In this document: positions 1-64,000 of the stretch, piece by piece
Layout: each line of letters begins with the position of its first letter
Position numbering within the stretch: position 1 is the stretch's first letter
Assembly (NCBI RefSeq): GCF_019218265.1
Contig: NZ_JAHUZE010000001.1
Span: 992,001 to 1,056,000, forward strand
DNA length: 64,000 nt
Direction of reading: 5' to 3'
From: Maritimibacter dapengensis
GTDB taxonomy: Bacteria > Pseudomonadota > Alphaproteobacteria > Rhodobacterales > Rhodobacteraceae
Translations under genes and position numbers: made by a program
The notes under the pieces: model-generated
What the model was told of the DNA's origin: nothing
The model's database searches: none
The model's input: the letters and a program-made list of their open reading frames with translations, nothing else

Positions 1-141
1 GCGCTTTCGGCGCTGGCCAATCTCGGCTATGCGCCCGGCGAGGCGGCGAGCGCGGTGGCGACGGCCTTGGGGGACGATCCCGACCTCGACACCTCCGGGC
101 TGATCCGAGCGGCCTTGAAGCTGCTCGCGCCGAAGGGGTAG
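1..141 (+). CDS. ruvA: RuvA C-terminal fragment (Holliday junction branch migration)
   Basis: The window opens inside a reading frame that runs to a TAG stop at 139-141, giving 46 residues. The fragment ([15 protein letters not shown] near its start, [15 protein letters not shown] at its end) resembles the three-helix RuvA domain III, which contacts RuvB and modulates its ATPase. ruvB follows 450 bp downstream on the same strand, which supports the call. The 5' end lies outside the window, so the tetramer and DNA-binding domains cannot be inspected. Confidence 0.8.
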
Positions 142-211
142 GGAGGTCGTGTCGCTCATCCAGCCGCTGGCTGTCTTCGCGGCGAGACCGAGCCGAAGGG
201 GCGCGAAAGGC

Positions 212-592
212 ATGACCGCACGACATTGGCAGACCCTGATCGCGATCCCGTTCCTCGTACTGGGTGGCTGGTCGCTGGTTTCGCCCGGTACGGTGCAACT
301 GGTGGCGTTCCGGCCCGAGGTGCAACTGGACGCACGCATCTTGAACGTGGCGCTCGGGGCCTTCGGCGCACAGGCCCTGCTTTCCGCGCTCTTCATCCTG
401 ACCAGCCGTTTCACGCGGTGGAGCTTTCTGGGTTTCGCCGTCGCGCTGCTCCCGTTCTTTGTCTTCAATTACTGGTTTCTCTATGTCGAACCGCTGTTCT
501 CGGCGGGGATGCTGATCGACTTCGTCGCGAACCTCGCCATGCTCATTGCCTGCGGCTTCGGCTGGCGCGCGGCGAAGCGGGAAGGGTTGTGA
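212..592 (+). CDS. Small integral membrane protein between ruvA and ruvB
   Basis: A 126-residue protein with about four hydrophobic segments (near residues 8-26, 48-65, 73-91 and 100-117) and a basic C-terminus. It is an unrecognised inner-membrane protein. I chose ATG 212 because a GAAGGGG purine tract lies about 10 bp upstream; a GTG at 149 in the same frame would add 21 residues, but its GGAGG is only 2 nt away. The stop at 592 is one base before the ruvB GTG, so the gene is probably co-transcribed and possibly translationally coupled with ruvB. Nothing in the sequence links it to recombination. Confidence 0.65.
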
Positions 593-593
593 C

Positions 594-1622
594 GTGACCG
601 AACCCGATCCCACCCTTCGCCCCGAGGCGCAGCCCGAAGACGTGGACCGCGCGTTGCGGCCGCAGACGCTGGGCGATTTCATCGGTCAGGCCGAGGCGCG
701 GGCGAATCTCCGGGTCTTCATAGAAAGCGCGAAACGCCGGGGCGAGGCGATGGACCACGCTCTGTTTCATGGCCCCCCCGGTCTGGGCAAGACCACGCTG
801 GCGCAGATCATGGCGCGCGAGCTGGGCGTCAATTTCCGCATGACCTCCGGCCCGGTGCTGGCCAAGGCGGGCGATATTGCGGCGATCCTGACCAACCTCG
901 AAGATCGGGACGTTCTCTTCATCGACGAGATCCACCGGCTCAATCCGGCGGTGGAGGAAGTGCTCTACCCGGCGATGGAGGATTTCGAACTGGACCTCGT
1001 GATCGGCGAGGGACCGGCGGCGCGTACGGTGCGCATCGAATTGCAGCCCTTTACGCTGGTGGGTGCCACCACGCGTCTCGGGCTCTTGACGACACCCTTG
1101 CGCGACCGGTTCGGCATTCCGACCCGGCTGCAATTCTACACGGTCGAGGAACTGCATACGATCGTCACCAAGAACGCCGTGAAACTTGGCGCGCCCGCGG
1201 ATGACGACGGCGCGCTCGAGATCGCGCGCCGGGCGCGCGGCACGCCGCGGATTGCGGGGCGGCTGCTGCGTCGCGTCGTGGACTTCGCCGTCGTCGAGGG
1301 CGATGGGACCATCACGCGCGAGATCGCGGACATGGCGCTCACGAGGCTCGGCGTCGACAACCTCGGGCTCGATGGAGCGGATCGCCGGTATCTCACCCTC
1401 ATGGCAGAGCATTACCAGGGCGGCCCGGTGGGGATCGAAACGCTGGCCGCCGCGCTGTCGGAAAGCCGCGACGCGCTGGAGGAGGTGATCGAGCCGTTCC
1501 TCTTGCAGCAGGGTCTGATCCAGCGCACCCCGCGTGGCCGGATGCTGGGGCAGAAGGCCTGGACGCACCTGGGCCTCGCGGCCCCGAAAGCGCCCGGACA
1601 AGGCATGCTCTTCGAGGATTGA
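594..1622 (+). CDS. ruvB: Holliday junction branch migration ATPase RuvB
   Basis: RuvB is the hexameric AAA+ motor that, with RuvA, drives branch migration of Holliday junctions before RuvC cleavage. The 342-residue product has the usual family length. Walker A ([10 protein letters not shown]) lies near residues 59-68 and Walker B (LFIDEIHRL) near 108-116, followed by a sensor-1 type GATT and the C-terminal winged helix ending near RTPRGRM. The start is GTG 594 with GGAAGGG about 8 bp upstream; the frame is open further upstream, but there it overlaps the preceding gene. Confidence 0.97.
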
Positions 1623-1669
1623 CGCCGCCCCGCAAGCCTCCCACCTATGGGTGAGACGAAAGGATCATC

Positions 1670-2833
1670 ATGCCCATCAAGAACCGCTTTGCCGAGCTGC
1701 ACGGCGAAATCGCCGCGTGGCGTCGAGATATCCACGCCAACCCCGAGCTTCTGTTCGACACGCACCGCACCTCGGCGCTGGTCGCCGACAAGCTGCGCGC
1801 TTTCGGCTGTGACGAAGTGGTGGAAGGCATCGGGCGCACCGGGCTCGTCGCGGTCATCAAGGGCCGGGAACCGGGCAGTCGCACCATCGGGTTGCGCGCC
1901 GACATGGATGCGCTCCCGATCCGGGAGGCGACGGGGCTGGATTACGCGAGCCAGGCGGACGGAAAGATGCATGCCTGCGGGCATGACGGCCATACCGCGA
2001 TGCTCCTCGGAGCCGCGCAATACCTCGCCGAAACCCGCAATTTCGCCGGCACCTGCGTGGTGATCTTCCAGCCCGCCGAAGAAGGCGGCGGAGGCGGCCG
2101 CGAGATGGTCGAGGACGGGATGATGGAGCGGTTCGCGATCGACGAGGTCTACGGCATGCACAACTGGCCGGGCATTCCGGTCGGTGAATTTGCGATCCGT
2201 GAAGGCGGGTTCTTCGCCGCGACCGATCAGTTCGATCTGGTGATCGAGGGCAAGGGCGGCCATGCGGCGAAGCCCCATGAGGGCATCGACCCCACCGTCG
2301 TCTCGGCGCAGGTCGTGCTCGCCCTTCAGACCATCGCGAGCCGGGGCGTGGACCCGGTGAAGCACGTCGTGGTGTCCGTCACCACGCTCGCGACCGAGGG
2401 CGACAGCTACAACGTCATCCCGCAGCGGGTGCGCATGAAAGGCACGATCCGCACGCATGACGCGGATGTGCGGGACTACGCCGCCGCGCGCGTAGAGGAG
2501 ATTGCGAACGGCATCGCCGCGAGTTACGGCGCGAAGGCTGATTTCACCTATCTCCCCGGCTACCCGGTGATGGTGAACAGCCCGGAACAGACCGCCTTTG
2601 CCGCGGACGTGGCCGAGAAGGTCACGGGCAAACCCACGGCGGAGTATGACCCGATCATGGGCGGCGAAGATTTCGCCTATATGCTCGAAGCGCGTCCGGG
2701 GGCCTATATCCTTGTCGGCAACGGCGACACCGCGCCGGTGCATCACCCGGAATACAATTTCGAGGATGAGGCGATCCCGGCGGGCTGTAGCTGGTGGGCC
2801 GAGATCGTGGAAAGCCGGTTGCCGGTCGGCTGA
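1670..2833 (+). CDS. M20 family amidohydrolase (hippurate/N-acyl-amino acid hydrolase type)
   Basis: A 387-residue cytosolic metallo-aminoacylase or carboxypeptidase-like enzyme of the M20D branch (HipO, AbgB, ILL-like), which hydrolyses N-acyl amino acids. Metal-binding signatures are all visible: HACGHDGHTAM at residues 101-111, PAEEGGGGG, the conserved His in GMHNWPG, GGEDFAYML and the late HHPEYNF. The dimerisation lid sits in the middle. The ATG at 1670 follows AAAGG. No signal peptide is seen. The exact substrate cannot be read from sequence. It lies 47 bp after ruvB and may be read from the same transcript. Confidence 0.9.
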   Translation: MPIKNRFAELHGEIAAWRRDIHANPELLFDTHRTSALVADKLRAFGCDEVVEGIGRTGLVAVIKGREPGSRTIGLRADMDALPIREATGLDYASQADGKMHACGHDGHTAMLLGAAQYLAETRNFAGTCVVIFQPAEEGGGGGREMVEDGMMERFAIDEVYGMHNWPGIPVGEFAIREGGFFAATDQFDLVIEGKGGHAAKPHEGIDPTVVSAQVVLALQTIASRGVDPVKHVVVSVTTLATEGDSYNVIPQRVRMKGTIRTHDADVRDYAAARVEEIANGIAASYGAKADFTYLPGYPVMVNSPEQTAFAADVAEKVTGKPTAEYDPIMGGEDFAYMLEARPGAYILVGNGDTAPVHHPEYNFEDEAIPAGCSWWAEIVESRLPVG

Positions 2834-3096
2834 TGCCCGAGTTGCGAAAATGTGTGGGCTGACGCACGCGCAGTATTTTGGGTCGAAGAGGCTCAGGCTC
2901 ACCAAAGGAAGGAAAGACCGTCCTTCGCATCCACCGTCGCCTGATCCTTGGCTGACGGACCCGCGCCCGCCCCGCAACCGAAATAGACGTATCCAACGGA
3001 GACTGCGTCTCCGCCGGACCCTCGTCGATTTCCGTTGCGTGTCGTTCCCGTGCCCGCCCTCCCGGTCTCAGGCGACGGCGGCTCCGAAGGAAGGTC
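2834..3096. other. Intergenic region between convergent genes, no gene seen
   Basis: About 260 bp between the M20 hydrolase and the 3' end of moaA. It holds one weak copy (2872-2890, AGTATTTTGGGTCGAAGAG) of the A/T-rich tail motif described for several gene ends in this window, but without a strong GC hairpin before it. No convincing open frame, terminator or promoter was found. Confidence 0.4.
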
Positions 3097-4107
3097 TTAC
3101 CCCCCTGTATGGCTCATATGGCGCGAGACCTGGCCGTCGGGGCGTTGCCGGGAATAGTCGAAATCGTGGCCCTTGGGCTTGTGCGTGATCGCTTCCCGGA
3201 TCGCGGCGACGAGCGGTTCGTCGCTGTCGGGGTGGGCGCGGAGCGGTTCGCGCAGGTCGGCGCGGTCCTCTTGCCCGAGGCACATGTAAAGTTCGCCCGT
3301 GCAGGTCAGGCGAACCCGGTTGCAGCTTTCGCAGAAATTATGGGTGAGCGGCGTGATGAAACCGATCTTCTGCCCTGTCTCCTCGAGCCGCACGTAGCGG
3401 GCGGGGCCACCTGTGCGCTCGGCCAGCGGCGTGAGCGTGTAGCGGGTGGCGAGTTGATCGCGCAGGTCGGTCAGTGGCCAGTATTGGTCGAGCCGGTCCT
3501 CGTTCCCGATGTCGCCCATCGGCATGACTTCGATCCAGGTCAGGTCCATGTCGCGCGCGGCACACCATTCGGTGAGATCGAACAATTCGACATCGTTGAA
3601 GTTCTTCAGCGCGACCGCGTTGATCTTCACCCGAAGTCCCGCGCTCTGCGCCGCGTCGATGCCGCGCTTGACCTTGTCCAGATCGCCGCGCCGGGTGATG
3701 TCGGTGAATTTCTGGCTGTCCAGCGTATCGAGCGAGATGTTCACCCGGCGCACGCCGCAGGCTGCAAGATCGCCCGCGAACCGTTCAAGCTGCGAGCCGT
3801 TCGTGGTCAGGGTCAGCTCGTCGAGCGCACCGGTTTCCAGATGCCGCGACATGGCGCGGAAATATTCCATGATGTCGCGGCGCACGAGCGGTTCGCCCCC
3901 CGTGATACGCAACTTTCTCACGCCCAGCCCGATGAAGGCCGACGACACGCGGTCGAGTTCCTCGAGCGACAGAAGCTCTTTCTTGGGCAGGAACGTCATG
4001 TTCTCGGCCATGCAATAGGTGCAGCGGAAATCGCAGCGGTCCGTGACCGACAACCGAAGATAGGTGATCGGGCGTTGGAACGGGTCTATGAGCGGCGCGT
4101 CGGACAT
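3097..4107 (-). CDS. moaA: GTP 3',8-cyclase MoaA (molybdenum cofactor biosynthesis)
   Basis: Radical-SAM enzyme that, with MoaC, converts GTP to cyclic pyranopterin monophosphate, the first step of molybdenum cofactor synthesis. The 336-residue product carries the N-terminal radical-SAM cluster motif in [12 protein letters not shown], the SAM-binding [10 protein letters not shown], the C-terminal second cluster cysteines in [13 protein letters not shown], and the conserved Gly-Gly at the extreme C-terminus (SHTGG). ATG 4107 gives the normal MoaA N-terminus; upstream in-frame extension is non-homologous. It is divergent from the lipoprotein gene at 4190 and stands alone here, without other moa genes. 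Confidence 0.97.
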
Positions 4108-4189
4108 GGGCAGAACGTAATGTCGCACCGGGCGTGGGGCAAGCGGATTGGTGATGGACGCAAGCGCCGGTTGCACATAGCCTGACCCC

Positions 4190-4648
4190 ATGAAACGCCT
4201 TTTGATCATTGCCTTGCTGGGGTTGAGCGCCTGTGCGGAGAACCCGTTTCGAGCGCAAGCTGACGAAACCGTGACTGTCGGCGCGCCGATGAGCGCGATG
4301 GCCCCGCCGCCACCGCCCAATGCCACGACAGAAGAAAGCTTCGACACGACCAGTGAGGAGGATCGCGTTGCGGCAGCGGCTGTCGATACCGGCGGGGGCG
4401 AGCGCGGGCTGGGCACGACCATCGCCACGCTCGGGTCGCCGACCGAACCGGGGTTCTGGCTTGAAACGCCGCTCGTGACCGCAGTGACGCAAGGCCGGGT
4501 GGTGGCCAAGAACGGCAAGTCGGCGAATCTGGAGCTTCGGCCCATTGACGGGCCTGCCACGGCGGGGAGCCGCATTTCGCTTCCCGCGCTTCGGATTCTC
4601 GAGGTCGGGCTGGCGGGGCTTCACGAAGTCTCGGTCTTTGCGAAATAG
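4190..4648 (+). CDS. Putative lipoprotein, unknown function
   Basis: A 152-residue exported protein. The N-terminus has a Lys-Arg start, a hydrophobic stretch and a lipobox LSAC (Cys at residue 15), so signal peptidase II processing and membrane anchoring are expected. A Pro-rich stretch follows (APPPPPN), then an acidic, Ala-rich linker; the C-terminal half (from about residue 85) looks folded and ends in [15 protein letters not shown] do not recognise the domain with certainty. It is transcribed divergently from moaA across an 82-bp gap. Confidence 0.75.
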
Positions 4649-4726
4649 CACCGTCGCGGCCACGGGGTCCGGTCTTGCGGGGCGTGGCATCGCAGGCTAG
4701 GCAGCGTCCGCGTGAAAGGAGCCGCC

Positions 4727-5362
4727 ATGACACAGGACGTGACGCCCGAAACCATCGAATCCCTGTTCACCCGGCCCGAAGGCTATCGTTTCGCGCGCTG
4801 GGGCCGCCCCATCGCGCCGGTCGTCTTCGGGGTCGAAGACGCGGCCCTTGGCGTGGTCAAGGGCGCGATCGAGGCGGTGGTGGCGCTGGCAGGGCATCAG
4901 ATGGCCGAGACCGACCCGGAACTGGGCGCGAACCTGATGGTGTTCTTCTTTCGCGACTGGTCCGAGCTTCTGGATGTGCCGGACCTCGACCGGCTGATCC
5001 CGGATCTCGGTGCGCTCGTTCCCCGGCTGGAGTCTGGCGGCGCGGTGCAATATCGCACGTTCCGGTTCGATGATGCCGGGGCGATCAAGGCGGCTTTCGT
5101 GTTTCTACGCATGGGGGGCGGAATGGAGGATCTGTCCGCCGACACGCTCGCGCTCACGCAGGCCGTGCAGGTCATGCTGACCTGGGGCGAGGGCGCGTTT
5201 TCCGAGACCTCGCCGCTTGCGCTTCATCCCGACACCGGGGCGGCAATCCTGCGGCCCGAAATCGCGGCGGTGATCCGGGCGGCCTATGACCCGGCGATGC
5301 CGGTGGCCGCCGACGACCCGTCCCATGCGCTCAGGCTGTTTGCGCGGGTGCAGGCGGGCTGA
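4727..5362 (+). CDS. Conserved hypothetical protein, 211 aa
   Basis: A soluble, acidic protein with no signal peptide or membrane segment. ATG 4727 is preceded by GAAAGGAG at a good distance, so it is preferred over the in-frame GTG-like start 15 bp earlier. Sequence features are a Phe-rich core (MVFFFRDW near residue 66) and a Gly-rich LRMGGGMED stretch. I do not recognise a family. Its stop overlaps the start of thpR (TGATG), so the two are probably translated from one message. Confidence 0.7.
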   Translation: MTQDVTPETIESLFTRPEGYRFARWGRPIAPVVFGVEDAALGVVKGAIEAVVALAGHQMAETDPELGANLMVFFFRDWSELLDVPDLDRLIPDLGALVPRLESGGAVQYRTFRFDDAGAIKAAFVFLRMGGGMEDLSADTLALTQAVQVMLTWGEGAFSETSPLALHPDTGAAILRPEIAAVIRAAYDPAMPVAADDPSHALRLFARVQAG

Positions 5363-5907
5363 TGCGGGCCTTCGTTGCGCTAGACCTGCCTGAGGCGTTG
5401 ATCCGCCCCGTAACGGCTTTGCAGGCGGGGCTGGCCGCCGGGCGGCATACGCCGGAGGAGAACCTGCACCTGACGCTTGCGTTCCTTGGTGACATTTCGC
5501 AGGGGCAGGCGGGCGCGGTGGCCGAGGCGCTGATGGAGCTGAAGGCGCCCGCGGTGCCGCTTCGGCTGGCGGGCGTCGATGTTCCGGGAGGCAAATCGCC
5601 GAACCTGCTCTGGATCGGTGCCGACCCCGATCCGGCGCTGATCCACCTGCAAACCAAGATCGAAACGCTGGTGCGTCAGGCCGGTGTCACGCTGGAGCGC
5701 CGCCGCTTCCGCCCGCACGTAACGCTCGCCCGGTTCGGAAATGGCCTGACCACCCGCGAGCAACGCGAAATCGGCGCGTTCCTGGCGCTCAACGGTGCGG
5801 CGCGGCTGGACGAGGCGAAGGCGGATACTGTGACGCTCTATGAAAGCCATCTGCGCGAAGACGGCGCGCTCTACCTGCCTCTGGCAGAAGCGGAATTGAC
5901 CGATTAG
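5362..5907 (+). CDS. thpR: RNA 2',3'-cyclic phosphodiesterase (2'-5' RNA ligase family)
   Basis: A 181-residue 2H phosphoesterase. Both catalytic H-x-T motifs are visible: HLTLAFLGD near residue 36 and HVTLARFGN near residue 119, separated by the expected distance. Members open 2',3'-cyclic phosphate RNA ends and can ligate tRNA halves through a 2'-5' bond in vitro; the cellular role is poorly defined. It starts within the stop codon of the upstream gene and ends 26 bp before ybgC. Confidence 0.88.
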   Translation: MRAFVALDLPEALIRPVTALQAGLAAGRHTPEENLHLTLAFLGDISQGQAGAVAEALMELKAPAVPLRLAGVDVPGGKSPNLLWIGADPDPALIHLQTKIETLVRQAGVTLERRRFRPHVTLARFGNGLTTREQREIGAFLALNGAARLDEAKADTVTLYESHLREDGALYLPLAEAELTD

Positions 5908-5933
5908 GGTCCGGCGCAAACCATGAGGACCAG

Positions 5934-6323
5934 ATGACCCACAACTTCCCCGTTCATGTCTATTACGAGGACACCGACCTCGCGGGCATCGTGTATTATG
6001 CCAATTACCTCAAGTTCATCGAGCGGGCGCGGACCGAATGGGTGCGGGGGTTGGGGATCGACCAGTCGCGCCTCAAGGAGGACGAGGGGATCGTGTTCGC
6101 GGTGCGGCATCTGGAAGCGGATTACCTCAGCCCGGCGCGGTTCGACGACGAGTTGACGGTCGAGACAACGATGACCTCGATGACGGGCGTGCGGATCGTC
6201 TTGCAGCAGGAGGTCAAGCGCGCGGGCGACCTGCTTTTCGCCGCCTCCGTGACGCTCGTCGCGCTGAACGAGGCCGGGCTTCCCGCGCGTTTACCGGCAA
6301 ATATTCGCCAAAACCTCCACTGA
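5934..6323 (+). CDS. ybgC: Acyl-CoA thioesterase YbgC (Tol-Pal associated)
   Basis: A 129-residue hot-dog-fold thioesterase. The catalytic Asp motif is in VYYEDTDLAGIVYYANYLKF and the following helix FIERARTEW is typical of YbgC. In proteobacteria YbgC is encoded at the head of the tol-pal cluster and hydrolyses acyl-CoA or acyl-ACP thioesters at the inner membrane. The start is ATG 5934. A short GC hairpin with a T-tract separates it from tolQ, so part of its transcript may end before tolQ. Confidence 0.93.
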   Translation: MTHNFPVHVYYEDTDLAGIVYYANYLKFIERARTEWVRGLGIDQSRLKEDEGIVFAVRHLEADYLSPARFDDELTVETTMTSMTGVRIVLQQEVKRAGDLLFAASVTLVALNEAGLPARLPANIRQNLH

Positions 6324-6337
6324 GCTCCGGCTTTTTG

Positions 6338-6357
6338 CCGCGAACACGCGGTTTTGT
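6338..6357 (+). terminator. Weak hairpin with T-tract between ybgC and tolQ
   Basis: A five-base stem CCGCG (6338-6342), loop AACA, CGCGG (6347-6351), followed by TTTTGTT. The stem is short for an intrinsic terminator, so it could be partial attenuation between ybgC and the tol genes. It is seen in sequence only. Confidence 0.35.
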
Positions 6358-6445
6358 TGGCCTTTAGGGTTCATATCCGCTACCGTTCGCGCAATAGAGC
6401 CGTCCGATAGAGATGGCCGACCAAGGCAGGTATGCGGGGCATATT

Positions 6446-7141
6446 ATGGAACAGGAAACCCTGGCGCTGGCGGGGGAGTTGGATTTCTCCTTCTGGGCGC
6501 TTTTCTTTCGCGCAACTCTGATCGTGAAGCTGGTGATGATCATGCTCATCGCCGCGTCCTTCTATTGTTGGGCGATCATCGTGACCAAGCTGATGCAATA
6601 TCGTCGGGCGCGCCGCGAAGCGGCGGCGTTCGATCAGGCGTTCTGGTCGGGTGAGCCGCTCGACGAGCTTTACGACCAGATCGGAGCCAACCCTTCGTCG
6701 TCGCCGGAGCGGGTCTTTTCGGCCGGAATGCTGGAATGGCGGCGTTCGCACCGGGCCGACGGCGGTCTGATCGCGGGCGGGCAGAGCCGGATCGACCGCT
6801 CGATGGACGTGGCCATCGCGAAAGAGGCCGAGCAACTCAACAACCGGCTGGGGTTCCTCGCCACCACCGCGTCGTCGGCGCCCTTCATCGGGCTCTTCGG
6901 CACGGTCTGGGGCATCATGCATACCTTCACCGAGATCGCGCAGCAGCAGAACACCACGCTGGCCGTGGTCGCGCCGGGGATTTCCGAGGCGCTTCTGGCC
7001 ACCGGGCTTGGTCTTCTGGCCGCTATTCCGGCGCTGATCTTCTACAACAAGCTCACCGGCGACAGCGACAACATCGTCGCGGGGTGGGAGAGCTTCGCGG
7101 ACGAATTCGCCACCATCCTCAGCCGCCAGTTGGACAGCTGA
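6446..7141 (+). CDS. tolQ: TolQ, inner-membrane proton channel subunit of Tol-Pal
   Basis: TolQ forms the proton-conducting stator with TolR and energises TolA during envelope constriction. The 231-residue product from ATG 6446 matches the usual family length; an in-frame ATG at 6413 would add 11 residues. Three membrane segments are visible: near residues 20-40, 128-150 (within SSAPFIGLFGTVWGIMHTF) and 165-185 (LLATGLGLLAAIPALIFYN). The conserved GLFGTVWG and AxGLGLxAAIPA motifs are characteristic of TolQ/ExbB. It is followed directly by tolR. Confidence 0.96.
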   Translation: MEQETLALAGELDFSFWALFFRATLIVKLVMIMLIAASFYCWAIIVTKLMQYRRARREAAAFDQAFWSGEPLDELYDQIGANPSSSPERVFSAGMLEWRRSHRADGGLIAGGQSRIDRSMDVAIAKEAEQLNNRLGFLATTASSAPFIGLFGTVWGIMHTFTEIAQQQNTTLAVVAPGISEALLATGLGLLAAIPALIFYNKLTGDSDNIVAGWESFADEFATILSRQLDS

Positions 7142-7142
7142 C

Positions 7143-7619
7143 ATGGCCGGGTCCGTCGCAACATCCGCCAAGCCGCGTGCGCGGCGCGGGCGTCGTCGTG
7201 GCAAGCACCGCGCGATGATGGCCGAGATCAACATCACGCCCTTCGTGGACGTGATGCTCGTGCTTCTGATCATCTTCATGGTGGCCGCGCCGCTCATGAC
7301 CGTGGGCATCGACATCGAAATGCCCGAGACGGCGGCGAACCCGCTGCCGTCGGTCGAGGAAGAACCGCTCACCGTGTCGATCTCTGCTGATGGGAGCGTG
7401 GCGATCATGACCACCGAGATCGACCGCAACGATCTGATCCCGCGCCTTCAGGCGATCATGACCGAACGCACGGACGACAAGATCTTCCTGCGCGGCGATG
7501 GGCGCGTGCCGTATGAGCAGGTCGCGCAGATCATCGGCGCGCTCAATGCCGCCGGGTTCAACAATCTCGGTCTCGTGACGGATACCGGCGGGCCAGCTTT
7601 GGACGGACAGTCCGAATAG
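7143..7619 (+). CDS. tolR: TolR, proton-motive stator partner of TolQ
   Basis: A 158-residue ExbD/TolR protein with a basic cytoplasmic tail, a single membrane helix and a periplasmic domain. The helix carries the conserved Asp in NITPFVDVMLVLLIIFMV (Asp near residue 36), required for proton coupling. The ATG is one base after the tolQ stop, so translation is coupled. Confidence in TolR rather than ExbD comes from the surrounding tol-pal genes. Confidence 0.95.
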   Translation: MAGSVATSAKPRARRGRRRGKHRAMMAEINITPFVDVMLVLLIIFMVAAPLMTVGIDIEMPETAANPLPSVEEEPLTVSISADGSVAIMTTEIDRNDLIPRLQAIMTERTDDKIFLRGDGRVPYEQVAQIIGALNAAGFNNLGLVTDTGGPALDGQSE

Positions 7620-7628
7620 GGGCGATCG

Positions 7629-8753
7629 GTGAAACGCGGCTTCTATATCTCGGGGATCGGACACGGCCTCCTGATGCTGTGGCTACTCTTCGGCGGCTTC
7701 ATCGAGCGCCGGTCGGAGGAGCCGCCGCTTCCGGCGGCCGATATTTCCGTGATTTCCGCCGAGGATTTCGCGGCCCTGACCGCGCCGGAGCCGGGCACGC
7801 CCGAGCCGGAGCCCGATGCCGCGCCGATAGAAGCGCCGACGCCGCCCGCGCGTCCCGAGCCGGAGCCAGAGCCTGAACCCGCGCCTGAGCCGGAGCCCGA
7901 ACCCGCGCCTGAACCCGAGCCGCAGCCCGAACCCATCCCGGAGCCCGAACCCGCGCCCGAGCCGGAGCCCAGCCCCGAGCCACCCGCGCCCGATCCGGGC
8001 ACGCCCGATGCCGACATGACCTCGGACACGCCGACGCCGCCGGACGCGGACAGGGTCGGGAGCGAAGTCATCACCCCGCCGGAGGAGCCCGCCGAGGTTG
8101 CGCCGGAGCCGCAGGAAAGCGTGTCGGAGAGTGAAGACCCGGACGTGCAGCCCGCCGAGGAGCAGGACGCCGCTCAACCCGAAGCGCAGACGACCGAGAT
8201 CGTGACCGAGGCCGAGACGCCATCGGCCGCGCCCGAAACTTCGGTGCGCCCGCGCTCTCGACCCAGCCGCCCGGAGCCGCCCGCCGAGCCGGTCCAGACG
8301 GCGGAACCCGACCCCGCGCCGGCCGAAGAACCCGCGCAGACGAGCGATCCTGTCGAAGATGCGGTGAACGATGCGCTCGCTGATGCGTTGGACACCCCGG
8401 AGCCGGGTGCGGGCGAGACCCAGGCCCCGCTGGGACCGCCGCTCACGTCGGGTGAGCGCGACGGGCTCAGGGTGGCGGTGAGTCAATGCTGGAACCTCGG
8501 GTCCACCTCGACGGATGCGATGGCCACGACGGTCGTCGTAATGGTGCAGATGGCCCCCGATGGTCGTCCGCAGGGGATCGAACTGGTCTCCTCGGACGGC
8601 CCGAACCAGGGTGCGACGCAAACCGCCTTCCAAGCGGCGCGTCGTGCTATCATTCGGTGCGGAGCCAGTGGCTATAATCTGCCGAGTGAGAAATACGAAC
8701 AATGGCGCGAGATTGAAATGACGTTCAATCCAGAGAATATGAGGCTGCGATGA
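7629..8753 (+). CDS. tolA: TolA, periplasm-spanning linker of Tol-Pal
   Basis: TolA connects the TolQR motor to TolB-Pal. The 374-residue protein begins with an inner-membrane helix containing the SxxxH-like [17 protein letters not shown], then an unusually Pro-Glu-rich linker (about residues 55-120 and on to about 270) rather than the Ala-Lys helix of E. coli, and a C-terminal globular domain from about residue 285 with the family Cys pair (QCWNLG and IIRCGASG). The start is GTG 7629. The last four bases overlap tolB (ATGA). Confidence 0.9.
7852..7990 (+). repeat. Tandem Pro-Glu coding repeat within tolA
   Basis: The DNA repeats short units encoding PEPEPEPA-like runs (codons GAGCCC, GAACCC, GAGCCG alternating with GCGCCC). 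It codes for an extended, rigid periplasmic linker. Such repeats can change length by slippage, so the exact unit number may vary between strains. Confidence 0.75.
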
Positions 8754-10084
8754 AATTGAAGAAACTGCTTGCTCTCGGACTGGCGTTGCTCGCCCCGTCC
8801 CTTGCCCCGCTCACGGCCACCGCCCAGGACGGCGGGCCGCTGCGTATCGAAATCACCGAAGGTGTGATCGAGCCTCTGCCGTTCGCGGTTCCGACCTTTC
8901 AGGCCGAAACCGGCTCGGCCGCGCCATATGCCGACGAGATCACGCGCGTGATCGCGGCGGACCTCTCGGGCACGGGGCTATTCCGGGAAATCCCGTCCTC
9001 GGCCTTCGTCTCCAACGTGACGAATTTCGCCGCGCCCGTGCAATTCGCGGACTGGAAGGCGATCAATTCGCAGGCGCTCATCACCGGGGCGGTCGCCGAG
9101 AACGGCGGGCAGATCACCGTCAAGTTCCGCGTCTATGACGTCTTCTCCGGGACGGAACTGGGGCAGGGGCTTCAATATACCGGCACGGTCGACGGCATCC
9201 GCCGGATCGCGCACCAGGTGGCCGACACGGTCTATTCGCGGATCACGGGCGAAAGCGGCTATTTCGACAGCCGTGTGATCTATGTCTCCGAAAGCGGGCC
9301 GAAGAACGCCCGGCGCAAGCGTCTGGCGATCATGGATTACGACGGCGCCAACGTGAAGTACCTCACCGACAGCGAGTCGCTCGTGCTGGCGCCCCGTTTC
9401 TCGAAGGATGGGAGCCGCGTGCTCTACACGTCTTATGAGACAGGCCAGCCGCAGATCTACGTGCTCGACGTGGCTTCGGCCAATCGTCAGTCGCTTGGCA
9501 CCGGTGGCGGCAACATGGCGTTCAGCCCGCGGTTCTCGCCGGATGGAACGTCGATCATCTTCTCGCTCGAGCAGGGCGGCAACTCGGACATTTACCGGAT
9601 GGGGGTGAACGGCGGTGCGCCGCAGCAATTGACGAACTCACCCGCGATCGAAACCGCGCCCAGCTTCTCGCCGGACGGGTCGCGCATCGTATTCGAGTCG
9701 GATCGGTCGGGCACCCAGCAGCTCTACGTCATGTCCGCGAGCGGCGGCGAAGCACAACGGATCAGCTTCGGCCCCGGTCGCTACGGCACGCCGGTCTGGT
9801 CCCCGCGCGGCGATCTCGTCGCTTTCACCAAACAGAACGCGGGGCGGTTCCATATCGGCGTCATGCGCACCGACGGGTCCGAAGAGCGGCTGCTCACGGC
9901 GTCGTTTCTTGACGAAGGCCCCACTTGGTCGCCAAACGGGCGTGTGATCATGTTCACCCGAGAAAGCCAGGGCGAGGCCGGCGCACCGGCGCTCTATTCG
10001 GTGGACATTTCCGGGCGCAACCTTCGCCGGGTGCCGACACCCGATGGCGGCTCGGACCCGTCGTGGGGGCCGCTCCAGAACTGA
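8750..10084 (+). CDS. tolB: TolB, periplasmic beta-propeller of Tol-Pal
   Basis: A 444-residue exported protein. A Sec signal peptide ([15 protein letters not shown]... cleaved after TATAQ-A-like region near residue 25) is followed by the alpha/beta N-terminal domain and a beta-propeller with repeated FSPDGxxIxF blades, for example [17 protein letters not shown]. TolB binds Pal and TolA and has roles in outer-membrane constriction. It overlaps tolA by 4 bp and precedes pal by 74 bp. Confidence 0.97.
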
Positions 10085-10158
10085 AGGCGCATACATTTCG
10101 GTCCGCCGGGTGAGCGCGGACCTTGCAACGAAAACAAAGAGAGACAGGAAGAAGACCC

Positions 10159-10659
10159 ATGAAAAAGATCACGATTGCAGCTTTGCTCATCGGCGCGGTG
10201 GCGCTGTCGGCCTGCTCGAACAACCGGTTCAACGGGGCAGGCGACGACGCCGCTTCGGCAGCAGGCATGGCCGGCTCGGCCTCGGATCCGAACTCGCCCG
10301 CTTACTTCAACCAGACCATCGGCGACCGCGTGCTCTTTGCCGTGGACCAGTCCACGCTTTCGACCGAAGCCGAAGCCGTGCTGACGCAGCAGGCGACGTG
10401 GCTTGGCAACAACCCGGCCTATTCCGCGATCATCGAAGGCCACGCCGACGAGCAGGGCACCCGCGAATACAACGTCGCGCTTGGTGCGCGTCGCGCCAGC
10501 GCCGTTCAAGGTTTCCTGATCGAACGTGGCGTTGCGCCCAACCGTCTGAAAACCGTAAGCTACGGCAAGGAACGCCCGCTGGCGATCTGTTCGGAAGAAA
10601 GCTGCTATGCGCAGAACCGGCGCGCCGTCACGGTGCTTGCCGCAGGTGCAGGCACGTAA
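10159..10659 (+). CDS. pal: Peptidoglycan-associated lipoprotein Pal
   Basis: A 166-residue outer-membrane lipoprotein: Met-Lys-Lys start, hydrophobic core and lipobox LSAC (Cys about residue 18), then an OmpA-like peptidoglycan-binding domain. The domain shows the signature IIEGHADEQGTREYNVALG and RLKTVSYGKERP, including the Asp and Arg that hold diaminopimelate. The ATG at 10159 is preceded by AGGAAGA; an open frame upstream is not homologous. It works with TolB and TolA. Confidence 0.97.
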   Translation: MKKITIAALLIGAVALSACSNNRFNGAGDDAASAAGMAGSASDPNSPAYFNQTIGDRVLFAVDQSTLSTEAEAVLTQQATWLGNNPAYSAIIEGHADEQGTREYNVALGARRASAVQGFLIERGVAPNRLKTVSYGKERPLAICSEESCYAQNRRAVTVLAAGAGT

Positions 10660-10701
10660 GGACCGAACGGACCCCGACCCGGGCCAGACAAGGAGCATGC
10701 G

Positions 10702-11553
10702 ATGAGTGTGTGGTTGAGAACGGCTGCGCTTGCGGCGATGTGCGGGCTGTCCGCCCCGGCGATGGCGCAGGATCGTGGCCAGACGCTTGCCGACGTGCGG
10801 CAGGAGCTTACGGTTCTGAGTGTCGAGCTGCAACGGCTCAAGACCGAGCTGAACACGACCGGCTCGCCGAGCGGCGTCACCGGGTCGACCACTCGCGAGC
10901 GCGTGGATGCGATCGAAGCGGCACTGGCACGTCTGACCGCCAAGACAGAGGAGCTCGAATTCCGGGTGAACTCGGTGGCCACGGATGGCGGGAACCGTGT
11001 GGGCGACCTGTCGTTCCGGCTCTGCGAGCTCGAGGCCGATTGCGACGTGATGAACGAGGGCATCTCGAAACCGCTGGGCGGGGTCGAGGCTTTGCCCGAC
11101 ACGGCAGCTTCGGGCGGCATGACGACGCCACAGGTCACGCCGCAGGAACCGACCGACGGCACCCAGCTCGCCGTCGGCGAACGGGCCGATTTCGATGCGG
11201 CCAAGGCGGCGTTCGATGGCGGCAACTACGCTCAGGCCGCCGAAGGGTTCCAATCCTTCGTCAGCAATTACCCCGGCACGCCGATGGCGGGGCAGGCGCA
11301 TTTCCTGCGCGGTGAGGCGCTGGCCGCACAAGGCCAGACGGCAGATGCCGCGCGTGCCTATCTCGCATCGTTCTCGGCGGATCAGTCCGGGGGCTCCGCG
11401 CCCGACGCGCTCTTGCGTCTCGGCACGTCGCTCGGCGCGCTTGGGCAGGCGAACGAAGCCTGCGCGACGCTCGCCGAAGTGCCCAACCGTTTCCCAAGCT
11501 CCAACGCGGCGGCTCAGGCCGCGAATGAACGCGCGGCGCTCGGCTGCCAGTGA
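10702..11553 (+). CDS. cpoB: Cell division coordinator CpoB (YbgF), TPR protein
   Basis: A 283-residue periplasmic protein: Sec signal peptide ending at AMAQD (about residue 22), N-terminal coiled coil that trimerises (residues about 28-100, with ELQRLKTELN and AKTEELEFRVN), a low-complexity linker, and C-terminal tetratricopeptide repeats beginning near FDAAKAAFDGGNYAQAAEGF. CpoB links Tol energy state to PBP1B-dependent septal peptidoglycan synthesis in E. coli. The stop overlaps the tilS start by 4 bp. Confidence 0.93.
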   Translation: MSVWLRTAALAAMCGLSAPAMAQDRGQTLADVRQELTVLSVELQRLKTELNTTGSPSGVTGSTTRERVDAIEAALARLTAKTEELEFRVNSVATDGGNRVGDLSFRLCELEADCDVMNEGISKPLGGVEALPDTAASGGMTTPQVTPQEPTDGTQLAVGERADFDAAKAAFDGGNYAQAAEGFQSFVSNYPGTPMAGQAHFLRGEALAAQGQTADAARAYLASFSADQSGGSAPDALLRLGTSLGALGQANEACATLAEVPNRFPSSNAAAQAANERAALGCQ

Positions 11554-12815
11554 CGCCCGAGGCGCGGCTCGACGACGCGCTGCGCAAGGCGCGGGAGCGG
11601 GACCCGTTCGACTGTCTTTGCGTCGCGGTATCCGGCGGCGGCGATTCCATGGCGCTCCTGCACATGGTCGCGCCTTGGGCGCGCCGCGCGGGCGTGGCTG
11701 TCAGGGCCGTGACGGTGGACCACCGCCTGCGCGATGCTTCGGCGGATGAGGCCAAGGCGGTGGCCGCGACCTGCGCGACCCTTGGCCTGCCACATGACAC
11801 GCTCGTCTGGGAGGAGGCCGGGGGCGCATCCCTCGGCAATCTTCCGGCAGCGGCGCGCGCGGCGCGCTATGACCTGATCGCCGCGAAGATTACCGATGTG
11901 CACGGGGAGGCGGCCTGTCCCATCCTCCTTGCCCATACCAGCGACGATGTGGCCGAAACCTTCATGATGCGCATGGCGCGGGGATCTGGCGTGGACGGGC
12001 TGGCGCGGATGCGTGACGACTGGCGGGACCGGGGCCAACGCTGGCTGCGCCCGCTTCTGGACGCGTCCCGCGCCGAGTTGCGTGACTGGCTGACCGGGCA
12101 GGGGATCGGCTGGATCGAGGACCCCACCAATGATGACCCGCGATACGACAGGGCGCGGATCAGGGCCGGTCTGGCGGACCTCGGCATCGATACCGGACGC
12201 ATCGCGGAAACCGCACAGCGCATGGCGTCGGCCCGCGACGTGCTGCGCAGACATGCGTTCGAGAAGGCTCAGGGCATCTGCCGGGTCGAGGCGGGCGACG
12301 TGCTCATCGACCTTCCGGGCCTCTCCCGGCTGCCCACCGAAACAGAATACCGGTTGCTCACACATGCCCTGCGCTGGGTTTCGACCGCGACATATCGCCC
12401 CCGTCAGAAAAGCCTCGTCGAGGCGATCGAGGACATTGCTCGAACCGGCAAGACCACGCTTTCGGGCTGCCTGATGGTTCGCAAAGGCGATGTTCTGCGC
12501 ATCGTCCGTGAATATGACAAGGTCGGCGACCTGCGAAGCGGGCCCGAGGCGTTGTGGGACAATCGTTGGCGTCTGGACGCCCCGGATGCGCTTGATCTGC
12601 AGGGGCTGGAGATCGGGTGCCTGGGGCCCAAGGGACTGAAATCGGTGCCAGATTGGCGCAAGCTCGGCATTCCGCGCGACACGCTGCTGGTCTCACCCGC
12701 CGTCTGGCGGGGCGAGACGCTGGTCGCCGCACCCCTGGCCGATCCCACGTCCGGCTGGTCGGCAAAGATTCACCATCCGTGGGGCGATTTCTTCACTTCC
12801 ATTTTATCGCATTGA
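11550..12815 (+). CDS. tilS: tRNA(Ile)-lysidine synthase TilS
   Basis: TilS adds lysine to C34 of the CAU-anticodon isoleucine tRNA, making it read AUA. The 421-residue product starts with GTG inside the cpoB stop (GTGA). The N-type ATP pyrophosphatase P-loop SGGGDS is at residues 28-33; downstream are VTVDHRLR, HTSDDVAETFMMR and the IEDPTNDDPRYDRARIR motif typical of TilS. The C-terminal region is short and divergent. It is placed between cpoB and ftsH, as in related genomes. Confidence 0.93.
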   Translation: MTPEARLDDALRKARERDPFDCLCVAVSGGGDSMALLHMVAPWARRAGVAVRAVTVDHRLRDASADEAKAVAATCATLGLPHDTLVWEEAGGASLGNLPAAARAARYDLIAAKITDVHGEAACPILLAHTSDDVAETFMMRMARGSGVDGLARMRDDWRDRGQRWLRPLLDASRAELRDWLTGQGIGWIEDPTNDDPRYDRARIRAGLADLGIDTGRIAETAQRMASARDVLRRHAFEKAQGICRVEAGDVLIDLPGLSRLPTETEYRLLTHALRWVSTATYRPRQKSLVEAIEDIARTGKTTLSGCLMVRKGDVLRIVREYDKVGDLRSGPEALWDNRWRLDAPDALDLQGLEIGCLGPKGLKSVPDWRKLGIPRDTLLVSPAVWRGETLVAAPLADPTSGWSAKIHHPWGDFFTSILSH

Positions 12816-12838
12816 ACTCGCGGCTTTGATCCCTATTT
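12811..12838 (+). promoter_or_regulatory. Putative RpoH (sigma-32) promoter of ftsH
   Basis: ATTGAA (12811-12816), 14 bp, CCCTATTT (12831-12838). This resembles the sigma-32 consensus CTTGAA-N13-15-CCCCATNT. It sits about 55 bp before the ftsH start and overlaps the last codons of tilS. ftsH is a classic heat-shock gene, and the same arrangement with the same 14-bp spacer is seen before rpoH in this window. Confidence 0.55.
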
Positions 12839-12893
12839 TATGACACAACCGCGCGAAGGAGGGTCCCGCGCGTGACTTTCAAAGGAGAGACCA

Positions 12894-14816
<1,923 letters not shown>

Positions 14817-14840
14817 GCGCAGCTTCCGAAAAACCACGTA

Positions 14841-14866
14841 GGCCGGGCTTCAGCCCGGCCTTTTTC
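14841..14866 (+). terminator. Intrinsic terminator after ftsH
   Basis: GGCCGGGC (14841-14848), loop TTCA, GCCCGGCC (14853-14860), followed by TTTTTCTT. A perfect 8-bp GC stem with a T-tract, 24 bp past the ftsH stop, closing the tol-pal-tilS-ftsH transcription unit. Confidence 0.9.
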
Positions 14867-14970
14867 TTGGCACGGTGCCGGAGCCGAGGCCGATCCTCGA
14901 CTATCCGGCATTTCCCCCTGTTCGCGCGCGGCCCTGCGGCCCATAATGGCGAGGAAGGGATAGGTGCCGT

Positions 14971-15768
14971 TTGACGACAACCGATTGGAACCCCGACCTT
15001 TATGGTCGTTTCGCGGGGCTGCGCTTGCGCCCGGCGCTCGACCTTCTGTCACGGGTCGCGGATCTGCCTCCGGGCCCGATCTTCGACATGGGCTGCGGGT
15101 CGGGCGCGGTGGGTGGTGCGCTGGCCACACGGTTTTCCGATCGCGACCTGATCGGGCTCGACCAGTCGCCCGCCATGCTGGAAGAGGCCGAGGAAACCGG
15201 CCATTACACCCGGCTCATCCAATCCGACGCGACAACCTTCACGCCGGATTTCATGCCCGCGCTGATCTTCTCCAACGCGCTGTGCCATTGGCTCCCCGAC
15301 CACGCCACGCTGTTTGCCGGCTGGGCGGACTGGCTCCCCCCCGGCGGCATGCTCGCCGTCCAGATGCCGCGCCAGTTCTTCGAGCCGTCCCACGCGCTTC
15401 TGCGGGAGATTGCCGAAACGCTCTTTCCCGACCGCTTCGACTTCACCGGCTGGCAGCCCCATGTCGCCGCGCCCGAGACCTATGCCCGGCTGTTCCCCGA
15501 GGCAATGTTCGACTGCGACGTCTGGGAAACGCGGTATATCCAGCGTCTCGCCCCGACCGCGGACGGCAGCCACCCGGTGCGCAATTTCACGCAATCGACG
15601 GCGATGCGCCCGGTGCTGGAGAAGCTCGGCGACCAAGAGACGACGCGGTTCCTGCGGATGTATGAAGACCAGTTGGCCGAAGCCTACCCGGTCACCGACG
15701 AAGCGGGTGTGCTCTTTCCCTTCCAAAGGCTGTTCTTCACGGTGCGCCGGGCGAGCGGAGAGGAGTAA
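14971..15768 (+). CDS. Class I SAM-dependent methyltransferase (trans-aconitate methyltransferase-like)
   Basis: A 265-residue cytosolic methyltransferase. SAM motif I is clear (IFDMGCGSGAVGGAL, about residues 31-45), with motif II acidic residue in LIGLDQSPAML and a later NALCHWLPD. The overall layout resembles trans-aconitate 2-methyltransferase (Tam) or BioC-like enzymes; the substrate cannot be told from sequence. The start is TTG 14971 with GAGGAAGGGA upstream. It is followed by the MOSC gene after 3 bp, suggesting co-expression. Confidence 0.8.
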   Translation: MTTTDWNPDLYGRFAGLRLRPALDLLSRVADLPPGPIFDMGCGSGAVGGALATRFSDRDLIGLDQSPAMLEEAEETGHYTRLIQSDATTFTPDFMPALIFSNALCHWLPDHATLFAGWADWLPPGGMLAVQMPRQFFEPSHALLREIAETLFPDRFDFTGWQPHVAAPETYARLFPEAMFDCDVWETRYIQRLAPTADGSHPVRNFTQSTAMRPVLEKLGDQETTRFLRMYEDQLAEAYPVTDEAGVLFPFQRLFFTVRRASGEE

Positions 15769-15771
15769 GCC

Positions 15772-16359
15772 ATGCCGGATATCTACGAAAGAACGCCCCA
15801 TATCGGGCGGATCACCTTCCTTGGCCGGGTCACGAACCGAAGCGCCGGACCCGCGTCGGAACCGCTGGAGACCGCGCGGCTGACATGGGAGGGGATCGAG
15901 GGCGAAAGCCATGGCGGGCTGACCCGCCGCGCCTGCATCCGCGTTTCGACGCTTCACCCCGAGGCGGTCGAGATCCGCAACACCCGGCAACTCACGATCC
16001 TCTCCGCCGAAGAGATCGCCGAGACCGCGCGCGAACTGGGCATGGACGTGCTGGACCCGGCCCTTATGGGCGCCTCCATCGTGATCGAGGGAATTCCTGA
16101 CCTGACCTATCTGCCGCCCTCCGCCCGGTTACAGACCGCGGGCGGCGCGACGATGGTGGTGGACGGGGTGAACCACCCCTGTGTCATCACCGGCAAGTCC
16201 GTCGAGGCCGCGCATCCGGGCAAGGGCGTCGGTTACAAACCCGCCGCCATGCATCGGCGCGGCGTGGTCGCCTGGGCCGAACGCCCCGGCGAATTGGCGC
16301 TCGGTGACGAGGTGACGCTCACCGTCCCGAAGCAGCGCGCATGGGCGCCTTTGGGCTGA
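15772..16359 (+). CDS. MOSC domain-containing protein
   Basis: A 195-residue MOSC (molybdenum cofactor sulfurase C-terminal) protein. The predicted MOSC fold includes the conserved Cys in NHPCVITGKSVE, near residue 143, and the C-terminal RRGVVAWAERPGEL and GDEVTL elements. MOSC proteins bind sulfur or Moco and can be involved in detoxification reductase systems or sulfur-carrier functions. The short stand-alone form here has no attached ferredoxin or PLP domain. It is transcribed with the methyltransferase just upstream. Confidence 0.8.
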   Translation: MPDIYERTPHIGRITFLGRVTNRSAGPASEPLETARLTWEGIEGESHGGLTRRACIRVSTLHPEAVEIRNTRQLTILSAEEIAETARELGMDVLDPALMGASIVIEGIPDLTYLPPSARLQTAGGATMVVDGVNHPCVITGKSVEAAHPGKGVGYKPAAMHRRGVVAWAERPGELALGDEVTLTVPKQRAWAPLG

Positions 16360-16443
16360 CCCGATCCGACGCCCGGGTTTCCTATCGGCAACACGGGTTT
16401 CTTCGCGATGCCGAAAACGCGCCCGAATAAGTCGCGTTTCAGG

Positions 16444-16473
16444 TTGCCGGACGGGGAATGTATGCATGATAAC
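16444..16473 (+). promoter_or_regulatory. Possible sigma-70 promoter of fhs
   Basis: TTGCCG (16444-16449), 17 bp, TGATAA (16467-16472), about 45 bp before the fhs ATG. The -35 matches four of six consensus bases and the spacing is ideal. It was found by eye only. Confidence 0.4.
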
Positions 16474-16517
16474 CCCCGCAAGTGCGCCCAAGGGCGAAAT
16501 TTGGGAGGAATGAATAC

Positions 16518-18194
16518 ATGAGCCACAAGTCCGACATCGAAATCGCCCGCGAAGCGAAGAAGCGCCCGATCCAGGAGATCGCGGAAAAGCTCGATATGAC
16601 TTTCGACGACATCATCCCCTACGGCCACGACAAGGCCAAGGTGAGCCAGGACTTCATCAACTCGGTGCAGGACCGCAAAGACGGCAAGCTGATCCTCGTG
16701 ACCGCGATCAACCCGACGCCGGCGGGCGAGGGCAAGACGACGACCACCGTGGGTCTTGGTGACGGGCTGAACGCCATCGGCAAGAAGGCTGCGATCTGTA
16801 TCCGCGAAGCCTCGCTCGGGCCGAACTTCGGGATGAAGGGCGGGGCCGCCGGGGGTGGTTATGCGCAGGTCGTGCCGATGGAGGACATGAACCTCCATTT
16901 CACCGGTGACTTCCACGCGATCACCTCGGCGCACAACCTGCTGTCGGCGATGATCGACAACCACATCTACTGGGGCAACGAGCTTGCCATCGACGAGCGC
17001 CGGGTTTCGTGGCGTCGGGTCGTCGACCTCAACGACCGCGCGCTGCGCGACGTGGTGACCTCGCTCGGCGGTGTCGCCAACGGCTTCCCGCGCCAGACCG
17101 GGTTCGACATCACGGTGGCGTCCGAGGTCATGGCGATCCTGTGCCTGTCCAAAGACCTCGCCGACCTTCAGGAGCGGCTGGGCGATATCATCGTCGCCTA
17201 CACCCGTGAGCGCAAAGCGATCACCTGCCGCGACATCGGGGCGGACGGCGCGATGACGGTGCTTCTGAAAGACGCGATGCAGCCGAACCTCGTCCAGACG
17301 CTGGAAAACAACCCGGCTTTCGTGCATGGCGGCCCCTTCGCCAATATCGCGCATGGCTGTAACTCGCTGATCGCGACCAAGACCGCGCTCAAGCTTGCCG
17401 ATTATGTCGTGACCGAAGCGGGCTTCGGGGCCGATCTCGGCGCCGAGAAGTTCATGAACATCAAGTGCCGCAAGGGCGGGCTGGCGCCTTCCGTGGTTGT
17501 CTGTGTGGCCACGATCCGCGCGATGAAGATGAACGGCGGTGTCGCCAAGGCCGATCTGGGTGCCGAGAACGTGGATGCGGTGAAAGCCGGGTGCCCGAAC
17601 CTTGGTCGCCACATCGAGAACCTCAAGAGCTTCGGTGTGCCGGTGGTCGTCGCGATCAACCACTTCGTCACCGACACCGATGCGGAAGTGCAGGCGGTCA
17701 AGGATTACGTCGAAGGCCACGGCTCGGAAGCGATCCTGTGCAAGCACTGGGCCAACGGCTCGGCCGGCACCAAGGACCTCGCCACCCGCGTGGCCGAAAT
17801 CGCAGATGCCGACATGGGCAGCTTCGGCCCGCTCTACAACGACGAGATGCCGCTTTTCGAGAAGATCGAAACCGTGGCCAAGCGCATCTACCGCGCTGAC
17901 GAGGTGTTGGCGGACAAGAAGATCCGCGACCAGCTCAAGGCCTGGGAAGAGGCGGGTTACGGCGATCTGCCGGTCTGCATGGCTAAGACGCAATATTCCT
18001 TCTCGACAGACCCGAACCTGCGCGGCGCGCCCACCGGCCATTCGGTGCCGATCCGCGAAGTGCGGCTGTCGGCGGGTGCGGGCTTCGTCGTGGTGATCTG
18101 CGGCGAGATCATGACCATGCCGGGTCTGCCCTCGAAACCGGCCGCGCTGACCATCGGCCTCGACGAGGCGGGCGACGTCCAGGGCTTGTTCTGA
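16518..18194 (+). CDS. fhs: Formate-tetrahydrofolate ligase
   Basis: ATP-dependent ligase joining formate to tetrahydrofolate to give 10-formyl-THF, or in reverse yielding ATP and formate during C1 oxidation. The 558-residue product has the usual family length. The P-loop [18 protein letters not shown] lies near residues 62-79, followed by [18 protein letters not shown] and HFTGDFHAI, all diagnostic. ATG 16518 follows GGGAGGAATG. Its neighbours are two folD paralogues, so the cluster can interconvert formate, 10-formyl-, methenyl- and methylene-THF; in roseobacters this pathway is used for methyl groups from methylated osmolytes (inference). Confidence 0.98.
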
Positions 18195-18205
18195 TCCGGG
18201 CGCTT

Positions 18206-18274
18206 CGCTAGAGCGGGCATCGAGCCCGCTCCAGCGATAACCTGCGGTTAAGCATATTTATGGCACGATGAAAC
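18206..18274 (+). repeat. GC hairpin plus conserved A/T tail (3'-end element, copy 1)
   Basis: Hairpin GAGCGGGC (18211-18218), loop ATCGA, GCCCGCTC (18224-18231), extended by CGCT/AGCG. It is followed at 18253-18273 by a tail reading GCATATTTATGGCACGATGA and one further A, identical to the tail at 53775. It lies between fhs and the first folD. See the other copies at 36384, 37497, 45973 and 53743. Confidence 0.6.
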
Positions 18275-18299
18275 GGGGCGCGGAGGGACAGGAGCCGTT

Positions 18300-19196
18300 A
18301 TGTCGGAGACACACCACCGGGCCGCGTTGATCGACGGCAAATCCATTGCCGCCGATATGCGCGCGGAAATCGCGAAAGAGGCGGGCGAGCTGACCGAACA
18401 GGGTTGGCCGCCCTTGCTCGTCTCGGTCTCGGTTGGAGACCAGGCGGCCTCGGACCTCTACGTTCGCAACCAGAAAAAACATGCCGAAAGCGCGGGCGTC
18501 GCGTTCGAGGCGCGGGATTACCCCGAGAACACCTCGCTCGAGCAGCTCATAGGCATCCTGCAGGGGCTGAACCACGATCCGCGCGTGAACGGGATCATCA
18601 TTCAGCGCCCCTTGCCCGAGCACATTCCGGTCAAGGCGCTGCAAAAGGCCGTTCATCCGCTCAAGGACGTGGAAGGCATGCACCCGGCCTCGATCGGGAA
18701 TATCGTCTACAACGACCTCGCGCTCGGCCCCTGTACCGCCGTGGCCGCGGTGGAGATCCTCAAGACACTTCCGATGGAGATGGAGGGGCTGAACGTCACC
18801 GTGATCGGCCATTCCGAAATCGTCGGAAAACCTATCGCGTTTCTCATGATGGGGCTGGGGGCGACCGTGACGGTCTGCCACCACATGACCCGCTCGGTCG
18901 CCATGCATAGCCGCGCGGCGGATGCGGTCTTCGTCGCCGTGGGCAAGGCCGGTCTGGTGACGGGCGACATGATCAAACCGGGTGCGGCGGTGATCGACAT
19001 CGGTATCAACCGTGTCGAGGGCAAGACCGTGGGCGACGTGGATTTTGACAGCGTGGCCGAGGTCGCGGGCTGGCTCACCCCGGTGCCGGGCGGTGTCGGT
19101 CCGGTGACGGTGGCGACGCTGATGAAAAACGCCGTACTGGCGACGCGGATGCAGATGGAGCATTACCGCGAGTCATACACCAAGACGGATTTCTGA
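18300..19196 (+). CDS. folD: Divergent FolD paralogue, methylene-THF dehydrogenase-like
   Basis: A 298-residue protein with both FolD domains: folate-binding N-half and a Rossmann NAD(P) domain with VIGHSEIVGKPIAF and the C-terminal [15 protein letters not shown]. Unlike the canonical copy at 19508, the catalytic lysine of the YxxxK motif is Gln58 (YVRNQ), the conserved Asp of KDVDG is Glu125 (KDVEG) and PCTP reads PCTA. In human MTHFD1 this Lys is needed for the cyclohydrolase step, so this copy may be mainly or only a dehydrogenase (inference). It sits 105 bp after fhs and directly abuts the next gene (stop TGA, then ATG). It may be an NAD(P)-dependent enzyme for C1 oxidation. Confidence 0.85.
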   Translation: MSETHHRAALIDGKSIAADMRAEIAKEAGELTEQGWPPLLVSVSVGDQAASDLYVRNQKKHAESAGVAFEARDYPENTSLEQLIGILQGLNHDPRVNGIIIQRPLPEHIPVKALQKAVHPLKDVEGMHPASIGNIVYNDLALGPCTAVAAVEILKTLPMEMEGLNVTVIGHSEIVGKPIAFLMMGLGATVTVCHHMTRSVAMHSRAADAVFVAVGKAGLVTGDMIKPGAAVIDIGINRVEGKTVGDVDFDSVAEVAGWLTPVPGGVGPVTVATLMKNAVLATRMQMEHYRESYTKTDF

Positions 19197-19511
19197 ATGA
19201 CGCGGCCCCATCCTGCAACGCTTACGACACTCGCGCAGCTTCGGCAGGGCATCGACGCCATCGACGAGGAGATCATGGCGCTCCTGGGCGAACGGCTGGC
19301 GCATGTGGATTGCGTGGTGCCGATCAAGGCGCGCGCCAGGATCGCTGCCGCAGCTCCGTCGCGCGCGGCCGAAGTATACGACAACGCTCGCACACGCGCC
19401 GAGCGGCACGGGTTCGACCCCGACATCGCCGAGGCGATGTGGCGGGTCATGGTTGAGGCGCTGATCGCCCGCGAGGAGCGGGTGCTTGGCCGAGAAGGAG
19501 AGGACAAATGA
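19197..19511 (+). CDS. Chorismate mutase-like protein (AroQ/PchB type)
   Basis: A 104-residue all-helical protein of the chorismate mutase type II fold. The first helix has [20 protein letters not shown]; residues aligning with active-site groups of PchB/AroQ are Arg16, Arg33, Lys44 and Arg56. At the position of the catalytic Gln near the C-terminus I read Glu (IAREERVL), as in yeast mutase. It could be a chorismate mutase or isochorismate pyruvate-lyase; family members also exist with unknown roles. It starts right after the first folD stop and overlaps the second folD by 4 bp, so all three are almost certainly one operon. Why an aromatic-pathway fold sits between two folate enzymes is unexplained. 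Confidence 0.75.
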
Positions 19512-20404
19512 GCGCAGAAATCATCGACGGGAAGGCTTTCGCAGCCGAGGTGCGGGCCAAGGTGGCCGAGCATGTGGCGAAACTGGCCGAGAGGGGCATC
19601 AAGCCGGGGCTGGCCGTGGTGCTCGTGGGCGAAGACCCGGCGAGCCAGGTCTACGTGCGCTCCAAGGGCAAGCAGACCGTCGAGGCGGGGATGGAGAGCT
19701 TCGAGCACAAGCTGGACGCCTCCACCTCCGAGGCCGACCTCCTTGCGCTGGTCGACAAGCTCAACAACGACCCTGCGGTGAACGGCATTCTGGTGCAGCT
19801 TCCGCTGCCTGACCACATCGACGAAGACAAGGTCATCAACGCGATCGACCCGGCGAAGGATGTGGATGGGTTCCACATCTCGAACGTGGGCCTTCTGGCG
19901 ACGGGACAAAAAGCGATGGTGCCCTGCACGCCGCTCGGTTGCCTGATGCTGCTGCGCGACTATTTCGGCTCGCTTTCGGGCAAATCGGCGGTGGTCGTGG
20001 GGCGTTCCAACATCGTTGGAAAGCCGATGGCGCAACTGCTCCTGCGTGATAGCTGCACGGTGACCATCGCGCACAGTCGCACCAAGGACATCGAGGATGT
20101 GGTGCGTCAGGCCGATATCGTGGTCGCCGCCGTGGGCCGGCCCGAGATGGTGACGGGCGACTGGCTCAAGAAAGGCGCCGTGGTGATCGACGTAGGCATC
20201 AACCGCCTGCCGCCCGCCGAAGAAGGCGCCAAGGGCAAGCTCGTGGGCGATGTCGATTTCGCCTCTGCCTCCGACGTTGCCGGTGCCATCACGCCGGTTC
20301 CGGGCGGGGTCGGGCCGATGACCATTGCCTGCCTTCTGGCCAATACGCTGACCGCGACCTGCCGCGCGAATGGGCTGGAGGAGCCCGAAGGGCTGACCGC
20401 CTGA
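19508..20404 (+). CDS. folD: Bifunctional methylene-THF dehydrogenase / methenyl-THF cyclohydrolase FolD
   Basis: The canonical FolD: NADP-dependent oxidation of 5,10-methylene-THF and hydrolysis of methenyl-THF to 10-formyl-THF. All key positions are present in the 298-residue product: YVRSK with catalytic Lys53, VQLPLP with Gln97, KDVDG with Asp120, and PCTPLG at 139-144. The Rossmann motif is [14 protein letters not shown] and the signature [10 protein letters not shown] is near the C-terminus. It overlaps the chorismate mutase-like gene (ATGA) and ends the operon begun by fhs. Confidence 0.97.
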
Positions 20405-20422
20405 CGGGCATCCAAGCTTGAT

Positions 20423-20438
20423 CTGAACGCGTGTTCAG
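20423..20438 (+). promoter_or_regulatory. Inverted-repeat operator for the TetR regulator
   Basis: CTGAAC-GCGT-GTTCAG, two perfect 6-base half-sites around a 4-base spacer, ending 13 bp before the ATG of the TetR gene. TGAAC-N4-GTTCA operators are common for TetR-family regulators of fatty-acid and efflux genes, so autoregulation is likely (inference). Confidence 0.6.
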
Positions 20439-20451
20439 TTAATCTCCCGGC

Positions 20452-21066
20452 ATGGCGCGCAAACAAGGCTCCCATGCCGGGATCACCGGCCCGAAAATCC
20501 GCGACGCGGCGCTCAGGCTTTTTGCGCGTCACGGATACGCCGCCGTCTCCATGCGCCAGATCGCGGGCGAGGTCGGGGTTCAGGCCGGGGCGCTGTATCT
20601 TTACACGCCCGACAAGCAGTCGCTTCTGTTCGATCTCATGACGAGCCACATGGAGGAGCTTCTGTCGGCCTGGGACGCGGCTGATTCCGGCGGCACGCCC
20701 TGTGACCGGCTCGAAGCCTTCGCGCGGTTCCATATCCGCTATCACCTCGATCGCCCGGACAATATCTTCATCGCCTATATGGAATTGCGGAACCTCGAGC
20801 CGGAGAATTTCGCGGTGGTCGAGGATCTGCGCGACGCCTACGAATCCCGGCTGGTCGAGATCCTCGATGCCGGGCGCGCCGATGGCAGCTTCGACATTCC
20901 CGACACGCGGCTCGCCGCGAAGGCCGCGATTTCCATGCTGAACGGCGTGACCACCTGGTATCGCGAAGGCGGACGGCTGGGGCGGGACCAGGTTGAGGCG
21001 ATTTATTGGGACATGTTGCGGAAATCGGTGTCCGCCATGCCGGAAACGGAGGCGTTGGACCGATGA
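20452..21066 (+). CDS. TetR/AcrR family transcriptional regulator
   Basis: A 204-residue one-component repressor. The N-terminal TetR helix-turn-helix is clear: AALRLFARHGYAAVSMRQIA then VQAGALYLYTPDKQSLL (residues about 15-60). The C-terminal ligand domain resembles the TetR_C_33/FadR-like group, with a conserved FHIRYHLDRPDNIFIAYME. An inverted repeat directly upstream is its probable own operator. It is followed by a secreted protein gene overlapping its stop (ATGA), which may be co-regulated. The ligand is unknown. Confidence 0.88.
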   Translation: MARKQGSHAGITGPKIRDAALRLFARHGYAAVSMRQIAGEVGVQAGALYLYTPDKQSLLFDLMTSHMEELLSAWDAADSGGTPCDRLEAFARFHIRYHLDRPDNIFIAYMELRNLEPENFAVVEDLRDAYESRLVEILDAGRADGSFDIPDTRLAAKAAISMLNGVTTWYREGGRLGRDQVEAIYWDMLRKSVSAMPETEALDR

Positions 21067-21557
21067 AGGCACTCTACTGGATAGTTGGGGCCGCTCTGGT
21101 CGCAGCGCTCGTCGCCACTGCCGCACCGGCCGAACCCCAAGGCTGCTACACCCGCCACTATTCGGAAAACCATCTGGCCGAGCATCCGGAACAGCTTGTC
21201 GCGAACATCTGGGTGGAATTCAGCACCGACACCGAAAACGGTGGATATTATGCCGGGCTGGGGGTGACGACCGTGGAGGGCGGCCATGTGGCCGGCACGG
21301 ACCTTGCGGACGGGTCATTCGAGCAAGGGCTTGTCTGTTACGGCGACCGCAACCCGGTACTCTGTGCCGTGGATTGCGACGGGGGGAGCTTCGAAGTCGT
21401 GCGCGACACGTTCGAAAGTATCGACATTCGCACAGTCTACCTGATGGTCGGCGATACGGAGGGCTGCGGCGGGGCCGTCGATATCTCCGAAGGGCCGGGT
21501 AAGCCGACGACCTACCGCCTGTTCAAATCTCCGCCCGAGGGATGCGTGGTCAATTGA
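21063..21557 (+). CDS. Secreted cysteine-rich protein, unknown function
   Basis: A 164-residue exported protein: a signal peptide (MKALYWIVGAALVAALVATA, cleavage near APAEP) then a mature domain with at least six cysteines (in QGCYTRHY, LVCYGDR, VLCAVDCDGG, EGCGGAV, EGCVVN), suggesting disulfides in the periplasm. I do not recognise a family. Its ATG overlaps the TetR stop, so it is translationally coupled to the regulator. dnaG begins 31 bp downstream. Confidence 0.7.
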   Translation: MKALYWIVGAALVAALVATAAPAEPQGCYTRHYSENHLAEHPEQLVANIWVEFSTDTENGGYYAGLGVTTVEGGHVAGTDLADGSFEQGLVCYGDRNPVLCAVDCDGGSFEVVRDTFESIDIRTVYLMVGDTEGCGGAVDISEGPGKPTTYRLFKSPPEGCVVN

Positions 21558-21588
21558 GCCTCCCTGCGACCGGGCGTATAAACGGGGC

Positions 21589-23550
21589 ATGTCGCTGCCC
21601 CCCGGATTCCTGGACGAACTTCGCACCCGCATCTCGCTGACCGATGTTGTCGGGCGCAAGGTCATGTGGGATCAGCGAAAATCCAATCAGGCCAAGGGCG
21701 ACATGTGGGCGCCGTGCCCGTTCCATCAGGAAAAGACAGCGTCTTTCCACGTCGATGACCGCAAGGGATTCTACTATTGCTTCGGCTGTCACGCGAAGGG
21801 CGACGCGATTTCCTTCGTGAAGGATACCGAAAACGTGGGCTTCATGGAGGCGATCGAGATCCTTGCCCGCGAAGCCGGGATGACGATGCCCGCCCGCGAC
21901 CCCAAGGCACAGGAAAAGGCCGACCGGCGCACCCAGCTTGCCGATGTGATGGAGCAGGCGGTGCAGTATTATCGCCTGCAACTCAAGACGAACCAGGGCG
22001 CGGGCGCGCGCGACTACCTCGACCGTCGCGGGCTGAAGGAGGATGCGCAGGAGCGCTGGAACATCGGGTTCGCGCCCGACAATCGCCACGGGATCATCAC
22101 GCACCTTCGGGAAAAGGGCGTGGCGGAAGAGCTGATCGTGGCCTCTGGCCTTGCCATCAAACCCGACGACGGCGGTCAGCCCTATGACCGGTTCCGGGGC
22201 CGCATCATCTTTCCGATCCGCGACGCGCGGGGGCGGGCGATCTCGCTTGGCGGGCGGGCGCTCGATCCGAACGCGCGGGCGAAATATCTGAACGGGCCGG
22301 AAACCGAGCTTTTCGACAAGGGCCGGTCGCTTTTCAACCACGGCCCCGCGCGCGAGGCGGCGGGCAAGTCCCAGCAACTGATCGTGGCCGAGGGCTACAT
22401 GGACGTCATCGCCCTGTCGGAGGCGGGTTTCACCGCCGCCGTGGCTCCACTTGGCACCGCGATCACCGAGGACCAGTTGCGGCTCCTGTGGCGCATCGCT
22501 CCCGAGCCGGTCATCGCGCTCGACGGCGACACGGCGGGCCTCAGGGCCGCGATGCGGGTGATCGACCTCGCCTTGCCGCTCATCGAAGCCGGCAAGAGCC
22601 TGCGCTTCGCCATCATGCCCGAGGGGCTGGACCCCGACGACCTGATCAAGGCGCAAGGGGCAGGGGCGATGCAGAAGCTGCTGGATCAGGCCCGGCCGAT
22701 GGTCAGCCTGCTGTGGCAGCGCGAGACCGAAGGCAAAGTGTTCGACAGCCCCGAGCGCAAGGCGGCACTGGACGCCGATCTGCGGGCCGCGATTTCGCGG
22801 ATTCAGGACCCGTCGATCCGCCGCCACTACGGTGACGAGATCAAAAACCTGCGCTGGACCCTGTTCAACCCGCGTCGCGATGCTCCGAAAAAGGGCGGGT
22901 TCCAGCCGCGCCGCCCCTGGGGTGCGCCGCGTATCGACCCGGCACAGGCAACGACCAAGGCATCGCTGCTCGCCGCCGCGTCAGGCGAGGTCGAGGATAC
23001 GCTGCGCGAGGCCGTGGTGCTCGCAGCCTTCATCACCCATCCGCGCCTGATCGAACGGTTCGAAGCCAAGTTCGAGCGGCTCGACATGGCGACCGACGAC
23101 CACCGCGCCATGCAGTCCGTCATCCTCGCCTTTCCCGGCGAAGACAGTGCCGATCTTCGCGAAAAAATCATCGCGGATTGCGGGGCGCGGGCGCTTGAAA
23201 AACTCTTCGCGCAAAACCATGTGCAGATCGCGCCCCCGATCCGACAGCCGGAAAACGGCGAGCTCGCCGAGCTTTGCCTGACCGAAGAGCTCGCAAAGCT
23301 CGAAGCGGCCCAGGGCGCGCGCCGTGAACTTCGCGTCGCGGCGGCCGAGATCACATCGCTGGTCGACGAGGGCCTGACCTACCGGCTCAACGAGGCGAAC
23401 CGTGCGCGGTTCGAGGCGTCGCAGGGCAAGGGCGAGGACAAAGGGCTCTATGAACGCGCCGACAACGGGTTGCTGATCGAACGGGAGAAAAAAGAGGCGT
23501 TCGCCGCGCTTCTGAAACAGATACAGGGATCGTCCGGCGGCGATGAGTGA
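21589..23550 (+). CDS. dnaG: DNA primase DnaG
   Basis: Synthesises RNA primers at the replication fork. The 653-residue product has the N-terminal CHC2 zinc ribbon (Cys43, His46, Cys64, Cys67 in CPFHQEKTASF and YYCFGCHAKGD), the RNA polymerase domain with LGGRALD, the TOPRIM acidic residues in VAEGYMDVIAL and ALDGDTAG, and a divergent C-terminal helicase-binding domain. The start is ATG 21589. It is followed by rpoD, the conserved dnaG-rpoD macromolecular synthesis arrangement (rpsU is not adjacent). Confidence 0.97.
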   Translation: MSLPPGFLDELRTRISLTDVVGRKVMWDQRKSNQAKGDMWAPCPFHQEKTASFHVDDRKGFYYCFGCHAKGDAISFVKDTENVGFMEAIEILAREAGMTMPARDPKAQEKADRRTQLADVMEQAVQYYRLQLKTNQGAGARDYLDRRGLKEDAQERWNIGFAPDNRHGIITHLREKGVAEELIVASGLAIKPDDGGQPYDRFRGRIIFPIRDARGRAISLGGRALDPNARAKYLNGPETELFDKGRSLFNHGPAREAAGKSQQLIVAEGYMDVIALSEAGFTAAVAPLGTAITEDQLRLLWRIAPEPVIALDGDTAGLRAAMRVIDLALPLIEAGKSLRFAIMPEGLDPDDLIKAQGAGAMQKLLDQARPMVSLLWQRETEGKVFDSPERKAALDADLRAAISRIQDPSIRRHYGDEIKNLRWTLFNPRRDAPKKGGFQPRRPWGAPRIDPAQATTKASLLAAASGEVEDTLREAVVLAAFITHPRLIERFEAKFERLDMATDDHRAMQSVILAFPGEDSADLREKIIADCGARALEKLFAQNHVQIAPPIRQPENGELAELCLTEELAKLEAAQGARRELRVAAAEITSLVDEGLTYRLNEANRARFEASQGKGEDKGLYERADNGLLIEREKKEAFAALLKQIQGSSGGDE

Positions 23551-23583
23551 CCGTCAGACTTCACGTTTTGACCAAAATGCAAG

Positions 23584-23661
23584 GAATCTTGGGGTATCGG
23601 GTTGGCGAATCAGTGATTCGAGAGGATGATTCGCCGGAAACGAATCATCCGTAGGTGATTC
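23584..23661 (+). promoter_or_regulatory. Cluster of six GANTC (CcrM) sites with a 10-bp hairpin upstream of rpoD
   Basis: GAATC at 23584 and 23607, GATTC at 23615 and 23628, GAATC at 23642 and GATTC at 23657: six GANTC sites in 78 bp. The fourth and fifth are the arms of a perfect inverted repeat, GGATGATTCG (23624-23633), loop CCGGAAA, CGAATCATCC (23641-23650). A second inverted pair is CGAATC-AGT-GATTCG's at 23607-23620. CcrM methylates GANTC in alphaproteobacteria, and methylation state links promoters to replication-fork passage. The hairpin could also act in the rpoD leader RNA. Confidence 0.65.
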
Positions 23662-23710
23662 GGGCGCATCGCGCCGATCACAGACCCGCCCCGCTGAAAG
23701 GGAGTGCCGC

Positions 23711-25720
<2,010 letters not shown>

Positions 25721-25729
25721 AGACTATTT

Positions 25730-26230
25730 GTGGATTACAATTTCGAAAGCGTGCCGGTCCAGTATCTCCATGCTGACCGGAATCTCTTTGTTAGTCCCGA
25801 ATACCTACTTCAACTTGATGAGGTCGACAATCCGGATGTGACACCGGGCCGTCATTGGTATGTCGACTGTCTTGTCATTAGGCCGCGTGATAATTGGGTA
25901 TTTCTCGCAGAATTCACGTTTTCTCAGTCCGTCCAAGGTTTGCGTAAACGGCTGTCTAGCTGGGCAGAACATTGGAAATATATCCCACCAGCTGTTGCTA
26001 GGGACAGTTCATTGCCAAGTGTTCCTGTTGTGCGGCCGTGGGCATTCGTTCCAGAAGCAAACGTTGAGAAAATGGTACAGGTCGCCGGATCGGTGGGTTT
26101 CGACGGACGTGGGACTTTGCCAGCATTAAAGATTACCCCATTAGAAATGACTTTACCTTGGCGATATCGTTATTGGCGGCGGGATGGCGAAGGAGAGAAG
26201 CCAAAGTCAATTCCTGAGAACATGCGTTAA
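25730..26230 (+). CDS. Hypothetical protein, AT-richer than neighbours (probably acquired)
   Basis: A 166-residue soluble protein beginning at GTG 25730, only 9 bp after the rpoD stop and without a clear ribosome binding site; a later start is possible. Base composition and codon use are visibly more A/T-rich (TTG, AAT, ATT, TTT codons) than the flanking genes, which suggests horizontal transfer. The middle holds HWYVDCLVIRPRD, then VFLAEFTFSQS and WAEHWKYIP. The Asp...Glu-x-Thr spacing is faintly like a PD-(D/E)xK nuclease core, but the Lys is missing and I do not claim it. Otherwise unrecognised. Confidence 0.6.
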   Translation: MDYNFESVPVQYLHADRNLFVSPEYLLQLDEVDNPDVTPGRHWYVDCLVIRPRDNWVFLAEFTFSQSVQGLRKRLSSWAEHWKYIPPAVARDSSLPSVPVVRPWAFVPEANVEKMVQVAGSVGFDGRGTLPALKITPLEMTLPWRYRYWRRDGEGEKPKSIPENMR

Positions 26231-26373
26231 CCCTGATGGACTGGGTTTTGCCGCGTCTTGTTCATACCTCCATTTTCAGGATTCCCAGACTCCCAAACCC
26301 GGTGTATCCTGCCTGCGCGGAGCACCGCGTCCAGCGTCCGGAAAGAGGCGCTTTGTCATTGAGGACACGAGAT

Positions 26374-26628
26374 ATGGCAGACAAAGTTGAAAAGACCCCG
26401 GCGACGCCGGAACAGATTGCGCGCAAGCGGGCGGTGAAGCTGATCGGCTACCACGCTTGGCTCACCGAATGGAAACGTGCAAACCCCGAGGCCGACAACG
26501 AAGCGCGCAAGGCCGCTTGGGTCGAGGTCAAGGGCCAGCGCCTGCGCGATGCGCGCCGGGTCGTGCGTCGGCTCGAGAAGGCCGGCCTCACGGTCGCGCC
26601 GGCACCCGAAGCGATCGCCGCCGAATAA
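26374..26628 (+). CDS. Small conserved hypothetical protein, 84 aa
   Basis: A short, basic, helical protein (KRAVKLIGYHAWLTEWKRA, then RDARRVVRRLEKAGLTV). ATG 26374 is preceded by GAGGA at about 8 bp. No membrane segment or signal. I do not recognise a family; the composition matches the GC-rich host again, unlike the gene before it. It is followed by a hairpin at 26635 that probably ends its transcript. Confidence 0.65.
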   Translation: MADKVEKTPATPEQIARKRAVKLIGYHAWLTEWKRANPEADNEARKAAWVEVKGQRLRDARRVVRRLEKAGLTVAPAPEAIAAE

Positions 26629-26634
26629 TCGAAC

Positions 26635-26660
26635 CGGGCCGCTCGAAAGGCGGCCCGCCT
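26635..26660 (+). terminator. Putative terminator hairpin
   Basis: CGGGCCGC (26635-26642), loop TCGAAAG, GCGGCCCG (26650-26657), then CCTTG. A perfect 8-bp stem just after the stop of the 84-residue protein; the T-tract is poor, so termination may be weak. Confidence 0.5.
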
Positions 26661-26693
26661 TGACCTTCACGTCGCATCGGTCAAAGTCGGTTC

Positions 26694-27182
26694 ATGAACC
26701 GTGCCTTTTCGCTCGTCCTGCTGATCGGCTTTGCGCCGACCAACGCTCAGGCTTGTAGCGCCAATGCGATGACGCTGTTTTCCTGTACCTTCGGTGGCGG
26801 GGCCAAGACCGCCGAGGTCTGCCTTGGGGCGAGCGACGTCACCTACCGCTTCGGACCCACCGGAGAGCCGCCCGAATTGGTCGTGGAGGCGACCCCGGCC
26901 CGCGTTCACCTCACCCCGTGGAACGGTATCGGCCGCGCGATCTGGGAAGAGGTCGTCTTCACCAACGCAGGCTATGACTACCTCGTTCACTATTCCGCCG
27001 AGCGCGACCCCGGCGGCGCCGTGTCAGGTGGTATCGTCGTCGCCCAAGGAGGCCGGGACGTCGCGCAACTGACTTGCGACGAAGGGTCCGTCGCCGGCGC
27101 CGATTTCTACCCGCTCTATGACGCCAAAGAGGCCGCGGGGCAGTGCTACGACCGCGCGAATTTCGTCTGGGGGCCCTGTTGA
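26694..27182 (+). CDS. Secreted protein with several cysteines, unknown function
   Basis: A 162-residue exported protein: signal peptide (MNRAFSLVLLIGFAPTNAQA, cleavage near residue 20) and a mature part with about six or seven cysteines (ACSANAM, FSCTFGG, EVCLG, LTCDEG, QCYDR, and a C-terminal Cys). It is probably periplasmic and disulfide-bonded. I do not recognise a family, and it does not look homologous to the other Cys-rich secreted protein at 21063. Its stop overlaps the TTG start of yjbQ. Confidence 0.7.
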   Translation: MNRAFSLVLLIGFAPTNAQACSANAMTLFSCTFGGGAKTAEVCLGASDVTYRFGPTGEPPELVVEATPARVHLTPWNGIGRAIWEEVVFTNAGYDYLVHYSAERDPGGAVSGGIVVAQGGRDVAQLTCDEGSVAGADFYPLYDAKEAAGQCYDRANFVWGPC

Positions 27183-27601
27183 ACACGACGTTCGAGGTTG
27201 AGACGCACGGACAGGGGACGTACGAGTTCACCCGTGACGTGACCCGCTGGGTGGCGGGCGCGGGTGTGTCGGACGGAGTGCTGACACTCTTCATCCGGCA
27301 CACATCCGCGTCGCTTCTCGTGATGGAGAACGCCGACCCCGAGGTGCAGACGGACCTCGCCACTTTTTTCGCCCGTCTGGTGCCGCCGACGACGGATCCG
27401 TCGATGTCCTACCTGACGCACACCTACGAGGGGCCGGACGACATGCCAGCGCATATCAAGGCGTCGCTCTTGCCGGTGTCTGTGCAAATTCCAATCTCGG
27501 AGGGGCGTTTGACCCTCGGAACCTGGCAAGGGCTTTACGTTTTCGAACATCGAGACCGCCCGCATCTGCGTCAGGTCGCCGCGCAGATCACCGGCAGTTG
27601 A
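27179..27601 (+). CDS. YjbQ family protein (UPF0047, thiamin phosphate synthase-like fold)
   Basis: A 140-residue protein of the UPF0047/YjbQ family. Diagnostic segments are LFIRHTSASLLVMENADPEV, HTYEGPDDMPAHIK and LTLGTWQGLYVFEHRD. The fold is a beta-barrel with a conserved metal-like His/Glu site; some members have weak thiamin phosphate synthase activity, but the true role is unsettled. I chose TTG 27179, overlapping the previous stop (TTGA); a longer in-frame start would run deep into the upstream gene. Confidence 0.85.
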   Translation: MNTTFEVETHGQGTYEFTRDVTRWVAGAGVSDGVLTLFIRHTSASLLVMENADPEVQTDLATFFARLVPPTTDPSMSYLTHTYEGPDDMPAHIKASLLPVSVQIPISEGRLTLGTWQGLYVFEHRDRPHLRQVAAQITGS

Positions 27602-27613
27602 GTCTCCAAGGCC

Positions 27614-27628
27614 ACAGGGCGCCCCTGT
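27614..27628 (+). other. Short inverted repeat after yjbQ
   Basis: ACAGGG-CGC-CCCTGT, a perfect 6-bp stem 13 bp past the yjbQ stop. There is no T-tract, so it may be a weak 3'-end hairpin rather than a terminator. Confidence 0.3.
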
Positions 27629-27676
27629 ATATCTGGTAGCGGTGTTTTCATCCTACCCAAAATGACGGGTCGGGCC

Positions 27677-27694
27677 TATAGTGCCTGTGGATAA
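27677..27694 (+). promoter_or_regulatory. -10 element and perfect DnaA box upstream of nrdR
   Basis: TATAGT (27677-27682) looks like a -10 element, and TGTGGATAA (27686-27694) is the exact complement of the consensus DnaA box TTATCCACA, placed where transcription would start. nrdR begins 50 bp downstream. A DnaA site there would tie the regulator of dNTP synthesis to replication initiation (inference). No convincing -35 was found. Confidence 0.45.
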
Positions 27695-27744
27695 GTGGGC
27701 AAAGACCCACAGCCAGAGGTGACAGGCTAAGAAAAGGAAGAGGC

Positions 27745-28218
27745 ATGCGCTGCCCGTTTTGCGGAAACATAGATACGCAGGTGAAGGATTCGCGTCCCGC
27801 CGAAGATCACGTGGCCATCCGGAGGCGGCGTTTCTGCCCGGCCTGCGGCGGGCGTTTCACCACCTATGAGCGGGTCCAGCTTCGCGATCTCGTGGTGATA
27901 AAGACCAATGGACGGCGCGAGGATTTCGACCGCGAGAAACTCGAACGGTCCATTCGGATCTCGATGCAGAAACGTCCCGTCGAGCCCGAGCGCATCGACC
28001 AGATGATTTCGGGCATCGTGCGTCGGCTCGAAAGCATGGGCGAGACCGACATCCCGTCGAAAACCATCGGCGAGATCGTGATGGAAAGCCTCGCCCGGAT
28101 CGACACGGTGGCCTATGTGCGTTTTGCCTCCGTCTACAAGAATTTCCAGGCCGCCGACGATTTCGACAAGTTCGTCAGCGAATTGCGCCCCGACATTCCG
28201 CCCGAAGAGGTGCCGTGA
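27745..28218 (+). CDS. nrdR: Transcriptional repressor NrdR of ribonucleotide reductase genes
   Basis: A 157-residue repressor that senses ATP/dATP and binds NrdR boxes of ribonucleotide reductase promoters. The N-terminal zinc ribbon has Cys3, Cys6, Cys31 and Cys34 (RCPFCG, CPACGG), and the ATP-cone follows ([20 protein letters not shown]). The length is typical. In many bacteria nrdR is adjacent to ribD; here its stop overlaps the ribD GTG by 4 bp. Confidence 0.97.
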
Positions 28219-29315
28219 CCGCCGCGACCTATGACAGGTTCATGGACCTGGCCCTGTCGCTCGGGCGGCGGGGCCTTGGCAATGTCTGGCCCAACCCGGC
28301 GGTCGGTTGCGTCGTCGTGAAGGAGGGCCGCGTCGTCGGGCGCGGCTGGACCCAACCCGGCGGACGTCCACACGCCGAGGTCGTGGCGCTAGCGCAGGCG
28401 GGCGACACTGCACGCGGCGCAACCGTTTTCGTGACATTGGAGCCATGCGCCCATCACGGCGAAACCCCGCCCTGTGCCGAGGCGCTCGTCGCGGCGGGCG
28501 TGGCGCGGGTGGTGATCGCCCTGGGCGACCCCGATCCGCGCGTGAACGGGCAGGGGGCCGCATTGCTGCGAAACGCCGGGATCGACGTGGTCGAAGGCGT
28601 GCGTGCCAACGCCGCACGCCGGGATCAGGCCGGGTTTTTGTCCCGCGTCACGCGGGGCCGGCCCTTCGTCACCCTGAAGCTCGCCGCCTCGCTCGACGGG
28701 CGCATTGCCACGGCGAGCGGCGAAAGCCAGTGGATCACCGGCCCCGAGGCACGCCGCCACGTCCACGCGCTCAGAATGCGCCACGACGCGGTGATGGTCG
28801 GCGGCGGCACCGCGCGGGCTGACGACCCGACGCTGACCGTGCGCGACATGGGCGCTTTGCGCCAACCCGTGCGTGTGGTGCTGTCGCGTCATCTGGACAT
28901 CCCGATCGAAAGCAATCTCGCCCGCACGGCACACGAAGTGCCGCTCTGGCTCGCCCATGGCGACCGGGCGCAGCCAAAGACGCTGGATCGTTGGCGCGAG
29001 GTCGGCGCGGATTGCTTTTCCGTCCCGGTCGTTCAAAGCGCGCTGGACCTTTCTGCCGTGATGGACGCGCTGGCCGAGCGTGGCGTGACGCGGGTGTTCT
29101 GCGAAGGTGGCGGCGGGCTGGCCGCGTCGCTCCTGTCCGAAGGGCTGGTCGATGAGTTCGTGGGTTTCACCGCAGGAGTCGCGTTGGGCGCAGAAGGCTG
29201 GCCATCCCTTGCGGCGATGGGGGTCGGGCGTCTTGCGGAAGCGCCGCGACTGGACCTGATCGAAACGCGTGTGATCGGCGCGGACGTCATGCACCGATGG
29301 GCGAGACGCGATTGA
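28215..29315 (+). CDS. ribD: Bifunctional riboflavin deaminase-reductase RibD
   Basis: Catalyses the deamination and the ribityl side-chain reduction steps after GTP cyclohydrolase II in riboflavin synthesis. The 366-residue product has the cytidine-deaminase-like zinc site: HAE at residues 53-55, [13 protein letters not shown] with Cys78 and Cys87. The C-terminal reductase domain includes [20 protein letters not shown] and [13 protein letters not shown], and [13 protein letters not shown]. The start is GTG 28215. The next genes on the same strand of the riboflavin pathway appear only after the capsule block (ribE at 35168). Confidence 0.96.
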
Positions 29316-29444
29316 CCCACCCGGGATGTCGCGTTTTTTGCCAGCGACCATCACCACAAGACATCGCGAAGGCGTCCCGACGTTGCTGATGCCGCCCCGG
29401 TCGCGTCGCGCGGGAGGCAGGTTCAGGTGGCCTGCATCACGCGA

Positions 29445-31484
29445 CTACCGCCGCCAGAGATGCGACCTGCCCGCCATCATCCCCTGGAGCTTCGCGAGCA
29501 GCGACAGACCGGGCGGCTTGCCCGCCTGTGCGGATTCGATCCTGTCGAGGGCGACTTCGATCGGGCAGGGGCGTCTCGTGACCGGGTCGAAATATCGCGG
29601 ATAGTCGATCAGCACGGCATGGGCGAGTGCCGTCAGATCCGGGCGCGCGGTCCGACGCTCCGGCACCGAACCGAAATCGCGCGTCAGGCCCCAGCCGGCG
29701 TAAAAGGGTGCGCCGAAACAGGCAACGTTCTTGCCCCGGATCAGGGCTTCGAAGCCCATGAGAGACGTCATGGTCCAGACCTCGTCGACCGCTTCGATCA
29801 ATGCGAGCCCATTCGCGTTTTCCGCCACCACGTCGGCCACACCACGCTCCCGTTCGGGTCCAAGCGCACCGGTTCGCAGGCCGGATTCCACATCGGGGTG
29901 CGGTTTGTAGATGAGAATGGCGTTCGGGTTCGCGTCGCGGGTGGCGGCGAGCAAGGCTTGGTTGTCGCAGACCTGCGATGTTCCAAGCAGGATCGACGCA
30001 TCATCCTCCACCTGGCCCGGCACGAGTATGCGGTGTCCCGGCGGCAGATCGGCGATCGTGGTGCGATCGAGGTTGTATTTGTCGATCCCGCCGCCGACCA
30101 ATCGCTCGACCACCTGTTCGGCTCGGGCCCTTTGCCCCGGCGAAAGCCGTTCACTTGCCGCGATCAGGGCTTCGAGCCGGCTCGGGCGCGTCGGATCGTA
30201 GTAGACCCCGACATCGTCGCGCACCAGCGACAGGGGCGGGGTCAGTTCCGCCCCCAATCCGCGTGACCGCACGAACCCGTCCTCGATCCTGAGCGCAGGG
30301 GCGGGGAGCGTGTCGGCCTTGTTGGCCCAGACCATCAAAGCGCGCGCATCCTTGGTGGCTCGCGCCCTCGCGGCGTCCCCCTCGGCAAAAACCACGCCGC
30401 GCCCGGTGCCGAAGAACCTTGCGACCGGCGCACGTTTCCAAAGCCGCATTCCGGCAGCGACATAGCCCGCCGCGTCTTCGCGATGCGCCCGCGCCTGCGC
30501 TTCGAGGTTCGCCAGAACGTCCTCCACTTCGCACAGGCGGTCGCGGTAGGGGTCATACCACGTGGGGTAGTCGATCAGCGCGGCGGACACGAGTTGCGCG
30601 CGGGTCAGCGTCCGGGTGCGGCGCGGGACCGGGTTCTCGTCGTTCGTCAGCCCCCAACCGGCGTAGAATGGTTGCCCGAACACACGCGGCTTGTGGCCGG
30701 CGATGATCGCTTCGAACCCCATGCCCGACGACACCGTATATACCGCGACCGCCCCCTCCATCAGCGCCCATGGGCTGACCTTTTCGGTCATGAGGCTGAC
30801 ATGCCCGACGGCATGTTCCGGTCCGTAATAGCCGGGGCGATGTCCCGCTTCGGTTTCCGGATGCGTTTTGATCAGCACGCGCATCCCGGGGTTCTCTTCC
30901 TGCGCCATGACGAGCATTTCGCGGAAGGTCGAGGGCGTCGCGCCCGATGCGAGGACGGCGGCATCGTCGCGGGTCTGGTCGATGACCACCACATAAGGCG
31001 CAGGCGGCAAAGCCGCGACCGGGTCGAAATCGTTGTATTTCGAAATATGCGCCGTTCTGAGCCGGTCCATCACATCGCGTGCGCGCTTGATATTGGCGAA
31101 ATCGTCCAGCGGGGCTTCGGCCAGCATGCGTTCGAGGTCCGATGGCACCGACGGGTCGAAATGCACGCCATGCCGGTCGAGGAGCAACCCTTGCGCCGGC
31201 GCGCCCGAACGCCCAGGCAGAACGGAACGCAGGAACGCATCCTCGACACGCAGCAGCCCTGCGCCGCGCGCCTCCGCCACCCGCATGCCGCGCGATGACG
31301 TGGGAGATGCGCCCCAGATTGCGACCGTGTCCGCAGTCGTCGGCAGGCCGAGCTTCACCTCCCAGCCGGCGAGCGAAAGGATGCGCCGGACCCGGCGCTC
31401 CCGCAAAAAACCGCCCGAATAAACGAAAAGCCGCCGGGAGGAGGGGGGCTCCGTCCCGGCGGCCTCGTTATGGCCCGGAGGCAT
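29445..31484 (-). CDS. kpsC: Capsule biosynthesis beta-Kdo transferase KpsC
   Basis: KpsC builds the poly-Kdo linker on phosphatidylglycerol that anchors group 2-type capsules for ABC export. The 679-residue product shows the expected internal duplication: each half contains a KTHPETE or YKPHPDVE motif, a GFEAII/GFEALI loop and a nearly identical PFYAGWGLT motif, so both Kdo-transferase modules are present. ATG 31484 is preferred over the GTG one codon earlier. It is 15 bp downstream of the outer-membrane exporter gene and probably in one operon with it. No kpsM, kpsT or kpsE genes are in the window. Confidence 0.93.
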   Translation of the reverse strand: MPPGHNEAAGTEPPSSRRLFVYSGGFLRERRVRRILSLAGWEVKLGLPTTADTVAIWGASPTSSRGMRVAEARGAGLLRVEDAFLRSVLPGRSGAPAQGLLLDRHGVHFDPSVPSDLERMLAEAPLDDFANIKRARDVMDRLRTAHISKYNDFDPVAALPPAPYVVVIDQTRDDAAVLASGATPSTFREMLVMAQEENPGMRVLIKTHPETEAGHRPGYYGPEHAVGHVSLMTEKVSPWALMEGAVAVYTVSSGMGFEAIIAGHKPRVFGQPFYAGWGLTNDENPVPRRTRTLTRAQLVSAALIDYPTWYDPYRDRLCEVEDVLANLEAQARAHREDAAGYVAAGMRLWKRAPVARFFGTGRGVVFAEGDAARARATKDARALMVWANKADTLPAPALRIEDGFVRSRGLGAELTPPLSLVRDDVGVYYDPTRPSRLEALIAASERLSPGQRARAEQVVERLVGGGIDKYNLDRTTIADLPPGHRILVPGQVEDDASILLGTSQVCDNQALLAATRDANPNAILIYKPHPDVESGLRTGALGPERERGVADVVAENANGLALIEAVDEVWTMTSLMGFEALIRGKNVACFGAPFYAGWGLTRDFGSVPERRTARPDLTALAHAVLIDYPRYFDPVTRRPCPIEVALDRIESAQAGKPPGLSLLAKLQGMMAGRSHLWRR

Positions 31485-31499
31485 CACGGCGTCGTCGCC

Positions 31500-32654
31500 T
31501 CAGGGTGCACCGAGAAGGCCCACGGTGCTCCCCGCGTTGGCAAGGCTTTCCGCCGCGCCAAGCGTGCCGGTCAGGGCGGTAATCACCTTGGCCCATTGCA
31601 CATAGGGGGCTTCGGTCACGTAGACCGTGTCGCCGTCGCGGATAACGAAGTCACGTGCGGTAAACATGCCGTTGGGCTCGGTCAGGTTCAGCACGTAGAC
31701 CATCCGCTGCGCACCGACGAGGTCAGTGCGGCCAAGCACGTTGTTGGCGATTTCCGCGTCTTCGTTGCGGAACACGAATATGCCGGTCGGATCGGCCAGT
31801 GTCGGGTTCAGCCCGCCGACCTGCGCGATGGCCTCGAGAGCCGACAGGTTCTGCGTCGAGAAGTTCACCCGTGTCTGGGTGCCGGTCGCGCCGAGTGCGG
31901 TGAAGGCGCGGGTGTCGGCTTCGACGAGAATACGGTCGCCGTTGCGCAGCGCGATGTCGAGACGCGGGTCTTCGAACAGGTCCTGATACCAGATCTGCCC
32001 GGTGGTATGCCCGCGGATGATCTTCACGACCGCGACTTCCGGGTTGACTGCAACGCCGCCTGCACGGGCCAGCATCGCGCCGAGCGTCCGGGTCGGGCGT
32101 TCGATGGCATAGACGCCCTGCGCGCTCACCGCACCTGTGATCGAAACGGTCGCGCCGTCGCCTGCGACGCGTGTGATGAGCACCTGTGGATCCGGCGTCT
32201 GCGTCGCCAGTTTGTCGGTCACGATCCGGCGGATCGCCTCGGGCGAATTTCCGGCGGCCTTGATCCGGCCCGCATAGGGGATGAAGATGAAGCCCGATCC
32301 GTCAACCTGCACTTCCTGAAGCGCGGCCGGTGCACCGGCGGAGGCGAGAATGCCCTGTTCCACGTTTTCCCAGATCGCAACACCCAGCACGTCGCCGGGG
32401 CGCACCGTGTCCGATCCGACCTGACCCGCGTTGATGAAGTTCGACGAAAACCCGAGTGCGGGGACGACGGCAGTCGCCCGCGTCACGCGATCGTTTGCGG
32501 CGACGACGAACGCGTCGCCCTCGCGCTGCACCGATCCTGCGTAGATTTCCTGCTTGTTCGGGCCGGAGCGGGGAAGCACGTCGCAACTTGTCAGTCCCAT
32601 GACAAGCACCAATAGCGCGGCGATGCGCGCACTCGTAAAGCCGAAGATATTCAC
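31500..32654 (-). CDS. Capsule polysaccharide export outer-membrane protein (Wza/KpsD family)
   Basis: A 384-residue outer-membrane polysaccharide export lipoprotein. The signal peptide ends in a lipobox LTSC (Cys about residue 24); the polysaccharide export (PES) domain starts near TVRPGDVLGVAIWE and is followed by SLBB-type repeats (GAVSAQGVYAIERPTRTLG and GATGTQTRVNFSTQNL). Such proteins form the outer-membrane channel for capsule. It is divergent from the interrupted TPR gene across about 180 bp and is the first gene of the minus-strand pair with kpsC. Confidence 0.9.
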   Translation of the reverse strand: MNIFGFTSARIAALLVLVMGLTSCDVLPRSGPNKQEIYAGSVQREGDAFVVAANDRVTRATAVVPALGFSSNFINAGQVGSDTVRPGDVLGVAIWENVEQGILASAGAPAALQEVQVDGSGFIFIPYAGRIKAAGNSPEAIRRIVTDKLATQTPDPQVLITRVAGDGATVSITGAVSAQGVYAIERPTRTLGAMLARAGGVAVNPEVAVVKIIRGHTTGQIWYQDLFEDPRLDIALRNGDRILVEADTRAFTALGATGTQTRVNFSTQNLSALEAIAQVGGLNPTLADPTGIFVFRNEDAEIANNVLGRTDLVGAQRMVYVLNLTEPNGMFTARDFVIRDGDTVYVTEAPYVQWAKVITALTGTLGAAESLANAGSTVGLLGAP

Positions 32655-32835
32655 TGCCCGGGCTCCTTTTTGGAGTTCTGCCTGTATTCTTTTTCAAAAA
32701 GCTAACCTGTTCAGGGCGAAAAAGAAAGTCTCGGCGTGTCCCGATCCGGCGTCTGGGCGGGAATGTGTTGCCTGCGCGACTCGTTTTGCGCGAAAAGGGT
32801 CGGACCGGCATGACGCGAGGGGCAGGCGGAACGCC

Positions 32836-33663
32836 ATGTCTGATTTCGAGCGGGGGTTCGCCCCACTGAAAACCCAACTGGACGATCCCGATGCCCTGTT
32901 CGTGGGGGCGCAGATGCGCGACGCGCTTCTCGCGCTCGAGCCGCTGCTGCCGGACGCCGGCGCCGAGGCGCGGTTGTTCCGCGAACTGGCCCTGCTCGAA
33001 GGCAAACGACAGGAGCTTTCCTGTCTCGACCATGCCGACAGAGCCTTGGCCGCGCAGGAAAAACGCCGCGTGTTGTCGCGCCGCGATCTGTATTTCATGC
33101 ATGTCGCCTGCGCCCAGACCGGCGTGGCGTGGCAAGGTGGGCCACGGGCGCGGATGCACCTTGACCGCGCGTTGGCGCTTTGCGCCGAGCTTGAACGTCC
33201 CTTGGACTAGGCGTTCGGCCTTCGGTTTGAGTACGGCGTTTACCTCTCCTCGATCGGGGAAGGGCGGCACGGGCTCGACCAGTTCGAACCGTTGCTCGCC
33301 GATGCCGAGGCCGCGAAAGGTGCGGACAGCCCCGAGCTTGCGAACCTGCACGGGCGCATGGCCGACAGCCACGCACGCGAAGGCGACGAGAAACGCGCGT
33401 TGGCGAGCCTTGATCGGTCCATCGCGCTCTACGAGGCAGGTGGCGACCTTGGTCGCGTGGTCAGCACACGGGTCGGCTACGCGCGCAAACTGGCGGCCAT
33501 GAAGAAATACCGCGCCGCGCGGGACATGATGGGTGCCGCGGTCGCGACCGCCGAGACATTCGGCTCCGAAGGCACGCTGACCTTTGCGCGCAAGGCGCAA
33601 TCCGAGCTCGAGGCCGAGATGCCGCGCGGGATCAGGGCGCTGTTCGTGCGGGTCTTCGGCTGA
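32836..33663 (+). pseudogene. TPR-like protein interrupted by an in-frame amber codon
   Basis: One frame runs from ATG 32836 to TGA 33661-33663 (275 codons before the final stop) broken only by TAG at 33208-33210, codon 125. Both sides read as one helical-repeat protein: SDFERGFAPLKTQL... up to ALCAELERPLD, then AFGLRFEYGVYLSSIGEG and later SPELANLHGRMADSHAREGDE. Repeat phasing and codon usage continue across the stop with no frame change. It lies between the capsule export gene and kpsS, so it may have had a role in capsule export or surface assembly. A nonsense mutation, a sequencing error or amber suppression would all fit. Confidence 0.8.
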
Positions 33664-33666
33664 GGT

Positions 33667-34959
33667 CTATTTGACGACGCGAAGCTGCTGGCGCGGGGCG
33701 GCGGTGCCCTTGGCGAGCGCGTCATACGGATCGTCGGCTGCAAGCATCATGTCCACGACCTGCCGCAGCAACTGCCGGCGCCCCTGCGCCGAATAGAACC
33801 CGCCGGCGATCTGCGAGGTTTCGAGAAGGTAGTGGCGATAGTCGTGATACGCGCGGCTGTCGGGGCGCGCGGGCTGGGCGAAGAACTCTGCCAGTGGCTG
33901 GGTCGAGACGAACTCCGGCTTGGCGAAAACCGCATCCCCGAACACCTTGAGCGGCAAGCCGCGCCAAAGCACCTGCTGCGCCGCCGTGGAATTCACCGTG
34001 ACCGCCGAGCGGGCATGATCGAGGAGGCGGGCCAGCTTGCCGCCACGCAGGTAATGCACCCGGTCGGACACGCCATGTGCGCGGGCCAATCGTTCGATTT
34101 CCTTCCGCAAATTCACCCGCCCATCTTCCAGCGGATGCGCTTTGAAGACGAGGTGATGGTGACGCGGTGCGCCGCTGGCGAAACCCTCGATCACGGTGTC
34201 GAGGAACTCGGTCATCGAGGCGAAACGCGAATGCGCCGTGAAGCTCGAATCATGCGCGAGCTGCAACAATGCGAGGTGATATGGAAAGCCACCGCGCCGG
34301 ACGCGGCCCGTTGCGATGATCCGTTCGAGCGCCTGGAACGGCATCAGGAGCAGGCGGCGCAGGTATAGCTGAAATTCCTTCGACACGGGCAGATCACGAT
34401 GCGCACGGAACCCGGCATAGCGCCGGTTCGCGAACAGGACGAACCAGTGATAGAGCGCGCCGTAGAAGATATGGTGGCGCATATCGCCCCAATGGGCCGG
34501 GGCCTCGGGAATGTCGAGCTGGGCATCGGCCAGCACCTTCTGCATCCCGTCCACGTCCATCTGCATCAGCCGCGAATGGCCGTTCGATCCGCCGCGTTCG
34601 TAGCTCACCCAATAAGGGCGCAGATAGCCTTCTTCGAAGACGTGAACCATGGCACCGGCCGCCTTGGCCGCCGCGACCGCTTCGGCATGGATGAACCGCG
34701 TGTCGCCGTAGAGCACGAGATCGGTGATGCCCTTCTCGTCCAGTATCCGGGCGATGTGCGCGGGCCAGGCGGACTGATCCTCGCTGAACGGAATGAAACT
34801 GGCCCGGTCGCCCCAAAAGACCTCATCCCCCTTGTTGAATCCGACGCGCCACGTCGATGCGCCCGCCGCGCGCAGCATCCGTGCGAGCCGCCGGAAAAAC
34901 GGCCCGTGCGGCCCCTGCAAAAACAGGAAAATGCGGTCTGTTCCGTCGATGGCGTCCAT
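33667..34959 (-). CDS. kpsS: Capsule beta-Kdo transferase KpsS
   Basis: KpsS adds the first Kdo to the lipid acceptor of group 2-type capsules, and KpsC extends it. The 430-residue product begins IFLFLQGPHGPFFRRLARML and carries HVFEEGYLRPYWVSYE, the KAHPLEDGR motif and VNSTAAQQVLWRGLPLKVFG, all typical of KpsS. Start: ATG 34959 (a GTG two codons earlier is the alternative). It is convergent with the interrupted TPR gene, with only 3 bp between the stops. It reinforces the view that a Kdo-linked capsule is made. Confidence 0.92.
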   Translation of the reverse strand: MDAIDGTDRIFLFLQGPHGPFFRRLARMLRAAGASTWRVGFNKGDEVFWGDRASFIPFSEDQSAWPAHIARILDEKGITDLVLYGDTRFIHAEAVAAAKAAGAMVHVFEEGYLRPYWVSYERGGSNGHSRLMQMDVDGMQKVLADAQLDIPEAPAHWGDMRHHIFYGALYHWFVLFANRRYAGFRAHRDLPVSKEFQLYLRRLLLMPFQALERIIATGRVRRGGFPYHLALLQLAHDSSFTAHSRFASMTEFLDTVIEGFASGAPRHHHLVFKAHPLEDGRVNLRKEIERLARAHGVSDRVHYLRGGKLARLLDHARSAVTVNSTAAQQVLWRGLPLKVFGDAVFAKPEFVSTQPLAEFFAQPARPDSRAYHDYRHYLLETSQIAGGFYSAQGRRQLLRQVVDMMLAADDPYDALAKGTAAPRQQLRVVK

Positions 34960-35167
34960 TTGCACTTTTTACCCGAACTCGGTTTCGATGTCTCGCACAA
35001 CGGCGCGGTTTCCGCCCTATAACCGGCTGGAAATCCTTGCGATTATCTCAATAGACGCAACAAACGCGGCAATCGAGGCCATTTTTCGACGCGGGCACGA
35101 CGAAGCCGCGACCGCTCTCTTGGCAAAACGCGGCGTTCGGCGTAGCCATAGGGCGAAGGAGACGCGC

Positions 35168-35758
35168 ATGTTCACAGGCATCATCACCGATATCGGCACC
35201 GTCACGAAGGTCACCCGCGACGCCGATATGCGCGCGCGGATCGAGACCGCTTATGACACCGACCGCATCGATCTCGGCGCGTCGATCGCCTCGGACGGCG
35301 TCTGCCTGACCGTGACCGCGCTCGGGCCGGACTGGTACGAGGTCTATGTCTCCGCCGAAACGCTGGACAAGACCAATCTCGGCGATTGGCGCGAGGGGCG
35401 GCGGGTCAATCTCGAACGCGCCCTTAAGGTGGGCGACGAGTTGGGTGGACACATCGTCTCGGGCCATGTCGACGGCGTGGCCGAGGTCGTCGAGGTCCAT
35501 GACGAGGCTGACAGCACCCGCATCACCTTCCGCGCGCCCCCGGCGCTCGCCCGGTTCATCGCGCCCAAGGGGTCGGTGGCGCTGAACGGCACGTCACTCA
35601 CGGTGAACGAGGTCGACGGCGATACGTTCGGCGTGAACCTGATCACCCATACCAAGGACGTGACGACCTGGGGCGACGTGGGCGAGGGCGACCACGTGAA
35701 CCTCGAGATCGACACGCTGGCCCGCTACGTCGCGCGGCTCGGCGAATATGCCGCATGA
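35168..35758 (+). CDS. ribE: Riboflavin synthase alpha subunit RibE
   Basis: Dismutates two 6,7-dimethyl-8-ribityllumazines to riboflavin. The 196-residue product has two lumazine-binding beta-barrels: first repeat starting MFTGIITDIGTV with GVCLTVT, second with SGHVDGVAEV and LNGTSLTVNEV. It is far from ribD because of the capsule block. The 200 bp upstream was inspected for an FMN riboswitch and none was recognised. The last four bases overlap the following gene (ATGA). Confidence 0.96.
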   Translation: MFTGIITDIGTVTKVTRDADMRARIETAYDTDRIDLGASIASDGVCLTVTALGPDWYEVYVSAETLDKTNLGDWREGRRVNLERALKVGDELGGHIVSGHVDGVAEVVEVHDEADSTRITFRAPPALARFIAPKGSVALNGTSLTVNEVDGDTFGVNLITHTKDVTTWGDVGEGDHVNLEIDTLARYVARLGEYAA

Positions 35759-36318
35759 CCGGCATCGGGCATAACGGCGGGCCAGGCATCCCGACCTCCG
35801 GCTGGCAACGCTATGCCTGGCGCCGGGCGCGGGCGGAGCTTCTGCCGACCCTGCCCATCGAGATCGTCCGCCGCCGGGTGCGCCGCGCGCGCGAGCTTGG
35901 GATCGACTACAAGAGTTACGCCTCGATCCGGGCCGCCACCGGGCGCGACGTCATCGCTCTCCTGTTTTCCTCGAACGCGTTGAAAGTCGGGCCGAAGGTC
36001 GTGGCGATCCCGGAAACGGAGGCCACGCGGCTCACCGCGCTGACCAGAACCACGCGCCTTGCCGCGACGCACCTGCCGCTCGCACCCACCCGCCTGCTCG
36101 CCGCCAATCCCGGCCTTCTCGACCGAGCCGACACCGCGCCGACGCTGGCGCAGGGCTGGTCCGAGACGCGCGAGGTGCTTCACCGGATGACCGGGGCCGA
36201 GGGACTTCCGTCGGACGCGGTGGTGGTGGTCGGCGAGACGATGCTGGAGCAGGAATGGGCCATTGCGGGCCGCATGGCCGGCTATCTGGACGCCCACCGC
36301 TATTTCGCATCAACCTGA
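35755..36318 (+). CDS. Conserved hypothetical protein coupled to ribE
   Basis: A 187-residue protein with Arg/Ala-rich helices. Near the start is IGHNGGPGIP, later RRRVRRARELGIDYKSYASIRAATG (region 40-62) and IALLFSSNALKVGPKVVAIPE. No signal, no membrane segment. I do not recognise the family. The ATGA overlap with ribE indicates translational coupling, so a link to riboflavin synthesis or flavin handling is possible but unproven. Confidence 0.75.
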   Translation: MTGIGHNGGPGIPTSGWQRYAWRRARAELLPTLPIEIVRRRVRRARELGIDYKSYASIRAATGRDVIALLFSSNALKVGPKVVAIPETEATRLTALTRTTRLAATHLPLAPTRLLAANPGLLDRADTAPTLAQGWSETREVLHRMTGAEGLPSDAVVVVGETMLEQEWAIAGRMAGYLDAHRYFAST

Positions 36319-36383
36319 GCGCCCAAGCGGTGCGGGGCGTGCGCCCCGCGCAGGTCTTGCGCCGCGCTGACGCGCGACGCGGT

Positions 36384-36466
36384 GGGGAGGGCCAGCCCTC
36401 CCCGGTGCGAATGCAGGCATTCGCACGCCCCTCCCGGGATATTTTCGGACCGGAAAGCCGGGAAGA
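36384..36466 (+). repeat. Two GC hairpins plus A/T tail (3'-end element, copy 2)
   Basis: Hairpin A: GGGGAGGGC (36384-36392), CA, GCCCTCCCC (36395-36403). Hairpin B: GTGCGAATG (36405-36413), CAGG, CATTCGCAC (36418-36426). The tail follows from 36436: GGGATATTTTCGGACCGGAA then AGCCGGGAAG. It lies between the hypothetical gene coupled to ribE and the metallo-hydrolase, both on the plus strand. Confidence 0.65.
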
Positions 36467-36473
36467 TGCTTGG

Positions 36474-36489
36474 ACGAATTGCAATTCGT
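36474..36489 (+). promoter_or_regulatory. Perfect 16-bp palindrome upstream of the MBL-fold gene
   Basis: ACGAATTGCAATTCGT is identical to its own reverse complement and ends 33 bp before the ATG of the Tat-exported metallo-hydrolase. Its position between the upstream 3'-end element and the gene suggests an operator for a dimeric regulator (inference). No other copy was noticed in the window. Confidence 0.55.
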
Positions 36490-36522
36490 GCATATGATGT
36501 CCTCGAACAGGGAGGACCACAT

Positions 36523-37485
36523 ATGCTCACGCGCCCCACGCGCCGCGACTTGCTCAAGTTCGCCGCAGCCATGCCCGCTTTCGCCATGCCACTTGCCGCA
36601 CGTGCCGAGCTTGGCCCCCCGACCGGGGATCAGCCGGCGCATTTCCGGTTCTCCGTCGGGGAGACACGCATCACCATCGTCTCGGACGGCTGGTTCCCGC
36701 AGCCGCTTTCCGCGCTTGGCCTGAATGCGGACGAGGCCGAGAAAGCGGCGTTTCTCGAAGCGCATTTCCTGCCGACGGACGAGATCGTGGGCCATACCAA
36801 CCACGTGTTCATCGAGAACGGCGACGAGAGCGTGCTGATCGACGTCGGTTCCGGCAATCGGTTTTTCGACACCGCCGGGCGGCTGATCGGCAATATGGAG
36901 TCTGCTGGGATCGACCCCTTCGCCACCTCCAAGGTCGTCATCACTCATGCGCATCCAGACCATATCTGGGGCATTCGCGACGATTTCGACGAGGCGATCA
37001 TCCCCGATGCCGAATACATCATCGGTGAAGCGGAGCACGCCTATTGGACGCAGGACGGGCTGGTGGACCGAGTCGCGCCCGAAGACCAGCAGTTCGTTCT
37101 GGGGGCTGCCAATTCCATCGCGGTCGACGGGGCGGACTGGTCACTCGGCAACGATGGCGACGAGGTCGCGCCGGGTGTGCGCCTCATGGCCACACACGGT
37201 CACACGCCGGGGCATATGTCGGTGATGGTGGAAAGCGGCGACGCGCAGCTTCTGGTGCTGGGAGATGCGATCACCCATGCCTTCGGCCATTTCGCCCATC
37301 CCGAATGGTACGGGTCGATGGACAGCGACCCGGAGGCGACGGTGGCGAGCCGCCGCGCGCTTCTTGACATGGCGGCGACCGATCGCATCCCGGTGGTCGG
37401 CTACCATTTCCCGTTCCCCGGCGTGGGCCATGTCATGCGGGATGGCGACGCCTATCGGTTCGTGCCCGCGCTCTGGCGGTTCTGA
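36523..37485 (+). CDS. Tat-exported MBL-fold metallo-hydrolase
   Basis: A 320-residue metallo-beta-lactamase-fold hydrolase. The N-terminus carries a twin-arginine signal (TRRDLLKF at residues 6-13) with cleavage near AARA, so it is folded before export. Metal ligands are His142, His144, Asp146 and His147 (THAHPDH), then His in THGHTPGHMSVM, Asp in LGDAITHAF and the late VVGYHFPFPG. ATG 36523 follows GGGAGGACC. Family members hydrolyse esters, lactones or thioesters; the substrate is unknown. It is surrounded by 3'-end elements on both sides and may be regulated through the palindrome at 36474. Confidence 0.9.
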   Translation: MLTRPTRRDLLKFAAAMPAFAMPLAARAELGPPTGDQPAHFRFSVGETRITIVSDGWFPQPLSALGLNADEAEKAAFLEAHFLPTDEIVGHTNHVFIENGDESVLIDVGSGNRFFDTAGRLIGNMESAGIDPFATSKVVITHAHPDHIWGIRDDFDEAIIPDAEYIIGEAEHAYWTQDGLVDRVAPEDQQFVLGAANSIAVDGADWSLGNDGDEVAPGVRLMATHGHTPGHMSVMVESGDAQLLVLGDAITHAFGHFAHPEWYGSMDSDPEATVASRRALLDMAATDRIPVVGYHFPFPGVGHVMRDGDAYRFVPALWRF

Positions 37486-37496
37486 TCCGCGGCGCC

Positions 37497-37569
37497 GGGG
37501 GCTGTCTGCCCCCCACGGTGCGGGCAGGCCCGCACCGCCCCCCCGAAAGTATTTCTCGGAACAATGAAG
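37497..37569 (+). repeat. Two GC hairpins plus A/T tail (3'-end element, copy 3)
   Basis: Hairpin A: GGGGGC (37497-37502), TGTCT, GCCCCC (37508-37513). Hairpin B: GGTGCGGGC (37517-37525), AG, GCCCGCACC (37528-37536). Tail: AGTATTTCTCGGAACAATGA then AG (37548-37569). It follows the stop of the metallo-hydrolase by 12 bp. The hairpin B sequence differs from copy 2 but the layout is the same. Confidence 0.65.
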
Positions 37570-37667
37570 GGCGTCATCGCGGCTTACACAGACGATGTGC
37601 GCCACGTCCCTCTGGCAAACCCCGGCGCTCTTCGTTATTTCGCGGGGGCCAGAGGCGAGGAGTCATC

Positions 37668-38804
37668 ATGTCCGACAGAAAAATCTATGACGAACCCGGG
37701 CCGGTGGAGCTGACCCACCAGGACATCATCTCGAAGATCGAGGACATCATCGAGGATGCGCGCAACGGGCGTATGTTCATCCTCGTCGATCACGAGGACC
37801 GCGAGAACGAGGGCGACCTCGTGATTCCCGCGCAGATGGCCACGCCGGAAGCGATCAACTTCATGGCCACCCATGGCCGCGGCCTGATCTGCCTGTCGAT
37901 GACGTCGGACCGGGTCGACGCGCTGGGACTGCCGCTGATGGCGTCGCAGAACTCTTCGCGCCACGAAACCGCCTTCACCACCTCGATCGAGGCGCGCGAA
38001 GGCGTGACCACGGGCATCTCGGCCCATGATCGCGCGCGCACCGTGGCCGTGGCGATTGACCCGACGCGGGGTGCGCAGGACATCGCGACGCCCGGCCACG
38101 TGTTCCCGCTCAGGGCCAAGGACGGCGGCGTGCTGGTGCGCGCGGGCCATACCGAGGCCGCCGTGGACATCGCGCGGCTTGCCGGGCTGAACCCATCCGG
38201 CGTGATCTGCGAGATCATGAACGAAGACGGCACCATGGCGCGGCTTCCCGATCTCGTCGCCTTCGCGCAACGCCACGGGCTCAAGATCGGCACGATCAGC
38301 GACCTCATCGCGTATCGCCACCGGCACGACAACCTCGTCAATGAGAGCGCGGTGAAACAGGTTCACTCGGCCTTTGGGGGCGACTGGCTGCTGCGGATCT
38401 TCACGGACGAGACGCAGGGCGCCGAGCATATCGTGATGACCAAGGGCGATCTGACCTCGGATGAGCCGGTTCTGGTCCGGATGCATGCGCTCAACCCGCT
38501 CGAAGACGCGCTGGGCGTCGGCCCGAGCCCGCATAACGAATTGTCGCGCGCCATGGAGATCGTGGCCGAGAAGGGCCGGGGGGCCATCGTGCTCTTGCGC
38601 GACCCCGGCATGAAGCTCGCCTTCGATGGCGAGGTGAGCCCGCAGGTGCTTCGGCAATATGGGCTGGGCGCGCAGATTTTGTCGGCGCTGGGCATCCACG
38701 AGCTGATCCTGCTGACCGACAGCCCGCAGCCGAAGGTCGTGGGCCTCGACGCCTATGACCTCGCCATCGTGGACACGCACCCGATTCTCGGAGACCAGAA
38801 ATAA
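37668..38804 (+). CDS. ribB: 3,4-dihydroxy-2-butanone-4-phosphate synthase fused to a degenerate RibA-like domain (RibBX)
   Basis: The N-terminal half (residues 1-205) is RibB: HEDRENEGDLVIP, THGRGLICLSM, RHETAFTTSIEAREGVTTG and GHVFPLRAKDGGVL. The C-terminal half aligns with GTP cyclohydrolase II but lacks the zinc cysteines: where RibA has the CLTGD...RCDC motif this reads RMHALNPLEDALGVGPSPHN. It is therefore the RibBX type described in proteobacteria, where the second domain is not a cyclohydrolase and must be complemented by a separate RibA. ATG 37668 follows GAGGAG. ribH overlaps by one base. Confidence 0.93.
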   Translation: MSDRKIYDEPGPVELTHQDIISKIEDIIEDARNGRMFILVDHEDRENEGDLVIPAQMATPEAINFMATHGRGLICLSMTSDRVDALGLPLMASQNSSRHETAFTTSIEAREGVTTGISAHDRARTVAVAIDPTRGAQDIATPGHVFPLRAKDGGVLVRAGHTEAAVDIARLAGLNPSGVICEIMNEDGTMARLPDLVAFAQRHGLKIGTISDLIAYRHRHDNLVNESAVKQVHSAFGGDWLLRIFTDETQGAEHIVMTKGDLTSDEPVLVRMHALNPLEDALGVGPSPHNELSRAMEIVAEKGRGAIVLLRDPGMKLAFDGEVSPQVLRQYGLGAQILSALGIHELILLTDSPQPKVVGLDAYDLAIVDTHPILGDQK

Positions 38805-39349
38805 TGGCCCAGACCGAATACACCCTTCCGCGCCCCGACTTCGACACGCCGGTGAAACTTCTTATCGTCGTTGCCCCGTTCTACCGCGAGATCGCCGATG
38901 GGCTGATCGCGGGCGCCAAGGCCGAGATCGAGGCCGCAGGCGCGACCTATGAACTCGTCGAAGTGCCCGGCGCGCTCGAACTGCCGACCGCCATCGGCAT
39001 CGCCGACCGCACGTCGAATTTCGACGGCTTCGTCGCGCTCGGTTGCGTGATCCGGGGCGAGACCACGCATTACGACACCGTGTGCAACGATTCATCGCGC
39101 GGGATCATGGAGCTGGGTCTCCGGGGCCTGTGCATCGGGAACGGTATCCTGACGGTCGAGAACGCCGAACAGGCCGAAGCACGCGCCAACCCGGCGAAGA
39201 TGAACAAAGGCGCCGGTGCCGCTGCCGCCGCGCTTCATCTTGTTGCGTTAAGCAGAAAGTGGCGTGGGGGCGAAAAGCCGGTTGGCTTCCAGCCGCGCGG
39301 GGAATACAAGCTCGCCGGCACACCCGACGAAGGCCCCAGCCGCACATGA
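38804..39349 (+). CDS. ribH: 6,7-dimethyl-8-ribityllumazine synthase RibH
   Basis: Forms the lumazine precursor of riboflavin from the RibB and RibD products; assembles into pentamers or icosahedra. The 181-residue product has VVAPFYREIADGLIAGAKAE, VEVPGALELPTAI and GCVIRGETTHYDTVCNDSSRG, which are signature active-site segments. The C-terminus is slightly longer than in E. coli (GFQPRGEYKLAGTPDEG). It starts at the ribBX stop and overlaps nusB by 4 bp. Confidence 0.97.
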   Translation: MAQTEYTLPRPDFDTPVKLLIVVAPFYREIADGLIAGAKAEIEAAGATYELVEVPGALELPTAIGIADRTSNFDGFVALGCVIRGETTHYDTVCNDSSRGIMELGLRGLCIGNGILTVENAEQAEARANPAKMNKGAGAAAAALHLVALSRKWRGGEKPVGFQPRGEYKLAGTPDEGPSRT

Positions 39350-39846
39350 CCGAAGATCAGCCCCAGGACGCCCCCAAGCGTCAAATGTCAGGCAATTTGA
39401 AACGCCGCATGAAGTCCGCCTCGCGGCTCTATGCCGTTCAGGCGCTGTTTCAGATGGAAGCGGCAGAGCAGGGGCTGGAAAAGGTGCGCAAGGAATTCGA
39501 GACGCATCGCTTCGGTGCGACCTATGAAGAAGGCGAGTTCGAAGAGGGCGACGTGGACCTGTTCCGTGCGCTTCTGAACGAAGCCGTCGACCGGCAGGCC
39601 AAGATCGACCAGATGACCGACCGCGCGCTTGTGGCGAAATGGCCCATCGCGCGGATCGACCCGACGCTGCGCGCGCTGTTTCGCGCGGCGGGGGCCGAGC
39701 TTCTGATCGGGGACACGCCGCCCAAAGTGGTGATCGTCGAATTCGTGGATGTCGCCAAGGCGTTCTTCCCGGAAGGCGAAGAGCCGAAATTCTCCAACGC
39801 CGTGCTCGACCACATGGCGCGGGAGGCCCGGCCCGAGGCGTTCTGA
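39346..39846 (+). CDS. nusB: Transcription antitermination factor NusB
   Basis: NusB, with NusE, binds boxA RNA and supports rRNA antitermination. The 166-residue all-helical product contains SASRLYAVQALFQMEAAEQG and the C-terminal KVVIVEFVDVAKAFFPEGEE, typical of the family. ATG 39346 overlaps the ribH stop; the ribH-nusB pairing is widely conserved. Downstream is a 179-bp regulatory region before the next gene. Confidence 0.95.
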   Translation: MTEDQPQDAPKRQMSGNLKRRMKSASRLYAVQALFQMEAAEQGLEKVRKEFETHRFGATYEEGEFEEGDVDLFRALLNEAVDRQAKIDQMTDRALVAKWPIARIDPTLRALFRAAGAELLIGDTPPKVVIVEFVDVAKAFFPEGEEPKFSNAVLDHMAREARPEAF

Positions 39847-39890
39847 ACGCCCCGTTAACCTTTTGCCGGCTCTCGCGATCTGGCAGGTTT

Positions 39891-39934
39891 GCCATACGCT
39901 TTCCATACGTAATACATATGTGTTCCATACGTCG
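39891..39934 (+). repeat. Four tandem 11-bp repeats (iterons)
   Basis: Four consecutive 11-mers: GCCATACGCTT, TCCATACGTAA, TACATATGTGT, TCCATACGTCG, consensus TCCATACGTNN. The 11-bp period is about one helical turn, so all sites face the same side of the DNA. A TTGCCA at 39889-39894 and TACATA at 39913-39918 could be a promoter overlapping the repeats. They lie 90-135 bp before the small membrane protein gene at 40026. No regulator is assigned. Confidence 0.65.
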
Positions 39935-39984
39935 TTGAGCGAGAAAGCGGCGGGGTTACCGGTGCGACTCGATACCGCTTTGGA

Positions 39985-40012
39985 CTCATATATTCGCGTG
40001 CTAATATGTGAG
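39985..40012 (+). promoter_or_regulatory. Imperfect inverted repeat abutting the RBS of the membrane protein gene
   Basis: CTCATATATT (39985-39994), spacer CGCGTGCT, AATATGTGAG (40003-40012): nine of ten bases pair. It ends just before the ribosome binding site AGGAGGT. It may be a second operator, or an RNA hairpin that controls translation. Confidence 0.5.
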
Positions 40013-40025
40013 TAGGAGGTGGCCT

Positions 40026-40331
40026 ATGCCCAAGCTCGTCAAACTCTACATTCGTCAGGTTCTGATCGGTTTCGGTCTTGCCGGTGTCTTCGTCGCGCTG
40101 CTTTTGTGGCAGAACGTCGCGAACCTCTGGCACCTCGTCTCGACATCCGACATCGGCTGGATCGCGGTGGTGATGTTGTTCATGGGGCATGGGATCGTTT
40201 TCGCGGGCGTGCAATTCGCCATCACCATCATGCGGATGGGTGAAGAGGACGAGCCCAAGGGCGGTAAACGTCAGCCGATTGCGACCAACATCCCGGTGCG
40301 CATCGAGGCGACCGCGACAAAGCGTCAGTAG
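40026..40331 (+). CDS. Small two-helix membrane protein, unknown function
   Basis: A 101-residue protein with two hydrophobic segments (about residues 10-28 and 42-66) and a basic, cytoplasm-like tail. ATG 40026 follows a strong AGGAGGT; the frame is open one turn upstream but without Shine-Dalgarno. I do not recognise a family. Its upstream region is unusually elaborate (four 11-bp repeats and an inverted repeat), implying tight control. Its 3' end overlaps the nitroreductase gene on the other strand by 7 bp. Confidence 0.7.
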   Translation: MPKLVKLYIRQVLIGFGLAGVFVALLLWQNVANLWHLVSTSDIGWIAVVMLFMGHGIVFAGVQFAITIMRMGEEDEPKGGKRQPIATNIPVRIEATATKRQ

Positions 40332-41014
40332 ACCTTCAGAATTTCGTCCAGCGGTTTCTTGATCTTCGCCACGGCGGGGACGGTGGCATCCTCTGCGGCA
40401 TGGCCGACGGCAAGGATCATCACGGGCTTTTCGCTGTCCGGGCGGTTCAAGGCTTTATTGAGGAATTTCATCGGGTTGGGCGTGTGGGTTAAAGCCGATA
40501 GACCGGCGTTGTGCAACGCCGCTATGAGAAATCCTGTGGCGATGCCCACGCTTTCAGGGACGTAGTAATTCTTGAAGCGCGTGCCATCGTCGAATGCGCC
40601 CCATCGCTGAGCGAAAATCACGATGAGCCAGGGCGCGATTTCGAGATGCGGCTTGGAGGCATCGGTGCCGAGCGGCTCCAGCGCCTTCAGCCATTCATCG
40701 CCCGCACCGCCATCGTAGAACTTCTCTTCTTCCGCTTCGGCCTCGGCCCGGATGCGCGACTTGAGCGCGGGGTCCTGAACCGCGGCGAAGAACCAGGGCT
40801 GGTGGTTGGCCCCGGACGGCGCGCGGCCCGCCGTGGCGACGGCGGTCTCGATGATGTCGCGCGGCACGGGGCGGGGAGAGAAATCGCGTATCGTGTGCCG
40901 TTTGGACATGAGATCGAAGAAGTCTCGCGCCGCCTCGAGCGCCTCGTCGTCGCTCCGTTCGATCCGATCGGGAATCGGCAAGGCCTCGTGCGGTAGATTG
41001 TCTTTTGAAAACAT
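40325..41014 (-). CDS. Nitroreductase family protein
   Basis: A 229-residue FMN-dependent oxidoreductase. The FMN-binding N-terminal segment SKRHTIRDFSPRPVPRDIIE (about residues 37-56) is followed by APSGANHQPWFF, and the C-terminal part by ESVGIATGFLIAALHNAGL and PVMILAVGHAAED. Such enzymes reduce nitro groups, quinones or enones with NAD(P)H. ATG 41014 has GGAGGAG upstream. The gene begins about 40 bp past the terminator of the small RNA candidate on the same strand. Confidence 0.9.
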   Translation of the reverse strand: MFSKDNLPHEALPIPDRIERSDDEALEAARDFFDLMSKRHTIRDFSPRPVPRDIIETAVATAGRAPSGANHQPWFFAAVQDPALKSRIRAEAEAEEEKFYDGGAGDEWLKALEPLGTDASKPHLEIAPWLIVIFAQRWGAFDDGTRFKNYYVPESVGIATGFLIAALHNAGLSALTHTPNPMKFLNKALNRPDSEKPVMILAVGHAAEDATVPAVAKIKKPLDEILKVY

Positions 41015-41054
41015 GGTGCCTCCTCCGGTCGCCGAAACCGTAACCACGCGGCAC

Positions 41055-41257
41055 AAAAAACAAAAGCGCCGCCCGAAGGCGACGCTTTGTCAGGTGTGGC
41101 GGGACCACCGCAACCGTCTGGGAAGCGCATTCCCGAGGACCTGTATATACAGGTGGGCGCCGGGTAACTCGGCCACGGCCGCGACAGAGCCAGCTCCCTC
41201 GGATTTGCTTAAGGCCACCGGAATGTTCCCGTCTGACGAGAAGGGCAGATCGCCACA
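41055..41257 (-). ncRNA. Small RNA gene with own promoter and terminator (6S RNA candidate)
   Basis: On the minus strand a promoter (TTGCGC, 17 bp, TATCTC) is followed 7 bp later by TGTGGCG (41257-41251), which pairs perfectly with CGCCACA (41101-41095), closing a 163-nt RNA. An inner helix CCGAGG (41203-41198 region) with CCUCGG (41137-41132 region) leaves a large internal bubble, as in the rod-like 6S RNA that sequesters RNA polymerase. A strong terminator hairpin ends the transcript at about 41055. No long conserved protein is needed to explain the region. The 6S identity is only a structural guess; the small RNA gene itself is better supported. Confidence 0.6.
41059..41088 (-). terminator. 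Intrinsic terminator of the small RNA
   Basis: On the minus strand: AAAGCG-T-CGCC, loop TTCG, GGCG-G-CGCTTTT, then GTTTTTTGTG. A UUCG-type tetraloop, 10 paired bases with one mismatch and a long T-run. It lies between the small RNA and the nitroreductase gene. Confidence 0.85.
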
Positions 41258-41263
41258 AGACCC

Positions 41264-41292
41264 GAGATAGGCTGCGCGGAGGCGACGCGCAA
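41264..41292 (-). promoter_or_regulatory. Sigma-70 type promoter of the small RNA
   Basis: Read on the minus strand: TTGCGC (41292-41287), exactly 17 bp, TATCTC (41269-41264). Start of transcription is expected at about 41257, at the closing helix of the RNA. Four of six -35 and four of six -10 bases match consensus. Confidence 0.6.
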
Positions 41293-41314
41293 GAGGCTTG
41301 CAGACTTGTCTTTT

Positions 41315-41329
41315 GTTCACGAAATGTTC
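41315..41329 (+). promoter_or_regulatory. LexA (SOS) box upstream of mmcB
   Basis: GTTC-ACGAAAT-GTTC, an exact match to the alphaproteobacterial LexA box GTTC-N7-GTTC, ending 11 bp before the mmcB ATG. mmcB is a known LexA-regulated gene in Caulobacter, so damage-induced expression is expected. The closeness to the start codon suggests a very short leader. Confidence 0.85.
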
Positions 41330-41340
41330 AAAGTCGACCC

Positions 41341-41808
41341 ATGGATGAATTGCCCCTTCAACCCGGCCAGCTTCTCGCCCGAGGCGTGGCGCGTCACCTG
41401 CGCCGCTACGACTTCGCCAGCGTCGAGGAGTTTGTGCCGGCGCGAGGTTTGCGAACCGACCTCTATGCCGTTGGTCCGAAAGGGGAAATCTGGGTCATCG
41501 AATGTAAATCGAGCCGTGCCGATTACATGACGGATCACAAATGGCAGGGTTATCTGGAGTATTGCGACCGCTTCTTCTGGGCGGTCGACGGGGATTTTCC
41601 GGTGGAGCTCTTGCCGGATGAAACCGGTCTCATCATCGCCGACAGCTACGATGCCGAGATCGTCCGCATGGGACCGGAGACGAAACTCGCGCCGGCACGC
41701 CGCAAGAAGATGATGCTGAAATTCGCGCGAAACGCGGCCAGCCGGCTACAGGGCTACCGCGACCCCGGTGTCAGCGCTTTTTCGGACCCTTCGAGCCCTT
41801 TGCGTTGA
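41341..41808 (+). CDS. mmcB: MmcB family DNA repair protein (putative nuclease)
   Basis: A 155-residue protein of the MmcB family (mutagenesis and DNA repair, Caulobacter). It has a PD-(D/E)xK-like core: RTDLYAVGPKGEIWVIECKSS with Asp and Glu-x-Lys in place (about residues 39-58), then HKWQGYLEYCDRFFWAV. Members are LexA-controlled and proposed as DNA-damage endonucleases. The start ATG 41341 directly follows the LexA box. The 3' end overlaps the DUF6324 gene on the other strand by 38 bp. Confidence 0.88.
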   Translation: MDELPLQPGQLLARGVARHLRRYDFASVEEFVPARGLRTDLYAVGPKGEIWVIECKSSRADYMTDHKWQGYLEYCDRFFWAVDGDFPVELLPDETGLIIADSYDAEIVRMGPETKLAPARRKKMMLKFARNAASRLQGYRDPGVSAFSDPSSPLR

Positions 41809-41986
41809 CCTTTTGCGCCTGCATCGCGGCGGCCTTGATTTCCTCTGCGATTTCAATCGCTTCCTCGGGCTCGAAATCCATCGGAAGGTCGATCCCGTCG
41901 CCCTCGATATAAATGCGCACCATGCCGAGCGTCGTCGGCCCGATCTGCAGATTGGCGGAAATGTCGCTTTCGCTGTTGATGCCCAT
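41771..41986 (-). CDS. DUF6324-type small protein
   Basis: A 71-residue small protein. The N-terminus is GINSESDISANLQIGPTTLG, then RIYIEGDGIDLPMDFEPEEA and a Lys-rich tail ending KGPKKR. The pattern matches a small family widespread in Rhodobacterales that I know as DUF6324; its function is undescribed. It overlaps mmcB tail-to-tail by 38 bp. ATG 41986 is followed upstream by AGGAG. Confidence 0.75.
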   Translation of the reverse strand: MGINSESDISANLQIGPTTLGMVRIYIEGDGIDLPMDFEPEEAIEIAEEIKAAAMQAQKVNAKGSKGPKKR

Positions 41987-42091
41987 GATATGCTCCTTCG
42001 CCGGACCAATCCGAGTTACGCGGCAGGGGGCGGATTTTCAAGCCCGACCTCTTGCATTGATCGGGCGGGGCGGCTAAACGCTCCTTCGCGT

Positions 42092-42168
42092 GCCGACATA
42101 GCTCAGCTGGTTAGAGCGCTTGATTGTGGATCAAGAGGTCCCCCGTTCGAACCGGGGTGTCGGTACCA
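42092..42168 (+). tRNA. tRNA-His (GTG anticodon)
   Basis: A complete cloverleaf: acceptor GCCGACA pairs with TGTCGGT (42158-42164), D-arm AGCTCAGCTGGTTAGAGC, anticodon stem TTGAT/ATCAA with loop TTGTGGA and anticodon GTG at 42126-42128, T-arm CCCCGTTCGAACCGGGG, encoded CCA at 42166-42168. It has no G at -1 (a T there), a G1-U72 wobble and A73, the alphaproteobacterial form of tRNA-His. Confidence 0.97.
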
Positions 42169-42182
42169 TCTCTCCTTCTTAT

Positions 42183-42485
42183 TCAGTCAGAGACGGCAAC
42201 CTCCTGCCGCAACGTTCGGCCGTCCGGCGAAAAGATCAGGATGCGCCCGTCATCGGTGACTACCGCAAGGAAATCGGGGCCGCGAGTCAGCGCGTGAACC
42301 TGTGCGCCGTCTGGCAGGGCGATCTCGTCGGGAAACGCGGCGGGCGCACTGTCGTTGAAACGCATGACAACCAGCGCGATCAGCACTACAAGGCCCACGA
42401 TCATCGTGACGGTCAGCGTCGTCACCAGCCATTTCAGGTAGCGCACAAGACCCTGGTCCACGCCGCTTTCGGGAGCTTCATCCAT
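42183..42485 (-). CDS. DUF6476-type membrane protein
   Basis: A 100-residue protein with one membrane helix (WLVTTLTVTMIVGLVVLIAL, about residues 18-40) and an extracytoplasmic beta-strand tail (VTDDGRILIFSPDGRTLRQE). The sequence matches a small family common in Rhodobacterales, DUF6476, of unknown function. Its ATG (42485-42483) overlaps the ATG of the divergent pseudouridine synthase (42484-42486), so the two promoters must lie inside each other's coding region or both messages be nearly leaderless. Confidence 0.78.
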   Translation of the reverse strand: MDEAPESGVDQGLVRYLKWLVTTLTVTMIVGLVVLIALVVMRFNDSAPAAFPDEIALPDGAQVHALTRGPDFLAVVTDDGRILIFSPDGRTLRQEVAVSD

Positions 42486-43512
42486 GTCCAGCACCGTCCT
42501 TGTCACCATCGGGGCCGATCCGCCCAAGCGGCTTGATAAGGCATTGGCCCGCGACGTGCCAGAGGCGGCCAACCTGTCGCGCTCGCGCCTGGCCCGGCTG
42601 ATCGCGGATGGCGCGGTGTCGCGGGCGGGCGACGTGATGGACGATCCGCGCGCGAAGGTGGGCGAGGGCGATGTGCTGGAAATCGCGGTGCCCGAGGCGG
42701 TCGAGAGCCATATCGGGCCCGAGGATATTCCGCTCGATATCGTTTATGAGGACGACGACCTCGTCGTGGTGAACAAACCCGCCGGAATGGTCGTCCATCC
42801 GGCGCCGGGGACGCCTTCAGGCACTCTCGTTAACGCATTGTTAGGACATTGCGGAGATGATCTGTCGGGCGTCGGTGGGGCGAAGCGCCCCGGCATCGTC
42901 CACCGGATCGACAAGGATACGTCGGGTTTGCTCGTGGTCGCCAAGTCGGATGCTGCACATCACGGGCTTGCCGCGCAGTTCGAGAAGCACAGTGTCGAGC
43001 GGCATTACAAGGCGCTGGTCTACGGCGTGCCGGACAAGGCCGATCCGCGGCTCAAGGGCATCAAGGGCGTGAGCTTCGAGCAGGGAGGGATCGTCAAGAT
43101 CACCACGCAACTCGCCCGCCACAAGCATGACCGGCAGAAACAGGCGGTGGTCTGGGGCAGCGGGCGCCATGCGGTGACGCGCGCGAGGGCCGAAGAAACC
43201 TTCGGCGCGCCACCGAGCCTTGCGCTCATGGACTGCTGGCTCGAGACCGGGCGCACCCACCAGATCCGGGTGCACATGGCCCATATCGGGCACGGGTTGG
43301 TCGGTGATCCGACCTATGGCGGGCGGCGTAAACCGTCAGAGGCCGCGCTGGGGGCTGCCGGAGCCGCTGCGATCCGGGCCTTCGACCGGCAGGCGCTTCA
43401 TGCCGCGACGCTTGGGTTCACACATCCCGTGAGCGAGGAACCCATGCGTTTCGAGGCGCGTTTGCCTGAGGACATGGCCGCGCTGGTTGAAACACTCCGC
43501 ACAAGGGCGTGA
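42484..43512 (+). CDS. RluA-family 23S rRNA pseudouridine synthase (RluD type)
   Basis: A 342-residue pseudouridine synthase. An N-terminal S4 domain (LSRSRLARLIADGAVSRAGD) precedes the catalytic domain with the key motif VHRIDKDTSGLLVVAK, whose Asp is the nucleophile. Length and the S4 domain fit RluD (23S positions 1911, 1915, 1917) better than RluA or RluC, but paralogues overlap. rpoH follows 144 bp downstream. The divergent DUF6476 gene shares its start region. Confidence 0.88.
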   Translation: MSSTVLVTIGADPPKRLDKALARDVPEAANLSRSRLARLIADGAVSRAGDVMDDPRAKVGEGDVLEIAVPEAVESHIGPEDIPLDIVYEDDDLVVVNKPAGMVVHPAPGTPSGTLVNALLGHCGDDLSGVGGAKRPGIVHRIDKDTSGLLVVAKSDAAHHGLAAQFEKHSVERHYKALVYGVPDKADPRLKGIKGVSFEQGGIVKITTQLARHKHDRQKQAVVWGSGRHAVTRARAEETFGAPPSLALMDCWLETGRTHQIRVHMAHIGHGLVGDPTYGGRRKPSEAALGAAGAAAIRAFDRQALHAATLGFTHPVSEEPMRFEARLPEDMAALVETLRTRA

Positions 43513-43557
43513 CGCCCCTGTCGGACCGACGGAAACGGCCGCATACTGCGTGTAACA

Positions 43558-43580
43558 TTCAAGGGTTCCCGGCCCTTGAA
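43558..43580 (+). other. Inverted repeat between rluD-like gene and rpoH
   Basis: TTCAAGGG-TTCCCGG-CCCTTGAA, a perfect 8-bp inverted repeat 45 bp after the pseudouridine synthase stop. The right arm overlaps the CTTGAA of the putative rpoH promoter. It could be the 3' hairpin of the upstream gene or a regulatory site. There is no T-tract. Confidence 0.45.
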
Positions 43581-43602
43581 CAGGCGTGTTAGCGCCCTAA
43601 AT
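43575..43602 (+). promoter_or_regulatory. Putative RpoH-type promoter of rpoH (autoregulation)
   Basis: CTTGAA (43575-43580), 14 bp, CCCTAAAT (43595-43602), about 55 bp before the rpoH ATG. The -35 is exact for sigma-32; the -10 is close to CCCCATNT. The same layout with the same 14-bp spacer is upstream of ftsH. In the leader, CCCGCA-ACAT-TGCGGG (43615-43630) can form a hairpin. Confidence 0.5.
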
Positions 43603-43656
43603 GTAATGTTAAGCCCCGCAACATTGCGGGTCCGACAGTGGAGCAACGGACAAAAG

Positions 43657-44553
43657 ATGAGCAATTATCAGAATTTACCGGCGCCGACCCCTGAAGGTGG
43701 GCTTAACCGCTACCTGCAGGAAATCAGGCGGTTCCCCATGCTTGAGCCGGAAGAGGAATACATGCTGGCAAAGTCGTGGGTGGACCATCAGGACACCGAC
43801 GCCGCCCATAAACTTGTAACATCCCACCTGCGCCTCGCCGCGAAGATCGCGATGGGGTATCGGGGCTACGGGCTTCCGCAGGCCGAGGTTATTTCCGAGG
43901 CGAACGTGGGCCTCATGCAGGCCGTGAAGCGGTTCGACCCCGAAAAGGGCTTCCGCCTCGCCACCTATGCGATGTGGTGGATCCGCGCCTCGATCCAGGA
44001 ATATATCCTGCGGTCCTGGAGCCTCGTGAAACTCGGCACGACCAGTGCGCAGAAGAAGCTGTTTTTCAACTTGCGCAAGGCGAAAGCCCGGATCGGTGCG
44101 CTCGAGGATGGCGACCTGCGGCCCGAGAACGTGGCCCGGATCGCCCATGATCTGAACGTCACCGAGGCAGAGGTCATCTCGATGAACCGCCGCATGTCGG
44201 GGGGCGACGCGAGCCTCAATGCTACCGTGTCGAACGATGGCGACTCGACGATGCAGTGGCAGGATTGGCTCGAAGACGAGAGCGCCGACCAGGCGACCGA
44301 GTACGAAGAAAAGGACGAACTCACCGTTCGCCGCGAAATGCTCGCACAGGCGATGGACGTGCTGAACGACCGCGAGAAGGACATTCTCACCCAGCGCCGC
44401 CTGTCGGAAGAGACGGTGACGCTCGAGGATCTCTCGGGTCAATACGACGTGAGCCGTGAACGCATCCGCCAGATCGAGGTGCGTGCCTTCGAGAAACTGC
44501 AATCGCGCATGCAGGAGCTCGCCTCCGAGCGCGGGCTGGCCGAAACCGCCTGA
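43657..44553 (+). CDS. rpoH: Heat-shock sigma factor RpoH (sigma-32)
   Basis: A 298-residue heat-shock sigma factor. Region 2 reads RFDPEKGFRLATYAMWWIRA; the diagnostic RpoH box QKKLFFNLRKAK is near residue 132; region 4.2 includes [20 protein letters not shown]. Rhodobacteraceae often have two RpoH proteins; this could be RpoHI. ATG 43657 follows GGACAAAAG; an upstream in-frame extension is not homologous. An RpoH-type promoter lies just ahead, so it may activate itself. Confidence 0.96.
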   Translation: MSNYQNLPAPTPEGGLNRYLQEIRRFPMLEPEEEYMLAKSWVDHQDTDAAHKLVTSHLRLAAKIAMGYRGYGLPQAEVISEANVGLMQAVKRFDPEKGFRLATYAMWWIRASIQEYILRSWSLVKLGTTSAQKKLFFNLRKAKARIGALEDGDLRPENVARIAHDLNVTEAEVISMNRRMSGGDASLNATVSNDGDSTMQWQDWLEDESADQATEYEEKDELTVRREMLAQAMDVLNDREKDILTQRRLSEETVTLEDLSGQYDVSRERIRQIEVRAFEKLQSRMQELASERGLAETA

Positions 44554-44611
44554 TACCGCTATCACCGGGGCAGGGTGGCCGCCCGGCCACCTTGCCGGAC
44601 AGGAGGGGCGC

Positions 44612-45589
44612 ATGACGTTTCGATGGGGTATTCTCGGGGCCGCGAATTTCGCGCGACAGCAGATGGGGCCGGCGATCCACGCCGCGCTTGGCAACGATCT
44701 GGTGGCATTGTCCACGTCGTCGCCCGAAAAAGCAGCCGGATTCGAGGCGATTTCGCCGAATCTCATCGTATATCCCGATTACGACGCGCTCTTGGCGTCG
44801 GACGAGATCGACGCGGTCTATGTCCCGCTTCCCAACCATATTCATGTCGAGTGGACGCTGAAGGCGCTCGAGGCTGGCAAGCACGTGCTTTGCGAAAAGC
44901 CCATCGCGCTCAAGGCCGAGGACATTGACCGGGTGATCGCTGCGCGGGACGAGACCGGGCTGATGGCCGCAGAAGCCTTCATGATCACGCATCATCCGCA
45001 ATGGCACAAGACCCGCGACCTGATCGCGGACGGTGCGATTGGCGAATTGCGTCATGTCGATGTGGCGTTCAGCTTCAACAACCCGGACCCTGCCAATATT
45101 CGTAACAAGCCCGAGACGGGCGGCGGCAGCATCCCCGATATCGGCGTTTACGCGTATGGCGCGGCGCGCTTCGCGACGGGCGCGGAGCCGGTCGATCTGG
45201 CCGCGCGGCTCAAGCGTGAGAACGGCGTCGATACCTTTGCGCATGTGACCGGCGAGATGGATGGCCCGACCGGACGTTTCACCTATTCCGGTATCACCTC
45301 GACCCGGATGGCGAACCGGCAGGACATGGTGTTTCATGGAAGTGACGGAACGATCACGCTGCACGCGCCGTTCAACGCCAACGTCTTTGGCGAGGCGCAG
45401 GTGCTTCTGCGGCGCGGAGATGAGACGACGGTCTACCGCTATCCCGGCGTGAATCAGTACGTGCTGCAGGTCGAGGCTTTCGCCCGCGCGGCGCAGACCG
45501 GGGCCGACTACGATTGCCCGCTGGAATTCAGCAAGGGCACGCAGGCCATGATGGACAAGGTGTTCGAGGTGGCCGTCGACATGAATTGA
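44612..45589 (+). CDS. Gfo/Idh/MocA family oxidoreductase
   Basis: A 325-residue NAD(P)-dependent dehydrogenase. The N-terminal Rossmann fold starts RWGILGAANFARQQM, with the family motif EKPIALKAEDID (catalytic Lys in CEKP, about residue 96) and a C-terminal substrate domain with GGGSIPDIGVYAYGAARF. Substrates are usually sugars, inositols or xylose-like compounds; specificity is not readable here. ATG 44612 follows AGGAGGGGC. It stands between rpoH and a small membrane protein and has no obvious transporter neighbours. Confidence 0.9.
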   Translation: MTFRWGILGAANFARQQMGPAIHAALGNDLVALSTSSPEKAAGFEAISPNLIVYPDYDALLASDEIDAVYVPLPNHIHVEWTLKALEAGKHVLCEKPIALKAEDIDRVIAARDETGLMAAEAFMITHHPQWHKTRDLIADGAIGELRHVDVAFSFNNPDPANIRNKPETGGGSIPDIGVYAYGAARFATGAEPVDLAARLKRENGVDTFAHVTGEMDGPTGRFTYSGITSTRMANRQDMVFHGSDGTITLHAPFNANVFGEAQVLLRRGDETTVYRYPGVNQYVLQVEAFARAAQTGADYDCPLEFSKGTQAMMDKVFEVAVDMN

Positions 45590-45642
45590 GGATTTGAGAT
45601 CCCGGCGGGCGGGCCGCGGGGAATGCTTTTGAGGGGGCGAAA

Positions 45643-45960
45643 ATGGCGAAGAAGGATGACGAGGACCCGGTGGTCCTGGAAGAACCCGGTGACGGGATTG
45701 AGGGTGACGAGGACGAGAACATCTGGCTGCGCGGTCTCTGGATGATCCTCTTCATCGCGTTGATGTGGGTGGCGCGCGGGATCCTGATCGTGGCGGCCGT
45801 GATCCAGTTTTTGTGGATGCTGTTCGGCGGCGGAAAGAACCCGCATATCGCCGAGTTCGGTGAGGATCTGGGCGATTGGATGGCGCGGGCGACGATCTAT
45901 GTGTCGGGCGCGACGGAGGATCGGCCGTTTCCGTTCGACCGCTGGGGCATTCCTGACTGA
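45643..45960 (+). CDS. DUF4389 domain membrane protein
   Basis: A 105-residue protein with an acidic N-terminus (KKDDEDPVVLEEPGDG) and a hydrophobic core of one long or two short helices (LWMILFIALMWVARGILIVAA, then FLWMLFGGG). The GGGKNPHIAEFGEDLGDWMARAT segment following the helices matches DUF4389 proteins. The function is unknown; members sit in the inner membrane. A 3'-end element follows the stop. Confidence 0.8.
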   Translation: MAKKDDEDPVVLEEPGDGIEGDEDENIWLRGLWMILFIALMWVARGILIVAAVIQFLWMLFGGGKNPHIAEFGEDLGDWMARATIYVSGATEDRPFPFDRWGIPD

Positions 45961-45972
45961 AGGATTGCGCCA

Positions 45973-46074
45973 GGGCTGAAGCCCGGTCGCGGTAAGGGGG
46001 CGCTGCCCCCTCCGGAGGCCAATGAATTGGCCTCCGACACCCCCGGGATATTTCCCGACCGGAAAGACACGAAG
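45973..46074 (+). repeat. Three GC hairpins plus A/T tail (3'-end element, copy 4)
   Basis: GGGC-TGAA-GCCC (45973-45984), GGGGGC-GCT-GCCCCC (45996-46010), GGAGGCCAAT-GA-ATTGGCCTCC (46014-46035), then the tail GGGATATTTCCCGACCGGAA followed by AGACACGAAG (46045-46074). It separates the convergent DUF4389 and dipeptidase genes; the tail is oriented like the plus-strand gene. The tail closely matches copy 2. Confidence 0.65.
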
Positions 46075-46081
46075 GGCGCGT

Positions 46082-47254
46082 TCAGTCCAGACGCGCGCGC
46101 AGGACGCGGATCATGTTCTCTCCGGCGACCTTGCGGATCTGGGCCTCGGTCAACCCTTCGTCCAGCATCGCCTGGGTGAGGGCCGCGAGTTCCGATGTAT
46201 CGAAGCTGGTGGTGACTGCGCCGTCGAAATCCGACCCGAGCGTGACGGCCTCTTCGCCGACGGCGTCGATGGCGGCGCGCACCGTCTTGGCGATGCCCTC
46301 CGGGCTGTCGTCGCAAGTGACGTCTTCCCAATAGCCGATCCCGATCACGCCCCCGGTCGCCGCGATGTCGCGCATGAGGTCGTCGGGGTAGTTGCGCACG
46401 ACCTCGCAATGGGAATGGAGCCCCGTGTGGCTGACGATCACCGGCATGTCGGTCATGGCGATGACGTCGCGGGCAACCTGCTGGCTGGAGTGGGCGAGGT
46501 CGAGCACGATGGGGCGGGCTTCGAGTTCCGCTACCACCTCGCGCCCGAAGTCGGTCAGCCCGCCGCCCTCGGTGCCGTGGAGCGAACCACCCAGTTCGTT
46601 GTCGAAGAAATGCTGGAGCCCCATGAGGCGCAGGCCCGCATCCTGCAGGCGGTCGAGATTGGCGATGTCGCCTTCGAGCGGGTGTCCGCCCTCGGTGCCG
46701 AAGAGCGCCGCGATGACGGTTTCGCCATTCGCGCGGGCGTCGAGCACGGCGTCGAGCTCTGCTTCCGTCGTCACGAAGCGCACGGTTCCGCCCGATTGCG
46801 CGGCATCCTTTTCCAGACGCTCCGCGTGGTAAAGTGCGCGTTCGAGCAGGCTGTTCCACGTGCGGATCGGCCAGAGTTGCCCGATGGCCAAAAGCGTGAC
46901 GTTGTCGCGGGCATCGGCCGAGTTTTCCTGGTAGTTCTGGCCCGCCGGGGTCTTGGTGACCGAGGTGAAGACCTGTATCGCAACATTGCCTTCAACCAGC
47001 CGTGGAAAGTCGACCTGACCGCGCGTGCCGCGATCATTGAGGTCGCGGTTCCACAGGAGCGTGTCGGCATGCCAATCGCCTATGATGAGGCTGTCATGAA
47101 GTGCCTGCGCCTCGTCCGAGACAGGGTAGGGGTCATGCTCCCGCACCACGTTCATGCCGCGCTCGGCGATACCGGGGGCGAAGAGGAAGAAGCCCGCCAG
47201 CCCGAGCACGACGAGGAGGCCGATGATCCCAAGAAGCCATTTCACGATGCGCAT
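46082..47254 (-). CDS. Membrane-anchored dipeptidase (peptidase M19)
   Basis: A 390-residue zinc dipeptidase of the renal dipeptidase family. An N-terminal membrane anchor (about residues 5-27: LLGIIGLLVVLGLAGFFLFA) places it in the periplasm. Metal-ligand motifs are IGDWHADTLLW, FGTEGGHPLEGD, VSHTGLHSHCEV and LGSDFDGAV. It cleaves dipeptides including D-amino acid ones. It is transcribed divergently from the DksA-like gene. Confidence 0.9.
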   Translation of the reverse strand: MRIVKWLLGIIGLLVVLGLAGFFLFAPGIAERGMNVVREHDPYPVSDEAQALHDSLIIGDWHADTLLWNRDLNDRGTRGQVDFPRLVEGNVAIQVFTSVTKTPAGQNYQENSADARDNVTLLAIGQLWPIRTWNSLLERALYHAERLEKDAAQSGGTVRFVTTEAELDAVLDARANGETVIAALFGTEGGHPLEGDIANLDRLQDAGLRLMGLQHFFDNELGGSLHGTEGGGLTDFGREVVAELEARPIVLDLAHSSQQVARDVIAMTDMPVIVSHTGLHSHCEVVRNYPDDLMRDIAATGGVIGIGYWEDVTCDDSPEGIAKTVRAAIDAVGEEAVTLGSDFDGAVTTSFDTSELAALTQAMLDEGLTEAQIRKVAGENMIRVLRARLD

Positions 47255-47329
47255 GTCGTTGTCTCCGTCTTTGACAGAAGGCTAGGGCAGCTTATCTGTT
47301 GTGAACAGTCCTGACGGAAGGGAAAGACG

Positions 47330-47599
47330 ATGGCCGGTGGCTGGAGCCGCGACGGGGCGGTGAACGAACAGATCGAGGCGAGTGTGGCCGAGGAATTAGA
47401 ACGCATGCGGTCCAGGCGTGGTCCGGTGGGCGAAAGCCTGTCGGAATGTGCCGAATGCGGCGAGCCGATCCCGCAGGCGCGTCAGGAGGCGTTGCCGGGT
47501 GTGAAGATCTGCATCGACTGCCAAGAGGAGCGCGACTCTGCCTTCAAGGCGCGGCCCGGGTTCAACCGGCGCGGGTCGAAGGACAGCCAGTTGAAATGA
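47330..47599 (+). CDS. DksA/TraR family C4-type zinc-finger protein
   Basis: An 89-residue protein. The C4 zinc finger CAECGEPIPQARQEALPG...CIDC (Cys residues at about 40, 43, 61, 64) and the start GGWSRDGAVNEQIEASVAEEL resemble YbiI-like short DksA relatives. Such proteins may bind the RNA polymerase secondary channel, but this one lacks the long coiled-coil of DksA. ATG 47330 follows GGAAGGGAAAG. A strong bidirectional terminator follows. Confidence 0.85.
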   Translation: MAGGWSRDGAVNEQIEASVAEELERMRSRRGPVGESLSECAECGEPIPQARQEALPGVKICIDCQEERDSAFKARPGFNRRGSKDSQLK

Positions 47600-47601
47600 A
47601 A

Positions 47602-47625
47602 AAGGCCGGCGAAATCGCCGGCCTT
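47602..47625. terminator. Bidirectional intrinsic terminator
   Basis: AAGGCCGGCG-AAAT-CGCCGGCCTT, a perfect 10-bp stem between the convergent DksA-like and pepF genes. A-rich on the left and T-rich on the right, so it can serve both strands. Confidence 0.85.
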
Positions 47626-47645
47626 CTGATGTGTCGTGAAGGCGA

Positions 47646-49487
47646 TCAATCCTCCATCGCTTCCAGTTCGTCGATCATGCCGGAGATCATGCTGAGACCC
47701 TTGTCCCAGAATTTCGGGTCTGACGCGTCTAGGCCGAAGGGTTTCAGAAGTTCCGAGTGGTGTTTCGAGCCGCCCGCGCGGAGCATGTCGAAATACTTCT
47801 GCTGGAAGTCCGCGTCGCCTTCCTCGTAGACCGCGTAAAGCGCGTTCACGAGGCCGTCGCCGAAGGCGTAGGCGTAGACGTAGAAGGGCGAGTGGACGAA
47901 GTGGGGGATGTAGGACCAGAAGGTCTCATACCCGTCCATGAAGGTGAACGCGGGGCCAAGGCTTTCGCCCTGAACGCTCATCCAAAGCTCGTTGATCTGG
48001 CCCACGGTCAATTCGCCCTGCGTCCGGCGCGCGTCGTGCAGTTTGCATTCGAAGTCGTAGAACGCGATCTGGCGGACGACGGTGTTGATCATGTCCTCGA
48101 CCTTGCCGGCCAGAAGCACCTTCTTGGCTTTCTGGTCCGGCGCTTCGGCGAGAAGTTTGCGGAAGGTCAGCATTTCACCGAACACGCTGGCGGTTTCGGC
48201 GAGGGTGAGGGGCGTGTCGGCGAGCAGTTCGCCCTGGTCTGCGGCCAGCACCTGATGCACACCGTGGCCGAGTTCATGGGCGAGCGTCATCACGTCACGC
48301 GGTTTGCCGAGGTAGTTGAGCAAGACGTAAGGGTGAGCGTCGGTCACGGTCGGGTGGGCGAAGGCGCCGGGGGCCTTGCCCGGTTTCACGCCCGCGTCGA
48401 TCCAGCCCTTGTCGAAGAAGGGTTCCGCGATCTCGGCCATCCTGGGGTCGAAGCCCGCGTAGGCGTCCATCACCATCTTGCGGGCGAGCGGCCAGTCGAT
48501 GACGCGTTCCTCGTCCATCGGCAGCGGCGCGTTGCGGTCCCAGACCTCCATCGTGTCCAGTCCGAGCCATTTCTTTTTCAGCTCGTAGTAGCGGTGCGAC
48601 AGCTTCGGGTAAGCCTCGACCACAGCGTTGCGCAGCGCCTCGACCACTTCGGGTTCGACGTGGTTGGACAGGTGGCGCCCGGTCTGTGGCGTCGGCATCC
48701 CGCGCCAGCGGTCTTCGATTTCTTTCTCCTTGGCGAGCGTGTTGTGGACCCGTGCGAAAAGGCGGATGTTTTCGCCAAAGACCTTGGCCAGTTCGCGTGC
48801 ACCTGCTTCGCGCTTGGCGCGGTCCTGTTCGGACAGGAGGTTCAGGGTCGCTTCGATGCCCATTTCTTCCATACCCTCGGGCTGGAAGGTGAGGGCAGCC
48901 ATCGTCTCATCGAAGAGTTTGTTCCACGCCGCCGCGCCGACCGCACTCTGGTCGTGGAGGAATTTCTCCAACTCGTCGGACAGTTGGTAGGGCCGCATCG
49001 CGCGCAGGCGGTCGAAGATCGGCTTGTAACGGGCGAGGTCGTCGTTCTGGACGAAGAGCGCGTCGAGCTGGTCGTCCGGGATACGGTTGATCTCGAGCGA
49101 GAAGAACACGAGCGGGGTCGTGAAGGTGGTGATCTTTTCCTGGCAATTCTGAAGAAATTGCGCGCGTTCGCCGTCGGTCGTGTTCTGGTAATACCGAAGC
49201 CCCGCAAAGGACATGAGGCGTCCCGCGGTGAGGTCGATGTCTTCATAGGCTTTGACGCAGGCGAGCAATCCTGCCGCGTCTAGGTCGGCCAGCTTGCCCT
49301 CATAGGTGGCGGCGAAATCGGCGCAGGCCTTTTCGAGCTTGTCGAGGTCTGCGGCCACTTCGGGGGCGTCGGGGGCGGTGTAGAGATCGGTGAGGTCCCA
49401 GTCCGGCAGGGCACCGAGGCCTTTGCCATCGCCGGCGGCTTCGGTGGCGGCGTCGAAGGTGCGGGCGGGGGTGAAACGGCTCGTCAT
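47646..49487 (-). CDS. pepF: Oligoendopeptidase F (M3 family metallopeptidase)
   Basis: A 613-residue cytosolic zinc endopeptidase that cleaves short peptides. The HExxH motif HELGH is at about 404-408, followed by the downstream Glu in the ETASVFGEMLTF region. The N-terminal M3 extension starts MTSRFTPARTF. ATG 49487 has a good AGGAGAG upstream; further upstream codons are open but look non-coding. It ends beside the terminator at 47602. Confidence 0.92.
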   Translation of the reverse strand: MTSRFTPARTFDAATEAAGDGKGLGALPDWDLTDLYTAPDAPEVAADLDKLEKACADFAATYEGKLADLDAAGLLACVKAYEDIDLTAGRLMSFAGLRYYQNTTDGERAQFLQNCQEKITTFTTPLVFFSLEINRIPDDQLDALFVQNDDLARYKPIFDRLRAMRPYQLSDELEKFLHDQSAVGAAAWNKLFDETMAALTFQPEGMEEMGIEATLNLLSEQDRAKREAGARELAKVFGENIRLFARVHNTLAKEKEIEDRWRGMPTPQTGRHLSNHVEPEVVEALRNAVVEAYPKLSHRYYELKKKWLGLDTMEVWDRNAPLPMDEERVIDWPLARKMVMDAYAGFDPRMAEIAEPFFDKGWIDAGVKPGKAPGAFAHPTVTDAHPYVLLNYLGKPRDVMTLAHELGHGVHQVLAADQGELLADTPLTLAETASVFGEMLTFRKLLAEAPDQKAKKVLLAGKVEDMINTVVRQIAFYDFECKLHDARRTQGELTVGQINELWMSVQGESLGPAFTFMDGYETFWSYIPHFVHSPFYVYAYAFGDGLVNALYAVYEEGDADFQQKYFDMLRAGGSKHHSELLKPFGLDASDPKFWDKGLSMISGMIDELEAMED

Positions 49488-49765
49488 GGTCTCTCCTGTG
49501 CAACGTGTTGCCAGAGACATAGTAGGCGGGGCGCCGGGCCACAACACCCGCGGGGTGTCGTTCATCTCGTGGGAGGAAATGTGGCGGATTTTGCGGCTGC
49601 GCGAAACAGTCCCTCGTCTGGACAGTGACTGCTTCCTAACCGGCTTGGAAACAGTGTTTTTTACCAGTTTGTCGCCCTATTTCTGCCACGCTTTGTGTAT
49701 CTAAGAGCAATGGGAAAGTCCGTAATCGGACGGGGATACGAGGGTTTGACGCGGGAGTTGGGTCG
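49488..49765. other. Intergenic region with tadG promoter, no gene seen
   Basis: About 280 bp between the divergent pepF and tadG genes. It includes a short hairpin GTCCG-TAAT-CGGAC and A/T-rich stretches around 49650-49710 where promoters are probable, but I could not pick a convincing -35/-10 pair. No open frame of note. Confidence 0.4.
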
Positions 49766-51484
49766 ATGACTAAACGACTCGAAGGCGATGGGATAGGTGT
49801 GGACGCTGGTGTCGGACGACGCCGGCGCGGTTTCTGGCGCGATGAGGATGGCTCGTTCATCATCTTCGGTCTCGCGATCTTCATGATGATGATCTACGCG
49901 GGCGGACTTGGTGTCGACGTGATGCGCTATGAGGCGCACCGCACGAAGGTGCAGAACACGCTCGACCGCGCGATCCTTGCCGCTGCCGCTCTTGATCAGA
50001 CGCTGGACCCGGAAACGGTCGTCCTCGACTATTTCGCCAGGGCCGGGTTGGGCGACATCATCACCGCCGACGATATCGAATGGACTGCCAGCGATACCGA
50101 GAGAAAGGTCGAGGCCTCGCTCAACCTGCGCATGGGAACGACCTTCCTGCGCATGGGCAATCTGCAATACCTCGTCTTCCCGGCAGCGGGGGGCGCCGAA
50201 GAGGCGGCTTCGTTGTCCGAAATCTCGCTCGTGCTCGACGTGTCCGGTTCGATGGATTGGGCAAGCCACACGGGCTATTCGAAACTCCACGAGTTGAAGA
50301 AGGCCGCCAAGACCTTCGTGAACCTCATGCTTTGCAACCCGGAGGGTTCGGACGAAGATGGATTCGACTGGACGATCGAACCTGATCCCGCGACGTGCAC
50401 GACGGATTGGGGCAAAATCTCGATCAACCTCGTGCCCTATGCCGAGCAGGTGCTCGTCGGCGAGGATTTCCTGACGCGTATGCAGGCCACGGCCGAGCAT
50501 GACCAAAGCTCTTGCGTGACCTTCTCGCCGGATGACTTCAGCTCGATTGCTGTGAATGTCGCTCCGACGATGGAGAGCGAACGCATGCAGCGCACCGCGC
50601 ATTTCGATCCGGTTCGCGGGCGCAACGACAATCCGAGCGACGGCAACGCGCCCTGCCGGGACGACAGCTGGCGCGAGATCACGTTCCTCGAGGACGATTA
50701 CCGCGACCTGTTCGACGAAATCGACGACCTGCAGGCCAGCGGCAACACGTCGATCGACCTTGGAATGAAGTGGGGCGCGGCCTTGCTCGACGATTCATTT
50801 CAGGACATCGCAAGTGACCTCGAAGACGAGGACCTGATCTTCGAAGGCTACGGCGAACGTCCGTTCAGCTTCGACAAGCGCGGGATCGAAAAGGTGATCG
50901 TGCTTATGACGGATGGCGAGAACACCGAGCAGGATTACCTCAAGGACGGATACCACAGTGGGCCTTCGGGTGTGTTCTACAACCCGGATGACGACGATCG
51001 GATCTCGATCTACGATCCGGTCGCCGACAATTACTACTGGGTGTGGAACGGCGAACGCCATGACCACGCCTACGGCGACGGTGAGTTCGAGGAATGCCGC
51101 TGGGTCGGGTTCTGGATCTGGGGACGCTGGGAATGCTCGCTGGTCGACGAAGGAGACGGCGCGGTAGAGCTCACATTCCCGGGTTTGTGGGACAACTTCA
51201 CGGTAAGCTGGTACGAGCAGTGGGCCTTCACGGACGACCACGTGAACCAGGTGTACGATTACTCGGAAAAGAACGACCATCTCGAAGCGATGTGCGACGC
51301 CGCCAAGAACGAAGGCATCATCGTGTTCACGATCGGGTTCGAAGTTCCGGGCGACGACCAGGACGATATCATGCGCGCCTGTGCGACCTTCCCGACGTAT
51401 TATTACGACGTGGACGGGCTCAACATTCAGACCGCATTCGAGTCGATCGCGCGGGAAATCTCAAAGCTGAAGCTGATCTACTGA
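49766..51484 (+). CDS. TadG-like protein with von Willebrand factor A domain
   Basis: A 572-residue protein with an N-terminal basic stretch (RRRRGFWRDEDGSF), one membrane helix (IIFGLAIFMMMIYAGGLGV, about residues 32-50) and a large extracytoplasmic domain. The TadE/TadG motif precedes the helix; the vWFA domain carries a MIDAS motif DVSGSM at 158-163 and later IVLMTDGENTEQDY. Such proteins are minor pseudopilins or surface adhesins of tight-adherence (Flp) systems. The secretion ATPase and other tad genes are not in the window. The next gene follows after one base. Confidence 0.85.
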   Translation: MTKRLEGDGIGVDAGVGRRRRGFWRDEDGSFIIFGLAIFMMMIYAGGLGVDVMRYEAHRTKVQNTLDRAILAAAALDQTLDPETVVLDYFARAGLGDIITADDIEWTASDTERKVEASLNLRMGTTFLRMGNLQYLVFPAAGGAEEAASLSEISLVLDVSGSMDWASHTGYSKLHELKKAAKTFVNLMLCNPEGSDEDGFDWTIEPDPATCTTDWGKISINLVPYAEQVLVGEDFLTRMQATAEHDQSSCVTFSPDDFSSIAVNVAPTMESERMQRTAHFDPVRGRNDNPSDGNAPCRDDSWREITFLEDDYRDLFDEIDDLQASGNTSIDLGMKWGAALLDDSFQDIASDLEDEDLIFEGYGERPFSFDKRGIEKVIVLMTDGENTEQDYLKDGYHSGPSGVFYNPDDDDRISIYDPVADNYYWVWNGERHDHAYGDGEFEECRWVGFWIWGRWECSLVDEGDGAVELTFPGLWDNFTVSWYEQWAFTDDHVNQVYDYSEKNDHLEAMCDAAKNEGIIVFTIGFEVPGDDQDDIMRACATFPTYYYDVDGLNIQTAFESIAREISKLKLIY

Positions 51485-51485
51485 C

Positions 51486-52028
51486 ATGAACATCCGGGCA
51501 GGCAAACTCAAAAAAATCTGGCGAGCACTCAAGCGGGAAGAGGGGAATGCGACGATTGAATTCGTCATCCTCTTCCCGGCGGTCATGACGCTGTTCCTTT
51601 CGTCTTTCGAAGTATCGGTGCTGCTGTTGCGCTCCGTGCTTCTGGAGAAATCGCTCGACACGACGGTGCGTGAGATGCGGCTCGGTGTGGTCGACCCGCA
51701 GACACAGGCAGAACTCAAACGTATTCTGTGCGCGCGGGCTCCGATCCTGCCGGAATGTTCGGAGACCATGAAGGTCGAGCTGGTCGTGGTTCCGACATCG
51801 AGCTGGAACCTGCCCGACGGACGCATCAAATGCGTCGACACGGCCGCGTCCATCAACCCTGCCGTCACGGCGAATTTCGGGACCGCGAACGACCTCATGG
51901 TGGTTCGGGCCTGTGCCAAGGTGGATCCGTTCTTCGCGACGACCCCGTGGGTCATGGACCTGTTGCCGCTGGATACGACCGGGCAATACGCCGTCGTCGC
52001 CTCATCGACCTTCGTCAACGAACCATGA
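51486..52028 (+). CDS. TadE-like minor pilin
   Basis: A 180-residue protein with a TadE signature: basic N-terminus, EEGNATIEFVILFPAVMTLF (about residues 18-37, Glu at the processing-like position) and one membrane helix; the mature part is extracytoplasmic with three to four cysteines (LCARAPILPECS, IKCVDT). Probably processed by a prepilin peptidase as for TadE/TadF. It is co-transcribed with the TadG-like gene and overlaps the next gene by 4 bp. Confidence 0.85.
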   Translation: MNIRAGKLKKIWRALKREEGNATIEFVILFPAVMTLFLSSFEVSVLLLRSVLLEKSLDTTVREMRLGVVDPQTQAELKRILCARAPILPECSETMKVELVVVPTSSWNLPDGRIKCVDTAASINPAVTANFGTANDLMVVRACAKVDPFFATTPWVMDLLPLDTTGQYAVVASSTFVNEP

Positions 52029-52684
52029 GGCTGGCGATGAACGTACATGACAGAACCAAAACGTCGACGTGGCATCGTTTCCTTGCAGATGAGGATGCGT
52101 CGCTTTCGGTCGAGCTCGTCTTGATCCTCCCGCTTTTGTTGTGGGGGTTCCTGACGGTGATCACGGTCTTCGACGTGTTCCGCGCGCGGACCGTGGCACT
52201 CAAGGCGAATTACGCCATTTCGGACCTACTGTCGCGGGAGAACACCGAGATCGACGGCGCCTATCTCACGGGTGCGATGAACGTGTTCAAATACCTGACA
52301 CAGGGCAATTCCAACACTTGGGTCCGGGTGACGCAGGTGGTCTGTTCGGCGGATTGCATTTCAGACGACGAACGGGTGCTCGACATGGACTGGTCGGAAT
52401 CGACCGACGGTGTCAGCGGGCTCGAGGAAGAAGAGATGCGCACGTCGCTCGCGAAATTCATTCCTCTGCTGCCGGCAGGTCAATACGCCATCGTCGTGGA
52501 AACCAGTGTCGATTACTCGCCACCTTTCCTGCCGCCGCTCGATTTCATCTATTACAACGACAAGGGCGAGCGGAAGAAGGTGAGCTGGGGTTACATGAAG
52601 CACAACACCTTCGTGGACACGGTGGTGACCGAGCCGCGCTTTGGGCCGAAACTGTGCTGGCAAGGGCAGTCCGACTGCGGTTGA
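52025..52684 (+). CDS. TadE-like protein, second copy
   Basis: A 219-residue protein with the same plan: DEDASLSVELVLILPLLLWG (residues 24-43) then a helix and extracytoplasmic domain ending in GQSDCG. ATG 52025 overlaps the previous stop (ATGA); ATG 52037, four codons later, is an alternative. The three genes look like an isolated TadG-TadE-TadF-like unit. Two Cys pairs (VVCSADC, LCWQGQSDC) suggest disulfides. No terminator was recognised after it. Confidence 0.82.
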   Translation: MRLAMNVHDRTKTSTWHRFLADEDASLSVELVLILPLLLWGFLTVITVFDVFRARTVALKANYAISDLLSRENTEIDGAYLTGAMNVFKYLTQGNSNTWVRVTQVVCSADCISDDERVLDMDWSESTDGVSGLEEEEMRTSLAKFIPLLPAGQYAIVVETSVDYSPPFLPPLDFIYYNDKGERKKVSWGYMKHNTFVDTVVTEPRFGPKLCWQGQSDCG

Positions 52685-52795
52685 AGCACCGGCCTACTTG
52701 TGCACCAATGCGCAGGTTGCGTGAAATCGAAGCGTTTTCCTGCAATTGTTTGAGGCTGGCCGCGATCCTATCTTGAGCGTCGAAAGGAGATGCTC

Positions 52796-53707
52796 ATGTC
52801 CATCCGTCCCGTTCTCTCCGCCAATCAGGCCCAGCCGACGCTTGAAGGCGCCGGTGTGAAACTCCACCGCGGTTTCGGGTTTCACGACCCGAAAGCGCAT
52901 GACCCGTTCCTGCTGTTCGACGATTTCCGCGGCGAGGCTCCGGATGACTACATCCGCGGCTTCCCGTGGCATCCCCATCGCGGGATCGAGACGATCACCT
53001 ATGTGCTCGAAGGCACCGTGGAACATGGCGACAGCCTCGGCAACCGTGGCACGCTCGGCGCGGGCGACATCCAGTGGATGACCGCAGGGTCCGGTATCAT
53101 GCATCAGGAGATGCCCACCGGGAACGCGAAAGGTCAGATGCACGGGTTCCAGCTCTGGGGAAACCTTCCATCGAGCCTCAAGATGACCGATCCGCGCTAC
53201 CAGGACATCCCGTCGATGGAGATCCCGGAGATCACCGATGACGACGGGACCATCGTGCGTGTCGTGGCGGGCGAATTCTGGGGCAAGCGCGGCCCGGTCG
53301 ACGGCATTGCTGCCGATCCCCAGTACCTCGACGTCACCATCCCGGCCGGCGTGAAAAAGACGTTCAAGATCGACACCTACCGCAAAGCCTTCGCCTATGT
53401 GTTTCAAGGTGCGGCCGCCTTTGCCGACGCGTCGCGTCCTTCGGGCGTTCTGCTCGAGAAGGAAGTCATGGGGCAGGAGGTGAATATCCGCGACCTGTCC
53501 GGCAACCGAACAGTCGTGCGCTTCGGATCGGGCGACGAGGTGGTCGTGCAAGCCGGGGAAGAGGGCGTTCGGTTCCTTCTGATCTCCGGCGCGCCGATCG
53601 AGGAGCCGGTGGCGTGGCATGGGCCGATCGTGATGAACACGCCCGAAGAACTGCAGCAGGCGATGGCCGACCTTCGCAACGGGACGTTCATCAAGCCCGC
53701 CCATTAA
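52796..53707 (+). CDS. Pirin family protein
   Basis: A 303-residue bicupin. The N-terminal metal site is visible: FPWHPHRGIETITYVLEG, with later VEHGDSLGN and GIMHQEMPTG providing His and Glu ligands. Bacterial pirins can act as quercetinases or redox-responsive regulators; the true role is often unknown. ATG 52796 follows AAGGAG at about 8 bp; an ATG two codons earlier is too close to it. A 3'-end element lies after the stop. Confidence 0.88.
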   Translation: MSIRPVLSANQAQPTLEGAGVKLHRGFGFHDPKAHDPFLLFDDFRGEAPDDYIRGFPWHPHRGIETITYVLEGTVEHGDSLGNRGTLGAGDIQWMTAGSGIMHQEMPTGNAKGQMHGFQLWGNLPSSLKMTDPRYQDIPSMEIPEITDDDGTIVRVVAGEFWGKRGPVDGIAADPQYLDVTIPAGVKKTFKIDTYRKAFAYVFQGAAAFADASRPSGVLLEKEVMGQEVNIRDLSGNRTVVRFGSGDEVVVQAGEEGVRFLLISGAPIEEPVAWHGPIVMNTPEELQQAMADLRNGTFIKPAH

Positions 53708-53742
53708 CGACTTGCGCCGCGCGCGTGGCGCGCGTCGCGATG

Positions 53743-53796
53743 CCGGAGGGGCGCTGCCCCTCCGGACCTCCCCGGCATATTTATGGCACGATGAAG
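53743..53796 (+). repeat. GC hairpin plus A/T tail (3'-end element, copy 5)
   Basis: CCGGAGGGGC (53743-53752), GCT, GCCCCTCCGG (53756-53765), a perfect 10-bp stem. The tail GCATATTTATGGCACGATGA then AG (53775-53796) is identical over its length to copy 1 at 18253. It lies between the convergent pirin and hydrolase genes and is oriented like the plus-strand pirin. Confidence 0.65.
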
Positions 53797-53800
53797 GGGG

Positions 53801-54745
53801 TTAGCCGTTCTCGGAGAAGAAGTCCGAGGTGCGGCGGTAGAAGTCGTCGCGGGTCTGCGGCACTTCCATCATGATCTCGTGCTCGGCCTTGGGCACTTCG
53901 ATCAAGCGTCCGTTCTGCCAGCGTCCCATGATCCTGCGCACCGGTTCTTTCGCGACGATGCGTTCGTCTTCGCCGAGAAAGGTGAGTGCAGGGTAGTCGG
54001 GCGGGGTTTTTGCCTGAAGGGCGCCGCATTCGACAAGTGCGGTGTAGAGCCATGTGATCGACGGGCCACCCAAGGCGAGGTCGGGATGGGCGTCGAGCTG
54101 GCCCACCATGAAGTCCCACATTTTGCGGTCCTTGGTGAGCTGGTTGTCTTCGAAGGGCGCGATTTGCGTGTAGCTTTCGCGTTTCGTGGCAGGCGACAGC
54201 GTCATGCCGCGCCCGATCCTGTGATTGAGCCACGACAGGCTCCAGGCAACCGGGCGCATCCAGGTCGCGATGCCGATGCCCCACATCGGTGCCGAGAACA
54301 CGGCGGCTTTCACGGGGAGGGCTTCATGCAACGACCGCAGCCCGATGCAGCCGCCCATGGAGTGACCGAGCAGGTAGTAGGGTTCGGGCAGGCCGAGGTC
54401 GCGAACCGCCTCGATGACGCATGCGACGTCGGTCTGGTATTCGTCGAAATGACCGATATGGCCGAGGAGCCTATCCTCGTTGGCGCGGTCGGCGAGGCCC
54501 TGTCCGCGCCAGTCGACCGCGATCAGGTCGTAACCTTCGGCGGTGAAGAACGCCGCCGCAGGTCCGTATTTCTCGATATATTCCGTTCGTCCGGGAAACA
54601 GCAGCACCGTCCCCCGGACCTTTCGCCGTCCCCGCTTCGGCCAATGGCCGAACCGGATGCGCACGCCGTCCGCAGCGTCGAGCCAGAGCGCGCGTCCGTT
54701 TGGCGGGCCCTGCGCGACGTCGTCGAAGAACGGCGCCTCTTCCAT
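53801..54745 (-). CDS. Alpha/beta hydrolase, lysophospholipase-like
   Basis: A 314-residue alpha/beta hydrolase of the lysophospholipase/monoglyceride lipase group. The nucleophile motif GHSMGGCIG is near residue 128 and the serine hydrolase His lies near the end (AEHEIMME). Near the front are LFPGRTEYIEKYG and DWRGQGLAD. No signal peptide. The start (ATG 54745) overlaps the stop of the SCP2 gene by one base, so the two are coupled and may share a lipid substrate. Confidence 0.85.
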   Translation of the reverse strand: MEEAPFFDDVAQGPPNGRALWLDAADGVRIRFGHWPKRGRRKVRGTVLLFPGRTEYIEKYGPAAAFFTAEGYDLIAVDWRGQGLADRANEDRLLGHIGHFDEYQTDVACVIEAVRDLGLPEPYYLLGHSMGGCIGLRSLHEALPVKAAVFSAPMWGIGIATWMRPVAWSLSWLNHRIGRGMTLSPATKRESYTQIAPFEDNQLTKDRKMWDFMVGQLDAHPDLALGGPSITWLYTALVECGALQAKTPPDYPALTFLGEDERIVAKEPVRRIMGRWQNGRLIEVPKAEHEIMMEVPQTRDDFYRRTSDFFSENG

Positions 54746-55035
54746 CAGGCGAGCATGCCGCCGAGTTTCATGGCAGCGCCCATGTCGCCGTCGATCGAGA
54801 GCTTGCCGGACATGAATGCCGCAGTCGGGTTCAGGTCGCCCGACATCATGCTTTCGAACGTCTCGGGCGATGCGGTCAGGGTGACGTCGGTGTCGTCGTC
54901 TCCGGCGCGGGCGCCGTTCTCGTCGAGCACGACCGAGCCTTCGCCTTCGATCACGAATTTCGCGGTGCTGTCGAAGCTCTCGCCTGCCATTTTTTCGTTC
55001 AGGGCGGCGACCGCCCCGTCAATTACGTCGCTCAC
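54745..55035 (-). CDS. SCP2 sterol-binding domain protein
   Basis: A 96-residue SCP2-like lipid-binding protein: N-terminal helix, TAKFVIEGEGSVVLDENG strand region, then ASPETFESMMSGDLNPTAAFMSGKLSIDGD-type stretch (residues about 60-85) and a hydrophobic C-terminus. Such domains bind lipids or sterols as carriers or in acyl transfer enzymes. It is directly upstream of the alpha/beta hydrolase in one coupled pair; SCP2 proteins next to lysophospholipases suggest lipid handling. Confidence 0.88.
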   Translation of the reverse strand: MSDVIDGAVAALNEKMAGESFDSTAKFVIEGEGSVVLDENGARAGDDDTDVTLTASPETFESMMSGDLNPTAAFMSGKLSIDGDMGAAMKLGGMLA

Positions 55036-55195
55036 CTTGGTGTCCTCCGGTGCTCGGGTTTACGTTCGCGTCATCGTAGCAGGCGCTTCGGGGGGCGAAA
55101 ATACCGTAAATTGGCGTGTGACGTGCGGGAAAGGGGCCGTGCACAATCGCGCGATGGTGATGGCACGCCGGGGCGAGGCGCGTTACGGTGGGGGC

Positions 55196-55729
55196 ATGAG
55201 ATATATCCTCGCTTTCCTGGTCTGTCTCGCCTCGCCGCTCTGGGCGGCCGATGAGGCGCGGCTCGACGAGTTGTTCTCCTCGCTGGCGGAGGCCGACGAA
55301 ACGTCGTGGGAGCAGATCGAGGCGAAGATCTGGCGCGAATGGTCCGACTCGGGGTCGCCCGCAATGGATTTGCTTCTTGAGCGAGGGCGGGAGGCCATGA
55401 CGGAAGAAGACAACCGGGAGGCCATCGAGCACCTTACCGCGCTGGTCGAGAACGCGCCGGAGTTCGCGGAAGGCTGGAACGCGCGGGCGACGGCCTATTA
55501 TTCCGCCGGGCTCGTCGGACCTGCGATGGCCGACATCGCCAGGACGCTGGAATTGGAGCCTCGGCATTTCGGGGCGTTGTCCGGGTTGGGCCTGATCCTC
55601 GAAGAAACCGGGCATGACGCCAGGGCGCTGGAGGCCTATCGCGCGGCATTGGCTATACATCCTCACAAACCGAACCTAAAACGCGCGGTAGAACGCCTTG
55701 AGTTCGCGCTCGAGGGGAAGGCCATCTGA
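55196..55729 (+). CDS. Exported tetratricopeptide-repeat protein
   Basis: A 177-residue periplasmic protein: signal peptide (RYILAFLVCLASPLWA, cleavage about residue 18), then TPR helices (EHLTALVENAPEFAEGWNAR, AMADIARTLELEPRHFGALS, ARALEAYRAALAIHPHKPNL). Start ATG 55196 is chosen because the signal peptide begins there; in-frame starts upstream would lengthen it without benefit. It is followed by the Suv3-like helicase after 27 bp. It could scaffold envelope complexes; no partner is known. Confidence 0.8.
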   Translation: MRYILAFLVCLASPLWAADEARLDELFSSLAEADETSWEQIEAKIWREWSDSGSPAMDLLLERGREAMTEEDNREAIEHLTALVENAPEFAEGWNARATAYYSAGLVGPAMADIARTLELEPRHFGALSGLGLILEETGHDARALEAYRAALAIHPHKPNLKRAVERLEFALEGKAI

Positions 55730-55756
55730 GCCCCGCTACCGGGGTCTGGGGGACAT

Positions 55757-58501
55757 ATGCCGGGGATTACTGCCGTTCTCGGTCCGACGAATACGGGCAA
55801 GACTCATTACGCGATCGAACGGATGCTGGCGCATCGGACCGGGGTCATCGGTTTGCCGCTCAGGTTGCTCGCGCGCGAGGTCTATGACCGGATCGTCGCG
55901 CTCAGGGGGCCGAGCGTCGTCGCTCTGGTCACGGGCGAAGAGCGGATCGTGCCGGAGCGGACGCAATACTGGGTCTGCACGGTCGAGGCGATGCCCGAGG
56001 GGATCGGCGCGGATTTCGTGGCGATCGACGAGATCCAGCTCTGCGCCGACCCGGAGCGCGGGCATGTCTTCACCGAACGCCTGCTGAACGCGCGGGGCTT
56101 GCACGAAACGCTGTTCATGGGGTCCGACACGATTCGGGGCGCGATTGCCGCGCTGGTGCCGAAGGTGCAGTTCATGCGGCGGGAGCGGTTCTCCAGTCTG
56201 ACTTATGCCGGGTCGAAGAAGCTGAGCCGGATGCCGGGGCGGGCGGCGATCGTCGGGTTTTCGGTCGACAACCTTTACGCCGTGGCCGAGCTCATGCGGC
56301 GCCAGAAAGGCGGGGTGGCGGTGGTCATGGGGGCGCTCAGCCCGCGGACGCGCAACGCGCAGGTGGACATGTACCAGAACGGCGACGTGGATTACCTCGT
56401 CGCGACCGATGCCATCGGGATGGGGCTCAATCTCGACGTCAACCACGTGGCCTTCTCGGCTTTGACCAAGTTCGACGGGCGACGGATGCGCCGCCTCGCG
56501 CCCAATGAGCTGGCGCAGATCGCGGGCCGGGCCGGGCGTTACATGTCTGACGGCTCGTTCGGCGTGACAGGCGAAGCGCCGCCACTCGAACCGGAGGTTG
56601 TCGAGGCGATTACGGAGCATTCCTTCACGCCGATCCGCAAGCTCAACTGGCGCAATGGCAGGCTTTCGTTCGGGTCGATCGAGGCACTTGTCGGATCGCT
56701 CGAGGAGGGGACCGACGAGCCGTGGCTGACGCGGGCGCGGGAGGCCGACGATCTGAGGGCGTTGAAGGATCTGTCCGCCGATCCGCTGATTACCGCGCGC
56801 GCCAGCGACGGATCGTCCGTAAGGTTGTTGTGGGACGTGTGCCGGGTGCCGGATTTCCGCAGCATCAGCCAGACAGAACATGCCACGCTTTTGACCAGCA
56901 TCTTCACCGATCTGCACGAACATGGGCGGGTTCGCGCGGATTGGTTCGCTCGTCAGGTGAAACGGATTGACCGCGTCGACGGCGATATCGACACATTGTC
57001 GACACGACTGGCTTATATTCGGACTTGGACCTATGTCGCCCAAAGAAAGGGGTGGCTGGCCGACCAAGACCATTGGCGCGGCGAAACCCGTGCGGTAGAA
57101 GACCGCCTATCAGATGCGCTTCATGCGGCGCTGACCAAACGATTTGTCGACCGGCGCACATCGGTACTGCTGCGCCGGTTGAAACAGAAGGAGAGCCTTG
57201 TGGCCGAGGTGAATACGAAGGGTGAAGTGAGCGTCGAAGGTGAATTCGTCGGGCGTCTCGAAGGGTTCCGGTTCCGGCAGGATGGCGCCAGTTCACCGGA
57301 AGAGGCGAAGACGGTGCAATCGGCCGCAATGGCGGCGCTCGCACCGGAATTCCACCTTCGGGCCGACAGGTTTTACAACGCGCCAGACACCGAGCTCGAT
57401 TTCACCGAACAGGGTGGTCTGATGTGGGGCGATTCCGCGGTCGGGAAGCTTGTGAAGGGTGATGACGTTCTGCGGCCGCGCATCCAGGCCTTCGTGGACG
57501 ATGAAGCCGGGTCGGACGTCGCCGACAAGGTCACGCGCCGGTTGCAGCATTTCATGGATCGCAAGATCGCTGCGCTTTTCGAGCCGATGATCGCGATGCA
57601 GAAGGACGAGACGCTGTCCGGGTTGCCGCGCGGCTTCGCGTTCCAGATTGTCGAAGCGCTGGGCGTGATCCCGCGCCATGAAGTGGCGCAGGACGTGAAA
57701 GCGCTGGATCAGGATGCACGTGGGCTCTTGCGCAAGCATGGGGTTCGGTTCGGGCAGTTCACGATCTTCATGCCGCTGCTGCTGAAACCGGCGCCGACGC
57801 GCCTCCGGCTCGTTCTGTGGAGCCTGTTCGAAGGTCTCGACGAATTCCCTGAAAGCCCGCCGCCCGGTCTGGTGACGATCCCTGTCGTCGAGGGCGTTGG
57901 CGAAAAGGTCTATACCCTCTCCGGTTACCGGCAGGCAGGCGCGCGCGCGATCCGCATCGACATGTTGGAGCGGCTTGCCGATCAGCTACGGGCGCAGGAT
58001 TCGCGCGGCGGGTTCGAGGCGAACCCGGACATGCTCTCGATCACGGGGATGACGCTCGAGCAATTCGCGGACCTGATGAAAGGCCTTGGGTACAAGGCCG
58101 AGCAAGGCGAGCGGGTGAAGGTCAAGCCCGCACCAGAGGCCCCGAGTGAGGCCGAGGCGACGCCGGATGCGGCAACGGATACCGAGGCGACCCCCGGCGC
58201 GGATGGCGCGTCGGAAGCGGACGCGACGCCAGACGCGGATGCGGACACCGGCCCCGAGATGGAGGTGTTCTACACCTTCACATGGGGCGGGTTCGGGCGC
58301 GCGAAAGGCAATGCACCGAGGGGCAAGCAACAGGGGCGTGGCGGCAAGCCCGGTGGCCCGAAGGGCAAGAAGGGCCCACGTCGCGACACGGGCGGCGACA
58401 AGATAAAGAGCTATTCGTCGCGTCCGCCGAAGAAGGACAAGCCGATCGACCCGGACAATCCCTTCGCCCAGGCGCTGATGGGGCTCAAGGACAAGTCGTA
58501 A
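55757..58501 (+). CDS. Suv3-like DExH-box RNA helicase
   Basis: A 914-residue helicase related to mitochondrial SUV3. Walker A is GPTNTGKT at residues 9-16, Walker B DEIQ at 91-94 (a DExH variant), then motif III-V stretches MGSDTIRGA and VATDAIGMGLNLDV and motif VI QIAGRAGRYMSDGSFG. The C-terminal tail is Ala/Glu/Thr/Asp-rich (EAEATPDAATDTEAT) and very basic near the end. Bacterial members are thought to act in RNA turnover or ribosome-related processes in alphaproteobacteria. The S4 RNA-binding protein starts one base after its stop. Confidence 0.9.
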   Translation: MPGITAVLGPTNTGKTHYAIERMLAHRTGVIGLPLRLLAREVYDRIVALRGPSVVALVTGEERIVPERTQYWVCTVEAMPEGIGADFVAIDEIQLCADPERGHVFTERLLNARGLHETLFMGSDTIRGAIAALVPKVQFMRRERFSSLTYAGSKKLSRMPGRAAIVGFSVDNLYAVAELMRRQKGGVAVVMGALSPRTRNAQVDMYQNGDVDYLVATDAIGMGLNLDVNHVAFSALTKFDGRRMRRLAPNELAQIAGRAGRYMSDGSFGVTGEAPPLEPEVVEAITEHSFTPIRKLNWRNGRLSFGSIEALVGSLEEGTDEPWLTRAREADDLRALKDLSADPLITARASDGSSVRLLWDVCRVPDFRSISQTEHATLLTSIFTDLHEHGRVRADWFARQVKRIDRVDGDIDTLSTRLAYIRTWTYVAQRKGWLADQDHWRGETRAVEDRLSDALHAALTKRFVDRRTSVLLRRLKQKESLVAEVNTKGEVSVEGEFVGRLEGFRFRQDGASSPEEAKTVQSAAMAALAPEFHLRADRFYNAPDTELDFTEQGGLMWGDSAVGKLVKGDDVLRPRIQAFVDDEAGSDVADKVTRRLQHFMDRKIAALFEPMIAMQKDETLSGLPRGFAFQIVEALGVIPRHEVAQDVKALDQDARGLLRKHGVRFGQFTIFMPLLLKPAPTRLRLVLWSLFEGLDEFPESPPPGLVTIPVVEGVGEKVYTLSGYRQAGARAIRIDMLERLADQLRAQDSRGGFEANPDMLSITGMTLEQFADLMKGLGYKAEQGERVKVKPAPEAPSEAEATPDAATDTEATPGADGASEADATPDADADTGPEMEVFYTFTWGGFGRAKGNAPRGKQQGRGGKPGGPKGKKGPRRDTGGDKIKSYSSRPPKKDKPIDPDNPFAQALMGLKDKS

Positions 58502-58876
58502 ATGACCGAACCCCGCGCTACGATGCGCGCCGACAAGTGGCTGTGGCATGCGCGGTTCTTCAAGACCCGGGGGCTTGCCACGAAACTGATCGCGGCCGGG
58601 CATTTGCGGGTGAATGGAAGCAAGGTCGCCAAGGCCGCGCATGGCATCGGTCCGGGCGACGTGTTGACGTTTCCGCAGGGGCGGCGCGTGCGGGTCGTCA
58701 GGCTCCTCGCTCTGTCCGAGCGGCGCGGCCCTGCGCCAGAAGCGCGCACGCTTTACGACGATCTCACGCCCGAGGAAAAACCTGTTCCTAAGTCACCGGG
58801 TTACGAGGGAAAAGGTCGTCCCACTGGGAAAGATCGCCGCAATGCACGTCTTTATGACCCGACCCGGCTTGATTGA
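58502..58876 (+). CDS. S4 domain RNA-binding protein (Hsp15-like)
   Basis: A 124-residue protein with an S4 RNA-binding domain (MRADKWLWHARFFKTRGLAT then GHLRVNGSKVAKAAH), the same layout as heat-shock protein Hsp15, which binds stalled 50S subunits. The C-terminal tail is basic. It begins immediately after the stop of the Suv3-like helicase (TAAATG), suggesting the two work on the same RNA or ribosome. Not the stand-alone family of ribosomal S4. Confidence 0.88.
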   Translation: MTEPRATMRADKWLWHARFFKTRGLATKLIAAGHLRVNGSKVAKAAHGIGPGDVLTFPQGRRVRVVRLLALSERRGPAPEARTLYDDLTPEEKPVPKSPGYEGKGRPTGKDRRNARLYDPTRLD

Positions 58877-58928
58877 TCCGGCGCTCGGGTTTAGGCAGTC
58901 CGGCAGATAACCGGCCTCAGGATGATCC

Positions 58929-59261
58929 ATGACCTACATCGTCAACGACAAATGCATCGCCTGCAAATACACCGACTGCGTGGAAGTTTGCCCCGTCGAC
59001 TGTTTCTACGAGGGTGAAAACATGCTGGTGATTCACCCCGACGAATGCATCGACTGCGGGGTGTGCGAGCCGGAATGTCCCGCCGACGCGATCCGCCCGG
59101 ACACCGAGCCGGAAGCGGCGGAATGGGTGGAGTTCAACCGCAAGTATTCCGAGCTGTGGCCGGTCATCATCGAGAAGAAAGACCAGTTGCCGGATGCCGA
59201 AAAGCATGACGGCGAAGAAGGCAAGCTCGAGAAATACTTCTCGGAAGCGCCCGGCGGGTGA
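58929..59261 (+). CDS. fdxA: Seven-iron ferredoxin FdxA
   Basis: A 110-residue 7Fe-8S ferredoxin. Cysteines lie in the pattern [17 protein letters not shown] (cluster region 1) and [17 protein letters not shown] (region 2), characteristic of the bacterial [3Fe-4S][4Fe-4S] type. It is a low-potential electron carrier in the cytosol. ATG 58929 follows a short leader after the S4 gene. carD lies 284 bp downstream. Confidence 0.95.
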
Positions 59262-59544
59262 GCGTAGCTCTACCGTCGATTTTGGACTGAACCGCGCGAT
59301 TTCGAGCGGAATCACGCGGATTTGCAGGCTTGTTTACGCGTTTTGCAGGCTACGGCTTTGAAATTTGGCGATTCTGCGCTATATAGAATGTCGCTGTAAA
59401 AAAATAAGCCAGATGGTCGCCCCGTGTGGGCATGTGCGAGACTAGGACAGATACGGTGAACGGTCACCGGGTTTACCCGGAGGCTGTGTTTTTGTCACTC
59501 GATTTCCCGCAGGACCGTCCCGCGTTGAAAGGAAGAACAACAAG
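59262..59544. promoter_or_regulatory. Long leader/promoter region of carD
   Basis: A 283-bp gap, with a sigma-70 type promoter TTGAAA (59358-59363) and TATATA/TATAGA (59380-59387), spacer 16-18 bp. Downstream in the leader are two small hairpins: GGTGA-ACGG-TCACC (59455-59468) and CCGGG-TTTA-CCCGG (59467-59480). The promoter is about 160 bp before the ATG, giving a long untranslated leader. No other gene was recognised. Confidence 0.5.
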
Positions 59545-60054
59545 ATGAGCAAAGCCAAGAAGCTTGATTTCCGCCCGAACGAATTTGTCGTCTATCCAGC
59601 GCATGGGGTGGGCCAGATCATTTCGATCGAGGAACAGGAAGTCGCCGGGCTGACTTTGGAGCTCTTCGTCATTTCCTTCGAGAAGGACAAGATGACCCTG
59701 CGCGTGCCGACCAACAAGGCGACCGAAGTGGGGATGCGGAGCCTGTCTTCGCCCGATGTCGTGTCCAAGGCGATGGATACGCTCAAGGGCAAGGCCAAGG
59801 TGAAGCGCGCCATGTGGTCGAGGCGGGCGCAGGAATACGAACAGAAGATCAATTCGGGTGATCTGATTTCCATCGCCGAAGTGGTGCGCGACCTTCACCG
59901 CAACGATGACCAGCGCGAGCAGAGCTATTCCGAGCGTCAGCTTTACGAAGCCGCTCTTGAGCGTCTGACCCGCGAAGTTGCCGCTGTTTCGGGCGGAGAC
60001 GAGGTCGCGGCGCAGCAGAAGGTCGATGACGTTCTGATGTCGCGCGCGGCCTGA
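59545..60054 (+). CDS. carD: CarD family transcriptional regulator
   Basis: A 169-residue CarD-like protein. The N-terminal RNA polymerase-interacting (RID) Tudor-like domain reads EFVVYPAHGVGQIISIEEQE; the C-terminal helical domain has RAMWSRRAQEYEQKINSGD and later EALERLTREVAAV-like helices. CarD/CdnL stabilises open promoter complexes at rRNA and other promoters in many bacteria. ATG 59545 follows GAAAGGAAG. It is followed by a strong terminator. Confidence 0.95.
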   Translation: MSKAKKLDFRPNEFVVYPAHGVGQIISIEEQEVAGLTLELFVISFEKDKMTLRVPTNKATEVGMRSLSSPDVVSKAMDTLKGKAKVKRAMWSRRAQEYEQKINSGDLISIAEVVRDLHRNDDQREQSYSERQLYEAALERLTREVAAVSGGDEVAAQQKVDDVLMSRAA

Positions 60055-60080
60055 GCCGTCGCAAGAGCCAATTTTTCAAG

Positions 60081-60109
60081 CCGCCGCTCCGTGTGAGCGG
60101 CGGTTTTTT
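60081..60109 (+). terminator. Intrinsic terminator after carD
   Basis: CCGCCGCTC (60081-60089), loop CGTGT, GAGCGGCGG (60095-60103), then TTTTTT. A perfect 9-bp stem with a six-base T-run. The T-run reaches the stop codon of the convergent cobS gene. Confidence 0.93.
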
Positions 60110-60888
60110 CATGCGCTGGCCGCAAGGGCCGCGAGGGCGACGACCTGGGTGACTTGCTGGGTGGCCCCGAGCACGTCGCCTGTCTGGCCACCGATCTTGG
60201 CTTTTGCGAGTGCCGCGACGCCGAGAGCGCCAAGCGTTGCCCAGAAGACCGGGGCAAGTGACGCCCCGCCAAGGAAGACCCACGCTATGGCGAGCGCGAT
60301 CAGCACGCCGAGTGTCGCCGTCGCCTGTGTGGGGCGCCCGACATGGTCGGACAGCCCACGGCCGCGGGCATTGGGCATTGCCGCCATCAAGACAGCCATC
60401 GGCGCGCGCGACAGGGCCGCTACAGCGATCAGCGGGGCGAAGAGCGCACCGGTTTCGAAGATGGCGATGAGTGCGAAAGTTCTGGCGAGCAGCGACAGGC
60501 CGAGGACGAGAACGCCGTAGCTCCCGATCCGGCTGTCTTTCATGATTTCGAGGCGCCGGGATGTGTCGTGCCCGCCCCAGAACCCGTCCGCAACATCTGC
60601 AAGCCCGTCTTCGTGAAGCCCGCCGGTCAGCGCAATTTCGGTGGCGATCACAAGCAACGCGACGTGGGCGATAGGTAGTCCGAAAGCAAGACCAATCCAG
60701 CCGCTCAACGCGGCGATGAGCCCGACCATGGCCCCGGCAAGAGGCCAGGCCCAGGACGCGGGCGCGCCACGAGGGTTGCGGGCCGTCACCGGAAGGCGGG
60801 TCAAGAGCGCGAAAGCTGCGGCGATGTCGCCAGGCTGGGCGAGAGGGTCGGGTTTGGCCAAGGGTTTCACCTTGTTCTCAGTGTTCAC
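60109..60888 (-). CDS. cobS: Adenosylcobinamide-GDP ribazoletransferase CobS
   Basis: Late cobalamin pathway: joins adenosylcobinamide-GDP to alpha-ribazole, in the inner membrane. The 259-residue product is hydrophobic with several helices; the signature [20 protein letters not shown] and later [17 protein letters not shown] are visible. I chose GTG 60888, giving 14-15 residues before the conserved start of the fold; an upstream in-frame ATG-like start at 60915 would add 9 residues. It is divergent from cobT. Confidence 0.92.
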
Positions 60889-60932
60889 ACGTGGGTAGAC
60901 AATCGACCACGACACATCAACAGGAGACGGTC

Positions 60933-61952
60933 ATGAGCGACACCCCTTTCACGAGTGCCACTGAGTTTCGGTCGTTGCTTCAGGACCTTCCACAGCCGGA
61001 CCAGACGGCGCTCGACGGCGCGGCAGAGCGCAATGGGCAGTTGACGAAACCGCCCGGCGCGTTGGGGCGGCTAGAAGACCTTGCGATCTGGTATGCGGGG
61101 TGGCGCGGTGATGCGCGACCGGCATTGACCGCGCCACAGGTTGTTGTTTTTGCTGGGAATCATGGCGTTTGTGCGCAAGGCGTTTCGGCGTTTCCCGCGG
61201 AAGTGACCGTTCAGATGGTTGCGAATTTCAAGGCGGGGGGCGCGGCGATCAACCAATTGGCCCACGCCTTCGGCGCGCGGATGGATGTGCACGCTCTGGA
61301 CCTCGACACCCCGACAGCGGATTTCACGGCGGGGCCCGCGATGAGCGAGGCGGAGCTTGTCGAGGCGTTGACGGTCGGTTGGGATGCGGTCGATCCGAGC
61401 GCTGATCTCCTCGTCACCGGGGAAATGGGGATCGGCAACACGACAGCAGCGGCGGCGATCACGCTCGCGCTGTTCGGGGGGGCGGCTGAGGACTGGGTCG
61501 GGCGCGGTACGGGCGTGGATGACGCGGGCCTTGCTAACAAGGCGCGTGTGCTTGCGGCGGCGATGGAGGCCAATCCGTCGGCAAAGGGTGACGGGCTTGA
61601 AGCGCTGCGCTGTGTCGGCGGGCGGGAAGTCGCGGCAATGGCGGGTGCCATGGCGCGGGCGCGGGTGCTGCGGATTCCGGTGATCCTCGATGGGTTCATT
61701 TGCACGGCGGCGGCGGCAGCCTTGGATAACGTGGCGTCTGGCGCACTCGATCATGCAGTCGCAGGCCATGTTTCGGCCGAAGCGGCGCATGGTGCATTGC
61801 TCGACAAACTGGGTAAGTCGCCGCTTCTGTCGCTGGGGATGCGGCTTGGCGAAGGGTCCGGCGCGGCGTTGGCGATCGGTGTGCTCAAGGGCGCACTGGC
61901 GTGCCATTCCGGGATGTCGACCTTTGCCGAAGCCGGGGTTTCGGACGGCTAG
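60933..61952 (+). CDS. cobT: Nicotinate-nucleotide-dimethylbenzimidazole phosphoribosyltransferase CobT
   Basis: Transfers phosphoribose from nicotinate mononucleotide to dimethylbenzimidazole, giving the lower ligand of cobalamin. The 339-residue product has [32 protein letters not shown] and the C-terminal catalytic Glu motif [15 protein letters not shown] 60933 follows AGGAGACGG; the frame is open 14 codons upstream but without Shine-Dalgarno. It is divergent from cobS across about 45 bp; no cobalamin riboswitch was recognised there. Confidence 0.95.
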
Positions 61953-61957
61953 TCGGG

Positions 61958-63823
61958 CTATTCCACACTCTCGTCGTCGTCGCCGCCGGACTGGTCCTCG
62001 TTCATGGCGAGGAGTTGCGTGAGCATGGCGCTTTCGATGTCGCGGTCCAGCTCGACCGCGCGTTTCTGGTAGGCTTCATTCTCGCTCGCGGGCACGTTCG
62101 GATCCCAGAAATTCGCAAGTTCGCGGATCATCTGGCGGTCGTGCTTGAAGAACGTGCGTTCGACCTCGTTCGCCTCGAACTCGGACATGCCAATATTTTC
62201 AAGCACGTAGCGGCCTGCGCGGAGCGACGAGTCGAACATTTCCCGGACGATGTCATTCGCGCCGACCTGATAGAGGGCGTAGACATGCGCGCGGTCGCGG
62301 GCGCGCACGATAATATGGAGATCGGGCCGCACCTGCCGGGCATGTGCGACGATGCGGTTTGCCGCTTCGGGGTTGTTCACGGTGACGACGAGGACCTGCG
62401 CCGTTTCGAGCCCGGCGGCCTTAAGCAGATCGGGGCGCGTCGGGTCGCCGTAAAAGCCCTTTACCCCGAACTTTCGCATCATCTGAATGGTTTGCAGATT
62501 GTTGTCGAGAACCGTGGTCTTGAAGCCGGCCGAGCGGACCAACCGGTTCACGACCTGACCGAACCGCCCGATGCCGACGATGATGACGCCGTGTTTCTCG
62601 TCGATCTCGTCTTCTTTCGCGGTCTCGGGCGCGTCTTTCGTGCGCCGCGCGTAGAGATCGTAGGCGATGAAGAAGAGGGGTGTGAACAACATGGAAAGCG
62701 CGATTACGGTGAGGAGGTCGTTGCCGATCGCGGAGGTAATGACGCCTTGCTGGCTTGAGAACGAGACCAGCAGGAAGCCGAATTCGCCGGCCTGCGCAAG
62801 GCCGAGGGTGAACAGCCACAGGTTTCGCCCGCGGAGTTTGAAGATCCAGCCGAGTGGTGCGAGAACCGCCGCTTTCGCGGCCATCAGGGCGAGCGCGAGG
62901 GCGAGGAAACGGACGGGTTCTGCGAGGAAACCGCCCACGTCCATGCCCGCGCCGACGGTGATGAAGAACAGCCCCAAAAGCAGACCCTTGAACGGTTCGA
63001 TGTCGGTTTCAAGTTCGTGGCGAAACTCGGAGTTGGCGAGCATCACGCCGGCCAGAAACGTTCCGAGTGCGGGCGAAAGGCCGACCAGATTCATGAGCGT
63101 CGCGATCCCGACGACGATGAGCAGCGCGACTGCGGTGTACATTTCACGCAGGCGGGCGGCGTCGATGAAACGAAAAAGCGGGCGTGCGAGGTATCGTCCC
63201 CCGAAGACGATGGCGAGGACCGCGCCGACGGTGGCGAGCGCGACACCCCAGGCGGGCAGGCCTTCGACGAGGGACATGACCTCATGCTCGCCGTTTTCGG
63301 GATGCGCGGCGCGGGTGGCGAGAAACGGCATCAGCGCGAGCATGGGGATGACCGCGATATCCTGCGTCAGCAGGACCGAAAACATGGATCTGCCGCCAGC
63401 GGATTGCATGAGACCCTTCTCTGTGAGGGTCTGCAGGACGATAGCGGTCGAAGAGAGCGCGAGCATCAGGCCGACTGCAAGCGCGACCTGCCAGTTCGCG
63501 CCGAGCCAGATCACCACCAGTGTCAGGAGTGCGGTGGTCACGGCGACCTGTAACCCGCCCAGGCCCATGAGCCTGTGCCGCATGTCCCACAATGCGCCGG
63601 GATCGAGTTCGAGGCCGATGATGAACAGCATCATCACGACGCCGAACTCGGCAAAATGGCGCAGGCCTTCGGCGTCGCCCGCGTCGATCCCGGTGATCGG
63701 ACCGATGAGCAGCCCGGCGACGAGGTAGCCAAGGACCGAGCCGAGACCGAGCCGCGCCGCGATCGGAACAGCGATCACGGCGGCGGCCAGATAGATCGTC
63801 GCATTGAGAAGGAATGTTTCCAT
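61958..63823 (-). CDS. CPA2-family monovalent cation:proton antiporter with TrkA-N domain (KefB/C-like)
   Basis: A 621-residue membrane antiporter. The first 380 residues are a Na+/H+ exchanger fold of about 12 helices, with FAEFGVVMMLFIIGLELDP and LALSSTAIVLQTL; then a cytosolic TrkA-N domain with the nucleotide-binding motif VIIVGIGRFGQVVNRL. Kef-like proteins exchange K+ for protons and are gated by NADH or glutathione adducts. ATG 63823 is chosen; a TTG five codons earlier is the alternative. It is convergent with cobT across 5 bp. Confidence 0.9.
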   Translation of the reverse strand: METFLLNATIYLAAAVIAVPIAARLGLGSVLGYLVAGLLIGPITGIDAGDAEGLRHFAEFGVVMMLFIIGLELDPGALWDMRHRLMGLGGLQVAVTTALLTLVVIWLGANWQVALAVGLMLALSSTAIVLQTLTEKGLMQSAGGRSMFSVLLTQDIAVIPMLALMPFLATRAAHPENGEHEVMSLVEGLPAWGVALATVGAVLAIVFGGRYLARPLFRFIDAARLREMYTAVALLIVVGIATLMNLVGLSPALGTFLAGVMLANSEFRHELETDIEPFKGLLLGLFFITVGAGMDVGGFLAEPVRFLALALALMAAKAAVLAPLGWIFKLRGRNLWLFTLGLAQAGEFGFLLVSFSSQQGVITSAIGNDLLTVIALSMLFTPLFFIAYDLYARRTKDAPETAKEDEIDEKHGVIIVGIGRFGQVVNRLVRSAGFKTTVLDNNLQTIQMMRKFGVKGFYGDPTRPDLLKAAGLETAQVLVVTVNNPEAANRIVAHARQVRPDLHIIVRARDRAHVYALYQVGANDIVREMFDSSLRAGRYVLENIGMSEFEANEVERTFFKHDRQMIRELANFWDPNVPASENEAYQKRAVELDRDIESAMLTQLLAMNEDQSGGDDDESVE

Positions 63824-63889
63824 AACTTCATATCGCAAGGGTCGCGAAGCTTGGCAACGGCGACCGCCAATGTCATCGGCGAAAAGACG

Positions 63890-64000
63890 TCAGTTCCCGA
63901 GCGAGTCCTGAATTTCGCGCCCGAGACGTATGATCTGATCAAGTCTTGCGCTGATCCGGTCCTGGAAGACCTTGAGTTGTGCGATGATGTCTCCGAGGCT
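63890..64000 (-). CDS. 3' end of an unknown gene (partial)
   Basis: On the minus strand a frame enters from beyond the window and ends at TGA 63892-63890, giving 36 residues: amphipathic helix-like (LGDIIAQLKVFQDRI, then RLDQIIRLGREIQDSLGN). It may be a coiled-coil or membrane-associated protein. The start and most of the gene lie outside the window, so no family can be assigned. Confidence 0.5.
   Translation of the reverse strand, partial: SLGDIIAQLKVFQDRISARLDQIIRLGREIQDSLGN

Follow-up and report, generated by a model that had tools for sequence, protein, structure and literature searches.

Few chromosome-wide networks of DNA sites are known, namely parS, matS, KOPS and Ter. MatP and its site matS serve terminus organisation in enterobacteria. 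Ribbon-helix-helix (RHH) proteins are mostly repressors, and read bases with alternate residues of their β-strand. In Rhodobacter sphaeroides, the response regulator CenR binds TGA-N8-TGA direct repeats at promoters (PMC9275681).

The array described here was found in a 64-kb window, meaning the whole stretch of DNA analysed, from Maritimibacter dapengensis. It consists of four 11-bp units, and has relatives dispersed over the chromosome and in other Rhodobacteraceae. We hypothesise, with a probability of roughly 0.63, that it is one node of a chromosome-wide, replication-polar network that is read by a fast-evolving, domesticated antitoxin. A search of open-access full texts found no description of the motif or of such a system.

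The array and its neighbours

The features discussed are listed in Table 1. The original prediction described four TCCATACGTNN units at an exact 11-bp pitch, and these are confirmed. The array is the sole 33-bp stretch in the window that matches itself at 21 or more positions at lag 11 (score 23). The third copy is degenerate, as had been stated, but the others are not all near-identical, because the first unit (GCCATACGC) also departs from the consensus. Elsewhere in the window, at 7854-7998, there is a tandem repeat of CCCGAGCCGGAG-like units with periods of 6 to 36.

Table 1. Coordinates of the array, its units and neighbours in the window, and of the gene for the candidate binding protein.
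Feature	Position	Strand	Remarks
Array, four 11-bp units	39891-39934	-	Read in the direction found upstream of the putative binder gene (CGTATGGNNNN)
Unit 1, GCCATACGCTT	39891-39901	-	First-unit variant, C at position 9
Unit 2, TCCATACGTAA	39902-39912	-	
Unit 3, TACATATGTGT	39913-39923	-	Two changes from the 9-bp consensus
Unit 4, TCCATACGTCG	39924-39934	-	
nusB	39346-39846	+	Neighbour; Pfam NusB E 1.8e-28; stop codon to array 44 bp
101-residue small membrane-type protein	40026-40331	+	Neighbour; ATG 40026, stop 40331; array to ATG 91 bp
BrnA-like gene, M. dapengensis genome (G000)	G000:C1:862710-863156		Outside the window

The length of 101 residues predicted for the downstream protein is right. 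Queried without its first Met, this protein has no match in Pfam or PHROGs; a homologue is present at the nusB locus in 12 of 17 relatives. The array had been read as a regulator array acting on this gene, with a promoter inside it. In outline this reading is borne out as regards helical phasing and a protein that binds cooperatively; a local site for the membrane gene is not supported. Only two of the 12 relatives with the homologue (G001 and G030) have a lag-11 array (score ≥20) after nusB, and 8 of the 32 arrays in the genome lie between convergent genes. A scan with one consensus found no sigma-70-like promoter in 39700-40150 (0.2 expected).

Dispersed arrays in the M. dapengensis genome

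It had been proposed that the whole genome be searched for the motif. Allowing up to 3 mismatches, a pattern of two units gave 44+43 matches in the M. dapengensis genome (G000), against 0+0 with the reversed control. The 87 matches mark 33 places. At 32 of them there is an array, with three to five units recognisable at a pitch of 11 bp; the other (L026) is not an array. The suggestion of replication-like iterons does not survive this result, since iterons would form one array beside a rep gene, and what is found is 32 dispersed arrays and no single-origin array.

Within the 32 arrays, information is high in the four core units and near background outside them, except that a spot 3-5 bp past the arrays is weakly T-rich and a weak bias directly precedes them. 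The units differ according to their place in the array: at position 9, 25 of the 32 first units have C, whereas T stands there in 25 to 28 of 32 for units 2 to 4. The array thus has the look of a protein-bound site with a direction of its own, rather than of a duplicated segment.

None of the arrays lies within a called gene, coding sequence making up 87.7% of the 20-kb stretches around the arrays (own ORF caller). Eight are in convergent, 5 in divergent and 19 in tandem gaps, compared to 4.7, 9.3 and 18.0 expected from the available bases, a difference that is not significant (chi-square p=0.11); an earlier gene caller had given counts of 7, 5 and 20. There is thus no promoter preference; promoter avoidance is only suggested. 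In the tandem gaps, 11 of the 19 arrays are nearer to the 3' end of the preceding gene. Orientation to the neighbouring genes is mixed, and an RNA element is therefore unlikely.

All four large contigs (C1-C4) carry arrays, and these are spaced more evenly than random (CV 0.56 vs 0.91, P=0.00075; 28 gaps, median 104 kb). The 16 smaller contigs (359 kb) contain no array, where 3.2 would be expected (P=0.04).

Arrays in related genomes

Absence of the motif from orthologous upstream regions, together with the lack of a binding protein, had been named as what would refute the original reading. The outcome is divided. The exact three-unit core is absent from all 60 relatives examined, but in G001, of the same genus, an 11-bp array of other sequence stands at the same place after nusB (lag-11 score 24). 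In G030 the score there is 20, in a GC-rich low-complexity stretch; in G006 degenerate units are visible by eye, with a score of 15, which is background; and scores in the remaining 14 relatives range from 12 to 16. When 200 kb each of G003 and G004 were scanned at lag 11, four matches came up (two N runs and two without unit structure); with about 1.8 arrays expected per 200 kb, this counts only weakly against arrays in these genomes. G002, G005 and G007 were covered by CATACG-type patterns and at the nusB site only.

Arrays of this kind are also found in other Rhodobacteraceae; their units vary from genus to genus, and within the genus too. The four-unit pattern CAKACG (up to 3 mismatches) has matches in 19 of 120 family genomes, with up to 120 per genome, counts that include single or chance-like matches. 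The exact three-unit CCATACG is found in at least 114 stretches of GTDB genome contigs. Among the matches listed, 77 of 80 loci bear names that we assign to Rhodobacterales, contigs of Pseudooctadecabacter jejudonensis and Puniceibacterium sediminis being among those with arrays; the other three of these 80 are MAGs of other groups, and two of them show perfect simple repeats. When ORFs within 2.5 kb were compared, few array neighbours recurred across genera. Some array places are nevertheless common to different genera, even where the letters have changed; one, found in G000 and in an Octadecabacter MAG, is presumably before a chorismate-mutase-like gene, downstream of ffh.

It is worth adding that seven viral contigs of about 50% GC (L183-L189) carry CCATACG 11-bp arrays, some adjoining 11-bp repeats of other sequence; five of the contigs share one sequence. 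They seem to represent a different array, carried by phages and perhaps serving as iterons or excisionase sites, and are not counted as evidence for a chromosomal network.

A candidate binding protein

One neighbour that does recur among ORFs within 2.5 kb of arrays in different genomes is a gene for a small RHH protein. Its start adjoins array L018 in G000 and, in two Amylibacter records, arrays L101 and L131; apart from this the surroundings differ. The protein matches BrnA_antitoxin (PF14384) with E 1.7e-8 in G000 and 1.9e-12 in Amylibacter. All 22 seed proteins match this family (Pfam E≤0.001), and one also matches DUF3022 weakly. Among solved structures the best matches are unrelated (E 0.78 and 0.83). 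A single-sequence fold of the Amylibacter protein is poor (pLDDT 54), and its strand-helix-helix order fits RHH.

A BrnA-like match is present in 45-46 of the 120 family genomes. All ten genomes with at least 4 CAKACG matches are among the 46 carriers (P=3.5e-5), and nine out of nine if G000 is left out (P=9e-5). This count excludes G083, which has 57 CAKACG matches vs 59 in the reversed control and probably contains low-complexity repeats, and retains G147 despite its raised control (13 against 17). In G010, G105, G126, G136 and G147 the BrnA-like gene adjoins an array already found by the CAKACG pattern. Within the genus, the protein is present in two of the seven relatives (G001 and G006), and both yielded arrays in a count that leaves out locus L242; G002, G003, G004, G005 and G007 have none at E≤0.01. 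A 22-member profile matches 127 of 394 family genomes at E≤1e-9, an upper bound because the weakest matches cover the RHH part only. In a class-wide draw, at profile E≤1e-15, two of 190 genomes match, both in Rhodobacteraceae. A profile search of viral contigs gave 32 pattern matches, none of which was confirmed by tblastn.

Some genomes do not follow this pattern. G017 has 13 GTCGG-pattern matches, several of them array-like, yet no BrnA-like match, and the same is true of G026 and G079, with two array matches each. The array-like places in G017 are GTCGG/GTAGG 11-bp matches at C2:43828, C10:538, C20:4792 and others.

BrnT (PF04365), the toxin that would be expected alongside a BrnA, was not found in 14 of the 17 carriers searched, G000 included. 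In the other three it is on contigs other than that of the BrnA-like gene. The two proteins are therefore not a working BrnTA pair. On the basis of its recurrence beside the arrays and its co-occurrence with them, the BrnA-like RHH protein probably binds the 11-bp arrays.

Arrays upstream of the BrnA-like gene

Loci with a BrnA-like gene were taken from a larger number of matches; the 122 used give 106 unique proteins. The 260 bp upstream were tested for self-similarity at lags 7 to 16, with a score out of 33. A lag-11 array scoring ≥20 is present upstream of 67 of the 106, compared to 0-3 of 106 at other lags and 3 of 102 in a downstream control at lag 11. Lag 11 is the best lag in 83 of 106, and with a threshold of ≥18 it is found in 82 of 106 vs 4-15 at other lags. 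This leaves 39 of 106 genes without an upstream array scoring ≥20. Measured from where the profile match begins, the array lies at a median distance of 75 bp, and its position upstream of the binder's own gene suggests autoregulation.

The units fall into a number of classes that differ between genera, including GTATGG, GTCTGG, GTCGG, GTATGAC, GTGCAC, GTACAC, ATGCAC, TTCATAAC, CTTCCTTCCGT and more. The strand of the BrnA-like protein has the form K-x-[K/R]-x-T-x-R. Among arrays scoring ≥20, a K in the third place goes with a GG-type core in 20 of 24 cases (CA 0, other 4), and an R with a CA-type core in 28 of 38 (GG 2, other 8); five further arrays go with another third-place residue. With no score cut, the figures are 35 GG, 1 CA and 6 other for K, and 34 CA, 3 GG and 17 other for R. 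Fisher's test on the GG and CA cells at the score cut gives p=5e-12, which is optimistic because the classes were set after the table of units had been examined. Mutual information with the core is 0.545 at this place (0.037 when shuffled), followed by 0.271 and 0.244 at two other strand places. Thus, as computed from these sequences, one β-strand residue, K or R, appears to predict the core of the array. One array outside both classes is L218 (G108), upstream of a BrnA-like gene, which has near-perfect CTTCCTTCCGT units and the strand GLRVNLRL.

On a tree built without the strand columns, the residue changes 12 times and the core class 11 times. Only four independent pairs lie on supported branches, about three of them concordant and none discordant (sign test p 0.25), so that the association between residue and core still includes the effect of relatedness.

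Whole-genome searches for TGCAC and GTCGG provide a separate check on the classes. The TGCAC search used three units with up to 1 mismatch; it counts matches rather than arrays, and palindromic cores count on both strands. R-class genomes have 7 to 95 matches (G001 28, G006 35, G018 14, G115 31, G361 95, G063 70, G078 7, G122 29, G104 37, G262 86), compared to K-class genomes (G080 0, G136 1, G098 1) and non-carriers (G004 2, G003 4, G009 0, G012 2, G013 0, G017 0, G033 0). Three GTCGG units give 11 to 289 matches in carriers of that unit (G312 289, G384 21, G358 191, G241 108, G202 11, G066 87, G150 37), compared to others (G009 1, G012 5, G013 0, G017 13, G033 6, G018 2, G115 0, G361 2, G080 1, G136 0). 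The dispersed arrays thus follow the class of the protein.

These observations bear on two further explanations. The many copies per genome might indicate a dispersed mobile or self-copying repeat without cellular function. However, there is little conservation beyond the units, some positions are common to different genera though the letters have changed, the unit tracks the strand residue, and the spacing and polarity would not be accounted for; we find this explanation scarcely credible. Alternatively, the arrays could label the species' own DNA, for uptake, gene-transfer-agent packaging or recombination, with the fast change of unit being itself the function. The units do vary between genera and within the genus, and the BrnA-like proteins of G001 and G006 are only 49% and 51% identical to that of G000, where NusB is 85 and 89% identical. 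Against this, there are only tens of sites per genome, and known uptake signals number hundreds to thousands. We regard such a label as very improbable.

Spacing and polarity

Even spacing is seen again in G262 (C1, 25 arrays, CV 0.60, P=0.0055; C2, 19 arrays, CV 0.57, P=0.0083). It is borderline in G105 (C1 P=0.052, C2 P=0.023). In G066, with 33 arrays on one large contig after exclusion of three matches that are not array-like, the CV is 0.75 (P=0.064), and array orientation forms 10 runs vs 15.6 expected (P=0.021).

The strand of the unit at the binder's own gene gives a common convention for the direction of the arrays. The K-class unit is on the gene strand in 19 of 24 cases, reversed in none and undecided in 5. 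In the 38 R-class arrays, ATGCACA is on the gene strand in 10, reversed in 1 and undecided in 27. For 26 of the 32 arrays of G000, the unit strand read in this direction coincides with the one on which 20-kb GC skew is positive (r=0.73, a value reached in none of 20,000 permutations). The array of the window is one of the six with opposite polarity. The same agreement was predicted for G105 before its sequences were examined, and is found in 19 of 20 arrays (r=0.83, p=2e-5). In the R-class genome G262, where the unit is C-rich on the positive-skew strand, it holds for 30 of the 44 arrays on C1 and C2 (permutation P=0.013), the skew having been interpolated there from sparse samples and the polarity being weaker. 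On the positive-skew strand the K-class unit is rich in G, and in that class mutation bias could therefore contribute to the polarity.

Polarity tracks the skew of third positions and of intergenic DNA, whereas it shows no such relation to gene-strand balance (r -0.09 and 0.14 for the latter; G000 and G105). With GC skew as proxy, the polarity of the arrays is therefore replication-type and not transcription-type. It is measured on contigs rather than closed chromosomes, and skew presumably stands for the direction of replication. It is an imperfect proxy for replichores, since along the 2.2-Mb contig C1 of G105 the 20-kb skew changes sign several times, with array orientation following; these changes can be read as inversions or as scaffolding errors.

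A rival explanation would be a global transcription regulator that acts through some 30 operators, with the gene after nusB perhaps among its targets. This would fit with the fact that most RHH proteins are repressors, with the promoter position of the array at the binder's own gene, and with the location of 19 of the 32 arrays in tandem and 5 in divergent gaps. It is less easily reconciled with the 8 convergent arrays, with the lack of preference for divergent gaps given their availability, and with the small number of array neighbours that recur between genera, and it leaves unexplained both the even spacing and a polarity that follows GC skew rather than gene strand. We therefore consider a regulon unlikely.

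The polarity, which is common to three genomes, and the absence of all 32 arrays from called genes would also suit a polar barrier to replication or translocases, in which a complex of four dimers slows forks or motors in one direction, chromosome-wide and Tus-Ter-like. A barrier of this kind seems somewhat less likely still than a regulon, because the arrays are scattered over four large contigs and not gathered, and because to our knowledge RHH proteins are not fork barriers.

Proposed model

From the computed dispersal, intergenic placement, spacing, polarity against GC skew, and co-occurrence and co-variation with the protein, we infer a mechanism for the replication-polar network proposed above, including the physical binding and its stoichiometry, the autoregulation and the cellular role. 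About 32 copies of a 44-bp polar operator would be dispersed over the chromosome in steps of about 100 kb. Each 11-bp unit would be read by a dimer of the orphan BrnA-like RHH protein, so that four dimers would line up next to one another along the same face of the helix. One dimer per unit is the simplest reading; the GTGCAC cores of the R class are palindromic, as expected for a symmetric dimer. The BrnA-like gene, having an array in its own upstream region, is probably autoregulated.

The network would be replication-polar, with CGTATGGNNNN on the positive-skew and presumably leading strand. A placement that is intergenic, promoter-indifferent, even and replication-polar favours a task carried out along the arms of the chromosome. 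The most likely role would be to provide positional and directional information for a process acting along these arms, candidates being segregation, loop extrusion, and fork or translocase polarity. Whether this amounts to a general chromosome-navigation system of the Rhodobacteraceae, in which a toxin-less BrnA reads evenly spaced and oriented arrays, and the K/R residue and the arrays change together repeatedly, is to our mind an evenly balanced question.

If the model is correct, it adds to the short list of known site networks a polar chromosome-wide one of sites and protein, built from a toxin-antitoxin part. It would also constitute a natural experiment, in which a DNA-binding specificity switches repeatedly and the dispersed sites follow. 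The co-evolution of one protein with tens of sites could then be tested by a one-residue readout.

Comparison with known systems

Several classes of repeat were rejected. CenR resembles the present system in having direct repeats of about one helical turn, and comes from the same bacterial family (PMC9275681), but response-regulator repeats of this type do not fit because of the TGA-N8-TGA motif and because the arrays have no promoter preference. Operators of the OmpR/PhoB type would be at promoters, whereas 8 of 32 arrays lie in convergent gaps and there is no preference for divergent gaps (p=0.11). REP- or MITE-type mobile repeats would have conserved ends or flanks, and here information is near background outside the units.

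Among systems read by RHH proteins, MetJ at its met boxes and other tandem RHH operators are similar in that units at fixed pitch are bound side by side by RHH dimers. However, the MetJ boxes are 8 bp long and occur at few promoters, whereas here the pitch is 11 bp and the sites are chromosome-wide without promoter preference. BrnTA is similar in having an RHH protein of the BrnA_antitoxin family, with an operator-like array upstream of its gene. It differs in that no brnT is adjacent here (17 carriers), and that the sites are all over the chromosome.

The two closest chromosome-wide systems are MatP/matS and KOPS/FtsK. Like matS, the arrays are dispersed chromosomal sites with a (putative) RHH reader. 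In contrast, matS is palindromic and confined to Ter, whereas here the units are tandem and direct and occur on all four large contigs; the MatP family is not among the Pfam families that the 22 seed proteins match (E≤0.001). KOPS has a chromosome-wide polarity with respect to replication, as the arrays do by the GC-skew proxy only. But KOPS are single 8-mers in hundreds of copies and are read by FtsK, whereas here there are 44-bp four-unit arrays, 32 in G000, and the protein that co-varies with them is of a different family. The arrays and their protein thus fail a defining feature of every family tested, although their function may still be of a known kind.
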